A stretch of 64,000 nucleotides of DNA from Limnoperna fortunei (lineage: Eukaryota > Mollusca > Bivalvia > Mytilida > Modiolidae), in assembly GCA_944474755.1 (NCBI GenBank), contig OX104115.1:66508605-66572604 (forward strand), given 5' to 3'. Both the position numbers and the translations under genes were made by a program. This document shows, piece after piece, positions 1 to 64,000 of the stretch. Under the pieces are notes generated by a model. It was not told the DNA's origin, searched no databases, and worked only from the letters and a program-made list of their open reading frames with translations. Each line of letters begins with the position of its first letter. Within the stretch, counting starts at the first letter, position 1.

Positions 1-2
1 AA

Positions 3-1575
3 GCGTGTGATGTAGAAGCTAAACGAACTGTAAAATCGTTTGACATTGGTCGTTTAACCAGAGATTTATGTTTAAAGACAATTTATTTAACTGCAGATGA
101 TGAATTTCGTTTAAATCCAATCAGATATTCCAACTGGCTCAGACTTTTACGTGTTCGCGCGTGGGTCAATAAATTTATTGAAAACTGCAGACTAGCAAAA
201 GAATAACGACGAAAAGGACCTTTAGTCATTGACGAAATCGACGAAACCGAATTACAGATTATTCGCGACGCACAACAGGAAAAATTGTGTGACGATTATC
301 GAGCTATTGCCAGAGGTAAACATTTACCAAGAAACAGTAAACTTGCTTGTTTAAATCCAAAACTCGATGAAAATGGACTGATGCGCAGTGATGGTCGACT
401 TGTGTATGCAAACTTTCTTCCGTACGATACTAGGTTCCCGATCATTCTACCGAGAAAGCACCGTGTAACAAGACTTATTGCAAAATATTACCACGAGAAG
501 GGTAAACACGTAAGTGGGACAAATCACACATTATCTGCAATGTCTGAAAAATTCTTGATTATTTCCGGACGCGAGAAAATACGGCAATATGAACTCGAAT
601 GCTATGAGTGCCGACGTCACAAAGCTAAAGTTGGACAGCAATTGATGGCCCCAATACCTGATATTCGGTTTAAAACTCCGTTAAAAGCATTTTGCGAGTA
701 CAGCAGTTGACTTTGCAGGGCCATTTATAACTGTGCAGGGCAGAGGAAAACGACGCGAAAAACGTTACTTGTGTCTGTTCACAGTATGACGACAAGAGCT
801 GTGCATCTTGAAATTGCCTATGGACTTGATACTGATTCGTTTCTGAACGCATTTTACCGTATGGTTAATCGCAGAGGACTACCGACTGAGATGATATCCG
901 ATAATGGGACTAATTTCGTAGGAGCTAATCGAGAATTACGAGAATTAGTTGAGAAACGGGACAAAGACAAAATTAACAATTCATTATGTAATCAATGGAT
1001 TAACTGGCATTTCAATCCTCTGGCAGCTCCACATTTCGGTGGCGTTCACGGGACAATGATAAAGTCAGCTAAGCGGGCCATATATGCTATACTTGGGAAT
1101 GCAGACGTTACAGACGAGGAACTTTTAACCGCCTTTACTGGTGCAGAATCGTTAATAAATTCGAGACCATTAACGTACCAGTCAGCTAATCCAAAGGACA
1201 ATGCACCGTTAACTCCGAATCACTTTCTTCATGGACAATTAGGTGGACAATTCGCTCCAGAATCTGTGGACGAAACGGACTTTAACCCGAGAAAACGATG
1301 GCGTAGAGTTCAAGAATTAGTGAAACATTTCTGGAATCGTTGGTTACGCGAGTGGTTACCAGAACTTAATAAACGATCAAAATGGACAAAAACTTTTAAG
1401 GACATAAAAGTTGACGATGTTGTTATTGTTGTAAGAGGACATTGGCCGTTAGGTAGAGTAATTGGGGTGTATCCGGGGAGAGATGGTCATGTAAGAGTGG
1501 CGAAAGTAAGGACAAAAGGAAAGTGTTTTAGTTAGACCGTTGTCAAAATTATGTCGTTTGGTATTAGATGATTAG
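3..1575 (+). pseudogene. BEL/Pao retrotransposon polyprotein, integrase end (broken)
   Basis: This is the C-terminal part of a BEL/Pao pol polyprotein, which would insert element cDNA into chromosomes. The frame is already open at the window's left edge. In order one sees a segment with WLRLLRVRAWV before the integrase, an HHCC zinc-binding region (YYHEKGKH to CYECRRH, about 500-625), the DDE core with first Asp in VDFAGP (709-711), second Asp in SDNGTNF (900-902) and Glu in GAESLINSRPL (1146-1148), then a C-terminal tail with PRKRWRRVQELVKHFW typical of Pao elements. It is dead: an in-frame TAA at 204-206, an extra T in the run at 690-693, a shift near 784-788 and another near 1520. After the last shift the tail reads to a stop at 1573-1575. 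Family assignment is by motif order; the rest of pol lies outside the window. Confidence 0.9.
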
Positions 1576-1727
1576 ATAACATCCATGAACTTCCAGTGAC
1601 TTGTACACAGTTTAAAGCAATTTTCATTAATTTGTTTGTTTTCTATGTAATTTTTCACTCTAAGATTATTTTTGTTTATTATGATTATTTGTTGATTGCT
1701 TGATACAAACAATAAGGGGAGAAATGA

Positions 1728-2110
1728 TGTGAAGAGAGTAGTATTTAAATTTAATTTAAATATTTAGTAATTTTGTTTATTATTTTCTCTGATAGCAACT
1801 GGCTCTTTAAATACTTTTATTTTAGTTAAGAGATAAGAACAGCTGGTCAGTTTATGGTGTATAGTTTTGTGTGAAAAGTTCAGTCGGATTGTAACATTAG
1901 AGAAGTGAGGAGTTGTCGTAAATCCTAAATCGTTATCCTGAAATAGTGGACACATAGTAAATTGGTCGTATTGGTCGAAGTGTGAACATCGTACATCGTT
2001 AAAGTAAAAATAAATTACGTTTTCAAGTTTGCTATGTAAATTGGATGTAAATATTTTTAATAGTTAGAATAAACAGATAAAAACTTTATCGTATTCGTAT
2101 CGATAGTTGG
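1728..2110 (+). mobile_element. Putative 3' LTR of the BEL/Pao element
   Basis: A purine-rich stretch (aataaggggagaaa, 1711-1724) lies about 140 bases after the polyprotein stop and resembles a polypurine tract. The sequence then begins TGTGAAGAGAG and includes AATAAA near 2067, as expected for an LTR with its own polyadenylation signal. The right boundary is a guess because the 5' LTR is outside the window. Confidence 0.4.
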
Positions 2111-2182
2111 AGAATGGGCCTCCTTCCCAAATCCTTTTTACCAATGACTGTGTTGTCTTTTAAGATAAGTCTTTGATTGTGT

Positions 2183-2310
2183 TTTTTGCTGTTTGAATTG
2201 TGTTTAATGCCACTTTCAGCAATTTTTTCAGCTGGACGCATGCATGGCGTCCAGCTTTTATTGGAAACCAAAGTACCCGGAGAAATCCCGAACTTCGGTG
2301 GGATAGGCTT
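2183..2310 (-). mobile_element. tRNA-type SINE family A, 3' fragment
   Basis: Reverse-strand copy of the SINE that recurs through the window. It keeps the GTGTTTAATGCCACTTTC tail region, the GGCGTCCAG block and the AGTACCCGGAGAAA block, but lacks the tRNA-like head. It has an extra internal palindrome (ctggacgc...gcgtccag) around 2232-2253 that other copies lack. Confidence 0.7.
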
Positions 2311-2867
2311 TTGATATGTTGCATTTAGGTAGATAGTTACTAGACAATGTGTCTCACAAATCGGTGTAGATCTCCTTTGGTCTCCATATCAAAGCCGAAG
2401 ACAGTGATCCTTATATTGGATATCAAAATCACAAAAATCATTACTTATAGCGCTGCATTGCAGGTTCGTCTAACTGTACCACCAAACCTCTATAAAACCT
2501 AAAACGGGGCTCCAACAATACATTGCTACTCAAGCAGTGGCAAAAATGAAATGTGGATACTAAAACATGTCTGGATGTCTTCCCCAGTGTAAGAGTATTC
2601 AAACTTTTGATTTTTCGCCACTCTACACTTACTTCCCTCATATGCCACTTACAACTAGGCTTAAAGATTTTATTTAAAGCTGCGTTTTCAAGAAAAACGG
2701 AATGAGACAATATAAATACCTGGTAATTAGCCATGACAGAACTTACTGCGTCATCAATGACTCTAGATCAAATAATAAATATGATAAAGACTAAATTTGT
2801 AAAATGTAAGATTTTTTGATTGAAAACATGTTTGGAGTACTTGTTTTTAACAGACTGTTGATAGTCC

Positions 2868-3250
2868 AATGTGTACTAATTGTTTTCCTCTCCTCATCGA
2901 TCTGTTTTTGTACTTTATGAGGCTGACTTTCTAGAAAGTCTGCTGAAGAACGAAAAGACTTTAGCCATGACCTTTAATTTCACATTCCGCTATATTGATG
3001 TTTTCTCCCTCAAAAATGCTGAATTTGGTGACTATTTGCATTTAATCTACCAAAGCAAGCTTAAAAAAAAGACGCACCAATACACTTAGGTCGACCTCCT
3101 ACTTAGACCTTTTTCTAGAAATAGAATCCGGAAAACTACAAACTAGACTCTACGACAAACGTGATGGCTTCAAATTTCCAATTGTCAACTTTCCGTTCAT
3201 CTATAGCAACATTCCAGCTGTTTTTCGTCTTTTTTCTGCTGTCAAATTAC
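2868..3250 (+). pseudogene. Penelope-like reverse transcriptase fragment, copy 1
   Basis: Partial reverse transcriptase with the order YEADFLESLLK, FNFTFRYID, FGDYLH, then a shifted segment with LEIESG and DGFKFPIVNFPFIYSN. It matches the copy at 4785-5400 block for block. The catalytic Y-I-D-D box has lost one aspartate codon: the sequence reads YIDVFSL where the other copy reads YIDDVLSL, a 3-base deletion. A frameshift lies near 2920 and a stop at 3087. Assignment to Penelope-like elements rests on memory of the RYIDDVLSLNN block and is less sure than the reverse transcriptase call. Confidence 0.7.
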
Positions 3251-4784
3251 AATCTATTTACAGCGGGCCCAGAAAGATGACCTCCTTCATATTTATTTTC
3301 TTTAAGCAATAAGCGGGTGTTATGTATTATTTTTCAGATCAATCACAGAAAAAAGAGATTACGGAAGTCCGGAAACGTTTGGTGGACTTTTTTCAGCGTA
3401 TGCGCGGCAAAGAGGAAGTAGTGGTCCAAAAGGTCTTCAAATAGTATACGTCGTATAATCTATTAATATTAGTCACCTTATTAAATATCCAACCTTTCCG
3501 ACTAACGAAAGCCAAGAAATTTTTGATGGAATGTTTTATACGTATCTGCGGACATTATTAATCTGAATGCCATGTCTTCCACGTTTTTCTGTTCAGTTTT
3601 AAAGTAAAAGATAACTGTGGAATTCTCAAAACACTTGCAACCGATAATGTTCTAAATAATTAGACATAGAAAGTCCCAGTATTACAGTTTGATGTGAAGT
3701 ATAAATTCTTGAGATAACTTCTCATTTGTACTGTAATCACTATTTACATTTTCGCTCTGTGTCTTTATTACAAATTGTTAGCAACCCAAGTTTGCCAAAT
3801 TTCATACCTTATACTTGCAATGAACAGTTTACATAAAAATATTGATCTGCCCAGTAGATGTTTATGTTCGTATTGTTCCGTTCTATAATATTTAATGTCG
3901 GCATAGTATGAAATATTTATAAAATTTCATTGCTATTTCTGTTGTTATTTATTGATGGCTTCAACCTCACAGGTAGCGGGTAAATCGTTAACGACATTTA
4001 ACAAAAATTTCCGCTCAATCCCGCTTCTAGAATTGTCTTAATTAGAACATTTATTCTATGTTTGATGTGTCACTATGGTTTTAAGATGAATTAAAGCGCT
4101 GCTGCGTTGCTTATTACTTTCTGTCATATGCATTAATTTTTGTGTCAAGAATTTATACACCAAGGTCTACTGTAGTAATGATTGTAGACCTTTTGTATAT
4201 TATGTAAAGATATACAGACGCTCAACTCGCGAAAAGACATAAACATTCTATCCCTCGTGAAAGATCACACAGTCTTCACTAAAATCGTATATAAGAAATA
4301 GAATCGTGTCTTATCATGTGCGCATATATCACAAGTTTTTAATTTACATTAGATAACAATCGATCAGCGTATCAAACAGTAAGACAGGTATTACTTAATA
4401 AATTTTAGCAATCTTTATTTACTGTTAATAAATATTTAATACATCCAGATTATATAACTGAAAACAAATAAAAAGCAAATTTAAAACAAACTGATTAATG
4501 CAAGGAGAATAAATTACATTAAAATAAGGTTTTCAAATAATGACAGTTTTAGTTTACAAGAGTGAAATATTAAAAACTTTTGGTTTGGAAACTACTGGTA
4601 ATGTAATTTTATGTAAGAATGTTAGTATTTAGTGTGAAATTTATCATTAGTATAAATAATAAGGAAAAGGGCTAAGGGCTTGGAATTTGATGTCTAGTTT
4701 CATAAAATAATGAGGAATATAATAACTTTTAGAAATTTTTAGGTGTCTTAGCGTTTTCATATTATTTGTTGGATTGAAACTTTT
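3251..4784. other. AT-rich noncoding stretch
   Basis: No open frame of note, no recognised repeat and no convincing splice-bounded exon between the two reverse transcriptase remnants. Confidence 0.5.
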
Positions 4785-5400
4785 GTGATTGTTGGTATTC
4801 CAGTAGTAACCCATTGTGCTCCTCTCCTTATCGACGTTTTTTTTTGTATGAGGCTGAGTTTCTAGGAGGCCTGCTGAAGAAGAAAGAAATTACACTGACC
4901 CAGACATTTAATTTCACACTTCGCTATATTGATGATGTTTTGTCCCTGAACAATACTAAATTCGGTAACTATTTGCATTCAGTCTATACAAGTGAGCTTG
5001 AAATTAAGGACACCACTAATAAACGGAGGTCGGACTCTTACTGAGACCTACTTATAGAAATATATTCTGAAAAAACTACAAACTAGACTACGAAAAACCT
5101 GATGACTTCAACTTTCCAACTGTCAACTTCCCTTTCATCGATAGCAGCATTACAGCAGCTTCGAAGTAAGGTGTGTACATTTCACAACTTATACGTTAGG
5201 TTAGATCCTATGGTCGGTATTCCGACTTTCGAGCATGGTCGCTGCTGTTGACTATTTAGCTTCTCAAGGGTTTGTTGTACTTAGGTTGGCGTTATCACTT
5301 TATAAGTTATACGGTCGTCACCATGACTTATGATCGTTATGGTAAAATCCATCTCTCAAATGCGATTGGACATTTTCACTGTGTCACCGAAAGTCTTACT
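4785..5400 (+). pseudogene. Penelope-like reverse transcriptase fragment, copy 2
   Basis: A longer relative of the 2868-3250 remnant. It begins with a degraded GIPxxTxCAPLL motif (about 4792-4825), then YEAEFLGGLLK, FNFTLRYIDDVLSLNN with both catalytic aspartates of the YIDD box (about 4925-4940), ELEIKDTT, and after a stop at 5042 continues in other frames through DDFNFPTVNFPFIDS, GVYISQLIR and YGRHHDL. Several stops and shifts make it inactive. It ends without a recognisable endonuclease domain. The two copies are about 1.9 kb apart in the same orientation, but the sequence between is unrelated, so they look like separate truncated insertions. Confidence 0.72.
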
Positions 5401-7268
5401 GTTTATAGATTTTACTTTTTTCTTCACATGAAAAATAGTACTGGACGGGTGTCTAATTAGAGGCAAAAAGTGCACCCACGGTTTAAGTTTCTCACTTTTT
5501 GTTTTTTTTTTTGCATGTTTGGTTTGGTTTTGTTTTGTATATGTTTGTCTAAATCCGGATTTGTAATTGTCGGCTTTCGGCTCTTGATGTACGGTCTGTT
5601 TCCATACTATTTTTTAGACGACGATCAGCAAAACAAAATAATTTGGTCGCAAAGGTTTTACAGATCTTGAAATGTTTTTTATACCACATAGAGTTTAATT
5701 GGATGAACTGTTACACGTGTTACAATATAAACTCAACATTTCATTGAATGGTGAATTGATTGGATTTTGTTTTAATGCCTCATTGTTTACTCCAATTAAA
5801 CCTCGCAATTCTACTTTCGTTTATCCATTTACAAAAATACCCATCCAACACCGGTATAATCAATAATGTAGAACATTACCTGGGGCACTTTAAGGATTGT
5901 TTTTACAGTCATTTCCTGTTATACCTGTCAATAAATGACATTTATGCGGTTTTTTTTCGCTTTTTGTGTTGTTGTTTACTTACATCTTATATATTTTGTA
6001 TAGGATAAAACATGTACATATCTGTACTCTAACGTGCATCAGGATATTGTATAATATAAAGACCATCAACACATAATAACAAACTATAACTTTTTATGAC
6101 AGTAATTAATCTTGCTTTCAAAACAACTGATAACAAACATCTTTATTATTAGTTACTATTGATCATCAAACAAAGCGTAATAAGAAAGCCCGTATTTTAA
6201 CACTAAATACTGTCACTTATACATATTTTATCCAATCTATTGAAATGTAACCTCTTCATAACTTTAACTCATGGAAAGCATGCACAACCTTTTGGCGTAA
6301 AGGTCTTTTTGCACTTAAATTCTGAGGTCAATCTTTAAGAGTTCTAGCTATAATGTCGTCATACCAGTCACTGACCCAGACCTTTAATTTCAGTCAGTTA
6401 ATTTAGGTTAGAGTTCCCCTGTACCACGGCAGGTACGAAAGCGTGCTGTATATGGGCTTTTGATAAAGCATCGAGGGCATCTTGGCATTTGTGTCCACGG
6501 AAGACTTAAAAAATCGCTGTTGATTGCTGTCTTATTGGCAAGTCTAATTCTTTAATTATTTCAATTATAGCACCAGGACATTCTTGGTATAACGCACCAT
6601 AATCTCTTCCGTACTCCAGTGGTTTTCCGTCTGATGGACGTATGTTTGTCTCTGAAGTATGTGTTTCTGTGATGAAACCTGTCTAGGTCTTAGACCGTGT
6701 GTGTGTTGTACGAGCATGTCAATGCCCAAGATCATATTCCTGTGTTTACACACTGGTTTTAGGCCTGTATATAGCTTAAATATTGTTTGCGAGAACATAT
6801 GCTAACATCCCAATCAATCGATTAATTTTTTTTAAAATTAATTCGTATTTAATATTTAGTCAAAGCAATCTGTTTTCATTTTTGTTGTTTTAATCTGTAA
6901 TCGTGTTTTATCTCAATCTAACATGTATCGATTGTGAATATAATACATTTTGATGATAAAATAAAGAACTTCTGATCGTTTCACAGTTACAAAGATGTAT
7001 ATGTACGAATTATGTATTTCCCTTTGAAAAAGCAGATACATTTATTGAAGAATTAAGAAAACATGTGTTTAAGACTGTTTTATTTATTTGCCGCTGCTTG
7101 CATTATGATTTGAATGTGGGCCTCATGATATATCATTTTTTGGCATTTGTAGGCAATGTACAGTTAGTTTTCTAAACTTTAGGACATGTTCTCCTCATTT
7201 AGGTTGTACATGTACATATATATTTTTTTATCAATTAAAAATAGTTTTATGTTGCTTGTTACTGGATA
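5401..7268. other. Noncoding stretch with one short RT scrap
   Basis: Mostly AT-rich sequence without supported genes. At 6369-6392 the string cactgacccagacctttaat recurs, matching the reverse transcriptase remnants near 4895 and 48805, so a small scrap of that element is probably present. Nothing else recognised. Confidence 0.45.
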
Positions 7269-7324
7269 GGGCATTACCACGACGTGATAACGCCCGCGGG
7301 CGTTATCTCGGCGTGATAATGCCC
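7269..7324. repeat. 56-bp near-perfect palindrome centred on ccgcgg
   Basis: The two 28-base arms (gggcattaccacgacgtgat... and its complement) pair at about 24 of 28 positions with no loop. The motif gataacgccc/gataatgccc/gggcatta recurs inside it. It is GC-rich against an AT-rich background. Function unknown. Confidence 0.75.
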
Positions 7325-7879
7325 TCATGTCAAATTACTGCAGATTAATTAATACCAGCTGACCTTGTTTTATCCAATTGAAACAAAAATATTTTACTGA
7401 TCTGAAATAAATAAAAATATGAAAGGATGCCAGTAATTATTCTACGAATTGCTGTTAATGATGAACTTCTGAACAGTCATGAAAATGTTCTTGATTTGTT
7501 CATTGTCTAATAGAAATGATCCATATAACAATAAGATTAAATATACTGAAATTAGAAGATCGAGTCTGAAAATAGTTTGGTGTCGCAGTTGAGTATATTA
7601 ATTACAAAAAAGTAAATTTGAAACCGATTATTTAGAACCGCATGTAAAATTGTGTGTCTGCACTAAATTTCGAGAAAAGAGATGTTTTCACGTCATTTGG
7701 CAACTTATTTCACAGCTCTTCTGTATAAGGTAGAAAATAATCCGAAAAAGATATGTACAAGTTCGAACCCGGGCTAATTGTAGAATTTGGCATCTTCAGA
7801 AATCCTATACATCACTTTCACAAATTACTATTACATTGTCGAATATTGAAAGAATTTAACAGATACTGTTTGGGGCTCA

Positions 7880-8420
7880 TTACTAGCGTCCGACAAAGTC
7901 GACGATATTACTAAAAGTATCTCTTACGTTATAATCAATGCGACAGATACTGCGATTCACAATAAATATGTTAACATAAGAATTACATGTAGTTGCTCAC
8001 AGTGGATGACAAATGAAATACGAAAAGTCCTGCGACAACAAATTTGAAAACACAGAAAAGCTAAGCTTAACAATAATACATGTGTCCGGAAAACATCCGG
8101 AATATACGTTAACAAAACTTTTAGGTGACAATTCACGTAATGAATACCAAAAATAAAAAGTTAACCAACTAGACACCTACGTCAAAAAGCTGGTGGAATG
8201 TTCGTCGGTCTATATCTAAATTAAAACCAGAACGGTTTATAATATCTCCTTTTGTTGTAGGCGATACAGTTATCTCGAGAAAGCAAGTGAATTTAATAAG
8301 TTTTTGCAGCCCAAACGATAAAAGATGATGTTAATAATGTTTTTCTCGAACAAGACGTAGATCATCTGGACCTCTTTTTTTAAATAATATAGTAAAACTA
8401 CCTTCTTTGTTATATACAAC
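7880..8420 (+). pseudogene. Non-LTR retrotransposon ORF2 remnant (endonuclease-RT linker)
   Basis: Scattered frames resemble the linker between endonuclease and reverse transcriptase of LINE ORF2 proteins: NKYVNIRITC followed by QWMTNEIRKVLRQ near 7960-8035, a KAKLNNN block, then SWWNVRRSISKLKPERF, a VGDTVIS block and an FNKFF-like block with DDVNNVF near 8190-8350. Many stops and shifts separate the pieces. Recognition is by motif order only. Confidence 0.5.
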
Positions 8421-8602
8421 CACGAGATATTACGGAACATATAGACAACTATATGCAATTTCATTGCGGTAGAAACTGTAGTGCGTTGTATCAAGATTTG
8501 TGACTCTAGACTGGTCCTTATCTTACGTACATGTATCCTGCGACGCAAGTTATATACTGGCGTCTATTCAGTGCTTCCAGTCTAATGCAAATCTTTGCGG
8601 AC

Positions 8603-8742
8603 AAGGTGTGCTTATCTCCAACCTTAATTGACAAGTATTGCCACTTTTCCTTCCGAATGTCGGTGGTTTTCACCTTTACTCCGACTTCCTCTCCCAGTAA
8701 GAACTAGACGCCTTTATAAAGCTTCTGAATTGAATGTTAAAG
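8603..8742 (+). mobile_element. SINE family A, diverged body fragment
   Basis: Body of the recurrent SINE: aaggtgtgcttatctccaac, cttaattgacaagtattgcc, actccgacttcctctcccag, then actagacgcc. The tRNA-like head and the CAAA tail are missing. Confidence 0.65.
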
Positions 8743-9154
8743 TAACGTAAAATCCCGTTCAAACTAACAGACAATAAATTACATATAACTAAATAAATAA
8801 TGTATTTGACTAATTGAAATGAGCCGACTTTTCCCATAGATGATGTGTAAGTGGTGCACAGACAAAGAGATGAAACGATTATTTGATAGTCGCCTGACTA
8901 TATTCTCCATAAATGTGTGTGTTACGCTTCAAAATGAATCGAGTTTATTACAAAAAGTGGACTAACTCTGATAAAAATGTATACATTAGGTCTTATATAT
9001 CGGATTTGAAATTCTACAAAGACAAGTGATAAAACGTCCTATGCGATGTTAAACTAACATGTAGTTTGATAACAGTTGTGATAAAATTGCCATGAATTTA
9101 TGAAAATGTTTTAAATTGTAAGGCTTTTACCCAGGCAGAATTTATCATATATCG
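8743..9154. other. Noncoding stretch
   Basis: AT-rich sequence with no supported feature. Confidence 0.4.
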
Positions 9155-9180
9155 GTTAATGAAGCTAAGTTTTATCTATA

Positions 9181-9290
9181 GTGGTTTGGCCGCATGGTCT
9201 AGAGCACTAGACATAATGCAGGCGAATAGGTGCCACAGTGTCCCAACAGTGTGAGTTCGAATCCCGCTGAGGGAAATACAAAAAAATGAT
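9181..9290 (+). repeat. tRNA-like core, degraded copy
   Basis: Contains TTTGGCCGCATGGTCTAG (box A-like) and GAGTTCGAATCCCGC (box B) with a long intervening arm. Part of the foldback complex. It is not called a tRNA gene because it is repeated, shares the surrounding repeat sequence and has no clean cloverleaf. Confidence 0.6.
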
Positions 9291-9434
9291 CGTATTAAAA
9301 TTTAATTTTAACACAGTTGGACCTTATTTGTAGACGTATTTAAATATTTCATGTTAACAATGTTTTTCTGATGCTTCAGATATCCGCTTGATATATATAT
9401 ATATATATCCAGCGGATAACTGAAGCATGCATCA

Positions 9435-9468
<34 letters not shown>

Positions 9469-9470
<2 letters not shown>

Positions 9471-10310
9471 GTCTACAAATTAAGCCCAACACTGTTTGAA
9501 TTAGATTTTTAACACTGTCAAATTTTTGCTTTCCCTCAGCGGGATTCGAACTCACACCGTTGTGACACTGGCACCAATTCGCCTGCACTATGTCCAGCGG
9601 TCTAGACCCCTCGGCCAAATCCGCTATATAAAAATATAGCTTCATTAACCGGGGTGAATCTTAGACATAGACATAGTACATGTGTACTAGCGTGTGACGA
9701 TGGAATTTTCGTAACCAATACGTATTAATCTGACAGTAATCTAATTCAGCATTTTTGTATATATTATATAGGATGACAAAGTTACTTGTCATGCAGTCAC
9801 AGTAAGTAAATTATATACAAACGTTTAAGTATTGTGACAACCATATAATATATCTATCCAGCGGATTTCTGAAACATCAGAAATACAGGGTTAATATCAA
9901 ATATTTATATATACGTCTACAAATTAAGCCCAACACTGTTTGAATTAGATTTTTAACACTGTCAAATTTTTGCTTTCCCTCAGCGGGATTCGAACTCACA
10001 CCGTTGTGACACTGTGGCACCAATTCGCCTGCACTATGTCCAGCGGTCTAGACCCCTCGGCCAAATCCGCTATATAAAAATATAGCTTCATTAACCGGGG
10101 TGAATCTTAGACATAGACATAGTACATGTGTACTAGCGTGTGACGATGGAATTTTCGTAACCAATACGTATTAATCTGACAGTAATCTAATTCAGCATTT
10201 TTGTATATATTATATAGGATGACAAAGTTACTTGTCATGCAGTCACAGTAAGTAAATTATATACAAACGTTTAAGTATTGTGACAACCATATAATATATC
10301 TATCCAGCGG

Positions 10311-10316
<6 letters not shown>
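9469..10316. repeat. Tandem duplication, 444-bp period, nearly identical copies
   Basis: The string acgtctacaaattaagccca starts at 9469 and again at 9913. The copies agree over about 400 bases except for a TG present only in the second (cactggcacc against cactgtggcacc). The first unit ends in a segment reading ttctgaaacatcagaaatac that the second replaces with an AT run. Confidence 0.85.

Positions 10317-10352
<36 letters not shown>
10311..10352. repeat. (AT)n microsatellite
   Basis: About 40 bases of alternating TA at the hinge between the direct duplication and its inverted relative. Similar AT runs sit at 9390-9408, 9438-9468 and 39860-39884 beside the same element. Confidence 0.9.
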
Positions 10353-10353
<1 letters not shown>

Positions 10354-10565
10354 CATGGTTGTCACAATATTTACACGTTTATATATAATTTACTTACTAT
10401 GAATGTATGACAAGTAACTTTGTCATCCTATATAATCTAGACTAACATGAGTTAGATTAACGTCCGTTTAATACGTATGGTTACGAAAATTCCATCGTCA
10501 AACGATAGTACAAATGTACTGTCTATGGGTTCACCTCGGTTAATAACGTTATATTTTACATAAAA

Positions 10566-11107
10566 TGTCATCAAAGATAACTAGGTTATATAATTTACTA
10601 CTCCCGACGTACGTTCGTTTAACCAAGACTCATCAGTTGCGCTCATAACCAAAAAATATTTAAAATCATAACGGTGAAGATGGTATAGTGCTTTCATCAC
10701 CAAAATTCCAAAGCATTATGTCGTTGCATAATCTCCTAGACTTGTATATAATTTTGTTTATGTTGTATCGCCAAGTTTGTCGATCCGATACTTAATAGGT
10801 TTACTTTTTGGTAGCTTTCTTTAGACCCTTTATATAATATTTTAAACTACCTGTATTGTGTATTTACACGATCTCAGTAGACTTATATTATTCCATCTCC
10901 CAATGAAGAATACCTTATTAAGTATTTAGAGTTAAACGCCACTGATGAGGCTTGAATAGACGAACGCGCGTCAGGCGTAATGAATTTGTCACCTTGGTAG
11001 TTTTGATAACATTTTATTGGACAATTCGAAAAAAGCCAAGTGAAAGCTCAACCTCGGGTAGCGGATGGTAAAGGCAATATATATAAGTTTTAAGTTCGGT
11101 TAAAATG
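10566..11107. other. Noncoding stretch
   Basis: No supported gene or repeat between the foldback complex and the next element. Confidence 0.4.
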
Positions 11108-12217
11108 TACGAAAGCCCAGAAGGCTCATTCGATATTCGAAATTCGAGATTCGAGATTCGAAACTCAAAATTCGAGATTCGAAATTCGAGATTCGAGATT
11201 CGAAATTCGAAATTCGAGATTCGAAATTCGAAATTCAATATAGTTATAACCAATCAGATTGTGTGTAACATAATCGTCTACCAATCAGAATAGTTCTTAT
11301 ATAAACGTAGCCACGTGCTATTATGTTTATTTGGTGTTTTAACCGTCGACATATTTGTCAAAGAATGACTTGTTCAACATGGTTTTGTTAAAAAATCAAA
11401 TATATTAGCTTTATTTGGTTTTTTTATCAAATTAATTCAATTCACATTAACATCTTGATTTTACAAATCAAGAAACAAGAATGTACATGTAAAACGGAAT
11501 TCAACAAAACTTGGTGTTACCAGGGCATTTTGGTCCTCAAATTTTGTGTGGGGGCTATCAGGGTGGATCCAGAGGGGGCCCTCCCTTTTGACGGAAAAAT
11601 TTGGTTGGATAAATAGGAAATCATTGAAGCATGACCAAAGTGGGCCCCCTTGGCCAGTCAGTGCACCCCCCCCCCGCCCTTTTCGAAATTTCTGGATCCG
11701 CCATTGGCTTATTTTGGCCCTTTTAACTTAGAAATGTGCTGAAAATACCCATTAATTATCTGTCAGCACAAATCCTCTGAAACTACTCAGTACTATACAT
11801 AATTTTATTAAACTTGGTATATAACTAGTACACCATTTATGTAATTGTGCATATTATCAGGAATTGTTAATTCCTAAATTTATATGGTAGTTATAGCTCT
11901 TTGAATTTAGAAATTTTTAGTAATCCTCAATAATCATGGTTTTCGCTTTAACTCCCCTAAAACTACTCAACCAAACTTTATGTAGTTTCGATATAACCAA
12001 TGAACTCTGATTGGTAGAGATTATGTCACACGCAATCTGGCTAAAACTATATTGAATTTCGAATTTCGAATCTCGAATTTCGCATCTCAAATATATAAGA
12101 ACTATTCTGATTAGTAGAAGATTATGTCACACGCAATCTGATTGGTTATAACTATATTGAATTTCGAATTTCGAATCTCGAATCTCGAAGTTCGAATGAG
12201 CCTTCTGGGCTTTCGTA
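11108..12217. mobile_element. Nonautonomous TIR element (MITE-like), about 1.1 kb
   Basis: Perfect 26-base terminal inverted repeats: the left begins tacgaaagcccagaaggctc at 11108 and the right ends gagccttctgggctttcgta at 12217. Directly outside, aaaatg occurs on both sides (11102-11107 and 12218-12223), a possible 6-base target duplication; alternatively the terminal TA is itself a TA-type duplication. Inside the ends are heptad arrays (attcgaa/attcgag) and a segment with accaatcagattgtgtg, so the inverted similarity extends for roughly 120-200 bases. The right arm carries a second partial copy of its own inner part (about 11990-12090). The centre holds a GC-rich stretch with ggatccagagggggcc. 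No transposase frame is visible. Confidence 0.75.
11131..11235. repeat. Heptad tandem array attcga(a/g)
   Basis: About 15 units of a 7-base motif alternating attcgaa and attcgag within the left end of the TIR element. Matching inverted arrays occur at 12053-12090 and 12157-12195. Confidence 0.85.
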
Positions 12218-12388
12218 AAAATGAGAAATTTCAAGATCAATATTTTATGACTTGTTGACGTTATTTATTTATATTGACACTCAATGACTAAGACCATTTG
12301 TTGGTCAGTCTGTGTTTAGACAATTTAGACAAAAACACGTCATTTGTGTTTTTGCATAACCTTCTAGACTTGTATATATATATAAATA

Positions 12389-12646
12389 GCAGTAGCAGAG
12401 TGGTCTAGGTAGTTCGTCAACTATTGCTCACGTGGTCTGTCAACACTGAGATTGCGGGTTCGATTCTCACTGCAGGCAGGGTGTACTCGACTCCAATCTT
12501 AATTGACAAGGATTGCCAGTTTTCCTACCGCAGGTCAGGGGTTTTCTCCGGGTACTCCGGCTTCCTCCCCCAATAAAAACTGGACGCCATGATATAGCTG
12601 AAAAATTGCTGAAATTGGCGTTAAACACCATCAAACAAACAAACAA
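12389..12646 (+). mobile_element. SINE family A, near full length
   Basis: Head with box A-like GCAGAGTGGTCTAGG and box B GGTTCGATTCTC, then the body (gtgtactcgactccaatctt, gattgccagttttcctaccg, ccggcttcctcccccaat, aactggacgccatgatatag), then tail gttaaacaccatcaaacaaa running into (CAAA)n and an AT run. The head is that of a type II tRNA with a long arm. Copies elsewhere in the window define the consensus. It would be transcribed by RNA polymerase III and mobilised by a LINE, as is usual for SINEs. Confidence 0.85.
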
Positions 12647-12689
12647 TATATATATATATATATATAGCTACTGCTAACTATTGATACCA

Positions 12690-13100
12690 CCGTTGTAACA
12701 AAAATATTTAGAAAGAAGTATTCGTTAAACAGGAAGTAGATGACCATGGAGCATAAAATCGCTAAACACCATATGGCACTATAGGATAAAGAAATACGCA
12801 AAATATCAGGCTTCTTCATCCTATAGTTGCTTAGAAAACGGCGATAGAAATTTTGTAGGTATGACAACTATGTGTACGAATCTAAGTATTCGGTAAACAA
12901 GAAGTAGATGATTAAGGAGCATAAAATCGCTATATACTACATGGTACTATAGAATAAAACAATATGCAAAATATCAGGCTTCTGCGTCCTATAGTTGCTT
13001 AGAAAACTGCGACTAAACTTTTTGTTACGGACGGACGAACAAGCGGAAGGACAGACAAGAGTTAAACAGTATACCCCTCTTCATCGAAGCGGTGGTATAA
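12690..13100. mobile_element. Repeat with 168-bp internal duplication and a GGACGGACG tail
   Basis: The block aagtattcgttaaacaggaa (12716) recurs as aagtattcggtaaacaagaa (12884), each followed by gagcataaaatcgct, an actata block, an aaaatatcaggcttct block and cctatagttgcttagaaaac. The unit ends with acggacggacgaacaagcgg and gtatacccctcttcatcgaag, a style seen in dispersed mollusc repeats. No coding capacity. Confidence 0.55.
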
Positions 13101-14520
13101 CAAGGTTAAATGTGCATTTTGGTATAAGTAATGGATATCCGTGTTAAAGATGTCAGTGTTGTCGACCTTTGTTTTGCGGTTTGAAATAGATGTGTATTTG
13201 GGGTCAATGCAAGACTGGAGGTTATTTTGACAGTAAGTGGAAGTTCATATATATTGCAGTTTAAAAATGGCAGATCTTGAATAAGTAGTGTTAACTTACC
13301 CTTTACCACTGTCAAGTCATGCAAACGTGTTGTTACATATACTAACAATTTTTCCCACGTGGTTCACGAATATGTGTTGATATCTTATCCTTTATCCTTG
13401 ACAATTAACGCATATGTTGTTCACTTACACTTTATTCCTGGCAATTCACGCAAAAGTTTTGTTAATTACCCTTTATTGGTATCAATTCATTCGTAAGCGC
13501 AGTGAAATTTTTAACTAATGGCAAATAATGTTAACTTGCATTTACCAGTGTCAGGTCATGTATCCTTAACGTACATATTACTACTACCAAAACTATGTTA
13601 ACTTAACCTTAAATAATGGAGGTATAAGCAAGAGGGTTTTAACTTATTCCTGAAGAAAGTCCTGAATAATTGTTGTGAACTTACCGTTCTCCACTGGCAT
13701 TTGTTGACATAAGTGATAATAACAAATCAATTAGTACTTACACCTCATGCATACGTGTTGTTAATACATACTTTATTCTAGGCAGTTCATGTTTAAGTGC
13801 TATGTGACCCATATCTATTTGCTATTTTATACATAAGTATTGTAGCTCACAATTCACTAAAGTTAACTAGAGACAGTACCTGCGTACGTGTTGTTATCCA
13901 ACATATAAGAACAGTAGAGAACATGCTTGTTGTTAACTTACCTTTTCTTCTGGAATTTCTTACATTGGTATTGTAACATAATCTATGAACTTACAGCTAA
14001 TGCATCTGTGATATTGGTTAACCCTTTAAATGACAATTTATGCAAACGTGTTGTAAACTTACCCTTTAATACAAAAAATTCATTCATTACCAATGTTAAC
14101 TTAACTTTACTACAGGCAAGTCGCAACGTAATCCTGACATAGGCAGTTTATTTTTAAATGTTCCCAACTTACCCTTTACCATATAGACAGGTTGTTAATA
14201 TGTGTTTGCAACTTACGTTTTACTATTGCCAATTAATTATTAAGTATTGCCCACTTTTATTTTTTTAATGTGACAGTTTTTTAATATGTGTCATTAATTT
14301 ACTCTGTAATAAGTTCAATAAGTTAATAGGTATTGTAAACTTAATCTTTGCAATAGAATGTTCATTTATAAGTATTGCCAACGTATCATTAATTATAGGC
14401 ATTTTTTAATTATGTGAACTTACCCTTTACAATTGGCAGGATATATAAAAAGTATTGCTAACATAACATTTACTACATGTAGTTCATGCATTAGTAATGT
14501 TAGATTACCATATTGCTAAT
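13101..14520 (+). repeat. Degenerate ~42-bp minisatellite, forward array
   Basis: A loose unit of the form gttaacttaccctttac...ggcaattcatgcataagt...gttg recurs every 40-50 bases, heavily diverged. Clear units are near 13290, 13380, 13425, 13470 and 14050. Short open frames inside are by-products of the repeat. Confidence 0.6.
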
Positions 14521-15160
14521 TCGTACCCATTGGAATTCCGATTACCTGCTGAAAAACATCCTGAGAAATGTACAAATAAATATGTTGTCGATAAGAAAAT
14601 CTAGCAAACTATAAACCTGTTCCTCTGTGTAGCATAATTTTTTTTCGTATCGCTGTAACCCTGTGCCTACATATTTGTAGGCATATGTTAAGCGAAGGCT
14701 TTATGTGTGATTTTTCAAGACGGGATTTTGGTTTATCTTAAGGCAAGGTGGAATAAGGGTTTGAAAAATCAAAGGCGAATGAAAAGTTTAGTATGTGTGC
14801 TATCCTTTCTCTGCAGACAATATCTTAGTCATCCCTAATGACAACTATTTGGTAAAAACCTAGATGAGCTGGCTATGTGCCTTTCCTTGTAAGCATTTTT
14901 ATGTAATTTTGAAATCCAAACACGTTTTGTAAGTTTTAAGACTTTTTATCGCAATGAATATTCAAAGAAGTCATAAAAGATTTATGGTTAGCCAGGATTT
15001 CATCTTTGTCTAATGTGGTGTGTATATGGAATCACCAGAGTTATCCTTGATTCATAGCTCTTTAATGAGGCATTATAAGTACTTCGACTGAAATACAAGC
15101 ACAATCTTGTTAAAAGCAGTGTTTGCTGGGGGACTTGCAAACCGGTTCTTAACATCTTTC
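14521..15160. other. Unique noncoding spacer inside the minisatellite region
   Basis: The 42-bp motif fades here and no gene or other repeat is recognised. Confidence 0.4.
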
Positions 15161-15330
15161 ACTACTTTCAGTTTATGCATAAATATTGTTAACTTACACT
15201 TTTATTCAACCTATTCGTGATTACGTATTGTTAACTTAATCTGTTCGGAATACATGCATAGTTGCTGCTATCTTATCATTAACTAATTGGAATTCATGGA
15301 TAATTGTTTAAAACTATCCATTCAGTAACG
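15161..15330 (+). repeat. Minisatellite, forward remnant
   Basis: A few more forward units (gttaacttacacttttattc, gttaacttaatctgttcgga) of the same motif as 13101-14520. Confidence 0.5.
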
Positions 15331-15339
15331 TCGTGTTGA

Positions 15340-15735
15340 ATGCAAGACTCGATAGTAGTAAAAATATAGGTAACAACACTTATGTAGATACTATCAATGG
15401 TAAACTAAAACCAGTATTTACGAAACGCCAATACTAAAAGGATGTTAATAATATTTATGTATTAACTATCAATAGCAGAGTAAAGTGCAAATGCTCCAAA
15501 TAAGAAAAAGGTTGAATAACACTAAGTCATGAACTGTTAGAAGTGAATAAGACAATTATACATAAGCTGTCATGCCAGAAAAGAAATATAAGTAAACAAC
15601 ACAGCTAGTTTCGACAGTAGTACGAAGTATTTTAATTACAATTATGCGGATACTGCTACTTGTAAAACACAAGTTAAAACACTCTTGCATGAACTATGAG
15701 TAAGTTAAATACTTATGGTTTAAATATCAAACTAA
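15340..15735 (-). repeat. Minisatellite, inverted array
   Basis: From here the same motif is read in reverse complement (taacaacacttatgtag, cttgcatgaactatgagtaa, tcatgaactgttagaagtga), so the array flips orientation near 15330-15340. Confidence 0.55.
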
Positions 15736-16235
15736 GTACAAAATAGGGCATTTAATGGGAAATTAAATGATACCCCGTCACGTTGCTTTGTTTTTAATAT
15801 TCATGAACACATTTTAATGAATTACAAAATTAATAAGCCTACATGAAACGCTGAGCATGATAACAGTCTATCTTGGAAAACAATTTTTACCATGATCCTA
15901 GACCTATTAAAATTATTTCAAATTGGCACACTTGAAAAACTACAAATCGATTGTGCTGACCATTCAACCTGATCTTCAAGTTATGATCTGGAAACCCCCA
16001 ATTGTTAACCAAAAATAACCCCTTTAATTGGCCTTAGTCGAAAATTACAAATTGGATTGTGCTGAAAATTGAACTTGATCTTTATTTAATGGCATTTAAT
16101 AGCTGTGCAACGTTTAAATAAAATCTGTTGATGCATTTTCAAGTTATCATCTGGTAACCATCGGGGCACGGATAGACAGACGGACGGACACTCATTTCCA
16201 TACGGAGGGTATAACATAATACCCCGCCACTAAAA
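15736..16235. mobile_element. MITE-like repeat inserted in the inverted minisatellite
   Basis: Bounded by ataccccgtcac (about 15770) and ataccccgccac (about 16220), with internally repeated blocks (attgtgctga...ttcaacctgatcttcaagtt and its variant near 16055) and a gacagacggacggacac segment near 16170. The inverted minisatellite resumes on the far side. The repeated modules resemble dispersed noncoding repeats common in molluscs; family not identified. Confidence 0.5.
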
Positions 16236-16470
16236 ACGCGTATGCAAGAACTGCTAGTAGTAAATGGTAAGTTAACAACAAATTTGCCAGCAACCAAAAG
16301 AATATTTACAATACCTTGAACTGTCATTAGTAAGCATAATGTATGTGCATGAACTTACAATACTTTAAGGGCGGGTAAACTACACATTTTTGTCAACAGT
16401 CAGTAGTACATTGTACAGTAACGCGTTTCGTGACGTACCAATAGTAAAGGATAAAATAAAACACGTATGT
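16236..16470 (-). repeat. Minisatellite, inverted array resumed
   Basis: Units such as gcaagaactgctagtagtaa and ggtaagttaacaac continue the reverse-complement array interrupted by the 15736-16235 insertion. Confidence 0.5.
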
Positions 16471-16472
16471 AG

Positions 16473-16620
16473 GTCGACTATCCGCAAAAATTGACTAAAA
16501 CCTAAAAAAAAATACGGATAGTCGCAAATCAACAATTCTTCGACTAAACCAAAAAACGATTATTTCGACTGCCCGCAAAAATTCTTATTTTTCAAAATAT
16601 AATAATCATAATTATATTCA
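16473..16620 (+). repeat. Left inverted repeat of a long-range pair
   Basis: Begins gtcgactatccgcaaaaatt, contains its own small hairpin (gactatccg...cggatagtc) and a second cgactaaacc block. The reverse complement of 30150-30286 matches it closely over about 110 bases and more weakly for some 40 more. See the finding on the 13.8-kb interval. Confidence 0.75.
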
Positions 16621-17689
16621 AATTTGATTATTATCATTTCAATTTACACATTGTTACATAACATTTATTTACACCTTCACATATATAATTTATACGTTAG
16701 AACTCAACGTTAGTCTAGCACATATAGACAGATTAATTGTTGATTTTAAATTAATATAACTTAAGTTAACAAGCTTTTATCGATGTACGTTTCATGTAAT
16801 TTACAACCCCCCCTTTTTCGTCCCCTTTTTAAATAGGTCCTTTTTAAATATTGAGTTTAACAAAGATATATAGCTTTGGATTAAGGATCTAGGACAGAGA
16901 CACATAATTACAAATTAATAATTTATTAATGTAATTATTTGTCTTAAAGTGTAGGGATGAAACTAGATTATTTATGACAATGCACTTTTAAATCCAAACT
17001 AAAAATAACATATTTATTGACACGAAACTTGTGTTGGTATGCTAGAGCTGAATTTGTTCTATAAAGAATGTTTTTTTATTTTAAATAAACAGAAAAAATC
17101 ATAATTTTACTAAGGTCATAATAAAAAAAAAAGAATTATAAAACCCAATTATCAAGCTCATTTACATTTAACTTATCTTAATAGAAAATATATCTTAATT
17201 TTTTAATATATACTACAGGTTGTCTTTGTAATGCTATCTTATACTTCATAATAATAGAAACAACGAAAATTGTGTGTTTATAATATAATCTTTTAAATTA
17301 CCATAAGAGACATGTCTGTTATTATTTATACGGCATTATCGAGTTTGCGATCCTAATTACACATTCCAACAAACTCATAGCAATCTGATAAACTGTTAAT
17401 GCTACATTTTGATACCGACCTCATCGACTGATAACAGACTTTAAAGCTACTGGTTAGTCGTGTCGAATATATTTATGAGCAAAACGAATTCGAAATGCGG
17501 ACATATATCTTCCTTGTTCGAGTTATAGAATGAAATGCAGCAGATATTTTTTCCATTCTTATATTTAATTACAAATCGCGCAAATGACAGGTTGCGACGT
17601 TGACTCGCTGATCAACAGGATACACCTGTAGGAACCGTCGATGAGCTCGATACACTGCACGAAACAATAACTTTTAAGATAGTCAAAAG
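16621..17689. other. AT-rich noncoding stretch
   Basis: Very AT-rich; no supported gene or repeat. Confidence 0.4.
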
Positions 17690-18135
17690 GTATCCAAAAG
17701 TCCTAATTTTGAATACATTTTGTTGTCTTTTGAACAAATTTTTAAAAAATACAAAAGATCTAAAAGATCATCTTTTTGTATACCTTTTTGACTTCAACAG
17801 TCAGTCGAAATGGCCCACTTTTGATTTGACAAAAGGTGTTGCAAAGTTCACCTTTCCAGATCTAAAATGTGTCCAAAAGGTGAACAACAAAATATGACCT
17901 TTTTTCCAAAATATAATCTGTTGTCGACAAAAGATAATAAAAAGATCATATATCAACAAAAAAGGTGATGAAAGGTAGGCCACAGATGCTATTTTCAAAA
18001 CCAAAAGACCAAGGTCATATGGTATTTTGACCAAATTAAAATCCAAAAGGTCTCCTTTTGTATTGATGAAATAACAAAAAATTGCACAAAAGGTTACTTG
18101 TTATAATCTAAAATATGGTCAAAAGGTTATGAATG
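17690..18135. repeat. Region dense in the motif ccaaaaggt
   Basis: More than ten occurrences of caaaaggt or close variants (caaaagat, ccaaaagacc) within 450 bases at irregular spacing; another lies near 22012. No fixed period was found, so it may be an old decayed tandem repeat. Confidence 0.45.
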
Positions 18136-18831
18136 TCCATATTTTGCATGGATAATATTACAAAATGGACATTTAGGTTAGGGGAAAGATGATATGATGA
18201 AAAAAAGCTGCCTGCACAGGTTGGCTCACGTGGATTTGGTTTTTTCAACCTATCCAGAATCAGCATTCCACAAATGTCCACCTTGACCTCTCATTTTGTA
18301 AAAATGAGCATCATTGCTCACTTACATTTATCAACAATAACTGTCTTGTGATAAAAAAGAACATGTCTAGTCCAATGAAAAGTTTGTGCAAGTTTTACTC
18401 TAGAAATATTGCTCACACTGTGCTCACTTAAGCTCCAATATTGGACTGTTGAAATTGTATCAATAGGATGATCACTAACTTGAACAATGGTCAAGGAATT
18501 CAAGATGACACATCATTAAGAAAGTAGAGTTAAAAGTGTACTAGCTAATGTACAATGCCTGTATATATCACTGAGCTGACAGGCTTGTCTAATGGCAATT
18601 AATCCCAAAGGTGTTACAATTTTCTCATTTTCAAGTGGATAAATATTACATAAAAAAGAAACAATTTAACAATCTATTGAATAAATGGTCATTATGTCAA
18701 TACATTTTTCAATCTGTTTTACAATCCAAGAGGAAGGTGTTCTAGTTCATTTCTGATTGCTCATTTTCTGTCCTTTCTGCTTTTGGTTGAAGAAATGTCA
18801 ATACATTTACAGTCTACTTTTATCTTTTATT
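18136..18831. other. Noncoding stretch
   Basis: No supported feature. Confidence 0.4.
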
Positions 18832-18996
18832 CTATAAATTTATCCAACTTCGAAGATGTCTAGTATGTAATAAATCCATCTTGACATTCCTCATACATGT
18901 CATATGAGGACATATATAGGCCATTAAGACGGGTCTTATCTTCTTGATATCTCTGATCTCAATATTGTCTAGTGCAGCTATGATCCGCTTGGCTTT
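18832..18996 (-). CDS. Candidate terminal exon, unknown protein
   Basis: On the minus strand a good acceptor (tatatatttttcag) is followed by 54 open codons and TAG. The start reads KAKRIIAALDNIEIRDIKK and continues IRPVLMAYICPH, with the mixed charged/hydrophobic pattern of real protein rather than AT-rich noise. No family recognised. It may belong with the candidate exons at 19795-19869 and 20438-20497 on the same strand, but the joining donor at the 19.8-kb exon would have to be the poor GTCTAG, so the model is incomplete. Confidence 0.35.
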   Translation of the reverse strand, partial: KAKRIIAALDNIEIRDIKKIRPVLMAYICPHMTCMRNVKMDLLHTRHLRSWINL

Positions 18997-19794
18997 CTGA
19001 AAAATATATATACAGTGTATGTTTGTGTGTTACAGATCTAGACATAACTAAAATGATATGTGGCACATTATGTAATAATAATAAATGTTAACATTTTGTA
19101 TAGAACATCCATAAAACTGAACATTTGGGAGCTGAGGGGGCTGGAGGGGGGGTCCATAAACATGGTAACAATTTGTATATTTTTCCCAAATAGCAGTAAA
19201 TTTAAAATAATGATAACACTAACAGATAACAGCAATTTACATGAGAAAACAGAATACAGTGAGTTCATAAATCGAAAAAACAGCAGAATCTCATCAAAGG
19301 GCGATACGGTGAAAAAATGTGCTTTTTAATTAATCAATGTTTCCATAGTAACTAGTATGTGATCTTATGTATATCCCTCCCTTCATATGGAGACTCAATT
19401 ACATTGAAAAAAGTGGTGATTAAAATGAATTAACAGATAACAGAAAAAATCTGTAAAACAGTAAACAGTGTTCTGATTAGTATTATTAAACAGCAAACAG
19501 TGTTTTTATTTACATTCTAACAATTAACAACAATGTCAATTTAAAAAAAAACAGATAACAGCTAATGGTTGAAAGTTAACAGTTGCTTTCTACTGTTTCG
19601 AATTTGTCATTCAGAACACTCCATATTAAATTAGTAAGCATTTGCTCATCAGTGAAGGTTGTGATTCGCTTTCAACATGTGTATTCTGTTTATCTCCTTT
19701 TTTATACACTCAAAGAAATTCAAGACTGAAAAAAGTATTATCGTAACATACTTCTTTTTTCCCGTTCTAGTGATATTTTCTTCTTTTTCTAGAC

Positions 19795-19869
19795 GTCTAG
19801 ATTGTCCTTATGGATAGCAGCGTTTTCCTGCTTCTTTTGTCTGGCAGTACATGTATCTGTTAATAGCAT
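19795..19869 (-). CDS. Candidate exon, unknown protein
   Basis: A pyrimidine-rich acceptor (gtttttttttcag) precedes 25 open codons starting MLLTDTCTARQKKQENAAIH; the frame closes at TAG four bases past a possible weak GT. Frame 0 here agrees with frame 0 at the end of the 20438-20497 exon. The other frame (AINRYMYCQTKEAGKRCYP) is also open to a stop, so the reading frame is not settled. Confidence 0.25.
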
Positions 19870-20200
19870 CTGAAAAAAAAACAAATTCATTTGCAAGTAC
19901 TCTGAATCCTCTTCAATTTTAGTAGTTTCTTTTTACAATCGGAACATTAGAAAATCACAGATATTGCATATAAAAGTCATTATTATTCAAACAGTTATGA
20001 AACTAATCCCTTCATCTACCCCCCCCCCCCCCAAACCACACACAGAAGCAAGTACAATATTTAAATAAAAATAATATTTTTGCAGTATAGCTTGTTAAAA
20101 ATATAATACATGAAATATAAGTCATTTATATAATGTGAACTATATTCAGACAATAAATATATATGCTTATGTATGATTATCTCCCCTTTCAATTTGCAAT

Positions 20201-20311
20201 ATGGCGGATATATGTGTTCTGTTGGGTGTGATTTTCCATCGCTTGAAAGCCGTGGACAAACTCAAAGATAAAACAGATCTAGATATTCTTGGATATAAAT
20301 ACCTGATATGA
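20201..20311 (+). CDS. Small ORF of 36 codons (uncertain)
   Basis: An ATG in the context gcaATATGG opens 36 codons beginning MADICVLLGVIFHRLKAVDK and ending at TGA. Residue composition looks protein-like, but there is no recognised domain and no clear splice donor. It lies between the candidate minus-strand exons and could be chance. Confidence 0.2.
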   Translation: MADICVLLGVIFHRLKAVDKLKDKTDLDILGYKYLI

Positions 20312-20437
20312 AGTACTTTCATAGTCGGAGTCAACACTTTGCTGAGTATAAAAAGAACAATGTGGCAGTCGATGTCATGTGCGTCAGTGGTAGGCCTAAA
20401 TTTCAATCTGGACATTCTTGTTTATCAGTAAACGTAC

Positions 20438-20497
20438 TGACAGTGCTGAATCCTCCAGAATTTCATCGTCTGGGATATCAAATACAACACTAACCAT
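20438..20497 (-). CDS. Candidate first exon, unknown acidic protein
   Basis: Minus-strand ATG opens 20 codons, MVSVVFDIPDDEILEDSALS, ending at a donor-like A|GTACGT. The acidic run is unlikely in random AT-rich sequence. The start codon is about 180 bases from the start of the plus-strand candidate gene at 20678, so the two would share a divergent promoter. Confidence 0.3.
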
Positions 20498-20677
20498 AAT
20501 AATTGTTCGAACTACTAAGTTCACAAGAATGAAAGCGCGTAATCTTGACTTTTTTACTGAAAGGTGAGCACTGTCTTTAAAAATAGGCGCCGAGGCCTGG
20601 CATTTAGAACATTGAGATGCTGATTGGATGTGGTAACTGATATCGATTCCGGCACACGCGTAAACGCACACGAAGCC
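20498..20677. promoter_or_regulatory. Possible bidirectional promoter segment
   Basis: Short intergenic segment between two outward-facing candidate start codons. It is more GC- and CpG-rich than its surroundings (aaataggcgccgaggcctgg, cacacgcgtaaacgcacacg) and contains an inverted CCAAT box (gattgg, 20622-20627). No TATA box seen. Rests on the reality of the flanking exon candidates. Confidence 0.3.
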
Positions 20678-23600
20678 ATGTCCACTGTGGCCATGTATTT
20701 TGTGTAAGTAGAATCTGTAGTAAATTTGGGTAAATGTTCAGTGTAAAATTACTTACTTCTTCATTATAATACAATTTATAAATAAAATAAAAATATATTT
20801 GTAGATGTTACACAAAATTTTCACTGTGCTGGTGCACACTATCAACACTTTCCATTTTAAATAAATAAATAGCTGTATAAAAATGTGCATGTCAACATCC
20901 TTTCAATGTACATTTTAAATACTTAATAACTATCACACTTTGTTACATTTTCTATGTTAAAAACAAAAAGCACATTTTGTTAATTTGACACATGTATTAT
21001 TACTACATGTACTTCAACTTCAACTTGGATACTTGAAAAAATCTATAAGGACATCTATTCAACTAGTCTAGTAATAGTATACTCTCATATCTTAGTAAAT
21101 GTTCAGTATTTCATAAATTTTTGCTAATAGTTGGCTTAATTTGTACTAAAATTGTGAAAATGGAGTTATAGAACCAATTTTGATTTTCCATCGTGGACAA
21201 ATTTGAACTCAGAAACTGATATATGGCCAAAAAAAATTATGTGCGTTTCCGGTTACCGGAACCTAACTATTTTTTTGTAGCCGACCCTCAAGTTCTTTTT
21301 TGCGTTTTTAATGGAGGTTACTTTGAACCGGAAAACTCCCGGTATTGTTCTAAGTTTTAGTTATATTTTCATACTTCGCCCCAACATTACTAATTTAACC
21401 AACACGATTCCCCCCCAAAAAATCGTCCTATGATCATGAGTACCTACCTATTTTATATTAAATCCTTGATTTCTTTCATAAAGCAGTCATTAGAACTGAA
21501 GAAGGGAGAAAACTAAATTGATTTTATATCTGTTACATTTATGAGGTTTGTTAATATGTATTCTACAATTTGTTTCTTTGTAATGTTTGTCATGTATTAT
21601 CCCAACAGGGATTTTTTGTCTACAATAAAATTTTGAACTTTGAACTATAATTCTATGTAACCGGAAACAAACATATTTTTTTGTTTGGCCTAACATTAAT
21701 GATAAAGTAATAAACACATTTTACAAGTTTTGAAGTTATTTTAAAAAATAACAATTTTAAACACTAGGTACAATATAATGTATCTACTGAAACACCAAAA
21801 TACCAATGAGGTCGTAGTATTTGCATAAACTTATCATCTTAAAAAAACATCGTCAAAATGCTATATATGTAAAGTATTATATATTTTACTGTGGGGAAAC
21901 AACCCAGAGCGAACAGTTATCTGGTTGAAACATAAGTTAGGGGCGAACTGACTTGATACCGCCTTAAGGTACTAAAATTGTGATACAAAGATACAAATCT
22001 GCCAAAAGGTCATCATTTTATTCATCAATACATAATTTACATTCTTGTGGCTTGATATACATTAATACTCTGTATAGGACAAAATATAAAGTAATCAAAG
22101 AAATGGGCCAACATATGCTTATTAATTTATAAAATTTATTGACTACATATATTTATACAATGTAAATGCCTTTTGTTATGATATCATTTTATGTATCGTT
22201 CATTTGGACTGATTCTCATTATCGATGAATAAAGTTCTCCAATATAAACCGTGTATTTCTTTGAATATTATTTATATATTGTGGTTTTTTTGTAGGTAAA
22301 TATTGCTAACCTAAACCTTAGCAGATTTTCGTATGAAAGTACACAATCATCAATACATGTATAACTGAACCATTGAAGCTCAGTTATGGAGATGTGTTTA
22401 CTATAACATGTATAATTCATAGATCCTCCCATTTTGTAGTTAGCAGCAGGACAAGAAATTGCTTCGACAAGATGTCTAAATACATGAAGATTCATTGAAG
22501 GAATGGTAAGCCACAATAAATTATCAGCTTATTAAAAATAATAACTTCTGGCGAGTCTTACAAATATTATTATCTCTGTGTTAAACATGTTTGACTCCTA
22601 CTCAGTTATTGATCCAGGAGCATTCATCTGATGAGATTTACAAAGGAGGTAAGGGGGGAAGTGTTGTAATAAAACTAATAGAAGTTGTGTTATATTTTGT
22701 AACATAAGTTACATAAATTCCATTGAATAATCCAAATATTTTACTACGGTAATAAAGCCCCGCCTACTTCTATGTATTTATTGGGGGGGGGAGGAAGCTG
22801 GAGTACCCGGAGAAACCCCCGACCTTCAGTAGGAAAACTGGCAATCCTTGTACAATTAATATTGAAGTCTATTACACCCTACCCGCAGTTTGACTCGAAC
22901 CAGCAACCTCAGTGTTGACAGACCATATGATCAATAGTAGACGAACTACCTTAACCACTCGGCCACCGAGGCCTCTGATACCTGAATGGGGGTAAATGTA
23001 TCGTGCTTTCTGTTTCATGCCAGACACAGCTGTTCATAGGATATGTTGCTTAGTTTAGTTTTAGTTTTTACTTTTCAAAAGTACTTTTTTTTATTTTTAC
23101 ATTTAATTTTACAAAGGAGTTTACAAGAATGAGGAAAGAAATGGTTAAAGCAAGAAGAGTAAGGGGACACAAAGCAAAGAATCAAAAGCAGGTAAAATTT
23201 TAATTGAATTTACATGTATGTTCTACTTCCTGTATTAAAATGTTTCTGCCCTAAATTACTGGGTAGATATAAAGATCAAAAGTTTGAATTGTGTGGGGGC
23301 TTTTTATCTCCCAAAATCTGGTAACAGAATAAATAATGGAAACCTGTACCAGAACTTGGCTGTCATACATTTGATGAAGTAGAGAAATAAAACAACAATA
23401 GTGATTTTTGTGTGCCGGTCATTGGTACCGTCACATGGGATAGAAATATTGGACCTAGTCATATTTTGGCAGACCGTACTGAGGATTTTCGCCGACTCTG
23501 GTATGACACTGTCACTTGGAAATTTTGCTGTTTGAATTTTGACATGTTGTTTACTAGGTTTCAGTCAATTTTAATACAAATTATACAGTCACTTCAAAAT

Positions 23601-23765
23601 ATTTGCCATCAAAAATCATTTTCTGGTCCAACTTTAAACACATTATGATATCATTTTTCTGTTGGCTGTAGTTATAAAATATTTTGATTGTTTCAATTTT
23701 GCATTCCATTTCAGGTACAGAAAAATAATTCATATTTGAACTTAAAGTGGCCACCAAGAGTATAG
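20678..23765 (+). CDS. Candidate four-exon gene for a 60-residue basic protein
   Basis: Proposed exons 20678-20703, 22618-22648, 23117-23191 and 23715-23765. The ATG sits in a good context (gccATGtcc). Donors are GTAAGT, GTAAGG and GTAAAA; acceptors end gatccag, ttacaaag and catttcag. Phases agree at every junction and total length is 183 bases including TAG. Exon 3 is strikingly basic (RMRKEMVKARRVRGHKAKNQ), suggesting an RNA-binding or nucleolar role, which is inference. The protein starts MSTVAMYFVSIHLMRF and ends LKWPPRV. No family recognised. Exon 2 is only 31 bases with a weak polypyrimidine tract and is the least sure part. Confidence 0.35.
20704..22617. other. Putative intron 1 of the four-exon candidate
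   Basis: AT-rich, no other supported gene. It includes a segment with cggttaccggaacctaac near 21250 and a second ccggaaac block near 21660. Confidence 0.3.
22778..22976 (-). mobile_element. SINE family A, 3'-truncated copy
   Basis: Minus-strand copy with body (aagctggagtacccggagaa, aactggcaatccttgtacaa), box B (tttgactcgaacc region) and box A (ccactcggccaccgaggcct) ends intact, but the tail is cut at a run of G. It lies in the putative second intron of the four-exon candidate. Confidence 0.8.
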
Positions 23766-24114
23766 AACATTTAGAGAAGAAACAGTTGTTCCTAGTGAAA
23801 ATAATCAATATCTTAAAGAAAGAGACTTTTCCAAACATGGAAAATACCAGAGAAGTGAAAGATTCTTGCAAAGGAAATATAAGCAAATTAATGATTGAAT
23901 GTGAAGTTTGTAGTCACTGAATTGAAATTCTCTAGTTGTCAACAATATGTACTAGTTATAGAATAGTCAAAATATCATTACAGTATTAGGAAAATATTAA
24001 ACAATAGTTGATTAGTTTGGAGGTAATATTCTTTCTGATGCTCTTGTTCTTATTGCAAAAATGAAGTTACAATGACATGCTTAATTTATTGGTAAATGAG
24101 CTGCAATACCTAGG

Positions 24115-24560
24115 AGAAAGCGTGCACACTAAGCTTCTGTTTTTTTATTGGAGTGTGCACACAATTCTGTGAAGCCGCTGCCCTTTGGGAAAAAGCATGC
24201 ACACAAACTAGTGAAGCAGCTACTCCTTGCATTGGGAGAAAGCGTGCACACGAATCAGTGAAGCCGCTACTCCTTGCATTGGCAGAAAGCGTGCACACAA
24301 ACCAGTGAAGCTGCTACTCCTTTCTTTGGGCAAAAGCGTGCACACAAACAAGTGAAGCCGCTACTCCTTGCATTGGGAGAAAGCATGCACCCAAACCAGT
24401 GAGCCCCTAATCCCTTGCTTTGGGAAAAAGCGTGCACACGAACCAGTGAAGCCGCTACTCCTTGCATTGGGAGAAAGCGTGCACACGAATCAGTGAATCC
24501 GCTACTCATTGCATTGGGAGAAAAGGTGTACACAAACCAGTGAAGCCGCTACTCTTAGAT
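24115..24560. repeat. 47-bp tandem repeat, about nine copies
   Basis: The motif agcgtgcacac recurs at 24194, 24241, 24288, 24335, 24382, 24429 and 24476 with exact 47-base spacing, then at 24524 with 48. Each unit also carries agtgaagccgctactccttg and cattgggaga. A first, irregular pair is at 24119-24160. The unit length is not divisible by three, so the short minus-strand frames across it are not evidence of a protein. Confidence 0.92.
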
Positions 24561-26045
24561 TACACAGTTTATACACCAAGCAAATCTGAGCAAGCCATTG
24601 TGTTAGATATAAATACATAGATGATATTTAGAATGCAACATGAAATGAAAAAGTTATTTCTGACAGACAAGTCCATAAGCATTTATTAGAATGCAATATA
24701 AGAGTTTGCAACATTAATTTATTGACTGATGATGCAACAATTAGTTGCATAGTTAAAATCAAAATGACATTAGTTTTGAAAAACTGAAATTTTATTTTGA
24801 TCATATGAGAAAATTTATTTATATTCAAAATTGTAGAACAATTTAGAAGGTACTGAAGCCTGTTTTGAGGCAAATTCAGGTTAGGATGACTTAAATGAAG
24901 ACAATGTTAACAAAAATTTAGAATTTGAGTAAGAAATAGGGAAGCAAACATACTGGTTTTGTGGCATTATGGCAGTATATTTAATATATTTCTGATGCTG
25001 CTGTGACCTTTTAAAAATTTTATAGGCATTTTTAAGTTGCTGTCTTGTATAAATCGTGTGTGTATCTGTGTTCCAAAGATGAGATGACTTACTCTGAAAA
25101 CATATACCAGTTATCAAAACATTTAAAGAGGAATGCTAGGATTCAAGCAATATGTAGTTTGTATTAGATGTTAAGTTTTGTATGAATTCGGTCATTGTTT
25201 TCGTGTAGTTAAATGTTTAATTTCGTAACCATTTTCTTTCTCATCTTGGACAAATTTGTGATCAACCCCTTCTACAGCAAATTAATAACTAGTTTTACAT
25301 TATCTTTTTTCATATATATGTTAGATTTTTTCTTATAAATGGAAATATTTAAGCTCTTTAAAGATTCTTAGATCAAGTGAAGTTACAATAGTATAGTGCT
25401 GTATTTTTTAAGTATGCAGAGATATTTGCTGCTTGTAATTTGTTATAAATATAATTGAATACTGCATTGTGGTATGTTTGTAAGGAAGTATTTTCTCATG
25501 AATGTCAAGTGTACACAAATAAAATTTATGTGGAAAGGAAAGAAAAGAAATGCAAAAAAACCGAAGTAATATATAGTGACAACTAACTTCTGAACTATCT
25601 TTGTACACACTGTTAAAAATAGTATAATAGTATGATGTGGTGTTTTTATTTTGTATATTTTAAATACTTACATATATAGTGTAATGTTCTTATTACAAAT
25701 GCTTCTAATTAATAAATGTTAACATAAATTATCCGTTGGTTTTTATCATTCTTAAGATAGATATTTAAGGTCCATTTTAAAGGTGTCATTTAAATCACAG
25801 GAGCGTTTTTGAAGTTCAAAAGTATATGCCTGAAATTCATGACATTGCTCAATATTGTATGACACTGAATTTCTCATTAGTTTAACATTACAGTATTGTT
25901 TGAAGATTTTGGAATTGATATCAACATTGACTCAAGACTGTACCACTACTAGGAAAGATAAAAATATCATAGTTTTGTATTATTTATTTGATATTGCAGC
26001 AAAATTGTCATTAAACTCGACAATATAAAAAATTCTTCACATTTT
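24561..26045. other. AT-rich noncoding stretch
   Basis: No supported gene. A possible polyadenylation signal for the upstream plus-strand candidate (aataaa, about 25518) is present but unremarkable in this base composition. Confidence 0.35.
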
Positions 26046-26400
26046 AAATTAATATGATCAAATGTCACAGATGACTATTCATCCACCTTCATTATAAACT
26101 AAATGTCCAGTTGTAGATGATTTGTGGTGGACTTGTTGAAATGTCATGGTTGACCTTTCATCCACCTGTCGGTATCAAGAAAATTTTTGAGATTACATAT
26201 CGTTCCTCTTTTATTAGGAACAAATGTCGCAGATGACCTGTCAGTGTTCACAAAATGTCCCAGTAAATATATCGTTCACCTTTCAGTTTGAACGAAATGT
26301 CAAAGATGACCTGTCATTCATCTTTTAATTTTAATGAAAGATCAAATATTGTCTGTCGTTCACATTTCTCAAATACAAAAGGTCACAGGTTGCCTTTTCT
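26046..26400. repeat. Degenerate tandem repeat (aaatgtcacagatgacctgtc)
   Basis: Variants of aatgtcacagatgacctgtc followed by attcatccacctttca recur near 26060, 26138, 26224, 26290 and, weakly, 26340, at roughly 65-85 base spacing. Copies are strongly diverged. Confidence 0.55.
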
Positions 26401-26747
26401 ACCACAAAATTTAACAAAATATGGACTTCGGAGATAGGTGAACTTTTGATAATATTTTGGGCTTGACAAAATGTGAACAAAAGACGATTTTTCGTGCAGT
26501 GATAATGAAGACTAGAGGACTTGCTCAACTGTCCGCAGAATCTGAAGGACAATATCAGTTTTACTTTGTCCAAATAATTTATTTTTAAATATTGTCAAAT
26601 CTGTTTCATCTGTTAGTTTTCTGTTCTTCTGTTTTATAATATAGGAGGTTAATGCACCAGCTAACATACGTTTTGTGTCGTTAATATTATTTCAGTAATA
26701 CTCTAACAGGTATATATTTAGTAGATGTTTTGTTAGTTTGAATAAGG

Positions 26748-26915
26748 TTTACTGCCTTGCAGCAATTTTCATCTAAATCATCGCATAAAGTTTATATTGG
26801 AGGGGGAAACCAGATTATCCGGCGACACAATAAAAAAAAACCTCATCCTCTGAAGGAAAACTGGCAATTGTTGTCAATGTTTGAGTCGAGCACACCCTGC
26901 CCACAGTATTTTCTT
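26748..26915 (-). mobile_element. SINE family A, strongly diverged copy
   Basis: Recognisable blocks are ccttgcagcaattttcatct, ggagggggaaaccagattat, gaaggaaaactggcaattgt and tgagtcgagcacaccctgcc. Head missing. Confidence 0.55.
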
Positions 26916-27164
26916 CCAATGTTCTGATCCTGAGTTCAATGTCAATCATCATCATGTAACATGGCACGGTCTTAAAGTAATAAACCCATATACCAAATAA
27001 AGAGAGTCAAGAAACAAACAAGTTATGACCCAGACAATATTAAATTGTAACAAAATCTTTTCCATTGTGGTATAAGGTCAAGATGAAAAACAGACAAAAA
27101 CTTGACTTATTATGTGGATATGTTTTATTATAAATAGTAGAAATTCTTACTGCAACTGAAAAAG

Positions 27165-27280
27165 GTAGTCAGAGGCTTCTGGTAACCTGGATCGCTCACA
27201 CGAACCTGAAATCAATTGAACAACCTTAAAATTCTTCATTTTACCTATAAGGAATTGTCCACACTTCTTGGTGATCTAGA
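27165..27280 (+). mobile_element. 5' end of the three-unit element family (see 54258)
   Basis: The string agaggcttctggtaacctgg and atcgctcacacgaacctgaa with the following ctataaggaattgtccac matches the start of the element at 54258-54350. The rest is absent here. Confidence 0.6.
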
Positions 27281-27660
27281 CAATAGGTCACTTGAGTTAA
27301 AAAGTAGACTATTTCATTAGGTATAGTTTTGGTTTAAACATTTTATTTGAAATTTTACAATTGTATATACATGTTACATATCACAATACAAAATATAACA
27401 CTAAAGGATTTAGAAACAACTTATATTAATCAATCTCTAAGATAAATATATATCACATAAAGTAAAAGCTCATAACAGTTATTTGCATGATTGTGATTTC
27501 AAAATACATTTAATTTAGTTATAAAAATCACAAGGTATTTTATATACCTGTTATATATAATGTAGAAGAAAAGCATAGAATTATGAAAAGATTAATAGTA
27601 CATGGAAACAAGAAACATTGCGGTGTTGGATGAAATGTATGCAACTTTAAAATTATTTTT

Positions 27661-28875
27661 CTAGACAAATCGTTTGCTTTTTAAAATAAACTTCTGGACT
27701 TTTAAAGTGATATCTTTGTTCTGGATTATATTTGGTAAATGTGACCCGAAAAGTAAAAGGTGGGAATTAATCGGAATTGAATATGTGATTGAAAATGTTA
27801 GCTCCTCCCTAATGGTATCATATTTTCTACAGTTTAAGAGGAAATGTGAAGAGGCTTCAACTTGTCCGCATGTGCAGTGAGGAAAGTCTACCAGATTACG
27901 TACGCAGAGGTGGTCGTTTAGCGAGCTACTCCGCAACCGCAATCTGGTGTGTAATACCTGCCACAGTCGGGTTCCTACGTAGTAATAATCGGGAGGCTTT
28001 ATGACACGTTTACTTATTCGTTGTTGGAAGATATTTAACTAATTAGAATTTCAAGTATATAGGGCAATCTGTTATATAATTTTATGGTCGACAGCAGAAA
28101 AAAATTAGTAAAACATTTGTTCTTGTACGGACCTCAATATTATTTTGTGATTGACGGGTATAATGTGTATGCGTATTGTAAATTGACGAAGGTACCAATT
28201 TCCGTAAATAATCTGGGATTTTGAAGTTAATCCTTTTGTAAAATAATATAAGTTTGTGGGTCTTTCGCCTGTCTGAAAGAAATTCCTATCCCGTTTCTTT
28301 ATATAATTTCAATACAAGTTAATTTAGTATCTCCCGTTACAATTCTAATAGCTTCTATATGGACATTTTCTATTTTATTGACCACACTTTTATTAGTGTT
28401 TTCCAATATTACATCCCCATATTCCAATAAAGGTCTAATAAATGAAAGGTAATTTTTTTCTAAAACGTGCCGATCAAGACAAAGTCGAAATTTTCGCAGA
28501 ATATTTATTCTAGTATAAACCTTTTCACTATATAATCAATGTGATCGTGCTACATACTATCTCTGGAAAAGTAAATACCCAAATGTTTATGACAATGAAC
28601 ATCTTGTTTGTTTACGAGTGAGGATTTAAGGTTTCTGTCTTCTGTGGATTGAAGTTGATCATCCACTTATTTGACCATTCGTGTATTTTGTCAATATCAT
28701 TGCCTTTTCAGCAGCACGTATTATGTTGCTGGAGATACCAGGGGTGATTTGGTCCATATTATAAATGTTACAATTTACTACGCCTAGGTTCTGTCTAAAA
28801 TCATTACAGTTACCTTTATTATATAACCATACCTTACGCTTATAGAATTTACAAACGGGTTTGGGGGTGTTTAAG
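27661..28875 (-). pseudogene. LINE ORF2 remnant with internal deletion
   Basis: Minus-strand remains of a non-LTR retrotransposon ORF2. From its 5' side: an endonuclease-RT linker (KRKVWLYNKGNCNDFRQNL, then AAEKA, about 28700-28850); directly after this the sequence jumps to NDIDKIHEWSNKWMINFNP, the segment that normally follows the catalytic YADD box; then FIRPLLEYGDVILEN and NVHIEAIRIVTG; finally the terminal cysteine block HCTCGQVEASSHFLLNCRKY (27661-27942). The central polymerase with its catalytic aspartates is missing, so the copy lost its core by deletion near 28700. Several stops and shifts occur downstream. Clade is CR1/Jockey-like by motif, not certain. Confidence 0.75.
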
Positions 28876-29229
28876 AAGCATACAAAGTATATGTATAGTT
28901 GTATAGATATAGAAATATATGTATCTCCTACCCACCCTTCCCCCCCCCCCAAAAAAAAACCAAATAAACAAATAAATTAATAAATAATAGAAAATATTAT
29001 CGATTGATCACTTTTAACGAGTTTCTGAAGTTTAAAAGTCGCTATTTGGAAAATGGTTCAAATTGAGTGGAATTTCTGCTAGCTATAAGTCTCCCCGTTT
29101 CTTATATATATTAATACTTATATGATTCGCATACCAGGAAACTTTCGTACGATTGGTTAGAATGACCTTTTAGACGTGTGAAAAGTATTTATATTTTGAT
29201 AGATGACGCAAACAAGGTTACTTTCAGAA
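28876..29229. other. Noncoding stretch with C/A homopolymer
   Basis: Contains a poly-C then poly-A run at 28941-28960. No supported gene. Confidence 0.4.
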
Positions 29230-29690
29230 ACAAGATGGCTTAGTAATCTTGTGCAACATAGAGGCACGATTTTACCTGTTTGTTTCTTCCGGATTGACTT
29301 AAGGTTTCTGGCTCCTATGAATAAAAGAAGGGGACATGTAGGCCTACCCTGGTTTCAGCCGATTGGTGGCCTAAGATACATTAAACTCGTGATGAAATTT
29401 CAAAACATATCAATGTTGATATTATAGGAAAAGAATAAGGTGGTAATATTTGTAAAACCAGATTGCATAGAGTGAGACGGGGCCAGGGTTTCTGACTCCT
29501 AGGCTTAAATGAAGTGCACATATAAGCATAGGCCGATTCGTGGCCTAAGGTAAAGTAATCTCTAAAAGACATGTCGAAATTAGCCAAATTCAGTCCATTT
29601 CGCCATTATGGACGGTGATGGGTAGTCTCCTTAAAAATCACATGTCATAGAATAGGACGGGGCTAGGGTTTCTTATTTCTAATACCAAAT
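29230..29690. repeat. ~180-bp tandem repeat, two to three diverged copies
   Basis: The block aggtttctggctcctatgaa...gccgattggtggcctaagat (from about 29304) recurs as agggtttctgactcctaggc...gccgattcgtggcctaaggt (from about 29487), and its beginning recurs again near 29663 (gggctagggtttctt). Confidence 0.65.
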
Positions 29691-30149
29691 ATTTCTTGCT
29701 ATAGTTGTATTCCTATTTAAACAGAACACTCAGCTGTTGAAATAAATGATTTTTTAACACACTTAATATTTTCCGCAACAGAATTATCTTTTTTTTCTCG
29801 GATAAGGTTCTCATGCTGTTATTATCTGGGTTAACATAAAAATTTCCGGTCATACATGTACATATATTTGCAGATACATTATATTTCATTTTATTGGTTA
29901 AGTTGATGGAATTTCTTACTCCCATTATCCGTAAAAAATAAAGAATTCTAACCTATACAATTTCAATATAAATGCAAATGTAAAATAAACAATGTCAAGG
30001 CCATTTGTGTTTATATTTTATTTGATTTCAAAACCAAACAGTCTCCACTTCCTCTAGTTTCAAATGAAACCATTTAAATAAAGTTAGAAGCTATCACTCT
30101 TACCTACGAAATAACATATTATTACTCAGAATTAAATATTTTTGAACTA

Positions 30150-30286
30150 TGACTATTATATTAAGATAATTAGCATTTTTGCGGACAGTAGCAATAATTG
30201 TTTTTTTGGTTAGTCGAAGGATTTTGATTTGCGACTATCCTTAATTTCTTTTAGGTTTAGTCGATTTTTGGGGATAGTCGACTTAT
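30150..30286 (-). repeat. Right inverted repeat of a long-range pair
   Basis: Ends ttttggggatagtcgac and is the reverse-complement partner of 16473-16620 (roughly 87 percent over 110 bases by eye). It stops about 65 bases downstream of the stop codon of the secreted-protein gene. Confidence 0.75.
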
Positions 30287-30350
30287 TGCCAAGACAGTCT
30301 ACCTTCCATAAGTAATAATAAAGTCAGACGATGCATGCAATATGTATTCA

Positions 30351-30466
30351 TTACAATTTAATTTTGATTAGACTATTTTTAGCACATGCACGAGATGTTG
30401 TCTTAGCTGGTGGAGTACACTGATCAACGACAAACGTCCTTCTGCCTTCAATCCACTGTATCGTTC
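30351..30466 (-). CDS. Exon 9, C-terminus and stop
   Basis: 116 bases; acceptor atattatatattgcag. Codes TIQWIEGRRTFVVDQCTPPA, one more cysteine in RACAKN, and a basic end SLIKIKL, then TAA (30353-30351). I see no AATAAA on this strand close downstream, so the polyadenylation site is not placed. Confidence 0.75.
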
Positions 30467-33400
30467 CTGCAATATATAATATGAAATATTAAATAAAATA
30501 AAACTGTTTTGGTGTTATAAAATAGGTACATTGATATCAGTCTCTGTTAAGTCTGAGCCAGTCCAATTTTTTAGCTGTGCAGCTGATCTGGAGCCAATAC
30601 CACTGTACGAAGACATAATACAGTGTTGATATGAAAACAGTCAATTAAATTTACTTTTATAAACAACTGACAACCAATTAATCTCACTTGTTTGACATAA
30701 TAATATCTTTGATGCTGAAAATAACAAGCACTAGACTCAACTTTATTGTCAATTTAAGAAACCTGAAATTATATGAATACAGGTATATCCGCTGCATTAA
30801 AATTAATACAAGTAATATTCTACATATTAATTTGATGGATTATAAAATGGTCAATGAAGATAATATCAAAATACCGAAAACCAAGGAAATTGTCAAAAAG
30901 ACAAAGTAAAAGAAACAGAAAAAACAGTAAAAGAAAATTGATGAAAGTGGCGTTAAACACCATCAAACAAACAAACAAACAAACAAACAAAAAGACAATC
31001 CTCAAATCAAAGTAAAAGCAACCGGCAAACTAGAAAACCAACAAGTTCTACAATAATATTTATGTCTTACGTCACACAACAAACAATGAGGTGTTCTATG
31101 AATTGATTTTCATTCATTCTTTGCATAAATAGTGCAGTTTGCTGTTTTCAATCAAAGAATCATTTTTGCAAACTTTTTTTGTTATGGGGGTGAAACATTG
31201 GGAAATATTGGTAAACATATTTTGTAACTACTGTTTATTGAAAAAAATCAGTACGACCGATCCATTGTTATATGTTGAATATTGTCCAGAAAACACTGAT
31301 TTACAATGGAAAGGGAAGGAGTTTTTTCAGATAGATTGAAAAAGGGAAATCTGCTCAAAATACCGAGAGGTCACATGCATAAATTTTACGAAAATCATGA
31401 ACCACGGTCATATTTTTTTTATCGTTGACAGTTAAGGCATAAAAACATAATTACCGAAAAATGTATACGTTTCTCCAACTTGGAGGTGGGCGAAGGCGTT
31501 GGGGCACGTACTGGCGACGGTTGCTGGATCTATCGTGTTTATTCTGGCCAAATAATTATATGGTGTTTCACCCTATAAAATAATAAATATTTATTAATTA
31601 TGCTTTAGGTAAATTAACAAAAGTATTAATCGCCACTGCTATGGTCAGACCACATATAGTGCAGTTATCAGTATAAAAGTGCAGTACTAATAATTTATAA
31701 GTGATCTATCATTGGTTCAGAAAGATCCGTTAAATCCGGGACAATGATTGAGACGCACAGATCCGACACAAGATAACTTAAAAACAATGAACTCATAAAT
31801 GTCGTTAGGTTACTGGTTTGGTGCCAATGGGTTAAATTATTTTTTACCCCTCTATGGTCGAATGGGCATATTATTTACAAAACTTATAGAATTTTTACTT
31901 TTCCTTCTCTTATGAGTGGACATGCTTTAGACTGTCTTTGGAAATAAGTTCTTTAGAGTGATCCAGTATTCAAGTCGGTAATATGCTCCTTAATGTAGTC
32001 CAAGATTTTAGACTGCCTTTCAAACATTGTCATTAGAGTAGTCTAGTATTTCAGTCTGTACTAGATCGATCATATGGTTCTTAAACTAATCTAGTGTTTC
32101 ATATAAAGTTATATTGGCTTTATGTCCATCTGAGTCGTCTAGTATTTCGTACTGTCCTCGGCAATATAATCCAATATAATCCTCAGTTTTGTCCAGAATT
32201 TTGATCGTCTACAGCCCAATAATTGTTTTATTTAAGACTCTCGTTGGCTATATATACCTTAGAGTAGCATATTATTGGGATAAATGGTAATCGGAGTTGT
32301 CCAGTATTCAGATTGTTTTTGTATATACATGTACTTCTTACAGTAGTCCAATATTTCAAATTGTCTTTGACATTATGGTCCTATAAGTAGTTCAGTATTT
32401 GATAATGACAAGTTTTCGTCTGATATCGACACGGATGTACCTACCAAACAAACGCTGCGAACTGTTACGGTTGCAAATTTGTATCCAGCTGGTGGATTTT
32501 TTGGAATAAAGTCATCCCCATTTCTACATTTTGCAATCCATTCTACAAAAAATGTATTACTTTTTAAATCGTTTACGTTTTATTATAAATAGCCATAAAA
32601 CTGTGTAGAAACGTTTACATTTCATACTATTTTAAAGTATTCGTAAACATTCTTTCATTTTAAGTTCATTTACAATTCCTTGCTGCTATTTAAATATAAA
32701 TCCTAGGGCCTTCTATTAAATGTTAGATGAAATAATACACATCATTTCAGTTTCGAAAAAAAAAACTAGAAACGAACCGAACGTTTAAAGAGAATATTTG
32801 CCCGATATTTCATTCACAAAAAACGTTCAACAGTTAATCGCCATATTTTATTTATTTTCTGTATACTATTTACTTCTACCAAATGAAAGATTTTACCGAC
32901 CTTGTTATACAACAATATTATAAGTATTTACTATTTTTAGTATATTGTTTTATTTGTAACCAAGTTTTGATTATATATTTCTTTAAATTCTTTGTCGTAA
33001 GAGCTTTCTGTTGAATATCAATTTACTTTTCCTCTCACATACAATCTTCCTTTTTTCATTGTTTCGTATGCAAAGCACGTGTTTTAAAATCTATCTGATG
33101 TGACGCAATCACTATTACCATTTTAATCTCAAATGTTACATGATTTCTAGTAAACACCTTCGGTTTATTCTTCGCGGACCTGCTAAATGTAAGTAGTTTT
33201 GGGTCGCTTTTTTCCTAGTTCTTAAGTGTTGGCAGCTAAGTTTGAAATGTTTGGACGGTATATTTAGTATTGATGAAACTGTTCGTGAATAGTACACTGG
33301 CAAATATGCATAATGTCAACCGTACAATCTGATATTCACGAAAGCCAGCAAACCTATTCTATCGTTGACTATATAGAATTATGGCCCTTAGAAGAGCTGA

Positions 33401-36400
33401 GTATCAGATAATCTTGCTTTGAGTAGCAGACTATCGAAATTACTGTAATGTGACTATTTAGTGACTATTAATGAATTGAGTTTATATATATGTAAGCTAT
33501 AATAATTGGCAATTACAATCTTACCAAATTTTCTTCTGGCATAAATATTGTTGACATATTGTGAGCTACATTGACAAGGATCTTCAACATAAAACATAAA
33601 TGCGATTAAAAGTATTTATAAAATGAAATCTAATAATATCGGTCTGAAACTGAATAAAAAATATTTGCAGTTAATACAGATTAACGTTGAGGCCTATTTC
33701 TGATATAGCACACTAGTTCAATAAAAGTCTTCAATATTGTGATTAATTGACTGAATAATGCCATGTTTCTGCATATTTCTGTTAAGGATCTGTATTCAAT
33801 ACGCTATAGGGGGTGACATTATATTTCTAGATACCACATAATTTTTGTTATTTTTTTCTATAAAGATGCATGCATTTTTTTTCCAAAAGTAACGTAATAA
33901 GTGTGGGTTGCAAAATTATATATGTAAGTCCAGTAGGCAGAATGTTAATGTTAAAACACATCTCCTGTTATCTTGGAGTGATAGGTGATCTACTAATGGA
34001 ATAAGATTAGATAAAGGTAGATACTACCTGGCAGTACAGTAGTTGTCATTTCACCACCTTGGAGTAACGTAACCTTCTGAGCACCCCCTGACAGTAAAGC
34101 AGTCGATTGACCCTTGCATGTCTCTTGACAGGGATTACATGGTGTGATTCCCGGCAATACTACATCACCTGTACCTAAAAGAATAAATAGTGGAAATTGT
34201 AATAAAACACAAAACCCATGCTTGATGTATTTAAAACTAGCAATTGTATTTACAGATACCAAGGTTTTAAAATCTGCTTCGCCATCGGCGCGTTTCGCTT
34301 AATCAAGACGTATCTCTGGATCACACTATAAATCTACCATAAGAACACAAAAGATATTAAATTAGAAATAATTAGAAATAAAACGAAACAAAGAATTTAG
34401 CATTTATGCATTTGTGGATCAGTAGCAAACAATTGTGTATTGCCTGCTATTACACCGAAAATGCTACTTCTCGGTTTTGGATTAAAGCCTATTGTACTAC
34501 TATGGGAATGTATCCTGGTTCTGAGTTTCTGTCGATTGCAGCTACGTTTAGAATACATTCTGGTTGTGGTTACCTGCCTGTTGTAGGGTCGTGTACGATA
34601 CATCCATGCTCTATCTGGTTTTAATGACTTCTGGAAGCTGTAATCTTTTATCAGAAAAGAGACTAGATCTACACGTAATAGTTATAGTTACAGTTACTAC
34701 ATACAACAAGAAAAACTATTATATGAACTAGAGACATGTGTTCAAATAGATTGTTTGTTTGTTTGAATTGTCTTAAACGCCACTTTCTGCAATCTTTATC
34801 TATACTATTGCATTCAGTTTAAATTGGTAGAAAACCGGTGTACCCGCAGAAAACCACCGACCTTCGGTTGGAAAACTGACAATCCTTGTTAATAAAGTTT
34901 GAAGTCGAGTACACCCATTGCACAGCGTTACTTGAACCCACAACTTCAGTGTTGACAGAGGGGCCTCGGTGTCCGAGTGGTCAAGGTAGTTCGTCTACTA
35001 ATGATCACGTGGTCTGTCAACACTGAGATTGCGGGTTCGATTCTCACTGCAGGCAGGGTGTACTCGACTCCAATCTTAATTGACAAGGATTGTCAGTTTT
35101 CCTACCGCAGGTCGGGGGTTTTCTCCGGGTACTCCGGCTTCCTCCTCCAATAAAAACTGGACGCCATGATATAGCTGAAAAATTGCTGAAAGTGGCGTTA
35201 AAACACCATTCAAACAAAGAAACAAACAAACAAACAGTGTTGACAGGCATGTGATCAACACTAGATGACTAACTACCTTAACCACCGAAGCCCTGTTCAA
35301 ATAAAAGCATTTCTCTAATAAGTATTATGGACATTTACTCTGGTAATGTATAAAAATTCACAATATAGTACTATATATGTGTTCACTTTTTCATGCATAT
35401 ATAATAAAAAAGTTTTGTATTGCTATCTCTTAGATACTACTAAAAAAGTAATTGCACGGAATTGTCGTGGTGAATAATGTAATTGTAAATAACATTAAAG
35501 TATGTACAATTACAGCATAGATCAAGTGTTCTTTGACACCGTACAAATATTATTTATAAGACATATTGTGTTGCATATTTTAGCATGGATATAAAGATTT
35601 AAAAAGTTGTTATAAACATTTTCCTAGACAACATTCACGGTAGTATTTTAATTTCAAATGTATTCTTTATGTCACTTATTATAACAAGATATGTGTATAC
35701 TAATGTACAATGTATACTAGACGCGGGTTGTTATTGTTTCGGAAAAGCAATGTTTTACAAAATAATATCACAAAACAAATATATAGTTAAAATAGAAATT
35801 AGTGTTATGACACTTTGTAGACGCTAGAGGCTTAAGCCAACGACGCATGCAATAAAGATGGATAAATCAGGCAATATATTATTTGACGATAACATTGCTT
35901 AATGGTTATTAATATGTTTTACATTATAACTGTCAAGCTTTTATACAAGTAATTAATGTAAAGTGTTGCTGTATAGGTGTTTTAGTTTTGCCTCTATTTT
36001 ATTCAAAAGCTTACTTAAGTTAGTACTGTTTATATTTAGTTGTATGTTACATACATGTACGAAAACAACAAAGAACAAACAGTGAAATATACCCCCAAAA
36101 AGTTAATGCAGCAACCAACAGTCATTGATTAAATTGCTGGAGCAATAACATGTAAGGACTATGAAGTTTTAAAAATGGCATATTAAAAAATAAATCACAA
36201 ATCTATCAAGAGTTAAAATTACTATTATATATTAGAAATGCGATATGGATTTTGTATAAATACTGTGTAGTCATAAGATACCATCGGAAACGATACGTAC
36301 CCGATCCCACTCGTCGGAGCGTACGAACATCAGAATCTGGTATCGGTGTTGCATATTTACAAAAATTGCACGTAGGACTATTATCTAGTGGAGTACGATC

Positions 36401-39400
36401 GCCTGGTAGAATAAGTACTCGTTCTGTAGGCAGAACCAAGCCATTTAGATCTGAAATAATTGAGTTAAAAAGCATCTATCACAAGTGGAAAAGCGAGGAA
36501 AAATCTTAAATTCAAAAAAAAAAAAAAATACGTTTTCCGCAAAATGTCCATCGTAGACTACATTCGCGGTAGCTAACTATATTTGTTGATATCTTTTATT
36601 GGGTGTCTGACATTTGCCAGTCTTGCCTTACCTTACATATTAGATACTTTCTATCTCGCAAACTGGACATCTGGAGATCTTTCTATATCTCGGTTAAGAA
36701 ATAAAACTCTAACACATATTTCTGTTCCTTTCTATTAAGGAAAGTCGTCAAATAAACCAAATAAATTAATTTGGTATACAAACGAGTAGTAGTTGTATTG
36801 CATGATATTTTGTTTTATTACATAAAGCAGCAGCTGGCTGCAGCCATGTAGTACGACAAGCAGATTCAAACCTTACAATTAAAATAAGTACCAAACCGTA
36901 AAAGGATCAAATATGCAATACATGAATCGAAGGCTGAAGTTAAAAATATTTTTTTAAATAAAAAATGGGGCTTCGTCAAAAGTCTCATGTTGTTCCTTTA
37001 AACTATCGAGAAAAGGGGGTTGCAAATTAGCATCAGATAAAAACCAAACAATGAATATATCAGATGATAAGGCGATTAAATATTGGTCAGTTAAATCTAT
37101 AATGCATATTATAAAATAATGCATACTCCATGACGATATACATAAAATATATGTAAATATTTTCTTATAAGAAGACTTAAAATATGTCATGGTACGTGAT
37201 ATTTTGTAAGCCTGACAAGAAATCAAATTGCAGTTTATGTTAACCGTGTCTTTAGAACTGTTTTTACAATGAAAACGATTCAAATCTAAACATGTTCAAG
37301 ATTAGAAGACAATATCATTTTAAAATCAGTCAATTATTTAACAATTATTTACCTGAGAACAAGTAAAAATAGAATAAATCATCAGACACTTTGGTCAACC
37401 GCATACACAAATACAAACATCTATCTTCGAATTCGGACGTATCAAAAAAGCAAGTACGGCTCCTGAAAGGAACAAAATAACAATTTAAACAAATATTTAA
37501 TATTTTTTATTTTTTATAAGTTTTTTATAGATTGCAGTCATAAATATTTAAACTTTTTATACAAACTACAAACATTGGCCACAAAACATCTAAAAACTTA
37601 ATCCTTACAAAATGTCATTCACTTGAAATATTCACTGCTTCAGAGTGTTTATTATAATTTCATTGACAAGTTTCCCGCCATAATGATAACACGCATGACG
37701 CTTACATAAACTCAAACGCGGTGTTAACGGTTGAGACTTACTTAACACACATCTTGTCGAGGTTGGAAGTTTAAACGGAAGTGCACATACAGAAGCTATA
37801 TGTTCCTACTTACAGGAAGACAAACAACTCTAAACGTTGGAGATGTATTAGTACCGGAACAAAACCATGCTCTCGACGTTGAAGATGGATACTTACTAAA
37901 TACACGAGCACTTTATCGAAGATTGAGACGCATACCTACGCAAACACAAACAATTTTGTCGACGTTTAAGATATATAGCTGCATGCGGGTGAACAAACAA
38001 CCTTGAAGAGTTATGCCTACATTACCCTGAACACATAGACTTTGTTTACGTTGGTGATGCATACTTACAGGAAGACCAACCCCTTTTACGTTGAAGAAGC
38101 TAGATTGCTAAAACAAACATTTCTGAGATGCATACTTGCCGAAATGCAAAGAGTCTCGTTGACTGGGTTAAACATCTAATTTACATCACGTGCATGTTAA
38201 CTCTTAGACTGCGGTTTCGAGCTTAACTGCAGGTAAGTTGTGTTCTACTCCAACCAAAATTTACACTGATTGCCAGTTTTTTTCGCTGCTCATCAATTGT
38301 GGGGTTTTCATCAGGTATTACGGCTTCCTCCCCTTATAAATACTGAAGGCCATGATATAGCTAAAAAGTTCTGAACGTGGCATTAAAACAGATATTTAAA
38401 TGAAAACCATAACACATGATAAAAGTATACTAACTTGAAGACGTAGTTATCGTCCTTATTAGAGATACAGTCATAGGTCCGTATAATTGCGCTTTGTCCT
38501 CTTACAGATAAGTCAAAGTTGCTCATGTATGAAGATCCAAATGTAAGAGTAATTTGCCTATTCCCTTCCCCACCTCGGTATTCCCAGCCAGACGATTGAA
38601 GGGTTCCCGGTAAGCTACACTGAGAATCTGTTAAAGGAAGTAATCATTGTTTTAATCAAAATATTCTAAACTTTTATTGATGTAACAACCTGCTTGACAT
38701 ACATGTATAAACAGTGTTTTTATACGAAGAATATTGTTCAGTCAATTCCGTGTTAACCCTGGCGAGAAAGAGTTTATTCTAGTGTGTAACCAATGACTCT
38801 TGACTAGGGTCAAACAGTTTGTAAAGTGTAGTGATCGGATACTTGTGACTCGGAGACAGTCGGTTTGTTCTAGTGGAGTGAACAAGGACTGGTAACTTTT
38901 CTAGGACGTCACTATGAAACATTAAGTTGTAAGTGAATTAACAAGCCATTTGTCTAACTACGTCAGTGTTAAATCATTGCAAACATGATTGAACGTGATG
39001 GTCTGATACAAGGAATCCATGGTAAGACTCATTTAATTCTTCCACACGCTCTTTTTGATCTTTTTTGAATGGCTGGGGAAATAGTTTGTTCTATGATATT
39101 CCATTATTATAGCTACTTCAAATTTTGTACATCACGGATGATATATTCGATACATTAAGATTTAGATAGTTCAAGGACGTGTCATCAGAACACGGAAATT
39201 TTTCACCTATATCTTAAGTAATTTTATCCACATATATTGTGCTAGTTGTATTATAAGGGACTATAGAAGTGACACTGAGCAGTTTTTATAATTAAATCAA
39301 AGAGACCATTGCATATATATCTATGCAAAATTATAGTTAATATATTTTACCTGCAGTAGAAAGAACAGACCACAACACAAACAAAGCTGACAATCGCAGA

Positions 39401-39408
39401 CGACACAT
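30351..39408 (-). CDS. Secreted cysteine-rich protein, nine exons, 348 residues
   Basis: Minus-strand gene assembled from splice sites: exons 39408-39351, 38627-38435, 37462-37353, 36450-36301, 34174-34028, 33581-33525, 32542-32445, 31572-31455 and 30466-30351. All introns are GT-AG. The phases fit at all eight junctions and the total is 1047 bases, 348 codons plus TAA. The N-terminus MCRLRLSALFVLWSVLSTA is a signal peptide with a likely cut before DSQC. The mature chain has 17 cysteines, including CNFC, CNPC and CQC, no N-glycosylation sequon and no later membrane segment, so it is probably extracellular. Most introns interrupt in phase 1, common for shuffled extracellular modules. The half after CQC loosely recalls an NTR-type module, but I cannot confirm this. 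Function unknown. SINEs and degenerate repeats fill the introns. Confidence 0.78.
30935..30990 (+). mobile_element. SINE family A, tail only
   Basis: aaattgatgaaagtggcgtt and aaacaccatcaaacaaacaa with six or seven CAAA units. Lies in intron 8 of the secreted-protein gene. Confidence 0.7.
31455..31572 (-). CDS. Exon 8 of the secreted-protein gene
   Basis: 118 bases; acceptor ttattttatag, donor G|GTAATTAT. Codes GETPYNYLARINTIDPATVA through TCPNAFAHLQVGETYTFF. A diverged copy of this exon is at 63363-63466. Confidence 0.8.
31910..32415. repeat. Degenerate ~55-bp tandem repeat in intron 7
   Basis: Blocks of the form agtagtccagtatttcagac followed by tgtctttggcattatggtcct recur about every 50-65 bases, for example near 31955, 32000, 32040, 32095, 32290, 32340 and 32390. 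Strongly diverged. Confidence 0.6.
32445..32542 (-). CDS. Exon 7 of the secreted-protein gene
   Basis: 98 bases; acceptor attttttgtag, donor G|GTAGGTAC (phase 0). Codes from WIAKCRNGDDFIPKNPPAGY to VTVRSVCL; two cysteines. Confidence 0.75.
33525..33581 (-). CDS. Exon 6 of the secreted-protein gene
   Basis: 57 bases, phase 1-1; acceptor tttatgttgaag, donor G|GTAAGATT. Codes PCQCSSQYVNNIYARRKF. The acceptor has a mediocre pyrimidine tract, but the frame fits both neighbours. Confidence 0.7.
34028..34174 (-). CDS. Exon 5 of the secreted-protein gene
   Basis: 147 bases, symmetrical phase 1-1; acceptor ttattcttttag, donor G|GTAGTATC. Codes TGDVVLPGITPCNPCQETCK to EMTTTVLP. Its xVLPG..P-C-x2-C pattern echoes exon 4, so exons 4 and 5 may be an old duplicated module. 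Confidence 0.75.
34751..34958 (-). mobile_element. SINE family A, host copy (part 1 of a split copy)
   Basis: Minus-strand SINE with tail (ttgtttgtttgtttgaattg), body and box B region, cut at cagtgttgacag (34947-34958) by the plus-strand copy at 34959. Its head continues at 35235-35293. Confidence 0.85.
34959..35234 (+). mobile_element. SINE family A, full-length nested copy
   Basis: Complete 276-base plus-strand element: head ggggcctcggtgtccgagtg, box B GGTTCGATTCTC, body, and (CAAA)n tail. It is flanked on both sides by the 12-base target duplication cagtgttgacag (34947-34958 and 35235-35246), showing retroposition into an older copy of the same family. The most intact copy in the window, useful for defining its ends. 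Confidence 0.92.
35235..35293 (-). mobile_element. SINE family A, host copy (part 2, tRNA-like head)
   Basis: Continuation of the split minus-strand copy: target duplication, then gcatgtgatcaacactagat and gactaactaccttaaccacc, matching the head region of other copies. Confidence 0.8.
35294..36300. other. Intron 4 of the secreted-protein gene, remainder
   Basis: AT-rich sequence with no other supported feature. Confidence 0.4.
36301..36450 (-). CDS. Exon 4 of the secreted-protein gene
   Basis: 150 bases, symmetrical phase 1-1; acceptor attatttcag, donor G|GTACGTAT. Codes LNGLVLPTERVLILPGDRTP, then a CNFC pair and a DSDVRTLRRVGS end. Confidence 0.75.
37353..37462 (-). CDS. Exon 3 of the secreted-protein gene
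   Basis: 110 bases; acceptor gttcctttcag, donor G|GTAAATAA. Codes SRTCFFDTSEFEDRCLYLCM and continues to FYFYLFS; three cysteines. Frame continues exon 2 by completing a Lys codon. Confidence 0.78.
38196..38400 (+). mobile_element. SINE family A, diverged copy in intron 2
   Basis: Plus-strand blocks: actgcggtttcgagcttaac (box B region), ttgtgttctactccaaccaa, ttacggcttcctccccttat, aggccatgatatagctaaaa. The head is eroded. Confidence 0.65.
38435..38627 (-). CDS. Exon 2 of the secreted-protein gene
   Basis: 193 bases; acceptor ctttaacag, donor AA|GTTAGTAT (phase 2). Codes from SQCSLPGTLQSSGWEYRGG to DDNYVF, with two cysteines and an amphipathic, strand-like pattern. This is the largest exon. 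Confidence 0.78.
39351..39408 (-). CDS. Exon 1: signal peptide
   Basis: Codes MCRLRLSALFVLWSVLSTA plus one base (phase 1); donor G|GTAAAATA. Basic n-region, hydrophobic core LSALFVLWSVL and S-T-A before the cut. Confidence 0.78.
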
Positions 39409-39883
39409 AGTGCAGCAATACGTCTAACACTGATGTCGATGTCGTATTTATACATCTTATATATACCGAAACCTATTGATTTTCTTATTGATACGCGGAT
39501 AACGTTACTGATTGGAGGGAAACTGACAATGTAATCTTTTGATAAAAATACAAATAAAATTACTCTTTTGTTCGGGTGACAAAATAACAGCATCTTTTGT
39601 CAAAATTTCCATGTTGACATGACATATTATTAAATATTTTTTGTAGTAATTAACCACTTTAATTAAATAATGTGAGATAGTTTAATACAATTTAAATTCC
39701 TCGTGCATTTACATCTTTATATATATATATATATGTTTAGTTGCAGTCTTGACTTTAATACGGCTTAACAGTCGACGATTTTCTGGTAAGAAAAATTGGT
39801 TTCTAGCGTTAAATATGGATGCGGACTCTCAATTTTATGCCAAGTAAATAAATAAATAAATATATATATATATATATATATAT
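39409..39883. other. Upstream flank of the secreted-protein gene
   Basis: Core promoter elements lie at 39428-39465. Beyond them only AT-rich sequence with AT runs at 39719-39733 and 39860-39883. Confidence 0.4.
39428..39465 (-). promoter_or_regulatory. Core promoter of the secreted-protein gene
   Basis: On the minus strand TATATATAAG (39465-39456) is followed about 33 bases later by TCAGTG (39433-39428), an initiator-like motif. The start codon at 39408 lies about 20 bases further, giving a very short 5' leader if this is the start site. Confidence 0.45.
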
Positions 39884-40250
39884 ACGTCTACAAATTAAGC
39901 CCAACACTGTTTGAATTAGATTTTTAACACTGTCAAATTTTTGCTTTCCCTCAGCGGGATTCGAACTCACACCGTTGTGACACTGTGGCACCAATTCGCC
40001 TACACTATGTCCAGCGGTCTAGACCCCTCGGCCAAATCCGCTATATAAAAATATAGCTTCATTAACCGGGGTGAATCGTAGAAAGCAAAAATTTGACAGT
40101 GTTATCAATCTAATTCAAACAGTGTTGGGCTTAATTTGTAGACGTATATAGAAATATTTGATATTAACCCTGTATTTCTGATGTTTCAGAAATCCGCTGG
40201 ATAGATATATTATATGGTTGTCACAATACTTAGACGTTTGTATATGTATA
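39884..40250. mobile_element. TIR element with tRNA-like core
   Basis: Left arm acgtctacaaattaagccca to ttttgctttc (39884-39948) and right arm 40084-40145 are inverted repeats of each other. Between them is the same minus-strand tRNA-like core (box B tcagcgggattcgaactcac, box A gacccctcggccaaatccgc) as in 9469-10316, nearly identical to it. To the right, 40146-40250 is the reverse complement of 9820-9912 (gaaatccgctggatagatat, atatggttgtcacaatac). Shows the element as a free unit, separate from the 9-10 kb tandem. Confidence 0.75.
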
Positions 40251-40293
40251 TATATATCATAGTAGCAATATAATTATGTATTATCTTTTACAG

Positions 40294-40440
40294 CACAGAC
40301 CTGTAAAAAATTTTAAAAGCTGGCAAAATCTCCAGCACATATTGACTCTCGACAAATTGGTAAGCGAGCTCGGATATTTCCCACTAGCTAAGCGTTTCAC
40401 TTGCGACATGGCGGAACGTTTTGGCACGAAAACTGTTAAT
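40294..40440. other. GC-elevated open segment, either-strand exon candidate
   Basis: Plus strand: acceptor-like ttatcttttacag, then 22 codons ending KSWQNLQHILTLDKL before a good donor G|GTAAGC (40360), though the frame also stays open to about 40453. Minus strand: gccATGTCGCAAGTG in strong start context opens 42 codons beginning MSQVKRLASGKYPSSLTNLS. Both cannot be assumed; no family recognised. Confidence 0.25.
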
Positions 40441-40454
40441 AAATTGATTTGAAT

Positions 40455-42775
40455 CTACCTTTTCCTTAATATTCTATATTGAATGGCACGTCAAAATTAT
40501 AGCTTTTGAATCACTAAAAAATATTTTTAGGAAAACATGCAATTAGTTTGAAATCTTTATTTGTTATAAAAGGGGATAAATATCAAGAAAGCATAAATTA
40601 AAGTACCCTTACCTCTTTTCCAAAGAGTTGAAAATACAGTTGATCACAAAGTATAGATCGATGTGCCAAAAAACAGGCATAAATTATGTAATTTATTTAA
40701 ACAGCTCAATGACTAAAAAAATGCAACAAATAGTATTTTAAAAATTTTTAAGACAATTGCAAATGCAACTTCGTTTCAGTGTATAGTAATATTTACTTCC
40801 TTAGTAGCAACTCTGACTAGTACGCATAAAAATAAGAAAGATTACTTTGCTAGAACGCCTGAGTTAAGAACTGATTAGCACGAAATCATCAGCTTCATGT
40901 GCAGTAGTTAAAAGGTCCTCGTTTAAGTAATATCCTCGCAATTTTTATCAATAATAATAAACTGTGTTCATACATTTATTAACTATTGTGAATAATTCAT
41001 GTTTAATCAGTATTTTTGTATAAAAGCAAATTGAAAATAACATTAGAAAAAAAAGCTAGCTAGCAAGCATCTTTGTGTTCATATTATATTCTGACTCGTA
41101 TATAATGTAAACAGAAATGCTGGGTATATCACTAGCCACAATTATGTAGCTTCTTTGAGCTAAAAAGTCGTACTGGGGCAGCCCGGGAGTTTAATGCATA
41201 TTATCTCCTATTTAAATATTTCCCTGGTTATCCGCCGTTTAATTGATATTTCTATATTTTAACAGCTTTCAATTTCTCTTGAAAATTTCTGTATGCTCAA
41301 ATCGCCCTTGGCCATGGATAAAACGTGAATCGCATTTTAAAAGATCCTTTACTAATCAGATGAATATAATATATTTGCGTAAAATTATGCCTAAATACAT
41401 GTTTTTTTTAATCTGAATAGGAAAGATCACTATAGTATTTGACTAGTACAATTCGTTCTGTAATTGAGTATTAGAACTTGGATAAGAAAGATAAAATACC
41501 ATGGAACTATATTTTCTACTTGTGATAAAGTATTAAATTGTGTTATCTTCCATAATTACAGTCATCGATAAACCGCTTATCCGGATTCGGATAAAACCCA
41601 GACTTTTAGAGATAGTGTGTAAAACACGGTGTGATTATAGTGTCTCCTTGTAATAAATTGAATGAAATTGTATTTTCTGTAAGTCAGATAAAAATCTAAT
41701 TCGATTTCGGATAGAATTATACTTAGATAAAATACATTCTTCAATCAACCAGTGATTAAGATAAATAAGCTTATCCACAATTGGATAAGAACTTCACATG
41801 TGACATGTAATGCAGGGGTTACGGTCAGCTAAAGGATAAATGCTATTCCGAATTGGATTGCAAACGTCAATGGAAATCAAAAGAAAACAGATGCTAATAA
41901 GATAAAAATATTATTTATTAAAATATATATGCAATATTCAAAAAAATGTACCAAATACTGCCATGAACTTATTGCATACATTTTTTAAAGTCTATAAATT
42001 GTAAAAAAATAAAAAGAAATGCTTGCCTTTAGAAAAGCAACATAAAAGACAAGAAATGATGAAACTGATATTTATTGTTAATGTCCGGAAGCCTATTATA
42101 CCTTAATAAAATGACTTAAAGGCAACAATTTCACAAAAAGGGCAATTTAAAATTTGCTTTTTCGTTTATGTTTTAAACAAGGTACCATATTAGAATGATA
42201 ACTTTATCCTGCATCAGTATTGATTACTTTTGTTATACACTCCAATATGTTTTTGAAATACCGGGAATTTAAATCCACTTTACTTGTGGCAACAATAATA
42301 CATTCTGAAAACACAAATTTAAAGTATTATAACAACACTACCCCTTTAACGATCATAACACTTTACATCAAATCATTGACTTCATTCATGGAAAATCATC
42401 TCTACTATGACTAACCACCAAGCAAGGTATTGAAATTACCACCTGCGGTGTCCTAAATATCTTACCTTATAACACCTTTTAAGGACTAATAAAATATAAT
42501 TATCTCTCACAGCAAAACAAGTATATTGAGGTGTCGACGCATATTGGAAGTTACCGTTTAATTTTATTTTTCGACCAAGAAATACAGCTTTATTAAATGA
42601 ATGTATTGCTTATTAATGTTACAAATTAAATATATTGTTTTACTTTGACTCTATGTTAACAGTTTTGAGCAAAAAAAATGAGTTACTCAAATAGCATTTC
42701 CGATGTCTGCCGAACATTACCGAGGTCTGCTCCATTGAAAAACAACGCACATCAGGGGCACCAAATATGATCATT
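40455..42775. other. AT-rich noncoding stretch
   Basis: No supported gene. Between 41430 and 41800 loose repeats of ggataaaa/ttatccg-type blocks occur without a clear period. Confidence 0.4.
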
Positions 42776-43030
42776 ATACCCCCCAGCAAACTTGTTTGGG
42801 GGTACACCCTGTCTGTCTGTCTTTTGTCTGTCTGTCCACATCCCTTGTAAGCGCAACTCCTCCTTAACCGCTTGATGAAATTTAATGAAACTTAGCATAA
42901 AGGAAGTACATTATATGTAGATGAGCATGAAGGATTTTAATTGACCTCGGATATCATTAAGGGGAGATAATTGGACTTGAAAGCGAAGCGGGGGTATCCC
43001 TTTGTGAGCGTGCTCACAGTCCACACTTGT
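42776..43030. mobile_element. MITE-like dispersed repeat
   Basis: Starts taccccccagcaaacttgtt with a gggggtacaccctgtctgtc segment and repeated tctgtctgtc, and ends gcgggggtatccctttgtga, gcgtgctcacagtccacact, tgtttag. Ends built from gggggtat/taccccc are in inverted orientation. No coding capacity. Confidence 0.5.
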
Positions 43031-44897
43031 TTAGTCCTGAAAATAAATGTAGACATATAGACAGAAATTCAATCGCTAAACATGTTCAAGACAATTATCA
43101 GAGTTTTTACGATGCAGGATGTAGGATAATGCAGGGCATTGTATAACTGTACATGCCAGAATGCGCATGAATAGCTCTTCTCTAAATAAACATCTGTTTA
43201 TGTGTAGTTTGCTTGACGGTCCAAATTGTACATGTGTACAGATAGAGACAAAGCATTGTCATAAATATTCAGATCTTCGCTGAAAGTCTATTCATACTTT
43301 GAATATTTATGTACAATTTGACTCAAAGCACTTCTGTATGGGTCAGATGCTCCAACAATCGTAGAATACTGAAGTTTTCTTATAAAGGTGAAGTGTTAAA
43401 TTCTAAAAATAACTTTTTGTAGATGCACATATAAAACTTGTAAAAGCACTTCTTCAACTTTTAACTTAAAACTCCTTTTTCTTTTCCTATCGCATATATC
43501 TATTTTTTCTTTCATATTCATAATGTCATTATATATATTTATTCACCTGTCAAATAGATCTTATTTTTTGTTAAATATACGTCATGAAATAACTGAAGCT
43601 AGTAAAAGCTTTACCTTTAAACTAAAAGTTATTTCCTCCATTTTCTTGTGTGTAAAAAGTACTTGAAATATTAATTAGTCTTAGCAAACTTTCGTTTAAA
43701 ATATTTAGGGGATAAAAACACATGTCAAGCTTTTTTGTACATGTTTTACAATCCTTGTAGATTATTCTAAATTTTCGGATTTGAGCACCAAATGAAGATG
43801 CACTATTAGCTCCAATATGTGCGATATAGGTTGAATGCTTTTTACAACTTATTGGTTTACATAAATGTATATTTCATAACTTAAGTATAGTATAAATGTC
43901 TACAGTCATATTCTGTTTTTTTTATAATTATTCTTTTAAAATACCCAACGTTTTTGGTAAAACAGTACATGGTATCATCATTATAAACTTTAATATCCAA
44001 AAATGTTAAAATTAAGAGAATAACACATTCAACGTGACAGCAATATATGGTATCAGCAAACTAATAATTACAAACCAGTAAAGTAAAGTAAGTTCAATTT
44101 AAAGTTGGGTAGCACATAAATAACAATAAACATAAGCAAAATTGCAAATACCATTAGGTACACTTTGAAGTCTAATTGGTGATATTTAGTTCAAGATTTT
44201 ACTGTTTATTATTATTTTATACCCTTAGATTTTTAAAATGTTTTAAAGTATTCATTCCTCTGTTTACAACTTCCATTGAAACGTTATAATTTATTTTCAA
44301 CTTTATTACCGCTCAAAATGTAAATAGCAGTTAAGCTTAACACAAGCCTAAAAACTACCATGACATTTACTAAAATAGGTTTCTATCTTCCACGAGGTCA
44401 ATTGAAAAAAATTGCTTTGTTTTATTTATTGACACAATAAGAACTGTAATACAACCGTATTTTAACCAAAATAAAGTTAGTTATGTCTATACTGTAATCC
44501 ATTTTTTTATATAGTGAAATAATTTTAAAGTTAATACAAGAATTTACAAAATGAGTTTGTGCAAAAAATATTTTTAATCAAGAAGCATTAAATGTCATAT
44601 TCCTTTTTGAATTTATCTCTGCTATATTATAATCCGGTTTAATAACTTACGAGTATATTGCAACTTGGTTGATTTCGTTTATGTTTACTTGTTATCTTTT
44701 CTCTTATTCGTAGTGTAATGTTTCCGCTTGCAGTTAACTCCAAAGGTCCACAATAACAATCAATCACATGGCTTTCACTTTATGTTTATTTTTTTTAAAA
44801 ACCTCGAACAGGTCTTCGTTATGTTATTTGTATAATTTGTCCTGTCCCATTCTCATTTTGATCTTTCATATACATTCATGACATTGAAGCATCTGTC
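43031..44897. other. AT-rich noncoding stretch
   Basis: No supported gene or clear repeat. Confidence 0.4.
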
Positions 44898-44961
44898 CTA
44901 TTCAGTAAATTCGCTTATATTGTCCACGTCGTCTGCCAGCCACCGGTGCCTTAGTAAATAC
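44898..44961 (-). CDS. Candidate isolated terminal exon
   Basis: Minus strand: acceptor cgctttaatttcag, one base, then YLLRHRWLADDVDNISEFTE and TAG. The sequence is GC-richer than its surroundings and protein-like, but no partner exon was found upstream. Could be a gene relic. Confidence 0.25.
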
Positions 44962-45174
44962 CTGAAATTAAAGCGTTTGTTCGGGATAATCCATGTTTGA
45001 AGAAGTATGTGTTCCGTGTAGGCTTGAACTAAAAAATAAATATATATTTGACAATATAAATCATTAGTCGAGAAAGGTACCAATAACGCCATTGAGCTGC
45101 GACGTATTTAAAGATCACTTAGAAATACATGTAATGTCAGATCATCACAAGGCAATCATTTAGTTCTTTTGCTT

Positions 45175-45427
45175 GGTTTTTTTTTTGAATGGTGTTTAAC
45201 GCTTATTTCAAAAATTTGTTAAGCTATATCGTGGCGTCTAGTTTTAAACGAGTGGGAAACTAGGTACTTTATAAACAAACCCCGACTTTTCATAGGAAAA
45301 CTGGTCCTTGTAAAATTAAGATTGAAGTCGAGAGCACCCTGCAGTTAGACTCGACCCGCAACATCAGTGTTGCCAGGCACGTGATGATAAGTAAATGACT
45401 AACTGCCTTAACTCATCGGCCTCCAAG
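45175..45427 (-). mobile_element. SINE family A, full-length diverged copy
   Basis: Minus-strand copy with tail (tgaatggtgtttaacgctta), body (ggaaaactggtccttgtaaa, attgaagtcgagagcaccct) and head (catcagtgttgccaggcacg, actgccttaactcatcggcc). Confidence 0.75.
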
Positions 45428-45610
45428 ACACCGATATAGCTCTACCATGTTCCATGGCACGTGTCGTAACTTTATTTATACAATATTCCATATACCTGTA
45501 TATACCAGTCAAATGTTACAATACGTCCACAGTTCTCTGTAGGCTGTGACTAAACAATATAACCTTTTTTCACTAAGAGTCTCTGATAAAACGTGTATAG
45601 TGTTTAAGAA

Positions 45611-45757
45611 ATTATTGCGAGCGGGCTTGATACGAATTAGAACATGGTCAGACCTTATATTTGTCAATATTTTATACCGAACGATAGCGAGGATTAAATG
45701 AGGACAAATATAAGGTCTGACCATGTTCTAATTCGCATAGAGCCCAATTGCAATAAT
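45611..45757. repeat. Foldback repeat, 55-bp arms
   Basis: Arms 45611-45665 and 45703-45757 are inverted repeats; the inner 35 bases (cgaattagaacatggtcaga onward) match perfectly and the outer part with a few mismatches. Loop 37 bases. Likely a small nonautonomous element or a relic of an inverted duplication. Confidence 0.85.
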
Positions 45758-45986
45758 CTATTTCGATTCTAATATGTCTAACAAATGTTTTAAAATTCAA
45801 AGCGGCTCTAAGTAGACGCTTTCAAAGGTAATAAGATATATCTAAAATCAGTATGTTAAAGTAAATAAAATTGACATAAACATAACGTGCTCGTCATTTT
45901 ATTGTATATAGGTACATTTTAAACAAAAATATTGAGAAATCTTAACGAAATTGCATTGTTCCAGTTTGGAATTTTCAGTTGAGCGT

Positions 45987-46270
45987 AATATGACGTCGGA
46001 ATTCTAATTGTGACGTCATATTAATTCGAACGTAGAATTGTTAAAAAAAAATATCGGGAGTAGTTTAAATTATATAAATCTCAGAATTCAGACGAAACAT
46101 AACTGCATTATTAACAATAACGAGAATTATGGATAACACATAACAAACTGCATTTTTAAGTCAGTTTTTACATTTACACAAAACACAGCTTACGCATGTG
46201 CGAACTAAACTTATTGGAATTTTGACACGGCTTTGTTTACATAGCTAAAGCAGGACGTCATATTAGAATG
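45987..46270. repeat. Cluster of GACGTCATATT motifs
   Basis: aatatgacgtcggaattct and tgtgacgtcatattaattcg form a 10-base inverted repeat around a 16-base spacer (about 45988-46024); ggacgtcatattagaatg follows near 46255. TGACGTCA is also the CRE consensus, but regulation is not implied. Confidence 0.45.
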
Positions 46271-46446
46271 ATTTTTTAATGGCTTAAAATATATATTATT
46301 TTCAAATAAATGACAAATAAATTATTATATATTAACTAGAATAAGAACTACTGTGAAATATAACATATATGTAATTAATATCGATCGAGCAATCGAGTTG
46401 TAAATGATGTCTTAAACACATACTGTACGATAGAACAAGGCAGTAA

Positions 46447-47470
46447 GGAGACATGAGAAAATTGTCATAACATATTTACTGTAAACGTAACCTTATTTCA
46501 TCAGGAGACATGAGAAAATTGTCACACCATATCTTATGTAAACATAGCCTTATTTCACCAGGAGATGGAGAAAATTGTCACAACATATCTCATGTAAAAG
46601 TAGCCTTATTTCTCCAGTAGACATGAGACATTGTCATAACATATCTCATGTAAACGTAACCTTATTTCACCAGGAGACATAAGAAAATTGCCACAGCGTA
46701 TCTCATGTAAACGTAACCTTATTTCACCAGGAGACATAAGAAAATTGCCACAGCGTATCTCATGTAAACGTAACCTTATTTCACCAGGAGACATGAGAAA
46801 ATTGTCACACCATATCTTATGTAAACATAGCCTTATTTCACCAGGAGACGTGAGAAAATTGTCACAACATATCTCATGTAAAAGTAGCCTTATTTCTCCA
46901 GTCATGCCAGTAGACATGAGACATTGTCATAACATATCTCATGTAAACGTAGCCTTATTTCACCAGGAGACATGAGAAAATTGTCACAACATATCTTATG
47001 TAAACATAGCCTTATTTCACCAGGAGACATGAGAAAATTTTCACAACATATCTCATGTAAACGTAACCTTATTTCACCAGGAGACATGAGAAAATTGTCA
47101 CACCATATCTTATGTAAACATAGCCTTATTTCACCAGGAGACGTGAGAAAATTGTCACAACATATCTCATGTAAAAGTAGCCTTATTTCTCCAGTAGACA
47201 TGAGACATTGTCATAACATATCTCATGTAAACGTAACCTTATTTCACCAGGAGACATAAGAAAATTGCCACAGCGTATCTCATGTAAACGTAGCCTTATT
47301 TCACCAGGAGACGTGAGAAAATTGTCACAACATATCTCATGTAAAAGTAGCATTATTTCTCCAGTAGACATGAGAAATTGTCATAACATATCTCATGTAA
47401 ACGTAACCTTATTTCACCAGGAGACATAAGAAAATTGCCACAGCGCATCTCATGTAAACGTAGCCTTCTT
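46447..47470. repeat. 57-bp tandem repeat, about 18 copies
   Basis: Unit begins ggagacatgagaaaattgtc and includes catatctcatgtaaacgtaa and ccttatttcacca. Starts at 46447, 46504 and 46561 are exactly 57 apart. Variant units (ccagtagacatgagacattg) recur near 46615, 46910, 47194 and 47366 and mark a higher-order pattern. Since 57 is 3 x 19, frames stay open on both strands for 95-103 codons, giving 19-residue repeats (plus: ISCKRNLISPGDMRKL; minus: LHEICCDNFLTSPGEIR). Confidence 0.93.
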
Positions 47471-47975
47471 TCAATATTCAAGGAGATGGCACACGTCGGA
47501 GAATCGTACATTTTGAAGCGACATCGAGATTTTAATATTGTCTAGAATCACTGAACCAAGACCACTTGAGCACATTATAAAATAGTCTGTGACTGCTTAC
47601 TTGTCCAGAGCACATGAATTCGCCCATGATTTTTTTTCGTTTTGACTTTTTGTTTACCTTTTGAGTTAGTGTTTGTTGAGAGTTGTGTATGATTGTCTGA
47701 ATACGGATTTGTAATCATCCCTTGACCTTTGACCAGTTCCTGTTGTTTCGTCGGTTTCTTCTCTATTTGTGTGTAACAGACACTATAACACATTATTATA
47801 CTTTCTGTAAAAATGTCCTTTAATAAAAATATTTTACCATTTTGACATATATTTCTAAACGAATTGTGCTCCGTGCACTATGCTCTCAAAGTTTCTCCAC
47901 CTGCCTAAGAAAACTATTGATTTGGACGTCAATCAATTGTAATTCACGCGAATGGGCGTGGTTAACTTGTAATCA
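47471..47975. other. Noncoding stretch beside the 57-bp array
   Basis: A minus-strand frame at 47575-47793 (KKPTKQQELVKGQGM) is open, but has no recognised domain or well-placed splice sites. Confidence 0.35.
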
Positions 47976-48335
47976 ATGATTGATCACTGCTGCGCTTTAA
48001 ATAAGGTATTTTTATCCTGGTCAACGGAAGAAGCCGATCAACGTATAAGTCTGCAAAAAAAAATAAATAAAAAACAAAGCGACGGTGAAAGCCTGAAAAT
48101 GTCCAGGTTTGGGAAGGCCGATCCCAATAAATTTCGTAAGGAATACTTTACATCACAACGTGGCGGGATATCCTTTAATATTCCATTTATGCCCTATTTT
48201 TCCTCATGTTATAATTTTCCAAGTCAAGACAGCCAGTATAATAATTATAATAATGTTGTGTTTAGCATTTACTATGCCAAAATAGTGGCCAGGGTTGAAG
48301 ACATAGTGAATGCTAAACACAACATTATTATTTAA
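47976..48335 (+). CDS. Uncharacterised ORF, 119 codons (doubtful)
   Basis: The longest plus-strand frame nearby. An inner ATG (about 48099) has A at -3 and reads MSRFGKADPNKFRKEYFTSQ, with a donor-like C|GTAAGG shortly after. The last third lies inside a perfect-looking DNA hairpin (48249-48329), so the end of this frame is not protein-driven. It could include a first exon. Confidence 0.2.
   Translation: MIDHCCALNKVFLSWSTEEADQRISLQKKINKKQSDGESLKMSRFGKADPNKFRKEYFTSQRGGISFNIPFMPYFSSCYNFPSQDSQYNNYNNVVFSIYYAKIVARVEDIVNAKHNIII
48249..48329. repeat. Hairpin, 28-bp arms
   Basis: Arm 48249-48276 (aataatgttgtgtttagcat...) pairs with 48302-48329 at 27 of 28 positions around a 25-base loop. Confidence 0.85.
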
Positions 48336-48804
48336 GTATTACTGTACTTTTAATTAGTAAGTTATTGAATTCCGATTGGCTATATATATCTAATTTCGGA
48401 ATCGGGTTTAATTTATAATGATACAATAGAAAATAATGATTTAATTCCATAAACTATTTGTCTGGGTTGATTTGTTTTCTTATCTAATCACCATATTTAG
48501 GTCATATTTAAATCAAATATTTCGTAGTCCTCTAGCTACCCGGATATGTTCCACAAGTATGAGACTTTTTTGCAGCTCTTTCATTGTAAACACATTTGTT
48601 GAGTTTAATCAATGCTTATTTCAGAAAATGTTTGATCTTTATCTTCATGTGTGTGGCCAGCAAATAAGAAAGAAACCCATGTCTAAAAATGAAAGTATTG
48701 CATCAAAAGCACATTCGTTGTCTACCAATTTTATATTATATCCTATGAAACCTATTTTTCATGTAAATGGTAAAACCAATAAATTGTAAAAAGAGAAGGC
48801 ACTG

Positions 48805-48975
48805 GCTCAGACCTTTTATCATATTTCATATTCCCTTGTAACCTTGTCACCAAAAATGCAAAGTTTGTTGATTATTTGCAGTATTTACTCTAGCGATCTT
48901 GAAATTCAATATTCTACCATAACACACAAGTCGACCACTTGCTAAGACTTTCTTCTAGAAAAAGAATTAGTTATA
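48805..48975 (+). pseudogene. Penelope-like reverse transcriptase fragment, copy 3
   Basis: Aligns with the 4785-5400 remnant: ggcactggctcagacctttt against acactgacccagacatttaa, then tttgttgattatttgcagta and ctctagcgatcttgaaattc against the FGNYLH...SELEI segment, and a cgaccacttgctaagacttt/cttctagaaa end. Too diverged to keep the catalytic box. Confidence 0.5.
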
Positions 48976-49007
48976 TTACGAACTTAATTCTACTAAGAGA
49001 ATAACTC

Positions 49008-49080
49008 GAATTGCTCGGTAAAACCCGGGACCTTCGGCAGGAAAACTGGTCATTTCTGTCAATTAAGTTTGGAATCTGCC
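49008..49080 (-). mobile_element. SINE family A, short fragment
   Basis: Only ggtaaaacccgggaccttcg, gcaggaaaactggtcatttc and tgtcaattaagtttggaatc remain. Confidence 0.6.
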
Positions 49081-50646
49081 GTCTTCATGCACAAAACCGT
49101 AAGAGCCAACTAAATAATTTTTAAAATGCTATGAAACACACATTCCTTGGATGAAGACATTTAAAAGATCATCTTTTCATACTACGTAGTCTGTGTACAC
49201 TATAAAAAGATGCCAGAAATAAACTTAACCGCATTCTTTGATCAGTCCAAGGTTGTTTAAAAGTTTGGAGGGGTTTATCTTATGTTTTATGGTAAATCTT
49301 ATGACAGTCTCTATTGCAGTAGTTTTAGCGACCTCGCAAGCTAATGAATGGTTTAGTAAAAAATATGGCTTAAAGTAAGGATGTATTTTATCACCTTAAC
49401 TGTTTTTGTCTGTAATGAACTGTTGCGTGACAAAAATGTAGGAAGCGCTGTGAGCAGATGCCATAGCTTGGACTGCCGAATCATAAGCTAAACGTCAGCG
49501 GATACTTAACGTAGCACACTACTTCTTCAAAAATCAACCATCACAAGTCTATAGTTCGGTAGTCAGGATGAAAATTGATAGTCAGAAAATTGGAAAGAAG
49601 GTAACGATTTTATTGAAGAGCGTTTACATTTGTACAAATCTATGATGTATGATATAACTGTCGAATTTAATCTCATATTTAAATTAAACGCAACGCGTAA
49701 ATCGAAAAGTTGGATGCATATACACGGTGAGCAATTATCTTAATCATTTATTGCTTCTATAGTTTCTTTCCTATGCATGAATGTTGTTAATTTCCACTTT
49801 TTAAGATAACGAACAGCCAATTTTATAGTTTTTCGTCTGTGTACACATCATGCTGACTGGACAGAACTAATATTGCCCATGTGGTCCATTATACAAGCTA
49901 AGAATGAAAATGTATTCCTACACAAAAATTTAATTCGAGAATTCTGGAATTTATATATATTTTAGCATTTCATTGAGCCTATTGCACGTAGCTATTAGTA
50001 CGTACGTCAAAACTATATTAGTTGGTAAGGACTTTATACAACTGTACGTGACTTAAAAACAGTAAATGTCTCGAGCGAAAATGTATGTTATTACGAATCC
50101 GAAATTATATGGTTGCTATTTAGTTTTTGTCAACCTTAAGTGACTTTTCAAAACATGCCTTTATATGTTTCTGACAGAAAATGTTATCTTGTATCCGAAA
50201 ATACATGATAGCTAGGCACTTTTTTCAAAAAGGGCACGTCCGGTTTGACAAGAATTTGTTTTTTATGTTTGTTTGTTTCAGTATTGTTTTCAAGGTCACG
50301 TCTAAGGATGACCACGGTGAAGAGCCTATGTCTATACGACGGGTAGTTTTGACCTGTCACGGTTTTATTGTAAATGTCCATGGGAGTTATGCCCCGTAAG
50401 GAGTTGTCAAATCTGTTTTGGTTAAACATTACCAAAATTCTGTCTTTATGCGACAAACATTTTTCATGATTTGACTTTTAGTTTTTTTCGGTTTTTGCGT
50501 TGAAATTATAACAAAGTTAAAGGTCAAAGGTCAAGATTACCATGTCACTTTGACCTTGACACGCTCGCCTAAAATTTTTTGACAAGAAGGTTTTCGGAGT
50601 TTGAGGAGATAAATCCGTAATGACCAGTACGTGGATTGTTCTTCAA
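49081..50646. other. Noncoding stretch
   Basis: No supported gene. Antisense-overlapping frames at 50181-50456 show no domain. Confidence 0.35.
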
Positions 50647-50796
50647 AGTGGTGTTAAACGCCACCTTCAGCAATTTTTAGCTATATCATGGCGTCCAGTC
50701 TTTGTTCGGGGGTGAAGCCGGAGTACCCGGAAAAAACCCGGACCTTCGGTAGGAAGACTGGCAATCCTTGTCAATTAAGATTGGAGTCAAGCAGAC
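50647..50796 (-). mobile_element. SINE family A, 5'-truncated copy
   Basis: Tail (gtggtgttaaacgccacctt), body (gaagccggagtacccggaaa, gactggcaatccttgtcaat), ends at attggagtcaagcagaca before the tRNA-like head. Confidence 0.75.
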
Positions 50797-50937
50797 AAGT
50801 GATTAACTTTGAGTTGTTATTTTAGCATACATATTTGTTTAAATAAGAAATATCATGTAGTTTTTCTTCCTTTGCATAATTGTTTCTCCTCGATATCATG
50901 TTGTTGAATAAAACTTTGTCCCTCGTGAAATATTATA

Positions 50938-51079
50938 CAATTACTGCACTTGAACGAGATCAATATGAGGTTTTATGGAGCAGGGTGGAATAATATTGAA
51001 CGAGCGCGAAGCCGAGTTCAATATTATTCTACCCTGCTCCATAAAACCTCATATTGATCAAGTTCAAGTGCAGTAATTG
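50938..51079. repeat. Foldback repeat, 64-bp arms
   Basis: Arms 50938-51001 and 51016-51079 are inverted repeats at about 61 of 64 positions (atgaggttttatggagcagg... and complement) around a 14-base GC-rich loop (gagcgcgaagccga). Flanking AT sequence is also loosely symmetrical. Confidence 0.9.
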
Positions 51080-52316
51080 TTTTATTACATAATTTATTGA
51101 GTCATGAAATGGAATATACACAGTTTTTTTTATTCCCGAAACTGACTGTCTTTCATAATATTTATTTCTCAAAAATCGGTAAAATATCAACATAATCCAT
51201 GACGAAATGTTTCTATTGTTTATTTCTTGTATAATGTCCCATCCTCAGTCCTTGCTTCTGCATAAAATTTACAAAGATTTGAGTCTAATGCCTGGGGGTA
51301 CGCCGTTTCCAAACTAACTGACATATCCGTTTCACGTTAATATTTGGAAAACAAAATAATCGCTTGCTCTTTCGATTTGCGAGTGTTGACAGCATCTCTT
51401 TTTTCAATGATTTCATTAATTTCCAAGTTAGTAATATCTGCACATCTTCGCTTATTAGCACCAGAACTATCCGCATTACGTTCACTCGATGACGTTACAA
51501 AGTTACCATGTTTACAAACAACAATATAATCCGAACATCAGTCAGAACGATAATTTTGATTGGTTTAGGGGATTAAAGAAAGCAGATTTGATTTGCTATC
51601 GTATTTCCGTTGGGGGAAACATCACGTGCTAGGTATTTTCATTCATAAATTTCTCACGAGAGTGCAATATGGTTTTTTATTGAGTAGAATGAGTTTTTTT
51701 GCAAACCAATATGATAGGAAATGGAAAGTCACGTGTATTGGTTTAGGCCAATAGGAAATAGGCAACAATATATATTATGTAATAATTTGCGTGACTAACA
51801 TACAGACTTTAGTTATTATAAATATTATAAATATTTCTCAGTCGGTAGATTGATTGATCTACATACAATTTGATGACATTTCACAAATATTTATCGGAGA
51901 ATGCTGCTTTTATTTCTTTATGAATAAGTTCCGTGCAAAGGTGTAGAAATAAAACGGACTGAAGGCAATATAATATGCCGATACCGACAATACAATTCAT
52001 TATTTTATCTAAAAAGCAAAACTGTTTTCATTGATATACTTTGATACTTTCTGTTTCTTGCATATTGTATGACGTTTTTCATGGAATAAAATCTTGGTTC
52101 TAAAAAATGATATTTCATTGGACACATATTCTTTGACCACATGTTTTTACGCAGAAGTTAACAACAAGAATCAATCGTCAAAAACTGAAGGACAATTGTG
52201 CATGCAGATGGTCGACTCTAGATAATAGAACGATGTGCATGGCCCGACAGAATATATACATGTAATACCATATTATATAATATCATATTGGTGTTGTTTT
52301 TTATGTTTGTTTCTTT
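51080..52316. other. Noncoding stretch
   Basis: No supported gene. Overlapping sense and antisense short frames at 51285-51529 show no domain. Confidence 0.35.
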
Positions 52317-52475
52317 CAGTATTGTTTTACGCCGCTTTCAGAAATAGTTCGCATATATGCCATGTGGTCCTTATTGGGGGGTGGGAGGTAGGAGCGAGAG
52401 GGAAGAAAGCCGGAGTGACAGTTGAAAATTCCGGACATTCAGCCGAAAAAACTTTGTTATCTGTGTCAATTAAGG
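52317..52475 (-). mobile_element. SINE family A, very diverged copy
   Basis: Block order is kept: ttttacgccgctttcagaaa, gccatgtggtccttattggg, gaaagccggagtgacagttg, tgtgtcaattaaggctgaag. Head absent. Confidence 0.5.
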
Positions 52476-52505
52476 CTGAAGTTAATAAATATGTCCTATT
52501 AGAAT

Positions 52506-52637
52506 TTAAATAATTCATCGTGGCAAGAATATATTTTGATTTTACCACTGGTTTGCCCTTTATGCCACATTTTACCCCTCGCTCGCTCGATAACGCTCTG
52601 GGTCTATTGAGCATAAAGGGCCCTAAATGAATTATTT
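52506..52637. repeat. Nested short inverted repeats
   Basis: Outer arms taaataattcat / atgaattattt and inner arms gccctttatgc / gcataaagggc enclose a ctcgctcgctcg segment. Looks like an eroded foldback repeat. Confidence 0.5.
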
Positions 52638-52749
52638 CTTAAATATATTAACATGTATTGCATCATCAGTGATACCCATATAAGTCAATTTACGCTGACG
52701 TTTCTTATTTCAAGATTTCATTTCTAGATACCTTATGTACGGCATCTGA

Positions 52750-52873
52750 AGTGTTTTTCACAAAAGTCGTAAGTGTGAAATCTATCGGAAGTATTGAAAG
52801 ATCAAAGGCAAATGCATTGTGACGTCAGCACTTACGATAGATTTTACACTTTCAACTTTTTGTGCAAAGCACT
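52750..52873. repeat. Foldback repeat, ~38-bp arms
   Basis: agtgtttttcacaaaagtcg...gtgtgaaatctatcg (52750-52786) pairs with cgatagattttacacttt...tgtgcaaagcact (52835-52873) with a few mismatches. Confidence 0.75.
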
Positions 52874-54257
52874 GCGGGAAATTAATGGTAGAATTAAAAC
52901 ACTGCATGGTGATAACTACCGCGTCTGCTAACTGAATGTTCATATCTACAGAAATCAAGATTCTTTACAAAAAAGTTTTTTTCAATAACCATTATTTATA
53001 AAGCTAAAAACATTATTTTTATTATTATTATCACAAGATAATCGATGTATGTTTCAAATGGCGAACACAAATTTATAGCTCCGCCTTCAACTGCTTTAAA
53101 AAGTGTTTGCTTGGCAGATGAGATCTCTTTTATTATGGTGTGAAAGACAAGAACATTTCTCGCTTAATTCTTATTAGGTAGTTTATTTGAATTAAACCAA
53201 TTCCCTCCTAACCATTTCAAACATACTAAATGGGAAGAAGTCGTATCGAAATTTCGTACTATGGAGATACTGGTCTAATTTTGTACGGAATTGTTTAATG
53301 ATACTTGGGTAAAGATAATGTAATTAATTCATTAATTGATATTAACATGTATATCTATCTAAATTGTATAATGTTAAGTGACCAATTTTCGGCTTCTTTT
53401 AAAGGATACTATTATCGTGCACCTGTTATCGTGCCTTAACCTGTTCTCGATAGTCATGCACAAATTCATTTTTTCATAAAACGCGGATTCGCACTTGCCT
53501 TTTGTGTGTCGGCAATTTTCCTTATCACACCACTTTGATCCTCGGAAATGAACAAATAAGCAAATTCCGCGTTTAGATGTGTGAAATTCTCTCAAATACA
53601 CAGTACCATATATTGATACCTTTCCATATTTCCAAAAATTTCTTAAACTTATAGTATAATAGACGGGTCCCATCTTTTAAACCAATGCTCCAATTTAAAC
53701 AAATTTTATATGAATAACATTTTTAATTACATTTTATGGTATTTTATTGTCAAAATCACCCTACATAGGTAATTACACGTACATTACCGAGAACTGGTGA
53801 CGTAGTATACAATATATCAAAAATTAGGTCGTTCGAAAAATGAAGATCTTTGCACTTTAGGTGTCAAGACACTAAAGGGGACCAATCAAATTTAGAACAT
53901 ATAGGAAAATAGTACTTAAAAAGGAAATAGTCCTGTTTATCTAAGTGTATATTAACAGCTACTAACTGGAATTTAATGAATGAAAGTTTTTCTGAAAGGT
54001 GAATATATATTGGAAAAATGTTGAGTCCTAACTTGCTCTGTTCTAATGGTGTTTGGTATGTTTTATGTCACATGCACTACATGACCTATAAACCAAGATT
54101 TTCTGAAAAGAAAGTGCTATTTTATGAGTGGGGTTTACCCCAGAAGCTGGTTTTCTCTTGGAAGGTTTTAAAGAGGTCATGAAATTTTTAGAGAACATAG
54201 GCCTGTGACGTACGATTCTGGATATATATGATGTCGGTAAAAGAGCTGCGCTAATTA
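52874..54257. other. Noncoding stretch with one unassigned ORF
   Basis: A minus-strand frame at 53374-53673 (99 codons, includes GICLFVHFRGSKWCDKENCR) has a somewhat protein-like, cysteine-containing middle but no family I recognise and no clear start or splice context. Confidence 0.3.
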
Positions 54258-55745
54258 ACTAGAGGCTCTCAGGAGCCTGTATCGCTCACCTGAACCTGAA
54301 ACCAAACAACCCTTTTTTATCTAGCTTTTTCGTTGCTATAAGGAATTGCCCACCACTTCTGCAAAAATCATTAATTTTGACCTTTTAAGGGAAATAACTC
54401 CTATAAGGAGGAGCTTTTGATGCTTAGAGGGAAAAGGGAGTTCACTTCAAATTTGCTGTACCTGTTATACATTTTTAATTATCAGTCGAAAACTCTCTCA
54501 ACTCCCACCCCCCCCCCCTTTTTCATTTTTTCTATTTTAAGCCAACGTAGCTATGTAGGTAGTCGGGTGTCAGGATTTGCAAAACTTTGGTAGAGAACGT
54601 CCTAAAGATGATGTGTGCAATGTTTCAAAGCAGTCCATTCATTGGTTAAAGAGGAGAAGACTTTTTAAAATCAAGTAAAATTGATTAAAAAAATGTTCAA
54701 GGAGAATAGCTCCTAAACGGTTCATCAGACAATCTTGACCCTACAGTAATTTTGTAGCCCTCATAGAGCAGAACAATTAAGCAATGCTAACGTTTTCTCT
54801 TGTTCTAATAATTTTCAAGATTTTGAGGCAAAAATGTCAAAAATAATCAATTTCGACAATTAAAGGGCATAACTCCTATAAGGAGTCATCATACAACTTC
54901 AACCCAATGGAGTGTTTCGTAGAGCTTTTGATGCCGATCAAGGCATTTCTCTTCGGTTTTCCTGTATCTGTTACACTTTTTTAAATATAAGCCAAAAACT
55001 GTATTTTACCCCCCCCCCTGTCCTATTTTTAGCCATGGTGGCCATGTTGGTTAATCTGCAGCCATGTTTGGTACAAACTTGGTTGAGGACATTTGACGGA
55101 TGATGTGTACAAAGTTTCAAAGCAGTACTTTCAGTTGTTTCAGAGGGGAAGATTTTAAAAAAATCAATTAAAACCGATTAAAAAAAAACAGTTCAAGGGA
55201 AATAACTCTTAAACGGTTAATCAGACAATCCTGACCCTTAAGTCATTTTTGTAGCCCTCATAGAGCAGAACAATTAAGCAATGCTAACTTTTTCTCTAGT
55301 TCTAATAATTTTCAAGATTTTGAGGCAAAAATGGCAAAAATCATCAATTTTGACAATTAAAGGGCAATATACTCCTACAAGGAGTCATCATACAACTTTG
55401 ACCCGATAGAGTGTTTTGTAGAGCTTTAGATGCTGAAGAAGCAAGGTCTGTTCGGTTTTCCTATATCTTTTACACTTTTTGAACTATAAGCAAAAAACTG
55501 TATTTTGACCCCCCTGTTCTATTTTTAGCCATGGCGGCCATGTTGGTTGGTCTGAGGCCATGATTTGGGCAAACTTGGTAGAGGACATTTTACTGATGAT
55601 GTGTGCAAAGTTTCAAAGCAATCCCTTTAGTGGTTTTGGAGGAGAAGATTTTTGAAGAAAAGTTAACGACGACGACGGACGACGACGGACGCCAAGTGAT
55701 GGCAATAGCTCACCTGACCCTTCGGGTCAGGTGAGCTAAAAAAAA
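54258..55745 (+). mobile_element. Element of three ~494-bp units ending in a strong hairpin
   Basis: Starts agaggctctcaggagcctgt (itself a small palindrome) and atcgctcacctgaacctgaa, then a unit repeated three times: gccaacgtagctatgtaggt (54541), gccatggtggccatgttggt (55032) and gccatggcggccatgttggt (55528), spaced 491 and 496 bases. Shared blocks are tgatgtgtgcaaagtttcaa, tgtagccctcatagagcaga, gcaatgctaac and actcctataaggagtcatca. It ends with gacgacgacggacgacgacg, caagtgatggcaatagctca and a near-perfect hairpin agctcacctgaccc/gggtcaggtgagct (about 55706-55736). A start fragment of the same family is at 27165. No coding capacity; class not settled (TIR element or Helitron-like). Confidence 0.75.
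55706..55736 (+). repeat. Terminal hairpin of the three-unit element
   Basis: agctcacctgaccc and gggtcaggtgagct pair perfectly over 14 bases around a short loop (ttc), followed by a run of A. Resembles an intrinsic terminator by shape, but in this eukaryotic context it is an element end. Confidence 0.85.
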
Positions 55746-56170
55746 TAACAAATTTAGTAGAAAATCTTAAAGAATTGGATAAGTGTTTTCTCCCCATAAC
55801 CGGACACTTACCTGTACTTGTAACGTACTGTTATTGAAGACAAGCTTGCATTCTGATTGGACAAAAATAGTAAAAAATTCTGCGTTCGAACAATCTACTA
55901 TAGTATACTCTAAAAAGCATCCCTATTTGCATTTCCCAATTATTATTCCAGCAGACTGGTGTTTTTAAACAATTTGTAGTCGAAATTTAACTTTAGAGAA
56001 TTATTTTTATGCCAAAAGAATACCATTCAGAACTGATAAACAACTATTACATGATAAAACCATACGTCGTATGGTAGAATTATATTTGCTTTTTTGACCA
56101 TCGTATCTGTAAACAATTCTCACGCCGGTGATATATTAACACCATATTTTCTGCATTTGACCGCCTGACA

Positions 56171-56213
<43 letters not shown>

Positions 56214-56534
56214 GTGCAATTATTGTCATATAAATGATCCTACACAAAGGTAAGTAGGTCATTGGTATTGTCAGAACGCCAAATGACTAGTACGAGACAG
56301 GGGTTTGATAACACATTTTGTTTACTATACACACACAGCACATAGAATTAAGAGTAAAATTCACTGATTATTTCGTTGCAATTATTTATTTGAACCTAAT
56401 TTACCTATACGTTTTATCCTCCTCCCCCCCCCCCCCATTTTAAGGATAGCATACATATTACCGATTTTAATTAACATTTAATTAACATTGAATTGATATT
56501 TTGTGTTCATGTTAATACAATTCTAATTAAAATA
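55746..56534. other. Noncoding stretch with (CT)n
   Basis: Contains the (CT)n run at 56175-56210 and a poly-C run near 56424-56436. No supported gene. Confidence 0.5.
56175..56210. repeat. (CT)n microsatellite
   Basis: About 18 uninterrupted CT units. Confidence 0.95.
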
Positions 56535-58060
56535 TTTTACTCGTATATCTTTATTCTCATAAAGCCAATGCGTTACACTGGTACAGAGATATAACAGTAA
56601 ATATTAAATAACAACAGCTATATACAATATATACACACATATACACAGAGAAATGTTACACAGATCTAAGAGCCTGGAAGAACAAAACCAGCATTTATAT
56701 CTTTTATAAAGTTACAGAGTTTCTTAAGAGTAGCCTTTCTCTTACTTGACATGAGTTCTGAAAGTTAAATAATATTGTGTCTATATATAAAGTAGTGGGA
56801 TAGTGCTTGTTTACGTTTTTCGTTAAAATAATCGCATTCTAAGAGAAAGTGGTATTCATCTCCAATTTGTGAACTATTACATAATACACATTTACGCTTT
56901 TCCCTCGGGACATTTTGCCATCGCCCTGTTTCGATTGGGAGTTTATTGTTTGTTGTTCTAAATCTGCAGAAAAGAATTGCCTGTTTTAATTCTAGTATAT
57001 TAAAGTATTCCTCTAATTTATAATCTGTTTTAAAGGTTCTATAATTTATAGCTTTCGTCGAATTTTGTAAAAGATAATTCCAATTCTGAATAAACTGATC
57101 ATCTTGGCGTTGTTTTATTGAGTGTTTTAGCCATTCATTATTATTAAAGTTTTCAGTTTCCCAAATATAAGAGAAGCCACAGTCATTAAATATCTTTTTT
57201 ACAAATGTGATCCAATCAATGTTCATATTTTTATTTTCATTCATTTGACGACACAGGGTGTAATCGACTCCAATCTTAATTGACAAGGATTGCCAGTTTC
57301 CCTACCACAGGTCGGGGGTTCTCTCGGGTACTCCGGCTTCCTCCCCCAATAAAAACTGGACGCCATAATATGGCTGAAAAATTGCTGAAAGTGGCGTTTA
57401 ACTCCATTCAAATAAACAAACAATTTGTACATAATGTAAGAGTATTCTGATTGCTTGCCAGTTATAAGCCTTGCCTAATAGCATACAGTTCTGACTTTTA
57501 TATCTATATAAATAGGATATCGTCTTAGCTCCCAATACACCATATAGCTAGGTGTGGATCATTTTTTAATATAAAAGAGTCGTACAAAATTTTAAATGTA
57601 TTTTTTCCAAAATGTCATTATTACTAAACACCCACACTTTACACCCATAAAGCAGGATTGGTTTGATCATTTTGTCAAATAGATCAAGTTGACATGTTAA
57701 TATGTTTGCTACCTATTTTCAAAACCTCATACATAGCCTTTATTGCCTTATCAGCTAGATACTTTTTTGTTAAGTTAAAGTTTCCTGTTTTAGTAAAAAT
57801 AACACCGAGGTAATTGAAATTTTGAACTATTTCGAGGTTTATATTATTATAACTGAAACTCAAATTTTATGGTGATCTCCAATTTCCAAATACCATGACT
57901 TTAGTTTTATTGACATTTACATTTAATTTCCACGCTTCAAAATATGCATAAAAACATCCAGTTGAACTTGGAGATCATTTGCTCTCTCAGCTAATAATGC
58001 GGCATCATCGGCATATAATACAATAAAAAGTTTTAAGAAAATGTCTAGGTTTTTTTCTAT
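56535..58060 (-). pseudogene. 5'-truncated LINE ORF2 remnant, split by a SINE
   Basis: Minus-strand non-LTR element starting inside the polymerase: the catalytic box LYADDAALLAERANDLQ (about 57983-58028), a shifted middle, KMIKPILLYGCKVW, then, after the SINE at 57249-57423, a C-terminal domain WITFVKKIFNDCGFSYIWE, LFCRFRTTNNKLPIETGRW and a cysteine block CVLCN...GDEYHFLLEC (56765-57240). A TAA at 56765 interrupts, with the frame continuing in LMSSKRKATLKKLCNFI to a stop near 56670. The 3' end gaataaagatatacg lies near 56535-56560. Everything before the YADD box is missing, the usual result of incomplete reverse transcription. Confidence 0.8.
57249..57423 (+). mobile_element. SINE family A inserted in a LINE
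   Basis: Plus-strand body from acacagggtgtaatcgactc through aactggacgccataatatgg to the tail tttaactccattcaaataaa and caaacaa. The tRNA-like head is missing. It interrupts the minus-strand LINE frame, so it is younger than that LINE. Confidence 0.85.
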
Positions 58061-58335
58061 GTTTTCTTTCATACCGGTATTTCAAAAAAAAAAAACGCAC
58101 ATGACAGACGTTAATTTGGTAGACCGAATAACACTTTTTGTCAAAGAGTTTGCTGATTTAGTATTCAAAATGTTAATTATGATTTTAAATATATTAAAAA
58201 TGTAAATAAATGTTAAAAAATATTTCTCATCTGAAAATCAGATTCCATATAGATTGTGGCTTAGTTAAATGTATGCCGATAACCCTGCTTTCGAACCAAA
58301 TTAGCTACCATTACTATCTTAATGGGGCGAGTTAA

Positions 58336-61300
58336 AGTACATGTTCAATCGCGCTTGACGGCTTTCACGTAAGATTGAATGATATGATTACTTCGATTTG
58401 CTCATTATATATTTTTGCGGCATACATGCCTTCTGATGAAATAATTGATAAATATAAATATGAGATAGACATTCTTGATAGTTTATACAAGCAGTATACT
58501 AACTATGGTAGTGTATTGACAGCTGGTGACCTAAATGCTAGCTGCATTAGTTCAGATATTCATAGATCAAATAGGGCAAAAGCAAGACTTCTGTGTGACT
58601 TTATCAATAGTAATAATTTACCTCATGCACCCAAAGATATCGAAATAATTGGTCCTCATTATTCATATGTTACAAAGAAAACAATGTTAGACTATATACT
58701 TTTTGACATATCAATAAGGTCGAAAACCAAAAGCTATGAAATCCTTGCTGAAGGGAGTTTTAGCACTACGTCTGACCATTTACCCGTTATCATGAACATA
58801 AGTATTTCCGGTAACCCCCATCAAATATTAGAAATAGCAAACAAGTTCCCGGCATGGCACAAGATATGTGATGATGAAATTAAAAATTACCAGTCACAAT
58901 TAAAAGACGATTTACTAAAACTTGCTAGAAACATCGATTCTCGATCAATCGAAATTGAAGAAGCATATCAGAACTTTATTGATTTATTGCATCGAGCCGC
59001 TAATGTTTCAGTTCCCAAATGTGGTTGCAACCCTGCTACGAAACCCTACTGGAATAAAGAACTAAAACAAACGCACAAACACGAACGACAGCTGAGAAAT
59101 ATATGGCTAAATGAGGGTCGGCCTCGTGGTATGCAATTCGAATCCTATAAAGCATACAAAAGCGCTAAATCTGACTTTAGACGGGCTCAACAGCATGCAA
59201 ACCAACAATATTTAAACAAGTGTTACGAAGATTTAAATAAAGCAGCGGAATGTGATCTTAGACTGTTCTGGAAACTTTTAAAACGCTTTAAACCGGGCAA
59301 AAGCAAGATTTATCCGGAAATAATTTACCAAGGTGAAATCAATAACAACCCACAAATAATAGCAAACGCCTTTGCTAATTATTTTACTGATCTGTACAAG
59401 TCGGACAATACTACAGTCTTTGATGATAACATGAAGATAACGGTTGACAATGCATATGCAGAGATGATACGCACCACATATGAATGCGATGAAATTTTAC
59501 CTGGTGGATTTGTGACAGAACATGAAGTATCAGATATAATGAAGCGCTTAAAACGACGGAAAGCAAGTGGATATGATGGAATCCAACACGAACACTTAAT
59601 TTTTTGGGGGACCAGCATGTGTTAAATGTTTAACTAGTCTATTCAATCAAGTCATAAATGTCGGAAAAATACCTGATGCGTGGAAGTATAGCCTAATTGT
59701 TCCGATATTTAAAGGGGGAACAAAACCGAAAAACTCACCAGACAGTTATAGACCTGTAAGCCTACTACCATGCTTTTTAAAAGTTTTCGAACATTTGATT
59801 CAAACTAGAATTACAGAGCACCTGCTGAATGACAAAATATTCCCAAACAACCAACAGCAAGGTTTTCAAAGGCATTTAAGTTGTATCACTGCAACTTTCA
59901 ACCTACAAGAAACAATATATCATAACCTTGAAATGTATGGTAAAATTTATGTTGCCTTTCTAGATAGTAAAGAAGCCTTTGACACTGTTTGGCGCAAAGG
60001 TTTAATGTATAAACTATATACTCTTGGGGTAAAAGGAAAAGCATGGAAAATTATTAATGACTGTCGTATCGATACTAAAAGTGCTGTTGTAATTAACCAA
60101 ACAAGATCAAAGGTTTTCAATGTTCTTCAAGGTGTAAGACAAGGCGGTGTTATGTCTAGTCTTTTATACTTAGTTTTTATTGATCAATTGCTCATTGACT
60201 TAGAGATTTGTAGTAAACAAATAGGTATTTATAATATAAATAGTTGTTGCCCAAACCTTGCTGACGATGTATCCTGTATAGGGACGTCTCCAACTGGTTT
60301 ACAACGAATGCTTAATGTATTCGAATCATATGCACACAAATGGAGATTTAGATTTAATGGTAGTAAATCATGTATCGTACAATTTTCGCTAAATTCAAGA
60401 AAAAATCCTACAAATTTCGAGTGGAAAATACAAACTGAGACTATTCCAATTGCTGATAAGTATTCTCATCTTGGTATCGAACTAAAATCTAATCTTAAAT
60501 ATGACGACCGAATTGAAAATCTTTGCAGAAAAGGCAAAAACTCATTATTTGCAACAAGTGCTATTTACTCAAAAGAAGTCAACCCAATCAGTTACCTCCG
60601 CATTTATAAATTTGTTACATTACCAACTGTATTATATGGATGTGAATTACTATCGAACATGAACAAATCTGATGTTGCTATTTTTGATAAGTTGTCAAAC
60701 ATTTACTTAATTTGAAAAACTCCACAAGGTCGGATATGGCTCAAAGTATTTTAGGACTCCATCCAATAGAATCGTATATAGATAAATGAAAACTTTATTT
60801 CCTACAGAAACTTTGTCAACTAGAAAACGAATATCTATCAAAAAAAGATATTTCTAACAAGGCTGTTTTCTTTCTTCACCGATTCCAATCGTACTCAATA
60901 TGGATTTGTTCGAGATATATTAAACATTCTATCAAAATATAAACTTGAAACCTACTTGAACAATTTTCTTGAGGTCCTTACAGGCTGCAAAATCTTATAG
61001 CGAAATTCTTACTTAGTTTTGAAACTTATTACAGATATACCAGATTCCACTAGTGGATATTGCAAACTGTGTGAAAGAAACTATTCGGATGTTTATGTGC
61101 ATGCTTGCTGCAATTGTACAGCAACGCTTGACTTACGGAACATATTCTGGTCCGTTGTTATCGAAAATTGTCCTATAGAACTCTTTGCGGAAATAAACAA
61201 ATATGACGAGGAGAATCTTTATCAAGTATTGTTATTAAAATGTGTATCAGATATAACTTATGATATCGACCAATTCATTAAGCTGTGCAACACGCATGTT

Positions 61301-61565
61301 GTTCGATGTTTATCTGCTTATAACAGGAAAATTACATAGTGCACCATCAGCAAGGAAGTTGCGTTTAACTAAGGACATTGTATATAGCACCCACTTTACC
61401 CCCACTATATTATATATGTTATATATATTTTTATGTATAGATATTTGATTCTCACAAATTTCATTATGTTGAACTTATCTATTTATAATCTGTTATTGAT
61501 TTAATTTTCACCAATATCATGTAATCTCATTCTGAGGAAATAAAGACATGAATGAATGAACGTTG
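58336..61565 (+). pseudogene. LINE (APE endonuclease + RT), 5'-truncated, few breaks
   Basis: The best-preserved retroelement. The frame opens at 58336 inside the endonuclease: YMPSD, GDLNA (about 58525-58540) and the catalytic SDHLP block (58771-58785) are present, but the N-terminal half is gone. A long linker follows (KPYWNKELKQTHKHERQLRN, RRKASGYDGI), then the polymerase: SYRPVSLLP, FLDSKEAFDTVW (59955-59992), GVRQGGVMSSLLY, catalytic LADDV (about 60257-60271), YGCELLS, and a terminal cysteine block CKLCERNYSDVYVHACCNC (about 61060-61120) ending at 61339. Breaks: an extra base in the T/G run near 59600, a shift near 60700, TGA near 60787, a shift near 60895 and TAG near 60998. The 3' end has aataaagacatgaatgaatg. 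Clade uncertain. Confidence 0.85.
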
Positions 61566-61669
61566 AAATCGATTTAAATTACGTAAATGATAAGTACGCA
61601 TGTATGGCGCCAAATATCCACGTGTATCCCCCTTTTTTGAGTCTGAGCGTTGATGAATAAAGTTACAAA

Positions 61670-62165
61670 GTTACAACTTACTTGTAACATAACAAACTCC
61701 ACCTTGTCAATCGGTTTTTATTTTTCATTTTGTGTAACACTAGGAGTGGATTGTGATCTGTAAAAACCTGAATGGTATGTAAAGTATAACCTAAATATAC
61801 ATCAAAATGTTGCAATACTGATAATAAAGTTATACTGACAGAGAGGACTCCAGACAAATTGTGAATCTTTCTTCATAAGGTAAAATTAAAGCGCTGAATA
61901 ACAGTGGCAAAATTTAAAGAAAATTTCCTGTAGAAGCTAATCATTCCCAGGAATCTCATGAGTTGTTTTTTATTTGTAAGAGCAGAAACTGCATAATTGC
62001 TTCTACTTTAGCTGTAATGAGCTTAACCTGACCCTGACCAACGGTATGTTCTAAAAAATCAACAGTGGCTTTACAAAATTCACTTTTACCTAGATTTACA
62101 GTTAATTTAGCTTTGGAAGGTACATTTAAAGTATTGTAGAGATGAGCCAAGTGTTCAGCAAAGCT
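61670..62165 (-). pseudogene. Ty3/gypsy reverse transcriptase-RNase H remnant
   Basis: Minus strand: EHLAHLYNTLN, then AKLTVNLGKSEFCKATVDFL and VGQGQVKLITAKVEAI (61985-62160), the segment just after the polymerase active site in gypsy pol. After a shift comes RFLGMISFYRKFSLNFATVI (about 61900-61960), and near 61680-61760 VFTDHNPLLVLHKMKNKN and RLTRWSLL from RNase H. The part between is shortened, so it is an internally deleted fragment. No LTR seen. Confidence 0.75.
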
Positions 62166-63362
62166 ATTTCATATAGTAAGCCATTTTTGTTTCTTAAGGG
62201 ATCTTAAATGGTTTACAAAAGTTTTTCTGTTTTCGTGACGTTCAATGTTTTCGGACAAATCCTGAGACTTACCCACCTTAACTCCATACGTAATAACCCG
62301 AAGGATTTCGAATAGACAACAATCGATTGTTCCTAACGTAATTTTCCATTCCAAAATTTACTATGGAAAATCGATATATCAAAATAAAAAAACCCGTCGC
62401 TTTTGACAACGCTACAATTGCAGTAGGGATTTATTGGACAGGCAAACGTTAGCGGTCATCATGGCTAAAAGTAAAGCCATTGGGACAAAATGATGAATCG
62501 CTGTGCTGAGAGTATATTACAGTTTGAAAACCATATTCAGAAACGCGCTCCTGCACAAAATAAAGCAGATCGTGGACTGAAAAGTTGCCAGGCCTTAACA
62601 TAATATGTTTAAAAAAGCAGTATGCATAGAAGGGATGAAAAATTGCTTCAACAACATTTTAATAAAGAAACATGTCTAAATTCTAAATACATACCGTCCA
62701 TACATGTATGCAGTATGACAGTATTAATATATACTCTTAATTAATGTTACAGTGTGTAATACATGTACAATTTGTATCTCATCCTGTATCATCCTATGGC
62801 TAATATTGGTATCTCGCTATGATACAGTATGTACTGAAAATTTAGATATTTATTAAAAATTCTCGAAATAATACATTAATGATAAATAATACAAAAGACT
62901 TTGGTTTCCTTAGCATACATGGTTATGTTTATTTTTATATAAAGTCTATAGACTGGAGTGGATGAACGTTTAAGAAATAATTCCGAATATTGAGGGCCAT
63001 ATGATGCTATATTGACCTGGAGCTCATTTCTATGTTGTATATAGGTCTCAGCTTTGCTTCGGTCTATTGCTTTGGTCTATATACTATTTAGAGATGAGCT
63101 TCCGGTATGTATAGCACCGCGTGTAGCTCAGTATTATGTATATTATACAATTTCGTCATTTATCTTGCTGCAGCTTTGGATATAGTAAGTTTGCATGAAG
63201 ACAGCTTCCGCTCAATTACAAGTATATAACTGCTGCCTTTCAGCGATACTGTTCTACTACTACTACTACAAATAGTGATGTATTTTTCTAATCTTGAGAA
63301 AATCAATCAGCATTGATCATATTTTGTTCTTATCGACATACATACCATAACATACACAAGAA
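62166..63362. other. Noncoding stretch with one hairpin
   Basis: A minus-strand frame at 62169-62354 has no recognised domain. At about 63019-63103 gagctcatttct...tatatagg pairs loosely with ctatatac...agagatgagctt, an eroded foldback repeat. Nothing else supported. Confidence 0.4.
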
Positions 63363-63466
63363 AAATAGATAAGTTTCAGGTTGGCGAATGCGCTATAGCA
63401 CTTACTGTCGACGGCTGCTGGATTTATGGTGTTTAGTGTGGCCGAATAATTATATCGTATTTCACC
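63363..63466 (-). pseudogene. Paralogue of secreted-protein exon 8 (decayed)
   Basis: Minus strand: acceptor ttttattttatag followed by GEIRYNYSATLNTINPAAVD and SKCYSAFANLK, aligning residue by residue with exon 8 of the 30-39 kb gene (GETPYNYLARINTIDPATVA...TCPNAFAHLQ). After this about 10 bases are missing relative to exon 8, the frame shifts, and the G|GTAATT donor is lost (here c-ttgtgt). The neighbouring intron (63520-63790) also resembles 31600-31830. Further exons of the copy, if any, would lie beyond the right edge. Confidence 0.72.
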
Positions 63467-64000
63467 CTATAAAATAAAATAGTTATTAAGTATACCATTT
63501 ACTATGTAAATAACAGAAAAATCAACAATAGCTGGTCAGCCTATATAGAGGGCATGTTTACAACACTCATAAACGTACAGTGCAAATAAGCAGTACTATT
63601 AACATTTCATTCACAAAAAATTTATCTCACTTAATCTGATTTAGTATTAGATAAAACAATCAGTTCTATATGAGAAAAAAGACACTGACACAGATCTGTA
63701 TACTAGATTAATAATGAAACACGTAAAGATAAATGCCGTTTCTCTCAAAACCTTGTTTAATTTATGACTTGATGTGCCTTTATCTGTCCAAAGGTTTAAT
63801 ATAAGCACGTCAATACTATTTTATGGAATTTTGTACTCATCCACAGTGGAAGTGGGCACAGAGTGGGCATGTCTGTGCTGCCCTTTCATCATAGTGATTA
63901 GTTTGTTTTTAATTTATATTTCTTCCCCTTTTCAAGTTTGACACGAGAATTATGTAACAAGAAAGGATCTAGAAAATTGGAACAGCCAAAATAAACGTTT
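63467..64000. repeat. Duplicated intron sequence of the secreted-protein locus
   Basis: Blocks such as gcagtacta, cacagatc...agat and gataaatgccgtt recur in the same order as in intron 7 of the 30-39 kb gene (31640-31810), so the duplication includes noncoding sequence. Diverged, with small indels. Confidence 0.5.

Follow-up and report, generated by a model that had tools for sequence, protein, structure and literature searches.

A nine-exon gene for a probably secreted, two-module cysteine-rich protein belongs to a multiplied family in Limnoperna fortunei

Introduction

Lipocalins fold into an eight-stranded antiparallel barrel and carry a G-x-W mark near the N-terminus. NTR modules, according to PMC2542364, are defined chiefly by six conserved cysteines that form three disulfides, and in the secreted frizzled-related proteins such a module stands C-terminal to a cysteine-rich module (PMC2542364). 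In TIMPs it is Cys-1 that coordinates the protease zinc, through its amino and carbonyl groups (PMC3679795). Moreover, a TIMP expansion has been described in bivalves, the proteins bearing TIMP signatures and mostly being encoded by five exons (PMC10755359).

Here we analyse a gene in a 64,000 nt stretch of the genome of the bivalve Limnoperna fortunei (contig OX104115.1, positions 66,508,605 to 66,572,604), which we call the window. Its predicted product consists of an N-terminal module (N-module), a variable linker and a C-terminal module (C-module). To secreted frizzled-related proteins the likeness is one of architecture only, an N-terminal cysteine-rich module being followed by a C-terminal module that is a putative NTR module here. 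Unlike in those proteins, a Pfam scan of the N-module did not return the frizzled CRD. The comparison with lipocalins and with TIMPs is taken up below.

Results and Discussion

Structure of the gene

Joining nine minus-strand exons (Table 1) gives a coding sequence of 1047 nt, or 348 codons and a stop, without internal stops. All eight introns are GT-AG, and each of three alternative donor combinations broke the frame. The intron phases are, in order, 1, 2, 1, 1, 1, 1, 0, 1, and the longest exon is 193 nt. The rebuilt model therefore agrees with the first-pass annotation, which had proposed nine exons with agreeing phases and 348 codons plus a stop, no exon above 193 bases and mostly phase-1 introns (six of the eight). 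Under a simple scoring scheme the donors rank high, with between 1 and 38 of the 563 GT sites in the interval outscoring each donor used. Of the acceptors, each outscored by 2 to 114 of the 451 AG sites, three score strongly and the remaining five only in the middle range.

The predicted signal peptide is hydrophobic (mean Kyte-Doolittle 1.77 over residues 5-16). Rebuilt model, paralogues, alignment and dN/dS, described below, lend good support to the earlier proposal of a host protein that is rich in cysteine, is encoded by several exons and carries a signal peptide. The protein contains 18 cysteines; the previous figure of 17 is correct outside the signal peptide and omits a further cysteine at residue 2. 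Upstream, TATA-like hexamers precede the ATG by 57 and 44 nt (the first-pass annotation had noted a TATA box before the gene), and a hexamer of this type is common to all ten upstream stretches compared (44 to 63 nt before the ATG). TATAAATAC is found in nine of these ten, the exception being C4a, and the one stretch without CCAAT is that of C5b, whose fetched sequence ends too early there.

Table 1. Features of the gene and of the window, with the basis for each.
Feature	Position in window	Strand	Content and basis
CCAAT element	39511..39515	-	CCAAT in 9/10 upstream stretches compared
TATA-like boxes	39444..39465 (TATATA 39465-39460; TATAAATAC 39452-39444)	-	comparison of upstream stretches
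Exon 1	39351..39408	-	signal peptide, residues 1-19 and one base; counterpart in seven complete paralogue models and C4a
Exon 2	38435..38627	-	start of N-module: C23, W34, C73; runs into exon 3 in P0001-P0003
Exon 3	37353..37462	-	N-module: C88, C99, C103; paralogues and P0001-P0003
Exon 4	36301..36450	-	end of N-module, CxxC pair C148/C151; paralogues and P0001-P0003
Exon 5	34028..34174	-	second CxxC C183/C186, C190, variable linker; paralogue models
Exon 6	33525..33581	-	CxC C222/C224, opening of C-module; paralogue models
Exon 7	32445..32542	-	C-module: C270 (invariant), C244; paralogue models
Exon 8	31455..31572	-	C-module: C294; own-genome matches and paralogue models
Exon 9	30351..30466	-	end of C-module: C327, C338, stop; follows phase-1 intron in Gly311 codon
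Nearest AATAAA past stop	30017..30022	-	begins 331 nt after start of stop codon
Relic copy of exon 8 with piece of intron 7	63371..63493	-	118 bp aligned at 83% DNA identity; 32 residues at 56%

A multiplied and constrained family

A search of the same genome (1.335 Gb in 285 contigs) with the window protein yielded 148 candidates, 116 of which were scored, and all 116 matched at E <= 1, exon by exon. No intronless copy was noticed among these matches. Exon 8 is present at a minimum of 15 loci (the window's included) and exon 4 at a minimum of 31, both counts being lower bounds because the search scores the best candidates only. An exon 8 lies within 15 kb of 14 exon-4 loci and is missing at that distance from the other 17; one of these 17, at about 62.426 Mb on C4, is probably the partner of a lone exon 8 at 62.404 Mb, which leaves roughly 16 loci, again as a lower bound, with the N-module only. 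The family lies partly in tandem clusters.

Paralogues from 11 loci, fetched in eight joined clusters, were spliced exon by exon. Complete nine-exon frames were obtained for seven of the 11, and C4a is likewise complete once its exon 1 is found; the models of C4b and C4c comprise exons 2-9, and C5c1 has a stop in exon 7. Since the window's intron phases were imposed on these models, phase agreement among them is partly by construction; the open exons with GT-AG borders at the expected places in many loci are not. C5c1 was excluded from the alignment and the dN/dS table, and C8b2, nearly identical to C8b1, from the alignment (A1), in which nine paralogues show 55-83% identity to the window protein. 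Thirteen cysteines are invariant (residues 23, 73, 103, 148, 151, 183, 186, 222, 224, 270, 294, 327 and 338). Only the window gene and the two copies closest to it, C5a and C5b, combine C88 with C99, and C244 is restricted in the same way. The introns of the window gene can also be aligned to those of these two copies.

Overall dN/dS of the window gene is 0.36 against C5a and 0.43 against C5b. Against the same two copies the linker gives 0.47 and 0.92, compared with 0.29-0.37 for the modules. Five further pairs range from 0.28 to 0.53 overall; the pair C8b1/C8b2 is too similar for an informative ratio. By these ratios constraint on the family is real and not strong everywhere. The 116 matches at E <= 1, together with the constrained coding sequence, put the gene model beyond chance and, judged from sequence, the nine-exon minus-strand gene is real.

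It is improbable that the window gene is a family member decaying into a pseudogene. Its protein extends 10 residues beyond the last cysteine, where the ten other proteins have 3 to 5, and it reads AATGAA (30352-30347) where eight paralogues have AATAAA 18-23 nt past the stop; such decay would also have a parallel in the exon 7 stop of C5c1. However, the window gene has neither internal stop nor frameshift, it retains the CCAAT and TATA-like elements, and the ratios of 0.36 and 0.43 against its nearest copies argue against decay.

Database relatives and domain make-up

The full window protein found no match at E <= 10 in 5.8 billion proteins (1193 candidates) and no family in Pfam or the PDB. 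Nothing exceeded a cut-off, and the earlier description of the protein as unrecognised is borne out by these searches of Pfam and the PDB. The best matches of family profiles in the PDB, at E 8 and E 0.76, were taken as chance, and two further comparisons gave none. A Pfam scan of ten members returned PH_3 as the sole match, at a chance-level E of 0.12.

The N-module alignment recovered three proteins from 635 candidates (E 1.2e-48 to 1.7e-43). These relatives, P0001-P0003, share 44-46% identity over 97% of the module. They are ENA entries on contigs of 1.2-2.6 kb, presumably derived from transcripts, and they are unbroken across exons 2-5, a continuity that appears to give independent support to three of the eight exon joins. 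One of them has a Thr/Ser-rich tail at its end, and two end in a hydrophobic stretch that, by eye, resembles a membrane helix. With the C-module alignment none of 149 candidates matched, and no protein with a C-module was found among the 5.8 billion. At one locus of the L. fortunei genome (L059) there are two tandem copies of exons 2-5, and the 6.5 kb examined there held no convincing C-module; in at least the first copy a Thr/Ser-rich stretch follows exon 5. Because the relatives and L059 carry it without the C-module, the N-module is a separable unit, and the sequences make evident a modular make-up in which it occurs with or without the C-module.

Viral contigs were searched as well. None of 32 stretches matched the N-module, and two of 15 (L061 and L062) matched the C-module, over residues 58-95 only. 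The L061 match was taken as chance; its frame appears to encode a protein that has a strand motif of similar kind.

Fold of the N-module

In the model of P0003 (mean pLDDT 40.5) the N-module is predicted to be all-beta, and nine strands fall between residues 38 and 120. Lipocalins, nitrophorins, avidins and designed barrels make up most of the nearest solved folds listed by Foldseek, none matching at E <= 0.001; for a first fold model, with a mean pLDDT of 35, no Foldseek match was better than E 0.23. Profile searches of the PDB gave no sequence match between the N-module and solved structures. Alignment A1 has an invariant S32 and an invariant W34, that is, S-x-W in place of the lipocalin G-x-W. 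The N-module thus resembles the lipocalin/avidin-type (calycin) barrels in its predicted all-beta fold, taken from a low-confidence model, and is unlike them in its S-x-W and in the added CxxC-rich tail. We regard a beta-barrel of lipocalin/avidin type as a moderately supported candidate for this module, given the low confidence of the model.

The nearest profile was Pfam DUF7043 (PF23070), which two of 13 N-module sequences match below threshold and in near-identical register (profile positions 4-79 and 4-75 of 104), namely P0002 with 17.3 bits and E 0.0061 and the N-module of L060 with 14.4 bits and E 0.05. The latter value means little by itself, because other families reach E 0.13-0.17 in the N-module scans. 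The window member gave no DUF7043 match in the Pfam scan of its N-module, and none of nine DUF7043 matches in its own genome lay at a family locus. Membership was rejected, the best score being below the curated cut-off of 27 bits.

The C-module and its relation to NTR domains

Six cysteines of the C-module keep a single spacing in all 11 models (0, 2, 48, 72, 105, 116), and a seventh stands at 22 in the window gene, C5a and C5b. The number six agrees with NTR modules, as a statement about count and not about pairing. The cysteines of TIMP-2 are at 0, 2, 12, 71, 100 and 125, so that the C-module resembles it at 0, 2, 72 and 105 and differs at two positions. In hhalign, the C-module scored 11.6 against a three-sequence TIMP profile, a value equalled or exceeded with 60 of 100 shuffled profiles; the controls gave 13.3 for the N-module, 12.8 for reversed TIMP and a mean of 12.4 for the shuffles. 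TIMP kinship was rejected on this comparison, the C-module doing no better than with shuffled TIMP profiles.

Gene structure gave a different kind of evidence. A TIMP search of the same genome gave 19 candidates and 13 matches, all of them away from the family loci; a weak match, at E 0.91, spans profile positions 1-19 in 57 bases, the length of window exon 6. In all four TIMP exons that were read out of the 13 matches, a phase-1 intron lies 12 residues before a cysteine, with acceptors chosen by eye at the most acceptor-like AG and other AGs nearby in three of the four stretches. The split codons presumably encode glycine. Window exon 9 also begins behind a phase-1 intron, which here splits the glycine codon of YTFFG; the cysteine follows 16 residues later. 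This match is suggestive only, because six of the eight introns of the window gene are in phase 1.

The part after the CQC motif had been thought a possible NTR-like fold. This idea has circumstantial backing in six invariant cysteines beginning with a CxC and, much as in the four TIMP exons, in a phase-1 intron before a hairpin ending in the next-to-last cysteine. In the profile comparison it found no similarity and, unlike in TIMPs, the CxC is internal and two of the cysteines are placed otherwise. A serious alternative, to which we give somewhat less than an even chance, is that the C-module represents an independent fold without kinship to NTR/TIMP, CxC and intron match then being coincidental. 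Such a fold would fit the empty Pfam and PDB searches, the hhalign result, the agreement with TIMP-2 at only four of six positions and the prevalence of phase-1 introns in this gene; it sits less well with the exon start, which resembles that of four TIMP exons of the same genome, and with the weak match of exon 6 length.

The CxC of the predicted protein is at residue 222, whereas TIMPs require Cys-1 at the mature N-terminus, and TIMP-style inhibition is unlikely because the CxC is internal. That the C-module becomes a true TIMP-type metalloprotease inhibitor after cleavage directly before the CxC is very improbable. The motif is indeed retained in all 11 models, and inhibition by TIMPs depends on an exposed Cys-1 whose amino group takes part (PMC3679795), but here the CxC stands behind another module, the alignment has Pro, Leu or Thr directly in front of it, and no conserved cleavage motif was noticed by eye.

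Possible function and significance

With modest confidence, we take the gene to be a working gene of the host and a member of a multiplied family, its product being a secreted protein rich in cysteine whose two modules are connected through a variable linker, with a barrel as N-module, an NTR-like C-module and a role in extracellular binding. Secretion would be to body fluid, mucus or matrix, the likeliest of the functions considered; the barrel may bind a ligand or partner, and the C-module may hold the protein to matrix or to another protein. The C-module itself could be an internal NTR-like domain drawn from a TIMP-type N-domain by exon shuffling, for which support is weak, and with an internal CxC metalloprotease inhibition the TIMP way would not be expected.

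More tentatively, and as a possibility that we would not count on, exon shuffling may have fused a lipocalin-like barrel with an internal TIMP-derived NTR module, the inhibitory free-cysteine site being lost thereby, with subsequent expansion to a minimum of 15 loci for the two-module form and about 16 for the barrel alone, and with relatives elsewhere bearing a membrane anchor or mucin-like tail instead. It is rather unlikely that the protein, instead of binding a ligand, serves structure or adhesion in a secreted material such as mucus, shell or attachment matrix. The signal peptide, the many cysteines, the variable linker and the Thr/Ser-rich tails of relatives would suit such a component, but both modules look like constrained folded domains and not like repeats, and two relatives end in the membrane-helix-like stretch.

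The family is sizeable and constrained, and since its tested members have no Pfam match above cut-off, genome annotation would list them as unknown proteins. Literature searches found no description of the two-module architecture, which is weak evidence. Were the fusion to prove true, a protease-inhibitor domain would have been reused as an internal extracellular module; if false, the paralogues and intron positions would still be useful for annotating similar genomes. Secreted, cysteine-rich, lineage-expanded families are common in marine invertebrates, and the surprise is limited for that reason; the gene is probably one of a multiplied, extracellular, lineage-expanded family of an ordinary kind.

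Lastly, the window contains a second trace of the family, a relic of exon 8 beside which no further exon was found within the window, and this relic extends into a piece of intron 7 (Table 1).

Family relic, repeats and related matches

Besides the nine-exon gene itself, the window carries a relic of exon 8 of the gene's own family, which lies approximately 24 kb upstream of the gene (Table). No further family exons were found near this relic within the window. Intron 4 of the gene contains an interspersed repeat with a 76% match to its own sequence in inverted orientation; further matches to this repeat lie across the window, among them 12398-12646 (96% over 251 bp). Moreover, by eye, a stretch inside the 446-bp unit matches approximately 39870-39999, upstream of the gene; we take a tRNA-like B-box to be associated with this stretch.

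Table. Features in the window
Feature	Position	Strand	Details
Exon 8 relic of the gene's family	63371-63493	-	83% DNA identity over 118 bp
Interspersed repeat	34751-35225		Within intron 4 of the nine-exon gene
446-bp unit	9457-10313		Nearly two copies, 99% alike
Retrotransposon-like remnant	207-1535	+	Two adjoining frames, with an integrase zinc-binding domain (sub-threshold match) and DUF5641
Retrotransposon-like pieces	58336-60715	+	Endonuclease and reverse transcriptase, two overlapping frames
Tandem array	46446-47473		57-bp unit, 18 copies

Elsewhere in the same genome, two strong matches to DUF7043, the profile nearest to the family's N-terminal module (sub-threshold), were identified on C11 at 26.90 and 26.97 Mb. 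The open frames that contain them span 690 and 716 codons and are separate from the family of the nine-exon gene. Lastly, a protein from a viral contig (L061:4479-5162), matched in the search with the C-terminal module, contains a strand motif resembling VGETYTFFGT of exon 8, a likeness that we attribute to chance.
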